Virus record (IMG/VR): IMGVR_UViG_3300028600_000015
Location: 1-31,156 of that record
Length of the DNA: 31,156 nucleotides
Strand: one strand, 5' to 3'
Origin: a virus
The notes below the pieces were generated by a model that did not search any database, had not been told where the DNA came from, and saw only the letters and a list, made by a program, of their open reading frames with translations. Shown here piece after piece: positions 1-31,156 of the stretch. Position 1 is the stretch's first letter, and every line of letters begins with the position of its first letter. Position numbers and translations under genes: made by a program.

Positions 1-111
1 GTTTCTGATTAAACTTAGGGTAGCAATGTCCAACCCTGCATTGACTGCAAGCTGACTTTGATTTAAACGTAACTCATACATAAAATGATCTATTGATTTA
101 TTGATGTCCAT
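1..111 (-). CDS. XRE/Cro-CI family transcriptional regulator, N-terminal part (cut by window edge)
   Basis: The minus strand from 111 reads 37 codons without a stop and runs off the left edge, so only the N-terminus is seen. It begins MDINKSIDHFMYELRLNQSQ and continues LAVNAGLDIATLSLIRN. Residues 15-37 fit a lambda-repressor-like helix-turn-helix (LNQSQLAVNAGLDIATLSLI: Q-x3-A-x3-G-[LV]-x2-xTLSxI pattern). An AAGGAG ribosome site lies 5 nt before the ATG. The gene is divergent from the early operon that starts at 234, the usual arrangement for a phage repressor or Cro-like switch. Whether it controls lysogeny is inference, because its C-terminal domain is outside the window and no integrase is seen. 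Confidence 0.72.
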   Translation of the reverse strand, partial: MDINKSIDHFMYELRLNQSQLAVNAGLDIATLSLIRN

Positions 112-136
112 GTTAACTCCTTAGTAGTGAATGCGA

Positions 137-165
137 ACTGTAAATTAATTTTAATCTCTAGTCAA
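137..165 (-). promoter_or_regulatory. Putative promoter for the regulator gene
   Basis: On the minus strand, TTGACT (complement of 160-165) is followed after 17 bp by TACAGT (complement of 137-142). This is a reasonable sigma70-type pair reading into the regulator gene at 111. Its -35 lies inside the operator-like inverted repeat shared with the rightward promoter. Confidence 0.45.
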
Positions 166-204
166 ACTTTTGTTGACATCTAGTTAACCGTAGTCCATTA
201 TACT
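161..204 (+). promoter_or_regulatory. Divergent control region: rightward early promoter with operator-like repeats
   Basis: TTGACA at 173-178 is followed by an AT-rich -10 candidate at 197-204 (ATTATACT). Spacing is 18 to 20 bp depending on the hexamer chosen, so the -10 is uncertain. GTCAA (161-165) and TTGAC (173-177) form an inverted repeat with a 7-bp centre. CTAGTCAAAC (158-167) and CTAGTTAACC (180-189) are near-identical direct repeats 22 bp apart. The cluster sits between divergent genes next to an HTH regulator, so it is a good candidate operator. Confidence 0.45.
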
Positions 205-233
205 ATGACAAACAACAAAAAGAGGAAATCAAC

Positions 234-410
234 ATGAGAGACAATCCAATACAATGTCCAGATGATTTAGATGATTTTTATTCAAGACTTGCAGGACGAC
301 CAATAGACCCTGATCAGAAGAATGATGACTGGTTTTGGAATGAGCGCGAGAAGAAAGCCAAGGTTATAGAGGCTCGATGGATAAAGAATATGGAGAAAAG
401 TCATGGATAA
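234..410 (+). CDS. Hypothetical small acidic protein (58 aa)
   Basis: This is the first rightward gene after the divergent control region. AGAGGAAA lies 6-7 nt upstream of the ATG. The product begins MRDNPIQCPDDLDDFYSRLA and carries a tryptophan-containing middle (DDWFWNEREKKAK). No domain is recognised and no membrane segment is visible. It overlaps the next ORF by 8 nt (403-410), which supports a translated operon. Small unassigned ORFs at this place are usual in phage early regions. Confidence 0.6.
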   Translation: MRDNPIQCPDDLDDFYSRLAGRPIDPDQKNDDWFWNEREKKAKVIEARWIKNMEKSHG

Positions 411-558
411 TATGAATGATCTAAATGACTATGATCGTGGAGAGTACGATAGAATAGCAGGCTATGATGCTTTGCCTAATCAATCAGACTCTTATGAACA
501 GGGTTATGGTAAGGCATACAACCTAGAGATGAATGCTACAGCGAGGAGCGAACAATGA
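403..558 (+). CDS. Hypothetical small protein (51 aa)
   Basis: The ATG overlaps the end of the previous gene, and the TGA stop overlaps the ATG of the next (ATGA at 555-558). The product begins MDNMNDLNDYDRGEYDRIAG and is rich in Asp, Asn and Tyr. GYDALPNQSDSYEQGYGKAY resembles the DxxxG-x4-Gxx-Y-x3-GY patterns seen in many small phage ORFs. Function is unknown. The tight coupling on both sides is the main evidence that it is real. Confidence 0.55.
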   Translation: MDNMNDLNDYDRGEYDRIAGYDALPNQSDSYEQGYGKAYNLEMNATARSEQ

Positions 559-863
559 ATAAACAAGATTTGCTCGATCGTATTGAAATGGATGAAGAAG
601 AATTTATTAAGTGGTCACAAAGTTTTTCTCCTGAATTAATATATTTTTGGGATGATACGCCTTGTTGTTTATACACTGATGGAGATGGAGGTATTGCATT
701 GATACGAGGTTTTTGTGATGTATTTGAGGAGAAAGGATTTCAAATATCTTTCCCAATCCCAACACTTTATTGTGATATTTCTTTTGATGATATGTCTGAC
801 ATCATAGCAAACCTTAAAAAAAATATTAAAACTTATTTAAAAGAACTGGAGGAAACAGAATGA
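555..863 (+). CDS. Hypothetical acidic protein (102 aa)
   Basis: The gene is joined by ATGA overlaps to its neighbours on both sides and preceded by GCGAGGAGCG, a strong Shine-Dalgarno. The product is acidic (about a quarter Asp/Glu) and begins MNKQDLLDRIEMDEEEFIKW. It ends in a charged helix (NLKKNIKTYLKELEETE). Two adjacent cysteines occur in DTPCCLYTDGDGG. I recognise no family. Its place directly before the recombination genes suggests an early accessory role, but that is inference. Confidence 0.65.
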   Translation: MNKQDLLDRIEMDEEEFIKWSQSFSPELIYFWDDTPCCLYTDGDGGIALIRGFCDVFEEKGFQISFPIPTLYCDISFDDMSDIIANLKKNIKTYLKELEETE

Positions 864-1399
864 GTACATGGAAAACATTATCAGCAATAGATTGCAGTAA
901 ACACGTAGAGAAGAAAGGCAACCTGTCTTACCTCTCTTGGGCATGGGCGTGGTCTACTTTGATGGAACACTACCCTGATTCAAGCTACACATACTGTCCT
1001 CCTTCCTTTCTTGAGAATGGTACTTGTGAAGTCAACGTATCGGTCACAGTGAAAGAGAAAACACACTCTATGTGGCTACCAGTTATGGATAATAGGAATA
1101 AAGCTGTGCCTAATCCTACATCCAGAGACATTTCTGATGCTCGTATGCGCTGTTTAGTTAAAGCTATTGCCATGCATGGGCTAGGTGCTTACATCTACGC
1201 AGGGGAAGACTTGCCGCAAGCTGTACAAAATGCTGTACTGTCTGGCGATCAAGCTAAAGAGATCAAAGGGCTACTTGCAGAGCATGGAGTAGATGTTAAA
1301 GTCTTTCTAAAGCACTTCAAAGCAACCTCAGTTGATGAGATGTTAGCTGTACACTACTCTAAAGCTGTGGCGGCACTGAATGCTAAGGCTAAAAAATGA
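860..1399 (+). CDS. Sak3/DUF1071-like single-strand annealing protein
   Basis: This probably anneals complementary single strands during phage recombination, working with the exonuclease encoded next to it. The signature NLSYLSWAWAWSTLM (residues 21-35) is typical of the DUF1071 family, which contains the lactococcal Sak3 annealing proteins. A later segment SDARMRCLVKAIAMHGLGAY also fits the family. At 179 aa it is a single annealing domain with a short tail (AVQNAVLSGDQAKEIKGLLA). It overlaps the upstream gene by ATGA (860-863), and its own stop overlaps the nuclease start by ATGA (1396-1399). The exonuclease-annealase-SSB order is a standard phage recombination cassette. Confidence 0.8.
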   Translation: MSTWKTLSAIDCSKHVEKKGNLSYLSWAWAWSTLMEHYPDSSYTYCPPSFLENGTCEVNVSVTVKEKTHSMWLPVMDNRNKAVPNPTSRDISDARMRCLVKAIAMHGLGAYIYAGEDLPQAVQNAVLSGDQAKEIKGLLAEHGVDVKVFLKHFKATSVDEMLAVHYSKAVAALNAKAKK

Positions 1400-2010
1400 T
1401 CGCCCTAGAGCATATTCAGGGCAGTGATGAGTGGTTTGCCTCAAGATTGGGTAGACCCTCTGCTTCCATGTTTAACAAGCTGATTACCTCCGCAGGGAAG
1501 GCTAGTTCTCAGGCTGATGGGTACATAAATGAGTTGATAGCTGAGAGATTAACTGGTGTTCGTGTTCCTATCTACGTAAATGAGCACATGGAAAGGGGCA
1601 CAAGGCTAGAACCTGATGCCAGAGAGATGTATGAGTTTGTAACTGAGCAAGAAGTCACAGAATATGGGTTTATATTGGACGATTCTGAGGAGTTTGGTTG
1701 CAGTCCAGATGGTATTATTAAAGATAGCGATGGCAATTTTGAGGGAGGGCTAGAGATAAAATGCCCGACTGATTCCAACCTGATAGGCTATCATCGTAAC
1801 AATAAATCGTTTATCAGCAAATACAAACACCAAATTATGGGTTGCATGATGGTTACTGGTGTTAAGTGGTTCGATTTAATGGCGTACTCTGAAACTATAC
1901 CCCACCTTATCGTAAGAGTGGAACGTGATGATGAGTACATAGAGAAGTTGGCGGCTGAAGTACAAAAGGCTGTTGATATTATTGTAAATGAAACGGAGAA
2001 TTTAAAATGA
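1396..2010 (+). CDS. YqaJ-like / lambda exonuclease-type recombination nuclease
   Basis: This is a PD-(D/E)XK nuclease of the YqaJ viral recombinase family, expected to resect double-stranded DNA ends and hand single strands to the adjacent annealing protein. Visible motifs are a helix with ERGTRLEPDA (66-75, conserved Glu), GCSPDG (101-106, Asp105) and the ExK core E120-I-K122 in LEIKCP, followed by KHQIMGCM with Gln146. Length (204 aa) is normal for the family. It is coupled by ATGA to the Sak3-like gene upstream and the SSB-like gene downstream. All core catalytic residues are present, so it should be active. Confidence 0.9.
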   Translation: MIALEHIQGSDEWFASRLGRPSASMFNKLITSAGKASSQADGYINELIAERLTGVRVPIYVNEHMERGTRLEPDAREMYEFVTEQEVTEYGFILDDSEEFGCSPDGIIKDSDGNFEGGLEIKCPTDSNLIGYHRNNKSFISKYKHQIMGCMMVTGVKWFDLMAYSETIPHLIVRVERDDEYIEKLAAEVQKAVDIIVNETENLK

Positions 2011-2324
2011 AAGTAGGTTTATCGGTAAGAATTGATGTAACAAAGATAGATAAAGAGCGGCTATACAAGGGAGAAAAGGGTACTTACCTAGACCTTACCA
2101 CGTTTGTAGACACTGCCGAGCAAGATCAGTATGAAAACAACGGCTTTATCAGTCAAAGTGTAGACAAAGAAGAGCGAGAGAAGGGTGTTAAGACTCCTAT
2201 CTTGGGTAATGTTAAGGTTTTCTACACTGGAGAGACTGAGCGAGTGCAACAACAAACTAACAAGGAATGGGTTGATGAGTACAAAGCAAACTCTGCCCCA
2301 ATCACAGAAGATATTCCCTTCTAG
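2007..2324 (+). CDS. Single-stranded DNA-binding protein-like (105 aa)
   Basis: The product is a small beta-rich protein ending ITEDIPF. An acidic tail finishing in (D)DIPF is the partner-docking tip of bacterial-type SSBs. The body, MKVGLSVRIDVTKIDKERLY and after, fits a short OB-fold. It shares no long obvious identity with E. coli SSB, so the assignment rests on the tail, size and context. It follows the exonuclease with an ATGA overlap. It probably coats the strands made by the nuclease and helps load the annealing protein. It could also be a phage-specific SSB acting in replication. Confidence 0.68.
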   Translation: MKVGLSVRIDVTKIDKERLYKGEKGTYLDLTTFVDTAEQDQYENNGFISQSVDKEEREKGVKTPILGNVKVFYTGETERVQQQTNKEWVDEYKANSAPITEDIPF

Positions 2325-2401
2325 CCAAGGTGTCTGTAAGGCCTTCATAGCAGGATTGACCCACCTGTGGCGACAACGGGTCATAATAAAAGGATATTAA
2401 T

Positions 2402-2863
2402 ATGATTAAGATGCGAGAAACATCAGCAGACAGATCAAAGGAGCAAAGGTTATTGGCGGCAATGTCAAAGATACTAGGTTGTCAGTACAAGCAGTCACCA
2501 AATCTTAAAAAGTATAGGCTTGATGGTTGGTTTCACAATGGCAGTGATTCTGATAGTCGTGGTGACATGGTTGGTTGGGCAGAATGTAAGTGGTACGGTG
2601 ACGGCAAGAAAGCATTTTGTGCGTTAAATGTCCCTAAATACATGGAGATTCTTCATCTCAGCCAAACTACCATGCTTCCGTCTTACTTTATTTTTAGAGA
2701 AGAAGGAAGATTTGGTTATATAATAGTCCATGATGGTGTTATGCATAGGGCAAAGTTTAAAGTATGTCAGACAGGCGGCACTGCAAAAGGGAGAACCCCA
2801 AACCCTGACGATATAGAGCCTCTAATTATGTTTGATAAGTCTGAAATTATTTGGGGAAAATGA
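2402..2863 (+). CDS. Putative PD-(D/E)XK-fold nuclease-like protein (153 aa)
   Basis: I recognise no named family, but the residues fit a restriction-endonuclease-like core: Glu14 in an N-terminal helix (SKEQRLLAAM), Asp41 in RLDGWF, then E61-C-K63 in WAECKWYG. This is an E...D...ExK pattern. Size is compatible with small Holliday-junction-resolvase or VRR-type nucleases. The ATG at 2402 has AAGGA 7 nt upstream. It follows an SSB-like gene after a 77-nt gap holding only a weak 5-bp hairpin (GACCC...GGGTC). Context with a recombination cassette supports a DNA-processing role, but activity is inferred from motif spacing only. Confidence 0.6.
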   Translation: MIKMRETSADRSKEQRLLAAMSKILGCQYKQSPNLKKYRLDGWFHNGSDSDSRGDMVGWAECKWYGDGKKAFCALNVPKYMEILHLSQTTMLPSYFIFREEGRFGYIIVHDGVMHRAKFKVCQTGGTAKGRTPNPDDIEPLIMFDKSEIIWGK

Positions 2864-2870
2864 GGTGTAT

Positions 2871-3077
2871 ATGAGTAAGGACATACAGATAGGCGGAACC
2901 CACTACAAAGACCTTTCGATACAGCCCATTGATTACATCTTGGGCAACTCACTTGGATATTGTGAGGGAAATGTGGTTAAATACGTTTCGAGGTGGCAGT
3001 CTAAGGGAGGAATAGATGACCTTCGTAAGGCTAAACACTACATTGATTTCTTGATAGATCATGAAACGAAAATATAA
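2871..3077 (+). CDS. DUF3310 family phage protein (68 aa)
   Basis: The sequence DIQIGGTHYKDLSIQPIDYI followed by GNVVKYVSRW and DLRKAKHYIDFLI is the hallmark of DUF3310, a widespread phage family related to part of T7 gp1.7, a nucleotide kinase. This short form contains only the DUF3310 core, so kinase activity cannot be assumed. I chose ATG 2871 because TGAGGTG lies 3-8 nt before it and the conserved sequence starts there; an upstream in-frame start at 2832 would lie wholly within the previous gene. It is the last sizeable gene of the early operon. Confidence 0.8.
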   Translation: MSKDIQIGGTHYKDLSIQPIDYILGNSLGYCEGNVVKYVSRWQSKGGIDDLRKAKHYIDFLIDHETKI

Positions 3078-3133
3078 CCTTTTGGTATGCCGCTTATTTA
3101 GAAAAGTCATTACCTAAAGGGATGGGAGGTAAG

Positions 3134-3139
3134 TATAAT
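3134..3139 (+). promoter_or_regulatory. Weak -10 box candidate (TATAAT)
   Basis: A perfect TATAAT hexamer lies in an intergenic stretch 29 nt before the 24-codon ORF. The best -35 match at 17-18 bp is TTACCT/TACCTA, which is poor. It is recorded because perfect TATAAT boxes recur at several other intergenic spots in this genome. Confidence 0.25.
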
Positions 3140-3167
3140 CGCGCTTCACAGACATAACGAGGTTGGA

Positions 3168-3242
3168 ATGATTACTTACTACATAGTCCTTGTAGTGTGC
3201 GGCTTGCTTGCCATTGCAAAAGACGATTTAACAAATTCATAA
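3168..3242 (+). CDS. Tiny hydrophobic peptide (24 aa)
   Basis: The product is MITYYIVLVVCGLLAIAKDD then LTNS: one membrane segment with a short polar tail. CGAGG lies 6 nt before the ATG. The stop codon touches the following terminator hairpin, as expected for the last gene of an operon. A TATAAT-like box at 3134-3139 lies upstream, so it may have its own transcript. No family is recognised. A chance ORF cannot be excluded at this size. Confidence 0.4.
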   Translation: MITYYIVLVVCGLLAIAKDDLTNS

Positions 3243-3263
3243 CGCCTTTCGGGGCGTTTTTTT
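3242..3263 (+). terminator. Intrinsic terminator ending the early operon
   Basis: ACGCC (3242-3246) pairs with GGCGT (3253-3257) around a short TTTCGG loop and is followed by a run of seven T. This is a standard rho-independent terminator reading rightward. It separates the early operon from the metallophosphoesterase gene, which therefore needs read-through or its own promoter. Confidence 0.8.
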
Positions 3264-3273
3264 GTTAGGTTCT

Positions 3274-4044
3274 ATGAAGCATTTAATTATTCCAGATACC
3301 CAAGTCAAACCTAATTCACCTACTGACCACCTGAGATGGGCAGGATTGTATGCTGTTAAAATGCGGCCAGATGTTATCGTTCATATTGGCGACCACTGGG
3401 ATATGCCAAGCCTAAATAGTTACAGTGGAGCAGGTTGCAAATCATTTGAAGGCAATAGATATATAAAAGATATCGAGGCAGGGATAAATGCCATGCAGGA
3501 ATTCCTTGCACCTATCAGGGCAGAGCAAAAAAGACTGAAGGTCAACAAGCATAAACAGTGGAACCCTCGAATGGTGTTTACCATTGGCAACCACGAAAAC
3601 AGAATTACAAGAGCCATTGAAAGTGACCCCAAGCTAGATGGTTTAATAGGGTTTAAAGACTTCAAACTGGAAGAGATGGGATGGGAGGTTATTCCGTTCC
3701 TGCAACCTATCAAGATAGATGGTGTGTGTTATGCCCATTACTTCACCTCTGGGATTCTTGGTCGGCCTGTTAGTAGTGCGAGAGCAATGATAACGAAAAT
3801 GCTACAATCAACGGTGATGGGGCACGTTCAAGATAGAGAGGTTCATTTCGCGAAAAGGGCAGATGGTACAAGGGTTACAGGATTATTCGCAGGGATATTC
3901 TACCAACATGATGAGGATTACCTTACCCCGCAAACTAATTTGTCATGGCGTGGTGTATGGGTTTTGAATGAAGTAAACGATGGAGCGTTCGATGAAATGC
4001 CAGTGTCGATGAACTACCTACGGAACAAATACCAAGGGAAATAA
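3274..4044 (+). CDS. Calcineurin-like metallophosphoesterase
   Basis: This is a two-metal phosphoesterase. Motifs with the 3274 start are D8-T-Q10, G39-D-H-W-D43, G105-N-H-E-N109 and a later GHVQDREVHFA, covering the Dx[HQ], GDxxD, GNH[DE] and GH blocks. Length is 256 aa. ATG 3274 is preceded by TTAGG; the longer TTG start at 3262 would lie in the terminator T-run, so I reject it. No membrane or signal segment is visible, so it is cytoplasmic. The substrate is unknown: phage members of this superfamily include Ser/Thr phosphatases and nucleotide or DNA-end enzymes. It stands alone between a terminator and a converging minus-strand block. Confidence 0.85.
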   Translation: MKHLIIPDTQVKPNSPTDHLRWAGLYAVKMRPDVIVHIGDHWDMPSLNSYSGAGCKSFEGNRYIKDIEAGINAMQEFLAPIRAEQKRLKVNKHKQWNPRMVFTIGNHENRITRAIESDPKLDGLIGFKDFKLEEMGWEVIPFLQPIKIDGVCYAHYFTSGILGRPVSSARAMITKMLQSTVMGHVQDREVHFAKRADGTRVTGLFAGIFYQHDEDYLTPQTNLSWRGVWVLNEVNDGAFDEMPVSMNYLRNKYQGK

Positions 4045-4066
4045 AAAGCCCCCATGATGGAGGCTT
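4043..4066 (-). terminator. Intrinsic terminator for the minus-strand gene block
   Basis: A hairpin is formed by 4046-4053 and 4059-4066 (8 bp with one mismatch, loop ATGAT). On the minus strand it is followed by a T-rich tract (complement of ATAAAAA at 4041-4047). It therefore ends leftward transcripts coming from 5832-4084. The hairpin also sits right after the phosphoesterase stop and could weakly stop rightward transcripts, although it lacks a T-run on that side. Confidence 0.65.
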
Positions 4067-4083
4067 GGCAGGGTTAGCTACTC

Positions 4084-4263
4084 TTAGGATATATAGCAAT
4101 CCTTAACGCATTCATTGCAAAGCCCAGTAGCATATTGATTTAGAGTGCAAACTACTACGTATATATTGGGTATAGGCCAGTATTTGACCTCGTAAATATC
4201 ACTAGCCCAGTTTACCAATTTACCATCGTCTACGGCTTTTTTTACTTGCTCTATTGTTTTCAT
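4084..4263 (-). CDS. Hypothetical protein (59 aa)
   Basis: This is the last gene of the leftward block. The start is ATG 4263, which shares its A with the upstream stop (TAATG) and has GGAGGT 4 nt before it; four extra upstream codons are also open, but their ATG lies inside that ribosome site's gene. The product begins MKTIEQVKKAVDDGKLVNWA and ends NECVKDCYIS, with three cysteines near the C-terminus (CNECVKDC). This could be a metal-binding tail, but no family is recognised. Confidence 0.6.
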   Translation of the reverse strand: MKTIEQVKKAVDDGKLVNWASDIYEVKYWPIPNIYVVVCTLNQYATGLCNECVKDCYIS

Positions 4264-4466
4264 TACAACCTCCATTTGGCGATAGATACCTTCTCACCGA
4301 ATTTATTAGTTACTGTTAACCGTTCTGTCTTTATATCGTGGCCGTCTTGTTTTAACTCACAGATCCTAGCAGGGCATTCTAATATTCCCAACATCTTCCA
4401 AGAGTTCAAGCGCGTCAGTGTATGCCCACGCTCCAAGTAGTCCAATATGCGTTCTTTCTGAGTCAT
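4263..4466 (-). CDS. Small helix-turn-helix protein (HTH_39-like, 67 aa)
   Basis: The sequence MTQKERILDYLERGHTLTRL followed by NSWKMLGILECPARICELKQDGHDI is the typical winged-helix pattern found in many short phage and prophage proteins (HTH_39 type): a first helix, a turn, then a recognition helix in CPARICELK. The C-terminal TERLTVTNKFGEKVSIAKWRL would form the wing strands. A GGAGGG site lies 8 nt upstream, inside the end of the previous gene. It may be a regulator or a DNA-binding accessory; its target is unknown. Confidence 0.72.
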   Translation of the reverse strand: MTQKERILDYLERGHTLTRLNSWKMLGILECPARICELKQDGHDIKTERLTVTNKFGEKVSIAKWRL

Positions 4467-4467
4467 T

Positions 4468-4653
4468 TTAAAACCCTCCTACTATGTACATCTCATAACC
4501 AAAGCCAACAATCACGGCAACGGCTAATCCAGTTATAAACGCCATGAACATATCCATATCATGCCGCTCCTTCTTTTGGCGCTGTATCATCTTATCAATT
4601 AGATACCTGTTGGCCCTATTTTGCACTGCTAGTCTGTCGTTTGTAATTCTCAT
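4468..4653 (-). CDS. Single-pass membrane protein (61 aa)
   Basis: A basic N-terminal half (MRITNDRLAVQNRANRYLID, then KMIQRQKKERHDMD) is followed by one hydrophobic segment at about residues 37-57 (MFMAFITGLAVAVIVGFGYEM). By the positive-inside rule the N-terminus should stay in the cytoplasm. The leader AGGGGTGACAGC before its ATG is the same translation-start element used by three other genes of this block. Function is unknown. Confidence 0.6.
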   Translation of the reverse strand: MRITNDRLAVQNRANRYLIDKMIQRQKKERHDMDMFMAFITGLAVAVIVGFGYEMYIVGGF

Positions 4654-4664
4654 GCTGTCACCCC

Positions 4665-4766
4665 TTAAAGGTTAGTTGATAGAATGTAGATCACCGATCC
4701 AGTCACCCATAAGGCAACCAGATACAGCGAAAGGTTAGATTTGATGAATGCGTTTAAAAGTTTCAT
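4665..4766 (-). CDS. Tiny membrane protein (33 aa)
   Basis: The product is MKLLNAFIKSNLSLYLVALW then VTGSVIYILSTNL: one long hydrophobic helix from about residue 11 to 29. Its ATG overlaps the TGA of the upstream gene (ATGA at 4763-4766) and is preceded by GAGGTGACAGC. It resembles the small phage membrane peptides of lysis or exclusion modules, but no family is recognised. Confidence 0.5.
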   Translation of the reverse strand: MKLLNAFIKSNLSLYLVALWVTGSVIYILSTNL

Positions 4767-4963
4767 GCTGTCACCTCATTTTTTAAAATTAGTTTGCGCT
4801 CTAAATACTCAAAGCCTTTAAAAGATACATTCTCTCGATTACATATCCGCAATAACTCACTAATGCGATCTTTTTGAGTCAATCGTTTTAGCATCTCTTT
4901 GGTTCCATAGAGGCAGTTAAATTCAACCTGTATTCTACCTAATGTAATTGCTGATTCGCTCAT
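4763..4963 (-). CDS. Hypothetical protein (66 aa) ending in EVTA
   Basis: The product begins MSESAITLGRIQVEFNCLYG and looks helical (TKEMLKRLTQKDRISELLRICN). It ends KNEVTA. That C-terminus is encoded by GAG GTG ACA GCA TGA, which at the same time provides the ribosome site and overlapping ATG for the next gene. The start overlaps the stop of the 48-aa gene upstream in the same way. No known domain is recognised. Confidence 0.6.
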   Translation of the reverse strand: MSESAITLGRIQVEFNCLYGTKEMLKRLTQKDRISELLRICNRENVSFKGFEYLERKLILKNEVTA

Positions 4964-5106
4964 GCTGTCACCTCATATTTTTTGTTGCATTTACGGCATA
5001 ACTCATGCCCCGACCTGTAGTGGTATTCGTGATAAGTCATAGTGAAAGGAGCGAAGCAAGCCGCGCATTCTGCACTATACATATTTAATATTGCTTTATA
5101 ATTCAT
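4960..5106 (-). CDS. Small zinc-ribbon-like protein (48 aa) ending in EVTA
   Basis: The product begins MNYKAILNMYSAECAACFAP and contains two CxxC knuckles: C14-A-A-C17 and C37-R-K-C40, separated by 19 residues that include HxYHYRSGHEL. This spacing suits a zinc ribbon or rubredoxin-like knuckle. It ends KKYEVTA and overlaps both neighbours by ATGA. The leader is GAGGTGACGGC, one base different from the block consensus. Likely roles are nucleic-acid or protein binding, with no closer identification possible. Confidence 0.6.
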   Translation of the reverse strand: MNYKAILNMYSAECAACFAPFTMTYHEYHYRSGHELCRKCNKKYEVTA

Positions 5107-5369
5107 GCCGTCACCTCATCAAAGTCAGGGTTGCACTCACTAGCGGACGTTAAGAGCCAGTCTATACGCTGTTGTGGTACTAAAGTATGCTCACAGCCAT
5201 CTAGCCATCGGTTTATGTGCTTAGACGTTGTAACGCTGTATTTCTGCTCAGTTCTAATCAATGAGCCGTCCGTTATTCTAGCGGCTACTGGTGTCTCGTA
5301 GCTAAAGAATACCTGAGCGAATCCTAAGTCCAACTCTGTTTGGTTACTTCCAATCAATCTTAGTTTCAT
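5103..5369 (-). CDS. Phage protein resembling DUF8033 family (88 aa), ending in EVTA
   Basis: The segment FFSYETPVAARITDGSLIRT followed by QKYSVTTSKHINRWLDG fits a small phage family in which a 'FSYxTPVA...YSVTTSxHINxWL' signature is conserved; I believe this is DUF8033, but the family name is from memory. Function of the family is unknown. It ends DFDEVTA, with the stop overlapping the next ATG. AGGAG lies 9-10 nt upstream of the start. It is the first member of the EVTA chain. Confidence 0.68.
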   Translation of the reverse strand: MKLRLIGSNQTELDLGFAQVFFSYETPVAARITDGSLIRTEQKYSVTTSKHINRWLDGCEHTLVPQQRIDWLLTSASECNPDFDEVTA

Positions 5370-5405
5370 CTTGTGTTACTCCTAGTTATGTTATTGGGTC
5401 TTACT

Positions 5406-5421
5406 ACGCCCCTAAAGGCGT
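5406..5421 (-). other. Hairpin between two minus-strand genes
   Basis: ACGCC and GGCGT form a 5-bp stem just after the stop of the 70-aa gene. On the minus strand its 16-nt sequence is the same as the terminator hairpin at 3242-3257 except for one loop base, but it lacks a T-run. It may act as an mRNA 3'-end stabiliser or a decayed terminator. Confidence 0.45.
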
Positions 5422-5426
5422 TTCGA

Positions 5427-5639
5427 CTATACCCCTATAGTCTCATCAGGTAAGTTTAAAAACTTATTAAAATAACCGTGACGCTCACATAGGCGCGATA
5501 CTTCGTTTTTAACTTCTTGCATAAATGCCGTGTTAAAGTCTGCTTTGTCACTGGCGGTAAACATCTTATAGGCATCTCTATAGGTATAAGAATTGTTATA
5601 AATGTAGAGCGCCTCTTCTTTTGCGGTGAAGTCTGTCAT
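5427..5639 (-). CDS. Hypothetical protein (70 aa)
   Basis: GAGGTAATACAAC lies before the ATG, a good ribosome site. The product begins MTDFTAKEEALYIYNNSYTY and reads as a mostly helical, soluble small protein (RDAYKMFTASDKADFNTAFM, then QEVKNEVSRLCERHGYFNKF). Nothing in it matches a family I can name. It lies between a 5'-leader hairpin (5676-5701) and the hairpin at 5406-5421. Confidence 0.6.
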   Translation of the reverse strand: MTDFTAKEEALYIYNNSYTYRDAYKMFTASDKADFNTAFMQEVKNEVSRLCERHGYFNKFLNLPDETIGV

Positions 5640-5675
5640 GTTGTATTACCTCAGTTGTTTAAATAGTTACAATGA

Positions 5676-5701
5676 GTAGCACTGATCTAAACCAATGCTA
5701 C
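5676..5701 (-). other. Leader hairpin
   Basis: GTAGCA (5676-5681) and TGCTAC (5696-5701) form a perfect 6-bp stem with a 14-nt loop in the 70-nt gap between two minus-strand genes. There is no T-run, so it is not an obvious terminator. Confidence 0.3.
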
Positions 5702-5709
5702 CGATTTAA

Positions 5710-5832
5710 CTACTTTTTTAGCTTGTGATATTCTTTAAGTAACTTTTTAGCTTCAATATCTAATAATATTCTCTGGGCTGTTCTGTATTCGCTACGTTGC
5801 TGATCAAGTTGCCTGTTAGTTAATGTAGTCAT
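5710..5832 (-). CDS. Tiny charged protein (40 aa)
   Basis: This is the first ORF of the leftward block. The product begins MTTLTNRQLDQQRSEYRTAQ and continues RILLDIEAKKLLKEYHKLKK, most likely one amphipathic helix. An AGGT site lies about 9 nt before the ATG, which is weak, but the ORF sits directly downstream of the block promoter. No family is recognised. Confidence 0.45.
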   Translation of the reverse strand: MTTLTNRQLDQQRSEYRTAQRILLDIEAKKLLKEYHKLKK

Positions 5833-5873
5833 GTGTATGTACCTATATGTGTATGGATGTGTAGTAACTCTAC

Positions 5874-5902
5874 TTTATACATTGACACCTGTCAATAATG
5901 AA
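5874..5902 (-). promoter_or_regulatory. Promoter of the leftward block with a palindromic operator in its spacer
   Basis: On the minus strand, TTCATT (complement of 5897-5902) and TATAAA (complement of 5874-5879) are 17 bp apart. The spacer contains ATTGACA-CC-TGTCAAT (5881-5896), a 7-bp inverted repeat with a 2-bp centre. A protein bound there would block RNA polymerase. The half-site TTGACA/TGTCAA also appears in the control region next to the left-edge HTH regulator. Confidence 0.5.
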
Positions 5903-5959
5903 TACTCATTAAAAACAAGATTAATATAACTTTTACTCATATATAAGGGGTAAATAAGG

Positions 5960-6005
5960 TATAATTGGTCAAATAATGATCAATCTGGTTAAAAAATGAT
6001 CAATC
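5960..6005 (+). promoter_or_regulatory. Rightward promoter candidate with direct repeats before the packaging genes
   Basis: A perfect TATAAT lies at 5960-5965 with only a poor -35 (TCATAT at 5937-5942). Just downstream, AATGATCAATC is repeated exactly at 5975-5985 and 5995-6005, that is 20 bp apart, about two helical turns. Such phased repeats downstream of a -10 are typical of repressor or activator sites. Confidence 0.42.
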
Positions 6006-6048
6006 GAATCAATGGTGTAGGAATAAATAATATAGAGGATTACATAAT

Positions 6049-6342
6049 ATGGCACGTCCCAAGGGAGCATTAGGCAAGAACAAGGCATTTCTTCTCAATC
6101 GTCTAAAGGATATGTATGGCAAAGACTTCGACCCCATCATGAAGGCGGCAGAGCAAGCCCACACGCTCGACCAGTTGGCACAGGAAGATCCTACAGTTGC
6201 GAATCAACGTGACTCTATAGCGTCATGGCTAAAGATAGCAGAGTATATCGCTCCAAAATTAAAGGCGGTAGAACATAGCACTGGAGATGCAGGGATTACA
6301 GTGGTGCGTCAAGTTAAGAGGTATGACGGAGCAAACGATTAG
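6049..6342 (+). CDS. Probable terminase small subunit / DNA-binding packaging protein (97 aa)
   Basis: The product begins MARPKGALGKNKAFLLNRLK and continues DMYGKDFDPIMKAAEQAHTL, with a basic AT-hook-like start (ARPKG) followed by helices. The MARPKGxxxKNK...RLKDMYGxDFDPI pattern is common in phage proteins encoded shortly before the large terminase, and ending in a short variable tail (VVRQVKRYDGAND). It starts the rightward packaging/structural block. I call it terminase small subunit from position and shape; a helix-turn-helix is plausible but not proven from sequence alone. Confidence 0.55.
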   Translation: MARPKGALGKNKAFLLNRLKDMYGKDFDPIMKAAEQAHTLDQLAQEDPTVANQRDSIASWLKIAEYIAPKLKAVEHSTGDAGITVVRQVKRYDGAND

Positions 6343-6351
6343 GACTAGGGC

Positions 6352-6440
6352 TGGATAAATATACAGTGGATGGATATACAGTACCCCCCCCTCCGAAGGC
6401 GAGCGTTATGTGTATATATATGTCCCCCGCAAAAAAAAAT
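6352..6440. repeat. 15-bp tandem repeat plus C8 and A9 tracts (possible packaging region)
   Basis: TGGATAAATATACAG (6352-6366) is followed directly by TGGATGGATATACAG (6367-6381), 13 of 15 bases the same. Then come eight C (6384-6391), a purine/GC patch, TATATATA (6412-6419), five C (6424-6428) and nine A (6431-6439). The combination is unlike the rest of the genome and lies between the putative small terminase and the rest of the packaging genes. Confidence 0.45.
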
Positions 6441-6441
6441 T

Positions 6442-6639
6442 ATGACGATTCATAAGATCAGGCCTGACGTAGAAGACCTCATAGAAGCTCATATAAGGCA
6501 TTCTAAGGACTTTATTGTCATTTCTATAGGTGACCTAGGGGTTGAGGTAGGAAGTACGCTTAGAAGTGAATCTGAGGTGTTTTATCTTGAGTTAGCAAAA
6601 ACACTTGTAATGAAGGATTGGTTAAGGGATGATGAATGA
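6442..6639 (+). CDS. Hypothetical protein (65 aa)
   Basis: The product begins MTIHKIRPDVEDLIEAHIRH and continues SKDFIVISIGDLGVEVGSTL. I prefer ATG 6442 because the longer version (start 6370) would translate the tandem repeat and the C-tract. No Shine-Dalgarno is present: the ATG follows nine A and TT. The stop is directly followed by the next start (TGA then ATG at 6640). It is soluble, mixed alpha/beta and of unknown function. Confidence 0.55.
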   Translation: MTIHKIRPDVEDLIEAHIRHSKDFIVISIGDLGVEVGSTLRSESEVFYLELAKTLVMKDWLRDDE

Positions 6640-6822
6640 ATGATAAGTCTTAATACGGATGAACCTGTGAGTGATGCTGATTACGAATTGATTGAAGCTT
6701 TTTGTACGGCTTTAATTGATAAAGACTTATACGCGATGAAAGAAGTTCTGTATGTGTTAGATGATAAGATGTTTAGTGAGTGTGTTTGTTTAGAAGAAGA
6801 ATGTATATGCGGGAAATGGTAA
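6640..6822 (+). CDS. Hypothetical cysteine-containing protein (60 aa)
   Basis: The product begins MISLNTDEPVSDADYELIEA and ends FSECVCLEEECICGKW. Four cysteines sit in the last 13 residues in a CxC...CxC arrangement, a possible metal-binding tail, here very acidic. It starts immediately after the stop of the preceding ORF, with no clear ribosome site of its own, suggesting translational coupling. Its role is unknown, although its place between packaging genes suggests a late accessory function. Confidence 0.5.
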   Translation: MISLNTDEPVSDADYELIEAFCTALIDKDLYAMKEVLYVLDDKMFSECVCLEEECICGKW

Positions 6823-6835
6823 AGAAGGTAGTGAC

Positions 6836-7000
6836 ATGGCAAAGAAAGGCACAAACATAATTCATAAGTTAGACAAAGAAACAAGAGATAGACACTTCCC
6901 TGAATACAATGGTGGTAAGGGTAGTCATGCTCGTAAGTCTACAGCGAGTAGTCGAGAAGTATTTAAATCTAATTACGATAAGATAGACTGGTCAAGATGA
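6836..7000 (+). CDS. Small basic protein before the large terminase (54 aa)
   Basis: AGAAGGTAGTGAC gives a good ribosome site. The product begins MAKKGTNIIHKLDKETRDRH and ends VFKSNYDKIDWSR. It is basic and Ser/Gly-rich in the middle (GGKGSHARKSTASSR). The stop overlaps the terminase ATG (ATGA at 6997-7000), so the two are translated together. I recognise no domain; a nucleic-acid-binding helper in packaging is a guess. Confidence 0.6.
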   Translation: MAKKGTNIIHKLDKETRDRHFPEYNGGKGSHARKSTASSREVFKSNYDKIDWSR

Positions 7001-8454
7001 GAATTGAATACAACTTGATGCCACAAGGCCAAGTCCTGCAAGATTTCAATGATTGCCGTGCAAGAAACTCCTTTATTATGGGGCCGTTAGGTTCTGGTAA
7101 GACCGTCCAGTGTATTCTTAAACTGTTTGACCTCATGTGTGAACAAGAGCCTGTTAAAGATAAGAAACATAAGAACTATGGTGTACGCTTATCTCGTGTT
7201 ATTGCCGCACGTAACACCTATTCTGAACTGTTCTCTACTACGATTAAAGACTGGTTAGAGATACATGGAGAGTTAGGTGACTTCAAACAAGGCAACAAAG
7301 AACCCCCTACACACTTCATACGATTTAAACTAGAAGATGGCACAAGGGTAGAGTGTGATGTTGTCTTTATTGCGTTCGACCGTCCTGAACACGTTAAGAA
7401 GGCTAGGGGTATACAGACTACATGGGTGTGGTTAAACGAGACTAAGGAACACGCTAAGGCTGTTTTAGATATGTTAGACCTTAGACATGGTAGATATCCC
7501 TCTAACAAGGAAGGTGCGCGTCCTACACATCATGGAATCATAGGAGATAGTAACGCCCCTGATGAAGACCATTGGTATTTTAAACTAGCAGAGATAGAAC
7601 GACCTGATGATTGGGCATTCTACAGACAACAAGGAGGGGTACTGAAGGATGGTGAAAGCTGGATTATTAATAAAAACGCTGAGAACCTTACTAACCTTCC
7701 TGATGGCTATTACAAAAGAGGACTACAGGGGAAGACAGATGATTGGATCAAGGTCAATCTAGCCAATGAATACGGCTTTGTATCTAACGGTAAACCTGTA
7801 CATCCTATGTATACTGATTCAGTCCACTGTCAACACATGGAATTTAAGCCTGATAAGTCTATACCTATTGTCCTTGGTTTTGATTTTGGTCGTACTCCAG
7901 CGTGTGCTTTTCTGCAAAGAACCTCTATAGGCCGTTGGGTCTGCTTTGATGAGGTCGTGTTAACTGACTCTGGTGCTGTTGACTTTGCTCCTAGTCTTAA
8001 AAGATACATCGAAGAAGTCTATCCTGATCACACGTTTAAAGGCTGGGGTGATCCCTCTGGTAACAATAAGAACCAGTCTAACTCTGAAACACCGTTCCAA
8101 ATTATGCGAGCCGCAGGCATACCCTGTCAACCTACTGCGTCTAATGATCCTATGAAGCGTAGAGCCGCCCTAGAAGTCCCTATGAAAGAGATGTGCATGG
8201 ATGGTAAGCCTAGATTCATTGTCCTACCTAAAGCATCTATGATCCGTAAGGGTCTACAAGGTGGTTTCTGCTACCGTAGAGTCCAGACTACAGGGGAAAG
8301 GTACACTGATGAGCCTGATAAGAACGAATATTCTCACCCTGTTGAGGCTTTGGAGTACGCATTACAAGGTGAAGGCGAGGGTCGTGCCGCACTAAGACGT
8401 ACTGATACCTTTTCTAAGACTCATACAGCAAAAGTTAAAGTAAATGTCTTCTAA
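6997..8454 (+). CDS. terL: Terminase large subunit
   Basis: This is the ATP-driven DNA packaging motor with a nuclease domain. Walker A is G29-P-L-G-S-G-K-T36. The Walker B-like acidic motif is VWLNE near residues 144-148. The RNase H-like nuclease shows FDFGRTP near 294-300 and GWGDPSG near 349-355, each with a catalytic Asp. Length (485 aa) is normal. It is coupled to a small basic ORF upstream and overlaps the next gene by 11 nt. It should dock on the portal encoded downstream to fill the head. Confidence 0.93.
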   Translation: MRIEYNLMPQGQVLQDFNDCRARNSFIMGPLGSGKTVQCILKLFDLMCEQEPVKDKKHKNYGVRLSRVIAARNTYSELFSTTIKDWLEIHGELGDFKQGNKEPPTHFIRFKLEDGTRVECDVVFIAFDRPEHVKKARGIQTTWVWLNETKEHAKAVLDMLDLRHGRYPSNKEGARPTHHGIIGDSNAPDEDHWYFKLAEIERPDDWAFYRQQGGVLKDGESWIINKNAENLTNLPDGYYKRGLQGKTDDWIKVNLANEYGFVSNGKPVHPMYTDSVHCQHMEFKPDKSIPIVLGFDFGRTPACAFLQRTSIGRWVCFDEVVLTDSGAVDFAPSLKRYIEEVYPDHTFKGWGDPSGNNKNQSNSETPFQIMRAAGIPCQPTASNDPMKRRAALEVPMKEMCMDGKPRFIVLPKASMIRKGLQGGFCYRRVQTTGERYTDEPDKNEYSHPVEALEYALQGEGEGRAALRRTDTFSKTHTAKVKVNVF

Positions 8455-8794
8455 GGTTTATATCGTTTTTGAGGATGATTCTAAACATTGGTGGTCAAAA
8501 TTCTTAAAAAAAGGCATTCGACACTGCTTTTTAATCAAACCTATACCAAATTCTTACATTATTTACGGAAAATCAGCCAAAAGTTTTGATTTATTTACTG
8601 TTTCCGACCAAAAGAGTATAATCGAAGGTAACTATATAATGGAAAGTTACGTACCGAAAGAATGTAAAAGATCGTTATTTATGTTGAATACTTGTGTCGG
8701 GCATACTAAACAAATATTAGGTATTAACAATCCTTTCATTCTAACCCCTTATCAACTGCTAAAACATCTGAGGAAGAATAATGAAAAGTCCTAA
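8444..8794 (+). CDS. Conserved phage protein, possible permuted papain-like fold (116 aa)
   Basis: The gene overlaps the terminase by 11 nt and the next gene by 14 nt. A His appears early (KGIRHCFLI, about residue 27) and a Cys late, in FMLNTCVGHTKQILGI, followed by LTPYQLLKHL. His-before-Cys with a helix starting at the Cys is the order in circularly permuted NlpC/P60 (LRAT-like) enzymes. Related-looking short ORFs often sit between terminase and portal genes of podoviruses. Enzymatic activity is inferred only. Alternative: a structural protein with no catalysis. Confidence 0.6.
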   Translation: MSSKVYIVFEDDSKHWWSKFLKKGIRHCFLIKPIPNSYIIYGKSAKSFDLFTVSDQKSIIEGNYIMESYVPKECKRSLFMLNTCVGHTKQILGINNPFILTPYQLLKHLRKNNEKS

Positions 8795-9086
8795 AGCCCC
8801 AAAACCTACCGCACAAGAACTAGCTGTAGTAGAAAGACAAAGTAGAATGCTTGATGAACAAATGGAAGAAGATGAAAAAAGACTAAAGGCTTTGGCTCGT
8901 GGGAAGCTAGGATCTAAGTCTTTGTTAGCAAAAGGTGCTAGTGCTAGTGGGCAGCCTGGTGCATCAAGAGGATATTCATTTGGCGGTAATGTTGGTGGCT
9001 CTAGAGGAGCAGGAAGTGCTGGCCTACGCTCTGGGTCAGGATATACTGCAACTAACCCTACGATAGATAAAAAGGCGGCAAGATAA
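8781..9086 (+). CDS. Low-complexity protein preceding the portal gene (101 aa)
   Basis: GAGGAAG precedes the ATG, which lies inside the end of the previous gene. The first half is a charged helix (MKSPKAPKPTAQELAVVERQ then SRMLDEQMEEDEKRLKALAR). The second half is Gly/Ser/Ala-rich (ASASGQPGASRGYSFGGN and GGSRGAGSAGLRSGSG), likely disordered. This type of small helix plus glycine tail is seen next to connector genes in podoviruses. A minor virion component is possible. The ORF on the opposite strand here is a composition artefact. Confidence 0.65.
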   Translation: MKSPKAPKPTAQELAVVERQSRMLDEQMEEDEKRLKALARGKLGSKSLLAKGASASGQPGASRGYSFGGNVGGSRGAGSAGLRSGSGYTATNPTIDKKAAR

Positions 9087-9087
9087 G

Positions 9088-10659
9088 ATGAAGTTGCCAA
9101 AAGAGCTAGGGTCTTTACAAGACTTAAAGACAAGAGAGTCGCAAGCGTTTTCTAAAATGGCGCAATGGCATGACTTGCTTGATGACTGCTATGAGTATTT
9201 TCTACCTAACAGAAACCTATTTGATACTGTTGTTTCTGGCTCTAAGAAGATGGATCGTATCTTTGACTCCACTGCAATCGAAGCTATCCAGCAGGGAGCA
9301 AGTAAGCTACAAGAAAACATTGCTCCTATCTGGGGTAACTGGGCAACCTTTGCTCCTTCTCTCAGTGTTATAAAGGCATTAGAATCAGGCGAGTTTGATG
9401 TATCTGAAGAACAAGTTAGACAAAACCTAGAAGATCAGGCTGATATTGTCTTTGATTACATTAACCGTTCTAACTTTGCTACACAGTTCTTTGAACACGC
9501 TCTTGATCTTTTAGTAGGTACAGGTACTTTACGGATTGATGAGACTGACAACAATGATATGCCATTAGTGTTTAATGCTATTCCACAAAAAGGCATTGCG
9601 TTTGAGGAAGGCCCATACGGTTCTATTGAAACACACTGGCGTAGATTCAATGTTAAAGCAAGAAATCTAAAAAGACAGTGGAGAGGGTTTAAGCCTTCTC
9701 AAAGTGTTATTGCCCTAATAGAAACTCAACCAGATGCAGAAGTAGAAATTAGTGAAGGCGTTGTATTTATGCCTAAAGCTAAAAAATATTACGGTTGTGT
9801 ATGGGTTAAAGGCGAAGATCGTATTAGTTGGATGGAAGACTTTGGGGAATCTAGCCCTTGGGTAACTGGTCGTTACTCTAAAGTAGCAGGAGAGATACGT
9901 GGTCGTGGCCCTGCTGTACAGGCTTTACCTGATGTACGCTCTTTAAACAAAGTAAAAGAGTTTGTCCTACAAAAAGCCGCTATCGACCTATCAGGTATGT
10001 ACACCGCTACTGATGATGGCGTGACTAACCCCTACAATATAGTTATAAGCCCAGGGGTTGTTATTCCAGTTGGTTCTAACAACTCATCTAACCCGTCTAT
10101 CCAGAGATTAGACACAGGGGCTAACCTTGCATTGGCGCAATTTGAAATGCAGGACTTACAAGTCTCTATTAAACGCGCTTTGTTTAACGATCTGCGTGAT
10201 CCTACTGGTGCTGTGCGTTCTGCGACAGAGGTAGCTATTGAGTCAAGAGAATTAGCTAAGAGAATCGGTAGTGCGTTTGGTCGATTACAAACAGAAGTGC
10301 TTGTCCCTATCTTAAAACGTGTTGTCCACATCCTAACTCGTAGAGGTATCTTACAGCCATTACAGTTAGATGGTCGTGATATCGAGATTAAGTTCCTATC
10401 GCCCTTAGCTAGAGCGCAGGATGCTGAAGATATTATCAATGTTCAACAAGCTGTACAGTTCGTTCTGCAGAATGCTGGCCCAGATCAGGCTAAAATTGGG
10501 TTTAAGCAGGAAGACTTTGGAACGTGGGTAGCGTCTAAGACAGGAATGCCTGCTGAGTTAGTAAGAACACCTACTGAGAAAGCACAGGTTATTCAGGCAG
10601 GCGCACAAGCGGCTCAAGCTGGAATGAAGACATCACAACCACCGATGCCTGTTCAATGA
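9088..10659 (+). CDS. Head-tail connector (portal) protein, T7 gp8-like
   Basis: The portal ring at the packaging vertex. The N-terminal region (residues about 15-70) with FSKMAQWHDLLDDCYEYFLP and GSKKMDRIFDSTAIEAIQQG fits the podovirus head-to-tail connecting protein family. Further family-like blocks are RGRGPAVQALPDVRSLNKVK and ATEVAIESRELAKRIGSAFG. Length (523 aa) matches T7 gp8 (536 aa). The C-terminus is Ala/Gln/Pro-rich and variable. The ATG lies 2 nt after the previous stop, and the stop overlaps the next gene by ATGA. Confidence 0.92.
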   Translation: MKLPKELGSLQDLKTRESQAFSKMAQWHDLLDDCYEYFLPNRNLFDTVVSGSKKMDRIFDSTAIEAIQQGASKLQENIAPIWGNWATFAPSLSVIKALESGEFDVSEEQVRQNLEDQADIVFDYINRSNFATQFFEHALDLLVGTGTLRIDETDNNDMPLVFNAIPQKGIAFEEGPYGSIETHWRRFNVKARNLKRQWRGFKPSQSVIALIETQPDAEVEISEGVVFMPKAKKYYGCVWVKGEDRISWMEDFGESSPWVTGRYSKVAGEIRGRGPAVQALPDVRSLNKVKEFVLQKAAIDLSGMYTATDDGVTNPYNIVISPGVVIPVGSNNSSNPSIQRLDTGANLALAQFEMQDLQVSIKRALFNDLRDPTGAVRSATEVAIESRELAKRIGSAFGRLQTEVLVPILKRVVHILTRRGILQPLQLDGRDIEIKFLSPLARAQDAEDIINVQQAVQFVLQNAGPDQAKIGFKQEDFGTWVASKTGMPAELVRTPTEKAQVIQAGAQAAQAGMKTSQPPMPVQ

Positions 10660-10937
10660 GTTGGTCAAATATTGATCAACTTGCTGATCCAGAAGTTGCT
10701 AAAAAACAAGCAGGAATACGTAGACAGAATGCGGCTGATCTTGCCAAGGCATATCATAGGGTCTTTACAACTGACGATGGAGCGCGTATCTTAGCAGACC
10801 TGACCAGAAGGTTTGTCTATGATAATGATACTCCTTTTGGCTCAGAAAACATTAATTACGAATCTGCTTACCATAACGGTGAGGCTGGTGTAGTTAAGTT
10901 TTTAATCAATCAAATGAAGCAAGCCGAAATAATTTAA
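10656..10937 (+). CDS. Bbp19-like phage structural-region protein (93 aa)
   Basis: The core AKAYHRVFTTDDGARILADL, then DNDTPFGSENINYESAYHNG and VKFLINQM, fits the Bbp19 family described from Bordetella phage BPP-1, in which 'Y.rvF.t.dG..vL.dL' and 'a..reG.r..v..I' are conserved. Members lie between portal and scaffold or capsid genes, as here. The role is probably in head or neck assembly. It is joined to the portal gene by an ATGA overlap. Its first codons also contain a TGGTCAAATATTGATCAA stretch like the one near 5966. Confidence 0.75.
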   Translation: MSWSNIDQLADPEVAKKQAGIRRQNAADLAKAYHRVFTTDDGARILADLTRRFVYDNDTPFGSENINYESAYHNGEAGVVKFLINQMKQAEII

Positions 10938-10947
10938 GGATTACATT

Positions 10948-11652
10948 ATGTCAGAAGAACAAGCCGCTGAACAAAGCGATACCTTGCTAGATAGTTCTGA
11001 ACCCACCCTTGCAGAAGGGGAATATTATTTAACTGAAGGTATCAAAGGAACTGGAGAAGTCCCTGAATGGTTAGACACCAAGTATAAATCTGTAGCAGAT
11101 CAAGCTAAAGGTTATGCTGAACTGTCTAAAAAGTTTGGAGGATTCAAGGGTGCGCCTAAAGATGGTTACACACCCCCAGAAGGAATTGAGAGTGACGATG
11201 CCTTGTATCAAGAGTTAGAGGCATTTGCTACTAAGACTAATATGAGTGCTGATGCATTTGGAGAAGCATGGGAATTGCTATCTGCTCAAGACTATGCCGC
11301 ACAAGCTGTAGATCAAGAAGAAGAGTTGTCTAAGCTAGGCGATAACGCTCAGGAAAGAATTAAGACTGTTGAAGGGTTTATGAAAAACAACCTAGATGCA
11401 GAGACTTATGAAGAAGCCAGAGGTCTAGTGACTACTGCTGATACCATTGCATTAGTAGAGATGTTAGTACAAGCAACTGCTCCTGCTAAACTCCCAATGG
11501 AGGGAGGGCATAACCCAGAAGGTCTGTCTTGGGAATCTATTGAAACAGAAATGTTTAAGAAAGATGAGCAAGGAAACCTCCTCAGAAGTACCAATATTGA
11601 CCATGAGCGCAAGATTCAGAAAATGATGGAAGCGTGGGGCGGTTCTCAATAA
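10948..11652 (+). CDS. Capsid assembly scaffolding protein
   Basis: The product is acidic and helical, with a disordered N-terminus (MSEEQAAEQSDTLLDSSEPT), a recognisable PEWLDTKYKSVADQAKGYAE segment near residues 39-58, and KKFGGFKGAPKDGYTPPEGI after it. This pattern and the position directly before the major capsid gene identify T7 gp9-type scaffolds. It should shape the procapsid and leave before or during packaging. Length (234 aa) is somewhat below T7 gp9 (about 307 aa). The following 155 nt hold the capsid promoter and leader. Confidence 0.85.
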   Translation: MSEEQAAEQSDTLLDSSEPTLAEGEYYLTEGIKGTGEVPEWLDTKYKSVADQAKGYAELSKKFGGFKGAPKDGYTPPEGIESDDALYQELEAFATKTNMSADAFGEAWELLSAQDYAAQAVDQEEELSKLGDNAQERIKTVEGFMKNNLDAETYEEARGLVTTADTIALVEMLVQATAPAKLPMEGGHNPEGLSWESIETEMFKKDEQGNLLRSTNIDHERKIQKMMEAWGGSQ

Positions 11653-11682
11653 TTGATTAATACAGGGTAAAAGGTGTATAAT
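11653..11682 (+). promoter_or_regulatory. Promoter upstream of the major capsid gene
   Basis: TTGATT (11653-11658) and TATAAT (11677-11682) are separated by 18 bp. This is the best sigma70-type promoter in the structural block. It would drive extra transcription of the capsid gene, consistent with the copy number needed. The -35 begins right at the scaffold stop codon. Confidence 0.62.
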
Positions 11683-11711
11683 CAAGACACTGGATACCCT
11701 TTTCACCAAGG

Positions 11712-11751
11712 CCCAGTAATTTTAGGTTGAATGCTGACCAATTTTACTGGG
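11712..11751 (+). other. Leader RNA hairpin before the capsid gene
   Basis: CCCAGTAA (11712-11719) pairs perfectly with TTACTGGG (11744-11751), with a 24-nt loop that can add short internal pairs. It lies between the promoter and the capsid ribosome site (CGAGGA at 11796-11801). It has no T-run directly after it, so it looks like a 5'-UTR stabiliser or processing signal, not a terminator. Confidence 0.5.
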
Positions 11752-11807
11752 TACTCAGCTTAAACCTTGAAAAACTTTTTTAATTACTCTTTTTCGAGGA
11801 AACTATT

Positions 11808-12635
11808 ATGAGTAAGAATCTATCTGCCGTAGCGTCGATTGAATTCGATAGCATGGTAAAACACGCTTATGCAACAAAAGGGCTTCTCAAGCCTTTCGTA
11901 ACTGTTCGTAACAATGTAGTTGGTGACACTTATAAATTCCGTAACATGGGTAAAGGTCTAGCTAACCAGAAGTCTACTTCTGATCTAGTCACTCCTATGG
12001 ACGTAACTTATGATTTCGCTATTGCTACTTTGCAAAACTGGAATGCTCCAGAGTACACTGATATTTTTGACGCAACTGAAGTAAACTTTGACGAGAAGCA
12101 AGAACTAGCAAGCACTATCGCTGGTGCTCTTGGTCGTCGTTCTGACCAACTAGTAATTGACGCAATGAATGCAAGCAGTGGTTCTACTGTTGCTCACGGT
12201 TCTGCGGCTTTAACTATGGCTAAGTTGACTGAAGCTCACGTAAACCTACGTGCCGCTGGTGTACCAAACGAAGGTCTTACTGGTGCAATCAATGCCGCTG
12301 GACTTGGTGGACTTCTCAAAGATGAGAAAGCTACTTCTTCTGATTATCAAACAGTTAAGGCTCTTGTAAGTGGTGACATTAACACTTTGCAAGGTTTCAA
12401 CATTGTTGTTCTTGATGATCGTTCTGAAGGTGGTTTGACTGTTGCTAGTAACACTGTTGACTCATTCTTCTTCGCGCGCGACGCTGTTGGTCTTGCTATT
12501 GGCATGGACATGAAAACTTCTGTTGATTGGATTGCAGATCGTACTTCATGGTTGAGCAACGGCTGTTTGAAAGCTGGCTCTGTTGTCCGTGACTCAAGCG
12601 GTGTCGTTAAAGTTGAATACAAAGATAACGTATAA
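11808..12635 (+). CDS. Major capsid protein
   Basis: The main shell protein, expected to have the HK97 fold. It begins MSKNLSAVASIEFDSMVKHA and shows MCP-like blocks VTVRNNVVGDTYKFRNMGKG, LATLQNW-type beta loop (ATLQNWNAPEYTDIFDATEV) and LGRRSDQLVIDAMNASSGST. Length is 275 aa. It lies between scaffold and tail-tube genes and has its own promoter, structured leader and GAGGA ribosome site. Codon choice shifts to T-ending codons (GCT, GTT, GGT, CGT) compared with neighbours, as expected of the most abundant protein. Confidence 0.88.
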   Translation: MSKNLSAVASIEFDSMVKHAYATKGLLKPFVTVRNNVVGDTYKFRNMGKGLANQKSTSDLVTPMDVTYDFAIATLQNWNAPEYTDIFDATEVNFDEKQELASTIAGALGRRSDQLVIDAMNASSGSTVAHGSAALTMAKLTEAHVNLRAAGVPNEGLTGAINAAGLGGLLKDEKATSSDYQTVKALVSGDINTLQGFNIVVLDDRSEGGLTVASNTVDSFFFARDAVGLAIGMDMKTSVDWIADRTSWLSNGCLKAGSVVRDSSGVVKVEYKDNV

Positions 12636-12646
12636 GGGGAAATATC

Positions 12647-12910
12647 ATGGCTTTTGCAAGATCAGGTTTATGCCGCATTGGCGGTTCAGGAACAGGTGGA
12701 AGCACTTGGCAGTATACTTCTACTGATGCTAAAACAGTTGTTGATAACGCAGATTACTTCCTTGACGCTATCAATGAGTTTAACATTGGTGATTTAATCA
12801 TCTGTAAAGATACTACCACTGCAACTGCTCCAGTAGTAACTATTACTTACATTAAGACCCAAACCGCTACAAGCATTACTGCGGCTGGTGGTACTACAGT
12901 AACAGCGTAA
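12647..12910 (+). CDS. Small virion-associated protein after the capsid gene (87 aa), decoration-like
   Basis: AAGGGG lies before the ATG. The product begins MAFARSGLCRIGGSGTGGST and contains WQYTSTDAKTVVDNADYFLD, then FNIGDLIICKDTTTATAPVV. The 'WxYxSxDAxxxV...YFxxa...GDxI' pattern is common in short proteins encoded right after podovirus and siphovirus capsid genes. It is beta-rich and Thr-rich, which suits a surface or decoration protein. It shares the capsid transcript, which ends at the terminator just downstream. The exact virion role is inferred. Confidence 0.68.
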   Translation: MAFARSGLCRIGGSGTGGSTWQYTSTDAKTVVDNADYFLDAINEFNIGDLIICKDTTTATAPVVTITYIKTQTATSITAAGGTTVTA

Positions 12911-12929
12911 GTAACAAAGTAAAACGTCT

Positions 12930-12952
12930 GGGGGGTTCGTCCCCCCTTTCTT
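12930..12952 (+). terminator. Terminator after the capsid genes
   Basis: Six G (12930-12935), loop TTCGT, six C (12941-12946), then TTTCTT. The very stable stem with a short U-tract should stop part of the capsid transcript and let some polymerase continue to the tail genes. Confidence 0.75.
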
Positions 12953-12967
12953 ACATAAAGGTTTATT

Positions 12968-13525
12968 ATGGCAAGCAAAATCCAGCTAATATCTAATGCG
13001 TTAATTTTAATTGGGGATTTGCCTATTACAACTTTAGTCGGCAACTCACGCGCTCAAACTGTTGCTAACAATCTGTATGACAACATCGTACAAAACGAAT
13101 TAACTAAATACCGTTGGGGCTTTGCTAAAAAGAAAGCACAGCTAGATTTAACAACAGAAACTCCAGTAGGCACTGAGTGGCAGTCTATCTACCAACTTCC
13201 TGCTGACCTCTTGTTTCTTATCAAAATTAATCCTCAAGTTAATTACACTATCTATGGCGACAAGCTATACTCAAATTCAACTGGCGCAATATACGCTGAT
13301 TACATTTACAACGCTCCAGAATCAGCATGGCCTGTATACTTTAGTAAGATGATTGAGTACAGACTTGCGATGGACTTTGCTCCATCTATCAGGGACAGTG
13401 CCGCATCTATGGAAGCTAACGCTGGTCAATATGTAAACGCTTCTCGAATGGCAAGATTTACTGATTCTCAACAATACCCAATAACCCCTATTACAGATCG
13501 TCCGTTTATTGATGTAAGGTTTTAG
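12968..13525 (+). CDS. Tail tubular protein A (T7 gp11-like)
   Basis: This is the ring between portal and nozzle. It begins MASKIQLISNALILIGDLPI and continues ...SRAQTVANNLYDNIVQNELT and YRWGFAKKKAQL, the usual gp11 N-terminal pattern ('ALixIGxxpI...a...yd.v...l....W.FA.k...L'). Length (185 aa) matches T7 gp11 (196 aa). The C-terminal part ends in QQYPITPITDRPFIDVRF. It follows the terminator by 15 nt, with an AAAGG ribosome site, and precedes tail tubular protein B by 2 nt, as in T7. Confidence 0.9.
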   Translation: MASKIQLISNALILIGDLPITTLVGNSRAQTVANNLYDNIVQNELTKYRWGFAKKKAQLDLTTETPVGTEWQSIYQLPADLLFLIKINPQVNYTIYGDKLYSNSTGAIYADYIYNAPESAWPVYFSKMIEYRLAMDFAPSIRDSAASMEANAGQYVNASRMARFTDSQQYPITPITDRPFIDVRF

Positions 13526-13527
13526 TT

Positions 13528-16389
13528 ATGGCGAAGTCGAAGTTTCTACAAAGTTCTTTTGTAAGCGGAGAGTTGTCACCATTACTTAAAGGCCGCGTTG
13601 ATCTTGAGCAATACTATCAGGGAATGCAAACTGCTGAAAACGTCCTTATCGTCCCACAGGGAGGGTTAAAGCGTAGAGCAGGCACACAACACGTAGATAC
13701 CGCAGAAAACATTGTAGCTCCTTTTATTTTTAGTGGATTAGGGCAATTATTTTCGTTTAATGTTACTTCTGGCTTGCCTGTTGTTGGCGCTACATATACA
13801 AATAATTCCTCTACTTTTACGGTGCTTTCTTTTACTGGAGCAAGTCTTCCATATACTGTCTACGCAGAAAGGACGGTTGGGACTAATAATCCTAGTGCTA
13901 GTGGTACTCTTACTAAAACAGTTAGTACACCTAACCTTGCATATTCTGCATTTACAACATTTACTTCAAGTATGCCTAGAGGCGGTACTGTTGCTAATAT
14001 TAATGACTTTGATCGGACAACGGTAGGACTAACAACAACTAATATTGGTGTATTAGGAACAACAGGACAATCTGCGCCAGATGATGAATATATAGTAGCT
14101 TTATATAATGTTCTTGGGACAACTGATAGAGGTGTGTTTATAGATGTTAAAGACATTAAACTAAGCGGAACTGGCTCTGGTCAATTTAAAATTCAAGTTT
14201 CTAGCAACGGTTCTTCTTGGACTACCGAAGAGACTTTAACTGTTACAGCAGAAGCGCAATCTATTCGTATTCGTTTAGATTCTGATTTTGTTGGTCAATA
14301 CTACAGAATAGTAAGAACTGGTGATACAGGCGACTTAGGAACTTTAAAAATACAACTTAGTGAGTTTAATGTTCTTTACTCAACAGGCAATGTTTCTGAC
14401 GTTAAGACGTTTGACTTTAGCATTGAGACAGACAGGCATTATTTATGTGTTGTTACTGGAGGTGCTGATACGTCACCTTCTTTTGGTAATATGTCTATTT
14501 ACAGAGTAACAGATCAAACATTTAACTTTGTTCCTGTAGCTTATTTGCCGTTACCTTTTAAGTCTACTGAAGTTGCAAACGTACGTGATGTGCAAACAGA
14601 AAATGTTATGTTAATGTTCCATGAGAATCATCATCCTAAAAGAATAATACACACAGGTTTATCTGCGTTTAGTGTTGACGACATTCCTTTTCTTAACGTG
14701 CCTCAGTACGATTATGATGATGCTTCTAGCCCTACACCTACAAGTTATGTAACAACGATGACATTAGGTCATTTTGAAACAGGCGATAGGTTTCAGATAG
14801 ATGTCGAGGGCGTGTTAAGTAAAAACATTACTTTTGCTGGAGATGCTAATGCTAATGAACAATCATCTTCTGCATTTAACATAGAGAAAAATTTACAAGA
14901 AATGCCTGTTTTTGGTGATACAGGTGTGTCTGTAAGCAGAACAGGAACAGCCGCATACACTATTACTATTTCTGGTGAGTCTACAAAAGAATTTGAATTG
15001 TTTTCTGGTTTTGCAACTTCAGACAGTGGCGGTACTGCTAACCAAATAGCTTTTGCTTTAGTTACGCAAGGAGTGGCTAGAAAAGAAGACGTATGGTCTT
15101 CAACTAGAGGATACCCTAAGACAGCCGCATTCTATGCAGGAAGGTTATGGTTAGGTGGTACAAAGTCTAAGCTACAGAGTTTGTTTGCATCTAGGTCTGG
15201 ATCGTTCTTTGATTTCTACACAGAAGAAGGTGATGATGACGAGGGTATCTTTACAACAATATCCTCAAGACAGCTAACAGAGATTATCGACATTAACCCT
15301 GATCGTGGCCTACAGGTGTTTACAGCAGGGGCAGAGTTTATTGTTAAGGGTAATACTCCGTCTGACATTACTATTGAAGCGCAAACACAGCATGGAGCAT
15401 CTTTCTTAGAGGTTAAGTCAGTAGATGGTGCAACATTATTTGTAGACCAAAACGGTAGAACACTACGATCTTATCTGTATAACTACAATGAAGATGCTTA
15501 TAACAGTACAGACATCTCTGTGTTGTCCTCACAGCTTATTGATAATCCAGTAGACTTAGGATCTTTAACAGGATCATTGTCTGAAGATGCTAACTGGGTA
15601 TTTATTGTAAACCAAGATGGCACTTCTAGTATTTTAAATACGCTTAGATCACAAGACATTAATGGTTTTACTAAGTGGATTAATGGAGATACTAACTCTG
15701 CATACCCTCTCAAGACTGTATCGGTATCTGTTGTTAACAATGATTTATTCTTAGTAAACAAAAGAACAACTGACACTACTACTACTTACACAATAGAAAA
15801 GTGGGACTTTGACTACCTAATGGACTCATCTGTTAGACTTGAAACCAGTTTAAGTATAAGTGGAAATAATTTATCTTTAGCTTCACATCATTTAGATGGA
15901 GAGACAGTTAGTGTTGTAGCAAGAGGAACAACATTAGATAACCGCGTAGTACAGGTTGACCCTGCTTCTGGATACATTATTTTAACTGATGAAGAAAAGT
16001 CATTTATCCTTGAGCAAGACCCTTCTACTGGTGTTATTGACGTAGAGGTAGGTTATAACTTTACGCCTAAGATTGTGGGTATGCCTTTGAATACTAATTC
16101 AAATAGGATTGCAGGACAAAACCAAATGCGTGAGAAGAAGATTAATCGCATGAATCTAAGAGTGTATGAAAGCTCAGGTGTGTATATTGATGGTAATCCT
16201 GTACCTATTAGACAGTTTGGTGATGCGGCTAACTCGCCATTAGATTCCAATCTTCCTAAACAAACTGGTATTATACAAGATAACAATGGCGGTAATGGAT
16301 GGGATATAGAGGTACAGCCAGAGATTACTATTCCTGAGCCTACACCGTTCCACATACAGGCTATAGAATACGAGGTAGAATCATCTTAA
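13528..16389 (+). CDS. Tail tubular protein B / tail nozzle (T7 gp12-like) with an inserted domain
   Basis: The nozzle protein to which tail fibres attach. The N-terminus SFVSGELSPLLKGRVDLEQY (10-29) and PQGGLKRRAGT (43-53) are diagnostic. Later blocks such as VWSSTRGYPKTAAFYAGRLW and TAGAEFIVKG fit the nozzle propeller. At 953 aa it is about 160 aa longer than T7 gp12 (794 aa). The extra material appears to lie at about residues 76-290, just after the first propeller strand; it contains FKIQVSSNGSSWTTEETL, YYRIVRTGDTG and IQLSEFNVL, a discoidin-like (F5/8 type C) jelly-roll pattern. It may bind surface sugars. Confidence 0.9.
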   Translation: MAKSKFLQSSFVSGELSPLLKGRVDLEQYYQGMQTAENVLIVPQGGLKRRAGTQHVDTAENIVAPFIFSGLGQLFSFNVTSGLPVVGATYTNNSSTFTVLSFTGASLPYTVYAERTVGTNNPSASGTLTKTVSTPNLAYSAFTTFTSSMPRGGTVANINDFDRTTVGLTTTNIGVLGTTGQSAPDDEYIVALYNVLGTTDRGVFIDVKDIKLSGTGSGQFKIQVSSNGSSWTTEETLTVTAEAQSIRIRLDSDFVGQYYRIVRTGDTGDLGTLKIQLSEFNVLYSTGNVSDVKTFDFSIETDRHYLCVVTGGADTSPSFGNMSIYRVTDQTFNFVPVAYLPLPFKSTEVANVRDVQTENVMLMFHENHHPKRIIHTGLSAFSVDDIPFLNVPQYDYDDASSPTPTSYVTTMTLGHFETGDRFQIDVEGVLSKNITFAGDANANEQSSSAFNIEKNLQEMPVFGDTGVSVSRTGTAAYTITISGESTKEFELFSGFATSDSGGTANQIAFALVTQGVARKEDVWSSTRGYPKTAAFYAGRLWLGGTKSKLQSLFASRSGSFFDFYTEEGDDDEGIFTTISSRQLTEIIDINPDRGLQVFTAGAEFIVKGNTPSDITIEAQTQHGASFLEVKSVDGATLFVDQNGRTLRSYLYNYNEDAYNSTDISVLSSQLIDNPVDLGSLTGSLSEDANWVFIVNQDGTSSILNTLRSQDINGFTKWINGDTNSAYPLKTVSVSVVNNDLFLVNKRTTDTTTTYTIEKWDFDYLMDSSVRLETSLSISGNNLSLASHHLDGETVSVVARGTTLDNRVVQVDPASGYIILTDEEKSFILEQDPSTGVIDVEVGYNFTPKIVGMPLNTNSNRIAGQNQMREKKINRMNLRVYESSGVYIDGNPVPIRQFGDAANSPLDSNLPKQTGIIQDNNGGNGWDIEVQPEITIPEPTPFHIQAIEYEVESS

Positions 16390-16433
16390 ATCAAGTAGCA
16401 AAGCAAGATGAGATATTAAAACTACAGTCATTG

Positions 16434-16763
16434 ATGTTACAAGGTGATACTGTAGAGTTAGAAACCAAGCATCATTTTAGTGATGGCTTATATGCAAGAG
16501 AGTTGTTTATACCTGCTGGCGTATGTTTGGTCGGAGCGTTACACAAGACGACTCACTTGTACATGGTGGTAAAGGGTAGATGTAAGGTGTCTAGCCAATT
16601 TGGTAACTTGGATATAGAGGCTCCGTTTATGGGAGAGACTATTCCGCAAACTAAGCGTGTTATATACGCTGAAACAGACTGTGTATGGATTACGTATCAC
16701 CCTACACACTTAACTGATATAGACGAGATAGAAGCGGCTTTGTTAGAGCCAGAGGATATTTAG
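16434..16763 (+). CDS. Small cupin-like protein (109 aa)
   Basis: The pattern YARELFIPAGVCLVGALHKT followed by HLYMVVKGRCKVSSQFGN and AETDCVWITYHPT is a single-domain beta barrel with a cupin-like 'G...H....y.v..G...v' core. There is an in-frame TTG just before ATG 16434 and no clear ribosome site, so the start is uncertain. It lies 44 nt after the nozzle gene and directly before an internal virion gene (no gap). Many podoviruses have a short protein of this kind here. Whether it binds a metal or sugar is unknown; only one or two metal-type His are visible. Confidence 0.65.
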   Translation: MLQGDTVELETKHHFSDGLYARELFIPAGVCLVGALHKTTHLYMVVKGRCKVSSQFGNLDIEAPFMGETIPQTKRVIYAETDCVWITYHPTHLTDIDEIEAALLEPEDI

Positions 16764-17222
16764 ATGACTTTTGGAATAGTGGCGGCATTAACCGCAATAG
16801 GTAGTGGAAGTGCCGCTGTAGGTGCGGCAGTAGCCGCGACAGCCGTAGGAACAGGGCTTAATGTTTACGGTCAAGTTGAATCTGGCAAAGCGCAACAAGA
16901 TGCTTTAGAAGAGCAAGCTAGACAAGAAAAGATTGCGGCTGAAGGGCGTGAACTAAAAAGACGACAAGAGTTAAGCAAAGTCCTTGCATCTAACATTGTT
17001 AGTGCGTCTATGTCTGGAGAAACAGGTGAAGGATCTACTGCTAGTCTTTCTTTAGAAACTGCTAAACAAATAGGCACAAGTGAAGCAATGATAGGATTAA
17101 CTGAAAGGTTAGCCGAAGCACAAACATTAAGAAAAGCTAGAATGGCTAGAGGAACTGCTAATATTGGCGCGGCATCTACTTTGCTTAAAGGTACGGCAAA
17201 AGTTGCAAACGCGTTTGCATAA
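16764..17222 (+). CDS. Internal virion protein, T7 gp14-like (152 aa)
   Basis: A hydrophobic, Ala/Gly-rich N-terminus (MTFGIVAALTAIGSGSAAVG then AAVAATAVGTGL) is followed by a long coiled-coil (GKAQQDALEEQARQEKIAAE, GRELKRRQELSKVLASNI). A GETGEGSTASLSL loop and a second helix come after that. This is the usual pattern of podovirus gp14-type internal proteins ejected first to form a pore in the outer membrane. Length is near that of T7 gp14 (196 aa). It is the first of three internal virion genes in T7 order (14-15-16). Confidence 0.8.
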   Translation: MTFGIVAALTAIGSGSAAVGAAVAATAVGTGLNVYGQVESGKAQQDALEEQARQEKIAAEGRELKRRQELSKVLASNIVSASMSGETGEGSTASLSLETAKQIGTSEAMIGLTERLAEAQTLRKARMARGTANIGAASTLLKGTAKVANAFA

Positions 17223-17242
17223 CTGATACATAGGAAACAATA

Positions 17243-18931
17243 ATGGCTAAACGACCTAGACAACAACGTATTCTATCTTACGGAGAGTTCCGCCCTACTG
17301 GTGTAGATGACTCTGCGGCTAGGCGTATGCAGGCTCTAGCAGGCTTAGGAGAGACTGTAGCAGGCGTTGCTGAACAGTTTGGAAGGGCTAAGGCTACCGA
17401 GTTGGCTCCTGAGCAAGCACAGCAGGCCGCTGAAAAAGCAATAGAAGAAGGTGAGGAGTTAAAGAAAAGAGATCCGTTAGCGTGGGGCGCTACAGCTTAC
17501 AACAATCAATTAATTCAAGGTTATGCGGCTGGCATACAAAATGAAACTAGTGACATGATTGCTAGAGTAGCAACAGAAAATCCTAATGACTTTACAGCGT
17601 TTCAAAAACAAGTAACTGAAGGCTATAAGGGTTTGTCTGCTAATTTACCAGTAGAGGCCAAAGCTAGTGTAGATAACTATTTTTATCGCTCGTCCAATAC
17701 TGCTGGCAATAAAATAATTAAAGAGCAAGCTAAAAATGCAATTAGAGATTCTAAAATAGAAATTACTCAAGCAGGTATTAATTTTTATAACGAGCAAAGT
17801 AACCTTGCTTCTGAAGGTGATGCTGAAGGTTTAGCTCAATCTATACTCGACCAAGATAACGCTGTTATATCTGCTGGCCCAGATGTTGTTAATTTTGAAG
17901 AATACTATAAAGAAAAAGAAAAAAGAATGGCTGACTATAGGCAGGCTGGAGTCCTAGGCGAGCTACGAAGAGACATTATTAACAACCCAGAATTAGAAAA
18001 CAAACCAAAAGAAAAAATTACAATTTTAAATAACTCGCTTGCTGGTTTAAAAGAAATGACTGTTTTAAAGGTTCTTGATCCAGAAGATCCAACTAAAATG
18101 GTAAGCGTTGATGAAAAAGAGCGCAAGTCTATTATTGCCGCTGTTGAGTCTGAAATTAAAGACTATAAAGATTTGGTTAAACAGCAGATTACTAAGAATA
18201 CGTTGCTAGACACAATTAATAGTGTTGACAACTATATGGCAATGTCTTCTTCTGTAGAAGATACAGAAATAGATGCTGATGAAAGATTATTAGAAATTGA
18301 TAGAGCAGAAAAAGACGGTAAGTTAAAAACCGAGCAAGCAAGTATTTTAAGAAGATATGTAAAGTCTGAAAAAGCTGTAAATGCAAAAACAAATAGTTCA
18401 ATCTATGGAGCTATTATTGACCGCATATATGGTCTTAATGCTGACCTTTCATTGCAAGCAAACAATGCTGACTATTTAGAAGGCGTACAGTCTATTGACG
18501 AGTTCATTAAAGAAGAAAGAACTGCTGGAAATCTTAATAGAGATGATGAATTAAAACTCAATAGGGAGATGCGTAATTTAACAGCCGCTAAAAAAGCAGG
18601 TGCGCTTGCTGGATTGTCTGCAAGATATGGTGCGGCTAATAGAATTATTAATGACAATAGCCCTCCAGAATTAAGAAATGATATTAGAGCGCGAATTTTT
18701 GATCGAGTTCAAGATGATGTGAGAAGCGCGGAAGAAGCTGGAGAAGAGTTAAAGAGCCGTGATGTGTATAAGTTATGGGAAAAGTATGCACTATCTACAT
18801 CTACAGAAGTGATAGATGAAGAGCGACAACGATCTCAAGAAAGCATTCGAGATGTTTTAAGCAGAACACAGGCCACACCCCCTGCTGGAGCCGTTATTAT
18901 TAAGTTTGATGCTCAAGGGAATAGGATTTAA
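17243..18931 (+). CDS. Internal virion protein, T7 gp15-like (562 aa)
   Basis: AGGAAAC precedes the ATG. The product begins MAKRPRQQRILSYGEFRPTG and continues with long, charged helical stretches without membrane segments or signal peptide. KRDPLAWGATAYNNQLIQGY and YKGLSANLPVEAKASVDNYF fit the gp15 class, which forms the periplasmic part of the ejection tube. It is shorter than T7 gp15 (747 aa). Assignment rests mainly on order between gp14-like and gp16-like genes and on composition, since this class diverges rapidly. Confidence 0.78.
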   Translation: MAKRPRQQRILSYGEFRPTGVDDSAARRMQALAGLGETVAGVAEQFGRAKATELAPEQAQQAAEKAIEEGEELKKRDPLAWGATAYNNQLIQGYAAGIQNETSDMIARVATENPNDFTAFQKQVTEGYKGLSANLPVEAKASVDNYFYRSSNTAGNKIIKEQAKNAIRDSKIEITQAGINFYNEQSNLASEGDAEGLAQSILDQDNAVISAGPDVVNFEEYYKEKEKRMADYRQAGVLGELRRDIINNPELENKPKEKITILNNSLAGLKEMTVLKVLDPEDPTKMVSVDEKERKSIIAAVESEIKDYKDLVKQQITKNTLLDTINSVDNYMAMSSSVEDTEIDADERLLEIDRAEKDGKLKTEQASILRRYVKSEKAVNAKTNSSIYGAIIDRIYGLNADLSLQANNADYLEGVQSIDEFIKEERTAGNLNRDDELKLNREMRNLTAAKKAGALAGLSARYGAANRIINDNSPPELRNDIRARIFDRVQDDVRSAEEAGEELKSRDVYKLWEKYALSTSTEVIDEERQRSQESIRDVLSRTQATPPAGAVIIKFDAQGNRI

Positions 18932-18943
18932 TAAGGGAATTTA

Positions 18944-21900
18944 ATGCCAAAATATGCAGAGTTAGCAGATGGTCGTGTCTTAGAATTCCCTGATGAAGCG
19001 TCAGATCAGGTTATGAACGATGCTGTTGCACGTTTTATACAGAGCGTTGATACCGAAGACCGCATAGCTATTGATGTCCCAGAAGAAACAGGTGAAATAT
19101 TTTTTGAAGATATTGGCCCTAGTGTTATGCAACAAAATGAAGCCTCTATTAATAATGCAATTACATTTGATAGCACAGAAGAGAATGGCTTACCTCTTAT
19201 AGAACAGCGAGAGGAAGAACGAAATAGCACTGTAGAACTTGCTCGATCTAGGTTTCCTAAACACACTGTTGATATGTGGCTAAACAATCCTATTGGCATT
19301 GGTGAAGTAGGTGATTTTATAGATTGGTCACAAATTCTTCCTGCTGGTGGGATTGTGCAAGGCGCTGAAGCTGTTGGTTTGTTGCGTATATCAGACAGGA
19401 TTCGTGAAGGCCAAGATGTTTCTGAGGCAGACAAGCAATACTTAGATAAGTGGCTAGACAAGTCTATAGAGATGGAAGTCAGAGGCATGACCTTTGGCGG
19501 CAAGTTTAGGTACTATGGAGAGCAGATTCCTGCGTTTGTAGCAGAGTTTGCGGCTACAGGCGGTGTTGGTAAGAGTGTTCAAGTAGCGGCTCTTAAAACG
19601 ACTCAGGAGCTTGTTAAAAGCCGTGTATTAGGGCAGGTAGCTGGAGCAACAGCAAGGGTAGCAACACAGAGTGCTATGCTTATGCCAGTACAAGGATATA
19701 AAGCATACGGCAATATACGCATTTCGCAAGGCTTAGAGATCTCTGAAACAGGCCAGTTAATATTTCGTGAAGCTAAAGAAAGCCCAGCCATAAGTGCATT
19801 AAAAGCATACGGATATGTAAGTGCTGAAATAGCGGCTGAGTTAACAGGTCTAGCTGTAGCGTCAAAGCTAAGTAAATCTGTGCGTTTCCAAAAAGGCAAA
19901 GTCGCTCTTGCAAGTGGTGCGATTACTAGCATCAATAAACTTCCAGCTAATTTGAAAAACAATCTATACAAAGCGTATCAGCTAATTAAGCCTAATGCTC
20001 GCATGTCAGAAGTATTTACTAGGGCTGGCTGGAATGGCATGTTAATGGAACTAGGTGAGGAAAGAGTTGCTGACATTCTGCGAGAGTCTGTTAATTTAGC
20101 CCTGACTGAAGGGTACACAATGGCTGACGTACTTGAAGGCATAACGCCTGATGCAGAGCAGTTGTTGCTTGAGTCTGGTTTAATTATGACCATGGGTGGT
20201 ACAAAAGCAGGGGCATCAGCGGCAGTTAATTTATTAGTTCGCAAGGGGATGGCTCTTGAAGACGCTCAGAAATCAGTAGATCAGTTAACTTCTTTAGAGC
20301 AAGACGCGTTAGTTGATGACCAGCTTACTGTTGATGACACTCCTTTAACAGATGAAGGCGTAGAAATAACTGTAGACCAAGCCATAGAAGAGTCTATTGA
20401 AAATATAGACAACCCTGCACCTGACCTTATAACTAGCGCACAACAAGACCAACTAAGTGCTGGTAAAGAGCCAGATACTATTGCGGCAGATGAAAGTATT
20501 TTTGATGAAGTATACTATAAGTGGATTGACGATCTAGGTGCGTTAGTAGATGTTGCAAAGGAAGCGGCAAAGAGAGGTAAAGAAACTTTCTTAGAGAATA
20601 GTGTGCGCTTGTATGCTGGTGTAACAGGCATGGCTCTTAGTTCACTTAACAACGGAACAACTGTTTTAAATGAGAAGGGAGAGCTGATTGAGACAGGAAA
20701 AGGATTAAAGTCTATATTAAATGATTTTGACTTTAACGCTATGCGTATTGAGAGAGATCCGAAAAAGAGAAAGAAAGACTTAATTGATTACTTAATTGCG
20801 CGTAGGTATGCCCTAGACCTAAAGGACAGGGATGATGTAAAGATTACTGAAAAGCAAAAAGAAAAGTCTATTAAAGATTTAGCTAGAATTAGTGAAAAAT
20901 ATGGTGAAGACATTGTATTGCTAGACACTTCTGCACAAGAGATATACGACTACCAAGACAGAATGCTACAAATGCTAGTGTCTTTTGGTGTTATGTCGCA
21001 AGATAAGTACAACACTATTAAAGCAGAGAATCCTAACTACATTCCTTTCCAAAGAGTTATGGATGAAGAGTATGGTGAAACAGCAGGACTGCAAGGATTG
21101 CAGGTAAAAGCAGGCACTACGTTTGCTGGTAAAAAGTTAGGGCAAGTAATTAAAAAAATAGAAGGTAGCGACAAAGAAATTGTTGACCCAATAGAATCTA
21201 TCATAAGAAATACTATGAGGATTACTGACATTGCTTACCAGAACCGTGTAGCTAATCAGCTAGTGGATCTTGCAGATGTTATGCCTGAATACATTAGCAC
21301 TACCAAGCCTGCAATGAAAACGGTAACAGATCCGAAAACAGGAACAAAAATATCGAGACCTCGAGAAACGCAACCTGCGGATGTAATTACAGTTTTAGTA
21401 AAAGGAAAAAGAAAATATTACAAAGTGCATCCATCTCTTGTTGCCGCAATGACATCTATGTCACCACAAGAAATTACAGGTCTTGGGTGGTTGTTAAGTA
21501 GACCTGCAAGTATTTTGCGTACTGGTGCAACTATTGTTCCAGAGTTTATGGCTAGAAACTTTATTAGAGATGTACATGGATCTTATGTATTAAGTGAAGC
21601 TAGACCAAATGTTATTGACGTAGTTAAGGGATTAACCGCTCGAATTGGCAAGAACGACTTGTATGAAAGGTGGCGAGCGTCAGGAGCATCATTTAACAGC
21701 TACATGAATATGTCTGACAAGGGTGTGCAGAATGCTTATGCAGAGATTTTTAAAGAAGAGGGTAAGCTAAAAAGATATCTGAAGAACCCATTAAATTTAC
21801 CGCAAGACATTGGTGCTGTAATTGAGCAAAGTGTACGAATAGGAGTTTACAACGCGGCTAAAAGAAAAGGAATGACAGATGCTGAAAGTGCTATGGAAGC

Positions 21901-23029
21901 AAGGGATGCAAGCATAGACTTTGCTAGAGGAGGCAGTGCGAGCAAAGAAATAAATAAATACGTGCCATTCTTCAATGCTGGTGTACAAGGCTCAAACAAG
22001 GCTATTCGCGCTTTTAGAAAGAACCCTAAAGCAATGATAATGTATGCTTCTGCTACGATTACTATCCCTCAGATTTTGATTACAGGATATTATTTGCATG
22101 TTGCTCCAGAAGAAGAAAAGAAAGAATACTTAGAAATACCTGAGTGGCAACGAGATATGTTTTGGGTATTTAAAGTAGGAGACACATGGGCTAGGTATCC
22201 AAAGCCTTTTACTGTAGGTTTTGCATTTGGAAGCACAATAGAGCGATGGATGATATGGGCAGATTCCGAAGGAGAAACGGCTGTCTCTGATATGTTCTTT
22301 GACTTGTCTAAAGGCTTAGTCGCGGCACTAAGCCCTGTTTATGATCCAAGTGCTGTTTTTCCTAGCCCGATTAAAACTGCTGTTGAACAAGTTACTAATT
22401 ATAATTTTTTCCAAGGCAGACGTATTTATCCAGAATGGATGGATGCTAATCCTCCAGAGGAAAGAAAGACCGCTGGCACATCACTGACCGCGCAAGAGTT
22501 AGGCAAGGCGTTTAACTATTCTCCAGCAAAAATAGACAATCTTATCAGGGGAACTTTTGCAACATCTGGGCCTTACATTACAGATGCAGGTGACGTATTG
22601 CTTAAAAAAGTAAAAGAGTGGAATGGAGAAGAGTTTCCAGAAGACCCAACAAGCCCTGTTGACATACCTTTAGTCAGGGCATTTACCATGAGGTATCCTA
22701 CTGGGGGCATGTCTAATAGTGTGCAACAGTTTTATGAAACTCAAAAATTAGCAACAGAAGTTAAAAATGGGTTAGAGATATTTAAAGATGAGCGGCTTGA
22801 AGAATACAGGCAAGAAAATGAAGCGTTAATTTCTGTTACGCCTATTATCAACGCACAAGGCAAACGTATTAAACAAATTAACAGGTTAAGAAAAAACATA
22901 TACAAAGACCTAGGGATGAGTGGCAAAGAAAAAGAACAAGTGTTACGCGATTACGATGACCAAATACTTGATGCCGCTAGAATAGCTAATGAAGCACTTT
23001 CTGATGCATTGCGTGATTTAGAAAAATAA
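18944..23029 (+). CDS. Large internal virion protein, T7 gp16-like (1361 aa), with an LPD38-like region
   Basis: Expected to be ejected into the host envelope and to form the inner-membrane part of the DNA channel. Length matches T7 gp16 (1318 aa). It begins MPKYAELADGRVLEFPDEAS, a short domain also seen at the start of other ejection proteins. RPASILRTGATIVPEFMARN (about 854-873) and FARGGSASKEINKYVPFFNA (about 993-1012), followed by a hydrophobic stretch near 1030-1052 and YPKPFTVGFAFGSTIERWM, fit the large polyvalent protein-associated LPD38 region. I see no lytic transglycosylase motif at the N-terminus, unlike T7 gp16. Confidence 0.82.
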   Translation: MPKYAELADGRVLEFPDEASDQVMNDAVARFIQSVDTEDRIAIDVPEETGEIFFEDIGPSVMQQNEASINNAITFDSTEENGLPLIEQREEERNSTVELARSRFPKHTVDMWLNNPIGIGEVGDFIDWSQILPAGGIVQGAEAVGLLRISDRIREGQDVSEADKQYLDKWLDKSIEMEVRGMTFGGKFRYYGEQIPAFVAEFAATGGVGKSVQVAALKTTQELVKSRVLGQVAGATARVATQSAMLMPVQGYKAYGNIRISQGLEISETGQLIFREAKESPAISALKAYGYVSAEIAAELTGLAVASKLSKSVRFQKGKVALASGAITSINKLPANLKNNLYKAYQLIKPNARMSEVFTRAGWNGMLMELGEERVADILRESVNLALTEGYTMADVLEGITPDAEQLLLESGLIMTMGGTKAGASAAVNLLVRKGMALEDAQKSVDQLTSLEQDALVDDQLTVDDTPLTDEGVEITVDQAIEESIENIDNPAPDLITSAQQDQLSAGKEPDTIAADESIFDEVYYKWIDDLGALVDVAKEAAKRGKETFLENSVRLYAGVTGMALSSLNNGTTVLNEKGELIETGKGLKSILNDFDFNAMRIERDPKKRKKDLIDYLIARRYALDLKDRDDVKITEKQKEKSIKDLARISEKYGEDIVLLDTSAQEIYDYQDRMLQMLVSFGVMSQDKYNTIKAENPNYIPFQRVMDEEYGETAGLQGLQVKAGTTFAGKKLGQVIKKIEGSDKEIVDPIESIIRNTMRITDIAYQNRVANQLVDLADVMPEYISTTKPAMKTVTDPKTGTKISRPRETQPADVITVLVKGKRKYYKVHPSLVAAMTSMSPQEITGLGWLLSRPASILRTGATIVPEFMARNFIRDVHGSYVLSEARPNVIDVVKGLTARIGKNDLYERWRASGASFNSYMNMSDKGVQNAYAEIFKEEGKLKRYLKNPLNLPQDIGAVIEQSVRIGVYNAAKRKGMTDAESAMEARDASIDFARGGSASKEINKYVPFFNAGVQGSNKAIRAFRKNPKAMIMYASATITIPQILITGYYLHVAPEEEKKEYLEIPEWQRDMFWVFKVGDTWARYPKPFTVGFAFGSTIERWMIWADSEGETAVSDMFFDLSKGLVAALSPVYDPSAVFPSPIKTAVEQVTNYNFFQGRRIYPEWMDANPPEERKTAGTSLTAQELGKAFNYSPAKIDNLIRGTFATSGPYITDAGDVLLKKVKEWNGEEFPEDPTSPVDIPLVRAFTMRYPTGGMSNSVQQFYETQKLATEVKNGLEIFKDERLEEYRQENEALISVTPIINAQGKRIKQINRLRKNIYKDLGMSGKEKEQVLRDYDDQILDAARIANEALSDALRDLEK

Positions 23030-23059
23030 GCAGTTGGTGATTTGTAACTCATAAAATAG

Positions 23060-23065
23060 TATAAT
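23060..23065 (+). promoter_or_regulatory. Candidate -10 box before the tailspike gene
   Basis: A perfect TATAAT lies in the 62-nt gap between the last internal virion gene and the tailspike. No good -35 is present (TGATTT at 16-bp spacing). The following TTGGCAAATAAAAT resembles the TTGGTCAAATAATGAT after the TATAAT at 5960. Confidence 0.35.
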
Positions 23066-23091
23066 TGGCAAATAAAATATAGGACAAGATA

Positions 23092-25470
23092 ATGACCGTA
23101 ACGGCCTTAGTAACAAGAAATGACATAACGGCTACAGCCAGCCAGACAAGTTTTACCTATACATTTAGGGTTCTTGCCGCTACTGACATGGACGTATACC
23201 AGAATGGTGTCTTATTGTCCTCTGGTTACACTGTAAACAATGTTGGTACGGTGACTGGTGGTACTGTTGTTTTAGATAGCGGTGCAAGCGCAGGGCAGAT
23301 TGTAAGCCTTGTTCTTAATATGCCATTAGATCGTACTACCAACTATCAGAACAGTGGTGACTTTCTTGCCGCAGATGTCAACGAAGACTTTGATAAGATT
23401 TACATTGGTGCGGTTCAGAACGAAAATTCTCTTGATCGCAGTATAAGTTTGCAAGAAGTAGAGCCTACAGTATCAATGTCTCTTCCTCTTAAAGCAGATC
23501 GCGTAGGAAAATACTTGTATTTCAATGCTTCTACTGGCTCCCCTGAAGCTGGCGCAGTAACACCAACAGCGGCTAGTGATATTTCGTATCAACGCAGTGA
23601 GACAGGATCAGTTGCAACAACAGTACAAGCAAAACTTGAAGAAAGCGTTTCTGTTAAAGACTTTGGCGCAACAGGTGACAACGATACAGATGATACTGCC
23701 GCTATACAGGCCGCTTTGAATACAGGCAAATCAGTATACATTCCTATTGGTGATTATAAAGTATCAGCTACTATATACCTTACAACAGCAGGGCAACGCT
23801 TGTATGGTGAGAGTAGAGTAGATAGTAAAATTAAACGTACTAACACAACTAGTCCTGTGTTAGAAATGAGATATCCGCGTATTACTATTGATAACTTTAC
23901 TATTCAGCACACTTCCTTACCTAACAAGTTAGAGATAGAATCAGCTAGAACAAGCTCTAATGTTGGACAGGGCGCACTATTGTATTGGCCTGAAACAGAT
24001 GGTGATAATAATAAAGGAAAAGGATGGCATACCATACGTAATATGTCTTTAAGGAATGGTTACTCTGGTATAGAAAATGATTGGAATGCTACAGAAAGTG
24101 GCGTTTTTAGTGCGGCATTTGAAAACATATACTGCCGACAAATTAATGGATCATTTGTATTGCTAAATCCTGGCGGTTCAGCCAACAGTGGATGTCTCTG
24201 GAACAACTGTTACTTTGCTAACCAAAGGGGCGATGGCATATTAATGAATCGAGCGTTTGATTACAGAGAGGGAGCAAACAGTTCCTTCAATCAATTAAAC
24301 ATAGAAGCCTGTAACGTAGTAGCTAACGAAGTTATGTATATGCAGAATATACGTGGCGCAGTGTTTGATTCTATTCACGTTGAAGATGTCACTATTGCGC
24401 CTACTTCAGCTACAGCAGGGTCTTTTTTAAATCTAACAACTTCTAGCTCTTTAGTCCTAGGTGGCGTACATATTAACAAGCTAGGTGTAAATACTGGTAC
24501 AGGGGCAGGACAAGCAAGTCACTTTAGTGTGTTTAAAATAGCAGGAAATGGAACTCAACAACCTTCATTTGTTGCAACTGAAACTTCTGTTAGGGCTGTG
24601 ACTGCCGATGCAGAAGGAGTTAATGCGTTAATTGCAATATATAATGCAACAGCTACGGCTTCAGAAACAACAACTCTTGTAGTTAGTGACGGTGTAACAA
24701 CAGTTAGTATACCAAGTGCAACCTACACTTCGCTTGCTCAACAGGTAACTGCAATACAAGGAGGCACAGGTTACGACGCGTTAAAATTCGATGTCTCTTT
24801 AAATGATGCAAAAGATGGGTTTAAGTTTTATTATACTACCACTGTTGGATCAACTCCAACCTTAACAGGTTCAGGAAGTAGCCACACAGTTAGCCTTTCT
24901 ACTGCTGGATTTATTAATGGATTAAACCCAACTAACTTCTATCTCGTCAATATGACTGATAGTGACTTAGAGCTTAGCGAGGGAGTATCTGTTGGTTTAA
25001 ATGGTGTCAGGTCAGAGAAGAACATTACTAAAGCTGTGTACTCTTCTGATGCGGACTTAGAGAACTATGGAATCAATAAGCTAGAGTTTGCATATTTCGA
25101 TGGATCTTCTTCTGCTACAAAGATTGAGAACTACACTACTCTTAATAACATAGGTAATTTCATACGTCTTGTTGACCAGTCGAGCGTTACAATAGCAAGC
25201 GGTGTTATCACTGTCACTGGGGCTAACGCATTTATTGACACTGAGGGTTCAGCATCTACTGATGATCTGGATACTATTAATGGTGGTAGCTCTGGTGACA
25301 TACTAATCTGTACAGCTAACAACGGGTCAAGAACTGTCGTATTAAAGGATGGTAGTGGAAACCTTAAGTTAGCAGGTGATTTTTCTTTAGATACTATAAA
25401 CGACAAAATTGTGCTGATTAAAAATAGTAGCGGTAATTGGTGTGAACTAAGCCGTTCCAACAACGCTTAA
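23092..25470 (+). CDS. Tailspike / tail fibre with pectate-lyase-type beta-helix (792 aa)
   Basis: The receptor-binding protein, likely a trimeric spike with enzymatic or binding activity on surface polysaccharide. Residues 1-130 (TASQTSFTYTFRVLAATDMD, VYQNGVLLSSGYTVNNVGTV, DFDKIYIGAVQNENSLDRSI) match the T7 gp17-type N-terminal tail-attachment domain. VSVKDFGATGDNDTDDTAAI (about 186-205) starts a pectate lyase superfamily 3 beta-helix that runs to roughly residue 500. A Thr/Ser-rich region follows. The C-terminal about 91 residues form a module repeated in the next gene. AGGA lies 8 nt before the ATG. Confidence 0.88.
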   Translation: MTVTALVTRNDITATASQTSFTYTFRVLAATDMDVYQNGVLLSSGYTVNNVGTVTGGTVVLDSGASAGQIVSLVLNMPLDRTTNYQNSGDFLAADVNEDFDKIYIGAVQNENSLDRSISLQEVEPTVSMSLPLKADRVGKYLYFNASTGSPEAGAVTPTAASDISYQRSETGSVATTVQAKLEESVSVKDFGATGDNDTDDTAAIQAALNTGKSVYIPIGDYKVSATIYLTTAGQRLYGESRVDSKIKRTNTTSPVLEMRYPRITIDNFTIQHTSLPNKLEIESARTSSNVGQGALLYWPETDGDNNKGKGWHTIRNMSLRNGYSGIENDWNATESGVFSAAFENIYCRQINGSFVLLNPGGSANSGCLWNNCYFANQRGDGILMNRAFDYREGANSSFNQLNIEACNVVANEVMYMQNIRGAVFDSIHVEDVTIAPTSATAGSFLNLTTSSSLVLGGVHINKLGVNTGTGAGQASHFSVFKIAGNGTQQPSFVATETSVRAVTADAEGVNALIAIYNATATASETTTLVVSDGVTTVSIPSATYTSLAQQVTAIQGGTGYDALKFDVSLNDAKDGFKFYYTTTVGSTPTLTGSGSSHTVSLSTAGFINGLNPTNFYLVNMTDSDLELSEGVSVGLNGVRSEKNITKAVYSSDADLENYGINKLEFAYFDGSSSATKIENYTTLNNIGNFIRLVDQSSVTIASGVITVTGANAFIDTEGSASTDDLDTINGGSSGDILICTANNGSRTVVLKDGSGNLKLAGDFSLDTINDKIVLIKNSSGNWCELSRSNNA

Positions 25471-25485
25471 TAATAGGAAATAGAT

Positions 25486-25866
25486 ATGAGCATTAAACAA
25501 TACGGTGGAGTCTTTGGGCGAAACCCTACATTTAACAATGTACAGGCAAACAGCTTAAACTTTGGCGATAACCCTATTGAAGTTGTTGTTGCATCTGGAG
25601 TCATTACGGCTGTGGGTTCTTTCTTGTCTGTTGACACAGAAGGCGGTGCATCTACTGACGATTTAGATACAGTCAATGGTGGTCGTGCAGGGCAGATGTT
25701 AATTTTAAAGCCTAAAAATAATGCAAGAACTATTGTTGCAAAAGACAACTCTGGCAACTTAAAGCTAGAAGGTGACTTTTCTATGGATAATGCCAATGAT
25801 GCCTTAGTTCTTATATACACTGGCAGTAATTGGCTTGAAGTATCTAGGTCTAATAACGCGGCCTAA
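25486..25866 (+). CDS. Stand-alone copy of the tailspike C-terminal module (126 aa)
   Basis: It begins MSIKQYGGVFGRNPTFNNVQ. From about residue 36 to the end it aligns with the last 91 residues of the tailspike: both have DTEGxASTDDLDTxNGG, KDxSGNLKLxGDFSxD and SRSNNA. By hand I count about 56 identities in 91. DNA identity is clearly lower, so the duplication is old or the copies have different origins. The module may trimerise, bind receptor or act as a capsid/tail spike tip. It lies 15 nt downstream with AGGA before the ATG. Confidence 0.7.
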   Translation: MSIKQYGGVFGRNPTFNNVQANSLNFGDNPIEVVVASGVITAVGSFLSVDTEGGASTDDLDTVNGGRAGQMLILKPKNNARTIVAKDNSGNLKLEGDFSMDNANDALVLIYTGSNWLEVSRSNNAA

Positions 25867-25896
25867 CATTAATTAAACGCAACGAAGGATTTTAAA

Positions 25897-26202
25897 ATGA
25901 CAACTTATGTTACAGCAACTATTACCGCTGAGAATACTTTTACTAGCACAGTATTTTTTGACGGATATTTTAACTTTTCAGCTTCAGGCACGTTTGCTAA
26001 TGGAAACATAGTTACCGTACAAAGAAGTATAGATGGATCTACTTGGCATGATGTGGATACCTTTACTGGTATAGAAGAGGCGGTAGGGTTTGAGCCTGAA
26101 CCAGCAATGCGATATAGGGCTGGTGTTAAGACTGGAGAGTTTGGCTCTGGATCAAGCACGGTTCTACGGTTTGGTGGAATCTGGAGACAGCCTGTTTCTT
26201 AA
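25897..26202 (+). CDS. Small beta-rich tail-region protein (101 aa)
   Basis: AAGGA lies 8 nt before the ATG. The product begins MTTYVTATITAENTFTSTVF and contains FFDGYFNFSASGTFANGNIV and VQRSIDGSTWHDVDTF, then YRAGVKTGEFGSGSSTVLRF. The 'v..QRS.DG.tW.dv..ft' pattern suggests an immunoglobulin-like or jelly-roll sandwich. Short proteins of this type accompany tail fibre genes in many phages. It has no catalytic motif that I can see. It is probably a virion or host-binding accessory. Confidence 0.65.
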   Translation: MTTYVTATITAENTFTSTVFFDGYFNFSASGTFANGNIVTVQRSIDGSTWHDVDTFTGIEEAVGFEPEPAMRYRAGVKTGEFGSGSSTVLRFGGIWRQPVS

Positions 26203-26218
26203 CTAATTGGATATTATC

Positions 26219-26404
26219 ATGCCTAAAGAGGGACCTGAAATGATAGACGTAACGAAAGATACACTGGATGTATTAGCTGGCTCGACGGCTGTGTTCAGCC
26301 TAGCAGGGATTCTTCCTCCTATCGCGGCATTGTTTACAATCGTTTATACAGGTATACGTATTTGGGAAAGTGATACGGTAAAAACATTTACAGGCAGAAA
26401 GTAA
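26219..26404 (+). CDS. Holin-like small membrane protein (61 or 54 aa)
   Basis: From ATG 26219 it reads MPKEGPEMIDVTKDTLDVLA, then a hydrophobic region LAGSTAVFSLAGILPPIAAL FTIVYTGIRIW broken by a PP pair, and a basic tail. The better ribosome site (AGAGGGA, 6 nt before) belongs to the second ATG at 26240. The length and TM-Pro-Pro-TM pattern are like small holins between tail and lysis genes. Two Met starts are a known holin trait, but could be accidental here. It precedes two exported proteins and a second, 3-TM holin. Confidence 0.6.
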   Translation: MPKEGPEMIDVTKDTLDVLAGSTAVFSLAGILPPIAALFTIVYTGIRIWESDTVKTFTGRK

Positions 26405-26445
26405 TGCATAGGATTAATCAAGCACAAAACAATAATTGATACAAA

Positions 26446-27165
26446 ATGCAAAAAGTTCTTATTTTTATATTCTTTTTAAGCAGATCATTAATTGCACAAG
26501 AAGAACCAATGGGCGATACGGACAGTCAGAATACGCAAGATGGATCGCTCAACACAAACACCGTAGGATCAGTAGTTAGTAGTAACAACAATAGCAAGGA
26601 TGAGTCAGTAAGCAATACTTACAATGGCGCAGGATCTAGCTCATCAATGCCAGTAGGTTCAGCGATAGCCCCTAGTTATATGTCTAACGGTATGGAAACG
26701 TGTCTGCAAGGATCAGGCCGTAGTATCCAAACAGGACTGATTGGTTATACAGATGGCTCTTACGAAAAAGATGTTGATTGTAATCGTCGCAGGGATGCCA
26801 AGCTTTTAAATGATTTAGGAATGAAAGTAGCGGCTATCAGTCGTCTTTGCCAAGGCAGTGTTGAAACCTTTAGATCAATGATGCTTTCAGCAACCCCCTG
26901 TCCTTTAATAGCCAGCGGAAAACTAGTTGTAGGTAAACGTGCTTTTCTGTTAATGAAAACACAACCTAATTTGTACATCCCTGATTATGGTGAAGTAGCA
27001 GTAAAACGCACTGCAACATGGTCTAAAAAGCCACCAACGCCGAAATACAGCGACACGCAAAAATGGTACAACTCAATTTTAGGGATAGGAACAGATGATG
27101 ATGAAAATGAAGAAAGCGGTTCTGATGAGCTTGTGTCTGTTATGTTCAGGCGTTCAATCAAGTGA
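26446..27165 (+). CDS. Exported protein of unknown function (239 aa)
   Basis: A Sec signal peptide is clear: MQKVLIFIFFLSRSLIAQEE, with likely cleavage after LIA. A Ser/Asn/Gly-rich linker follows (residues about 25-70), then a more conserved-looking part with SNGMETCLQGSGRSIQTGLI, DVDCNRRRDAKLLNDLGM and SATPCPLIASG; its four or five cysteines could form disulfides in the periplasm. No Shine-Dalgarno is visible before the ATG. The last 71 nt overlap the next exported gene in another frame. I recognise no family; the site between holin-like and spanin-like genes suggests a late envelope role. Confidence 0.72.
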   Translation: MQKVLIFIFFLSRSLIAQEEPMGDTDSQNTQDGSLNTNTVGSVVSSNNNSKDESVSNTYNGAGSSSSMPVGSAIAPSYMSNGMETCLQGSGRSIQTGLIGYTDGSYEKDVDCNRRRDAKLLNDLGMKVAAISRLCQGSVETFRSMMLSATPCPLIASGKLVVGKRAFLLMKTQPNLYIPDYGEVAVKRTATWSKKPPTPKYSDTQKWYNSILGIGTDDDENEESGSDELVSVMFRRSIK

Positions 27166-27958
27166 GCTTGACACTCTAATAGAAACGTCTAGCGCAATCG
27201 TTGATCAGATAGATAAAGGCATTATGTTTGTTGGAGGTTCAATCCACGCATCTCAGACAGGCATGGGTATTTCTAGCGGACAGCTTTCAGGAAACTATTA
27301 CATATCTAGCGAGCAAGTCACTGCTTACAACTCTGCTTTGTCTGGCATGGTTAATTACCTGCCTTATGGTTCTGCTGAAGATTACCTCAACGAGCAAGCG
27401 CAAAGTGAACTCGATGCAATGGAAGATGCTATTGAGGAATTTACTACTGTAGTGGTTGATATGCTTGAGGTACAGGAAGTAGCAGAACGCGCTGAAACGG
27501 CTGAAACCCCCGATGATCAAGCAGAAGTCCAAGACTACATAGCGCAGAATGATATGTCAGTTTCTCAAGAGGACGCTGATACTTACAATCAAAGTCTAGA
27601 TGATATTGAAGAACACGCTAACGCGGCAGGAGCTTTCTTAGCTGTAGCAGGGAACCCAGAAGCGGTAGCATTTTTAGATCAAGGTGCAATGGACAACAAC
27701 ACTCGCGTCGAAAATAACACGCTTACTTACAGTTCTACTAACCAAGCTGTTGAATTAGCTTGGGCATCTAGCGAGACAGTCAGCAGTGTGTATCTTAATG
27801 GGCAGGGTAATTACGGCCTAGACATTTATGCAACGGAAACTGAAATTCTTAACACTGGTTACGAGAGTTTGTTCTACAACACTGGCCCAACGGCTTTAGG
27901 GTTTAATTGCTTCATGTATCAAATTGATTGTGAAGATGAAGAAAGTGATAACACATGA
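27095..27958 (+). CDS. Second exported protein of unknown function (287 aa)
   Basis: Three consecutive ATGs follow AGGATAGGAACAG; the first at 27095 has 4-nt spacing, the second 7-nt. Residues 5-24 (MKKAVLMSLCLLCSGVQSSE) form a Sec signal peptide, cleaved probably near VQS. There is no proper lipobox. The mature protein is very acidic, with helical stretches (EQAQSELDAMEDAIEEFTTV, EVAERAETAETPDDQAEVQD) and a beta-rich C-terminus with a cysteine pair (FNCFMYQIDCEDEE). It overlaps the previous gene by 71 nt and the next by ATGA. Its role is unknown. Confidence 0.72.
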   Translation: MMMKMKKAVLMSLCLLCSGVQSSELDTLIETSSAIVDQIDKGIMFVGGSIHASQTGMGISSGQLSGNYYISSEQVTAYNSALSGMVNYLPYGSAEDYLNEQAQSELDAMEDAIEEFTTVVVDMLEVQEVAERAETAETPDDQAEVQDYIAQNDMSVSQEDADTYNQSLDDIEEHANAAGAFLAVAGNPEAVAFLDQGAMDNNTRVENNTLTYSSTNQAVELAWASSETVSSVYLNGQGNYGLDIYATETEILNTGYESLFYNTGPTALGFNCFMYQIDCEDEESDNT

Positions 27959-28464
27959 GCCTAGAAGAGACTGAGTTAAAAATTGGCGGCACATCCTTTA
28001 AAGGTGTGTACATTGCAATTTTGTTTAGTCTTGCAACAACCTTGGGTGGCGGTGTATGGACAGCAAGCAGTTTGTATTCACGGCTTGAGTCTGTAGAGTT
28101 GAATGAGATACCAAACATTACGCCTCTTCAAGAACAAGTTGTAACAAACAAACAAGAACTTTTGAGTGAGATTGAGTTAATTAAACAAGAACTAGCAGAC
28201 AATGATGTGTCGCAGTTACAGGGCAAACTAGCAACATTAGGGGCTAATCTACAAACGATAATTGACCAGCAAGATAGGTTGTTATTAATTGATGAAAATG
28301 TAAATGACCTTGAAAAAGAAATTGAATCCATGAAAGCTACAGTAACAAAGGCTGAGTTAGTCACAGAAAAGGTCAGTGGATTTGAAGCAAAGATAACTAC
28401 AATTAAGCGAGAGGTAGAAGACCTGTGGTCTGCAATGGACTACCTTTCTAACCCATTAAAGTAA
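27955..28464 (+). CDS. Membrane-anchored coiled-coil protein, spanin-like (169 aa)
   Basis: After a short N-terminus (MSLEETELKIGGTSFKG) there is one membrane segment (about 18-38, VYIAILFSLATTLGGGVWTA) and then a long coiled coil (about 45-160) with regular Leu/Ile/Val heptads. With the N-terminus inside, the coil would project into the periplasm, as in inner-membrane spanins (Rz type). No second lipoprotein gene (Rz1) is apparent inside or after it, so spanin function is an inference from topology and context. It lies between exported proteins and the 3-TM holin. Confidence 0.65.
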   Translation: MSLEETELKIGGTSFKGVYIAILFSLATTLGGGVWTASSLYSRLESVELNEIPNITPLQEQVVTNKQELLSEIELIKQELADNDVSQLQGKLATLGANLQTIIDQQDRLLLIDENVNDLEKEIESMKATVTKAELVTEKVSGFEAKITTIKREVEDLWSAMDYLSNPLK

Positions 28465-28481
28465 TATAAGAAGATTATATA

Positions 28482-28859
28482 ATGAGCGTATTAACCTCCC
28501 TAATTGCGCCTGTCACTGGGCTACTTGATAAATGGATACCTGATGCCACCGAAAAGCAGAAGATTGCTTATGAACTCTCAACGCTTTCTGAACGCCACGC
28601 GCAGGAACTCGCAGTCGCTCAGATTGAACTCAACAAAGCAGAAGCCCAAGGAAACTGGTTTCAATCAAGTTGGCGGCCTGCAACAGGATGGGTCTGCGTA
28701 CTTGGATTCGCAGTCAACTTCCTAATCTCACCACTGGCGGCAGGGTTTGGTGTAGTTATCCCTCAGGCGGACACATCTGTAATGATGCCTGTATTAATGG
28801 GAATGCTGGGCTTAGGTGGAATGCGTACAGCAGAAAGAATGAAGGGTGTAGGAAAATGA
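28482..28859 (+). CDS. 3-TM holin family protein (GTA_holin_3TM-like)
   Basis: The N-terminal half is an amphipathic helix (YELSTLSERHAQELAVAQIE). Then NWFQSSWRPATGWVCVLGFA (58-77), a hydrophobic stretch, and MPVLMGMLGLGGMRTAERMK (102-121) give the family signature 'WRPxTGW...GmLGlGgxRTxEK'. It should oligomerise in the inner membrane and time lysis. Length (125 aa) is normal. The stop overlaps the start of the M15 peptidase by ATGA, a classic holin-endolysin pair. Confidence 0.88.
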   Translation: MSVLTSLIAPVTGLLDKWIPDATEKQKIAYELSTLSERHAQELAVAQIELNKAEAQGNWFQSSWRPATGWVCVLGFAVNFLISPLAAGFGVVIPQADTSVMMPVLMGMLGLGGMRTAERMKGVGK

Positions 28860-29197
28860 GATACTTCCAGCTAAAAGACTTCAACTGTCAGGAGACAGGC
28901 AACAATGAGATGTGTTCTGATTTTATGGATAAGTTGGATGAGTTACGCCATGTATGCGGATTTCCGTTTATCATTACCAGTGGGTACAGGGACAAGACCC
29001 ACAGCATTGAAGCTAGAAAGGCAAAGGTCGGAACCCACGGACAAGGGATAGCGGCAGACATTAGAATTAATAACGGAAACGAAGCGTACCAGATTATAAA
29101 GAACGCTCAGTCAATGGGCTTCAATGGGATAGGGGTAGCTAAGACCTTCATCCATGTCGATACTAGAAAGACTATGCCTGTTATCTGGACGTATTAA
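28856..29197 (+). CDS. M15-family peptidase, probable endolysin (113 aa)
   Basis: Zinc peptidase of the M15 (D-Ala-D-Ala carboxypeptidase / L-Ala-D-Glu endopeptidase) fold that cleaves peptidoglycan stem peptides. Visible: SGYRD (42-46), H61-x6-D68 in THGQGIAADI, and H100 in FIHVDT, the three zinc ligands. Length is typical of short M15 endolysins; no separate cell-wall binding domain or signal peptide is present, so release depends on the holin. ATG 28856 is chosen because it overlaps the holin stop and starts the conserved domain. It overlaps the convergent minus-strand gene by 4 nt. Confidence 0.88.
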   Translation: MRYFQLKDFNCQETGNNEMCSDFMDKLDELRHVCGFPFIITSGYRDKTHSIEARKAKVGTHGQGIAADIRINNGNEAYQIIKNAQSMGFNGIGVAKTFIHVDTRKTMPVIWTY

Positions 29198-29343
29198 CTT
29201 AACAGGCTCTTTGCTGTCTTCTTAGACTTCCTGAATGCCTTGGCTGTAGGCGCGCCTTTAGACCCAACCTTACGCATCTTCTCACCAGACCCAGCGGCTA
29301 TTCTCTTTCTCTTAGCGTGTATGTTTGCGTATAAACCTTTCAT
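29194..29343 (-). CDS. Small very basic phage protein (49 aa)
   Basis: The product begins MKGLYANIHAKRKRIAAGSG and continues EKMRKVGSKGAPTAKAFRKS, about one third Lys/Arg. The 'MKGLYANIHAKRxRI..GSGEKMR..GskGaPta' sequence is one I recognise as very widespread in phage genomes. Its function is not established; nucleic-acid binding or head filling is plausible. It starts at TAATG sharing its A with the previous stop and ends in a 4-nt convergent overlap with the endolysin gene. Confidence 0.75.
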   Translation of the reverse strand: MKGLYANIHAKRKRIAAGSGEKMRKVGSKGAPTAKAFRKSKKTAKSLLS

Positions 29344-29519
29344 TATTTCTTCAACATTGATTTCTTTTTACGGTACTTCTTTCTGCCTGCCTCATCTCGC
29401 AAAGCCTGTATAGCTTTTTCAGCTTGCTCTTTGTCTAGCGGCATAGAACGTGCGCGTTTAGCTTTTACTTTCTTTGGTCGTCCTACCTTACTTCCGTATG
29501 TACCCTTACCTTGTGGCAT
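29343..29519 (-). CDS. Small very basic phage protein (58 aa)
   Basis: TAGGAGAATACA precedes the ATG, a strong ribosome site. The product begins MPQGKGTYGSKVGRPKKVKA and ends RKKYRKKKSMLKK. The GKGTYGSKVGRPKK start recurs in many phage basic proteins and includes an AT-hook-like GRPKK. A charged helix (DKEQAEKAIQALRDEAGRKK) follows. Function is unknown, but DNA or RNA binding is likely. The gene is coupled to the 49-aa gene by TAATG. Confidence 0.7.
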   Translation of the reverse strand: MPQGKGTYGSKVGRPKKVKAKRARSMPLDKEQAEKAIQALRDEAGRKKYRKKKSMLKK

Positions 29520-29528
29520 TGTATTCTC

Positions 29529-29807
29529 CTACCATTTAGATTTGTTAGCCCAGTATGCCGCAGACATCTTACCCTTAGCGATGTTCTTAGCGTGTCGAGC
29601 CTTGAATGATTTACGTCTAGCCTTCTGTTTAGCTGACTTAGGATTAGAGCCTGCACCTGATACGCCCTGCTGACCATAGCGAATAGTCTTTACTTGATCT
29701 CCAGACTTGGCAACAACAACGTGGGATTTAGTAGGATGGTTAGGTGTACGCTTAGGTTTGTTGTACCCAGATACGCCAATTCTTTTTAAGAGACTCTTCT
29801 TTTCCAT
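29529..29807 (-). CDS. Conserved basic phage protein (92 aa)
   Basis: I use ATG 29807, since the 19 extra upstream codons (from 29864) would translate the terminator hairpin. The product begins MEKKSLLKRIGVSGYNKPKR and continues TPNHPTKSHVVVAKSGDQVK, then RYGQQGVSGAGSNPKSAKQK and a basic helix KSFKARHAKNIAKGKMSAAY. I recognise this arrangement as a common phage protein with no assigned function. No ribosome site precedes the ATG; a TGGTATAAT box ends 6 nt before it, which would make a leaderless mRNA. Confidence 0.75.
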   Translation of the reverse strand: MEKKSLLKRIGVSGYNKPKRTPNHPTKSHVVVAKSGDQVKTIRYGQQGVSGAGSNPKSAKQKARRKSFKARHAKNIAKGKMSAAYWANKSKW

Positions 29808-29813
29808 GCTCTG

Positions 29814-29821
29814 ATTATACC
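29814..29821 (-). promoter_or_regulatory. Extended -10 promoter, probably giving a leaderless transcript
   Basis: The minus strand reads TGGTATAATCAGAGCATG: a perfect TGnTATAAT extended -10, then 6 nt, then the ATG at 29807. Transcription would start at or within a base or two of the A of the start codon. The -35 position is occupied by the terminator hairpin, so the extended -10 would carry recognition. Confidence 0.5.
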
Positions 29822-29846
29822 AAAAAAAGCCCCCGAAGGGGCAAAA
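29822..29846 (-). terminator. Intrinsic terminator for the right-end minus-strand genes
   Basis: GCCCC (29829-29833) and GGGGC (29838-29842) form a tight hairpin. On the minus strand it is followed by seven T (complement of 29822-29828). It ends the transcript from 30853-29976 before the basic-protein cluster. Confidence 0.8.
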
Positions 29847-29884
29847 CAACACTAGGTAACACACATGAAATAGAAAATTATATT

Positions 29885-29950
29885 TTAGTAATCGTGTTCA
29901 AGCACGAGTCCTAAGAGTTAGTAATCGTGTTACAGCACGAATACTAGGGG
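29885..29950. repeat. Two 33-bp tandem repeats with palindromic cores
   Basis: Unit 1 (29885-29917) and unit 2 (29918-29950) match at 27 of 33 positions; the first 14 bases, TTAGTAATCGTGTT, are the same. Each has a TCGTG-N6-CACGA inverted repeat (29892-29907 and 29925-29940). The period is about three helical turns, suggesting two protein-binding sites on one face of the DNA. No ORF lies here. Confidence 0.65.
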
Positions 29951-29975
29951 GTTGTGTAACTCATTAACACAGAAT

Positions 29976-30215
29976 CTATTCTACACTAAACGTAGGGTGA
30001 TGCAACCTTAATTCTTCATCTGTTGGTGGTTCAGCAAAAGCCTCTTGTTCAGCCTCTACCTCAGACCAGATTAAATCTATCTCTTCTACTGCATAAGCAG
30101 GCAGGGCAGAGCCATACAGCACAGCCTCGAAGATAGAATCCATCTGTACTGGAACATGATGCATCTTTAAATCAATGGCCTTGCTCCGTAAATCGTTTAA
30201 AAATCCATTAGTCAT
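29976..30215 (-). CDS. Hypothetical protein (79 aa)
   Basis: The start overlaps the NinG stop by ATGA, with GAGGA about 9 nt before it. The product begins MTNGFLNDLRSKAIDLKMHH and contains an acidic helix (VEEIDLIWSEVEAEQEAFAE) and ends LRLHHPTFSVE. It is soluble and mostly helical. I recognise no family. The coupling with NinG suggests co-expression in recombination or late regulation. A 5-bp hairpin (29953-29971) lies after the stop. Confidence 0.6.
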   Translation of the reverse strand: MTNGFLNDLRSKAIDLKMHHVPVQMDSIFEAVLYGSALPAYAVEEIDLIWSEVEAEQEAFAEPPTDEELRLHHPTFSVE

Positions 30216-30616
30216 AACAATCTTTCCTCATGGTATTTAATTAAATCATTAAACTCTTTTAACATATCTCTGTAATCAGCAGTGTACAACTTCTTAATCT
30301 TTCTTTTGTCTTGGTGCATCTGCCGAACAAAGTCCTCACCGTACATATCAATCATCCATAGTGTGTACTGTCCTTCAGCACTACCCTTGGACATACCAAA
30401 AGCGTTACAGCCCTTGCATTGGGGGTGGACATTCTCAACCTCTAATGCCCAGTACGAACTACTACCCTTGGCTATGTAGTGACCACCATCACAGTCCTTC
30501 CAGTGCATCCTCTTGTCGCAAGATACACACTGAACCAGTCCATATTCATCTGCCGCTGAAATCCTTGCTAACTTTTGGATTGCAGTCAAACACTTAGAAC
30601 GTAATGTAACAGCCAT
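30212..30616 (-). CDS. ninG: NinG/Rap-like recombination protein
   Basis: This resembles lambda NinG (Rap), an HNH-like structure-specific nuclease that acts on recombination junctions. Starting at ATG 30616, the zinc/HNH parts are C30-V-S-C33, GGHYI with His46, and HPQCKGCN (64-71, Cys67/Cys70), followed by a YTLWMIDMYGEDFV segment. I chose 30616 because GAGGT lies 6 nt before it and family similarity starts nearby. Length (134 aa) is shorter than lambda NinG (204 aa), so an N-terminal extension is absent. It complements the left-end nuclease/annealing genes. Confidence 0.85.
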   Translation of the reverse strand: MAVTLRSKCLTAIQKLARISAADEYGLVQCVSCDKRMHWKDCDGGHYIAKGSSSYWALEVENVHPQCKGCNAFGMSKGSAEGQYTLWMIDMYGEDFVRQMHQDKRKIKKLYTADYRDMLKEFNDLIKYHEERLL

Positions 30617-30730
30617 AAATAACCTCATTTTACCATACCCTGTGGGGTAGATCATATTTATACCTAAACGCGCTTAGAAAGCTCTACAAGCCCTTTAAAC
30701 GCCCTTCCAGAACCCTTCACGGAGTATACC
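30617..30730. other. Non-coding gap (114 nt)
   Basis: No ORF with a credible start is seen. A TATAAA-type box on the minus strand (in GGTATAAATATG, around 30655-30665) could be a -10 for NinG, but no -35 matches. The stretch around 30680-30720 has C-runs unlike the AT-rich surroundings. Confidence 0.35.
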
Positions 30731-30853
30731 CTAGCGTTTGTTGTTCTTCTTTCTTTCTTCCCAAAGTTTTTGCTCATCACTAACCATATCCCACCAACCT
30801 TTCATACATATTCCGATTAGTATAAGCCATGCAATTCCTAATAAAATATCCAT
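30731..30853 (-). CDS. Tiny membrane protein (40 aa)
   Basis: The product begins MDILLGIAWLILIGICMKGW and ends SDEQKLWEERKKNNKR: one short membrane helix (3-17), then a charged cytoplasmic-type tail. The leader TAGGAGTTAAC before its ATG is a strong ribosome site and repeats the one before the left-edge regulator. No family is recognised. Confidence 0.55.
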   Translation of the reverse strand: MDILLGIAWLILIGICMKGWWDMVSDEQKLWEERKKNNKR

Positions 30854-30861
30854 GTTAACTC

Positions 30862-31156
30862 CTACTCTGTCATGTCTTTTGAAGGGAATGGTATGTGTAT
30901 ACCAGTTCGCTCCACCAAACCCCGATTGATAGCGTCATATACTTTAGCTACTTTGTCAGAGTGTATCTCGGTAGTAGATTCTATGTCGTACATGGTGTTT
31001 TGAATCTGCTTCCAAAATAATTTAAATGATTGTTGTGTCCACGGTATCTCAATGTCACCCTTCATAAACTTAGCGTTCATCTGGTGGTAGATGCCTGCAT
31101 CGTTTAGACGTCTAGCCGCCTCTTTGAAATAGACTTCCAGTGCCGCTTGTTGTTTT
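30862..31156 (-). CDS. Conserved phage protein of unknown function (C-terminal part, cut by window edge)
   Basis: The reading frame stays open from the ATG at 31080 upstream to the right edge, and the upstream residues (ALEVYFKEAARRLNDAGIYH) look protein-like, so the gene probably starts outside the window. DIEIPWTQQSFKLFWKQIQN followed by STTEIHSDKVAKVYDAINRG and GIHIPFPS is a pattern I know from many phage hypothetical proteins ('IPWT..sVKe..wrpIq.a....kSTTel.t..v..Vy..lNrhl....gihiPFPS'). It is usually near NinB/NinG-type genes, as here. Function is unknown. Confidence 0.72.
   Translation of the reverse strand, partial: KQQAALEVYFKEAARRLNDAGIYHQMNAKFMKGDIEIPWTQQSFKLFWKQIQNTMYDIESTTEIHSDKVAKVYDAINRGLVERTGIHIPFPSKDMTE

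Follow-up and report, generated by a model that had tools for sequence, protein, structure and literature searches.

A 15-nt stop/start linker at which relatives of a podovirus-like phage differ by whole genes, and its probable role as a reusable gene joint

Three small phage proteins that are otherwise dissimilar end in the same four residues, EVTA, which raises the question of whether the protein tail or the DNA encoding it is the conserved object, and what such an object would be for. The proteins are encoded in a virus contig of 31,156 nt, the whole of which was analyzed and is referred to here as the window. It also encodes a head-tail connector and capsid proteins of podovirus type; among the best matches listed, identity of the connector to cultured phages does not exceed ~35%. 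A run of small genes on its minus strand encodes proteins of 70, 88, 48, 66, 33, 61, 67, and 59 aa (Table 1), and GAGGTGACRGCATGA was found at three of their junctions (88-48, 48-66, and 66-33 aa). This linker comprises three elements: a near-perfect Shine-Dalgarno sequence, GAGGTGA, complementary to the 16S rRNA 3' end of bacteria; CAGC as a spacer of 4 nt; and a stop-start overlap, ATGA. Through this overlap, the 88-, 48-, and 66-aa open reading frames, all ending in EVTA, each run into the next start. A pattern scan of the window for linker matches with at most 3 mismatches returned 5, compared to a mean of 0.69 in shuffled sequences, with 0 of 100 shuffles reaching 5; the fifth match (849-863, plus strand) carries 3 mismatches and is at chance level. 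Sequence and scan thus agree with a preliminary description of this DNA, according to which the repeat is at once gene end, ribosome site, and next ATG at three junctions. The same description had placed the leader, without EVTA, before the gene at 4653 and had called the three EVTA products otherwise unlike. Indeed, the GGGG copy located there is out of the EVTA frame, and the 88-, 48-, and 66-aa products have nothing in common beyond the tail and match different families or none. The 88-aa protein shares 46-55% identity with cultured-phage proteins among the matches listed, while no homologues of the 61- and 66-aa proteins were found in cultured phages. PADLOC gave no anti-defence hit.

Table 1. 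Positions of the linker copies, genes, and further features in the window.
Feature	Positions	Strand	Remarks
Linker copy 1, GAGGTGACGGCATGA	5103..5117	-	88-aa gene end (EVTA, TGA), Shine-Dalgarno sequence, and ATG of 48-aa gene
Linker copy 2, GAGGTGACAGCATGA	4960..4974	-	Joins 48-aa and 66-aa genes
Linker copy 3, GAGGTGACAGCATGA	4763..4777	-	Joins 66-aa and 33-aa genes
GGGG linker variant, GGGGTGACAGCATGA	4650..4664	-	Past TAA of 33-aa gene; leader of 61-aa gene; without EVTA
Predicted hammerhead ribozyme motif, open stem I	5400..5454	-	5' leader of 88-aa gene, after 70-aa gene; predicted cleavage 5405|5404
Leader AGGAGTAACACAAG	5370..5383	-	Precedes 88-aa gene; similar leaders before first genes of blocks in relatives
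88-aa "anchor" gene	5103..5369	-	phrog_5643, function unknown; constant upstream partner in relatives; ends EVTA
48-aa cassette gene	4960..5106	-	CxxC...CxxC, zinc-finger-like, sub-threshold Pfam matches only; ends EVTA
66-aa cassette gene	4763..4963	-	No family; ends EVTA; tails in relatives EVTA or EVTP among others
33-aa membrane-like cassette gene	4665..4766	-	Started by third linker, ends TAA; other predecessor in L202/L204
61-aa membrane-like gene	4468..4653	-	End of variable block; six different upstream partners among relatives
67-aa winged-helix gene	4263..4466	-	HTH_39; frequent downstream flank
Sak single-strand annealing protein	860..1399	+	PF06378, E 7.8e-45; candidate recombinase
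YqaJ-type recombination nuclease	1396..2010	+	PF09588, E 1.3e-22

Relatives were collected by searching IMG/VR with the 88-, 61-, 48-, and 66-aa proteins and one swapped-in gene, resulting in 113 non-redundant loci, the window included. Within this set, 109 ATGA linker junctions connect 25 upstream with 29 downstream gene families (43 families in all, from BLAST clustering) in 52 distinct pairs, and the exact 15-mer alone links 23 different gene pairs. At these junctions, the 88-aa family is followed by 8 different partners and the 61-aa family is preceded by 6. Differing next genes were found in relatives whose 88-aa genes share 73-95% DNA identity, and even loci with 97-100% identical 88-aa proteins carry different genes directly after GAGGTGACAGCATGA or a close variant. 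One locus (L001) represents an empty site, in which the 88-aa gene is followed by a single linker, a 61-aa-type gene, and a winged-helix gene; between the same flanks, the window holds three extra linker-bounded genes (48, 66, and 33 aa). When the interval from the 88-aa (or F06) gene to the 61-aa-type gene was compared, it contained no gene in L001 and L050, a single gene in L004/L006 (F00) and L010 (F04), and two genes in L205 (F10-F04), L204 (F17-33aa), L219 (66aa-F09), and L242 (F00-F09), the two-gene sets being preceded by another first gene. The 66-aa and 33-aa genes also have other neighbours elsewhere among the relatives. The differences between relatives are thus whole genes that were gained, lost, or replaced exactly at the linker. 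The preliminary description had proposed a modular link that permits small genes to be added or swapped, and had suggested looking for gain or loss at these sites; the proposal is supported by this comparison, with replacement observed in addition.

The ends of homology fall at the same place. When nine loci were aligned at the point where the 88-aa gene ends, 36 pairs had alignable 88-aa genes. Identity drops sharply 3-12 nt past the A of the linker's start codon in 35 of these, and the remaining pair has the next gene in common. Across all loci, 67 unique right ends and 83 unique left ends of homologous segments lie in linkers, compared to 4.4 and 4.6, respectively, when positions were chosen at random (with maxima of 12 and 13 in 1000), which corresponds to an enrichment of ~15- to 18-fold. 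Homology edges are present at 76 of 109 linkers (70%), counts that are not phylogenetically independent, compared to 98 of 196 other Shine-Dalgarno ATGA junctions (50%) and 316 of 858 other Shine-Dalgarno starts (37%) as controls. Linkers are thus enriched for homology edges, yet gene borders are generally enriched as well. Since other junctions also coincide with edges, part of the signal reflects the fact that viable breaks fall between genes.

The linker itself occurs in several versions. In one lineage (L050, L051, and L252-L255), GAGGAAACAGCATGA, which encodes EETA, is found at most junctions, as if linker copies evolved in concert. A sister clade (L015-L062, e.g., L020 and L029) has its own linker, GAGGTGGCATAATG/GAGGTGGCGTGATG and similar sequences, encoding EVA in 74 copies, and these linkers also precede differing genes. 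Another repeated stop/start junction, GGGGTGGAGTTATGA, giving GVEL or EVEL ends, was observed in L002 and L007.

A degradation or sorting tail had been offered in the preliminary description as a second possibility, and a search for EVTA endings on further genes had been suggested there. Such endings were found: 53 proteins from 14 unrelated families end in EVTA, as might be expected if a degradation, sorting, or binding tail were under selection at the protein level. However, all of these endings are encoded by linker DNA, with the codons GAG GTN ACR GCA TGA in 53 of 53 cases and no other codon set; Glu is never encoded by GAA, even though GAA accounts for 44% of Glu codons in downstream genes, and exact linker copies are in the EVTA frame in 47 of 47 cases, each followed by A. 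Furthermore, members of the same families end in EVTQ, EETA, EVTP, or EVIA where the linker differs, some homologues are devoid of any EVTA-like tail (MRME, PKIK, and LVGV), the sister clade ends in EVA from its different linker, and the GGGG copy retains the DNA while losing the tail. When tails and codons were compared across relatives, no conservation of EVTA at the protein level independent of the DNA was found. A selected protein tail is therefore unsupported and, in our view, very unlikely. EVTA is what the linker DNA spells in the frame ending at its own TGA. As the tail follows the linker version and only linker DNA encodes EVTA, the DNA joint is the conserved object, and with different genes plugged in exactly there, the shared ending looks like a by-product rather than a signal.

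If the DNA is what is conserved, it could be conserved for translation only, the joint being the best coupled start site for the host and maintained by selection on expression, while mosaic edges fall there since only clean gene-to-gene joins survive illegitimate recombination. GAGGTGA is indeed an ideal, well-spaced Shine-Dalgarno sequence, and the enrichment of homology edges at other gene junctions points in the same direction. On the other hand, the CAGC spacer, which has no pairing role, is common to 47 of 71 GAGGTGA-N4-ATG sites (A being the next base in all 47), other genes of the window have different leaders, and the frame is that of EVTA throughout the 14 unrelated families, even though a stop would equally be available in the AGG-TGA frame. 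We regard an explanation by translation only as possible but doubtful; nevertheless, joining at random, with only clean joins retained by selection, is a live partial rival, and selection on translation and recombination at the joint may act jointly. Far less credible is an origin of the genes by tandem duplication of one ancestor, with the linker as a remnant: while the head-to-tail arrangement of small genes of similar sizes would fit, the products are dissimilar, match different families or none, and fall into separate BLAST clusters. Assembly chimaeras joined at the short repeat have to be considered as well, since the comparison drew solely on virus contigs from metagenomes or single records, but they are just as improbable, given that the same junctions were found in independent metagenomes (L002/L005, L202/L204, and L252/L253/L254) and that a 15-nt repeat is below the usual assembly k-mer length.

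We therefore consider it likely that in these marine phages the 15-nt sequence serves as a reusable joint between genes and combines exchange with coupled translation. A gene bearing the joint at both ends could enter, leave, or be replaced with no conflict of reading frames, and would remain linked to its neighbours in translation, with stop-start coupling at the linker presumably allowing ribosomes to pass along the gene chain. The small genes of the block, probably early ones, would then form a variable set downstream of a putative promoter or a predicted hammerhead ribozyme. Exchange would most likely occur via short homology at the joint, perhaps with the aid of two proteins encoded by the phage itself, the Sak annealing protein and the YqaJ nuclease; Sak was found in 3 of 16 related, mostly partial records. 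Phage recombinases of the Rad52 type can work with homology that is short or diverged, but the minimum reported for Red-beta is 23-27 bp (PMC3945230). With 15 nt being below the Red-beta minimum, joining at the linker would be infrequent and would profit from matches in the flanks, such as GATGAGGTGACAGCATGAA. An association test for crossover inside the linker revealed no clear segregation of the linker halves with the upstream or downstream family.

Blocks also appear to be delimited by a joint of another kind. The motif ahead of the 88-aa gene contains the hammerhead core (CUGANGA, GAA, A15.1-U16.1, H17, and three stems), and 13 distinct variants in all were found in the window and related contigs. 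Their stems I and II carry compensatory changes; their intact cores follow by construction from the search, which required them. No match to the pattern was obtained in shuffled sequence. Rfam returned nothing at gathering threshold, hammerheads included, the score being 19.5 compared to the 56.3 bits required for RAGATH-1-hammerhead. The motif lies between many unrelated gene pairs in related contigs and precedes at least 8 unrelated first genes, whose start codons are ~34-50 nt downstream. In most loci, the stop of the upstream gene is located 5-9 nt before the core, while in the window and L051 it lies inside stem II, so that both proteins end in LPDET(I/N)G(V/D). In other relatives, a promoter-like sequence, read by eye, replaces the hammerhead. 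The hammerhead, a ribozyme by prediction, is thus a second interchangeable joint.

Two further elements were observed in this region. The leaders AGGAGTAACACAAGATG (5383-5367, minus strand) and GAGGTAATACAACATG (5652-5637, minus strand) represent a second repeated start-associated family, which is common in related loci. Moreover, between the 40- and 70-aa genes, a strong stem-loop (5717-5665, minus strand; z -4.4, 0 of 200 shuffles) is followed by the leader GAGGTAATACAACATG and may be a third joint type.

Arrangements of this kind are already known. Kroger and Hobom reportedly described the lambda nin region in the title of a 1982 paper as a "chain of interlinked genes". There, too, small genes are joined by overlapping ATGA behind a Shine-Dalgarno sequence, and a reading of the region showed that the unrelated NinB, NinC, NinG, and NinI end in AA or GA via Shine-Dalgarno/...GCATGA junctions. 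The window likewise displays ATGA overlaps, Shine-Dalgarno sequences inside the upstream gene, and junction-encoded common C-termini. However, the junctions of lambda resemble each other only loosely (GGGCTGCATGA, GAAGCTGCATGA, GAGGCCGCATGA, and AAGGCGCATGA), whereas here one 15-mer is identical across 23 pairs, and homology to lambda nin genes was not found, the only hit being that of the 48-aa protein to NinF (E 0.27). In Cluster K mycobacteriophages, 13-bp Start-Associated Sequences (SAS) repeat at the ribosome-binding sites of many unrelated small non-structural genes and sometimes contain the upstream stop, and possible homologous recombination is raised by the authors (PMC3203893). The window linker is similarly repeated, in one orientation, at the ribosome-binding sites of several unrelated non-structural genes, but SAS are located 3-7 bp before the start without an obligatory stop-start overlap, and the passages considered describe neither exchange at SAS nor a shared C-terminus (PMC3203893). 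The SAS 13-mer, GGGATAGGAGCCC, was not found at gene starts of the window, the linker sequence being different.

The PeSL elements of T4-type phages are said to combine an early promoter and a stem-loop between genes. Like the linker, they are short regulatory elements at gene borders that mediate modular shuffling (Arbiol 2010 and Comeau 2014, as cited in PMC4503421). However, the window joint is a coding translation element; at the linkers, neither a promoter-like nor a terminator-like site was found, and neither fits 15 nt of coding sequence. In the lambdoid phage HK620, the conserved sequences are reportedly flanks common to a module, not one joint repeated within a block. Module exchange through recombination at short flanking conserved sequences, as put forward for lambdoid phages (Clark 2001, cited in PMC2327257), is similar in principle, whereas the window has one repeated joint at many junctions of a single block. 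Hammerheads around short gene blocks of changing identity are known from prophages (PMC3088659); while a complete core before such blocks is common to both, it is paired here with the EVTA joint system. Therefore, the kind is known from the lambda nin chain, Cluster K SAS, and T4 PeSL, and what appears new from the sequence comparisons is an unusually uniform joint with direct comparative evidence of exchange.

Phage genomes are mosaics whose joints are usually invisible, and a long-standing question is whether breaks are steered towards gene borders or just survive selection at those places. It becomes directly testable with a 15-nt joint that is almost invariant and recurs at dozens of swaps between close relatives. 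Recurrent short C-termini of small phage proteins can be explained as DNA by-products, and searching for joints provides a handle for finding exchangeable small, possibly host-directed, genes. As a speculative extension, which we put forward with considerable reserve, marine podovirus-like phages might use a two-level plug-in system, in which hammerhead joints separate interchangeable mRNA blocks and 15-nt joints separate interchangeable genes, the latter kept partly as homology arms for Sak and YqaJ. If this were true, selection would act on exchange as well as on expression.
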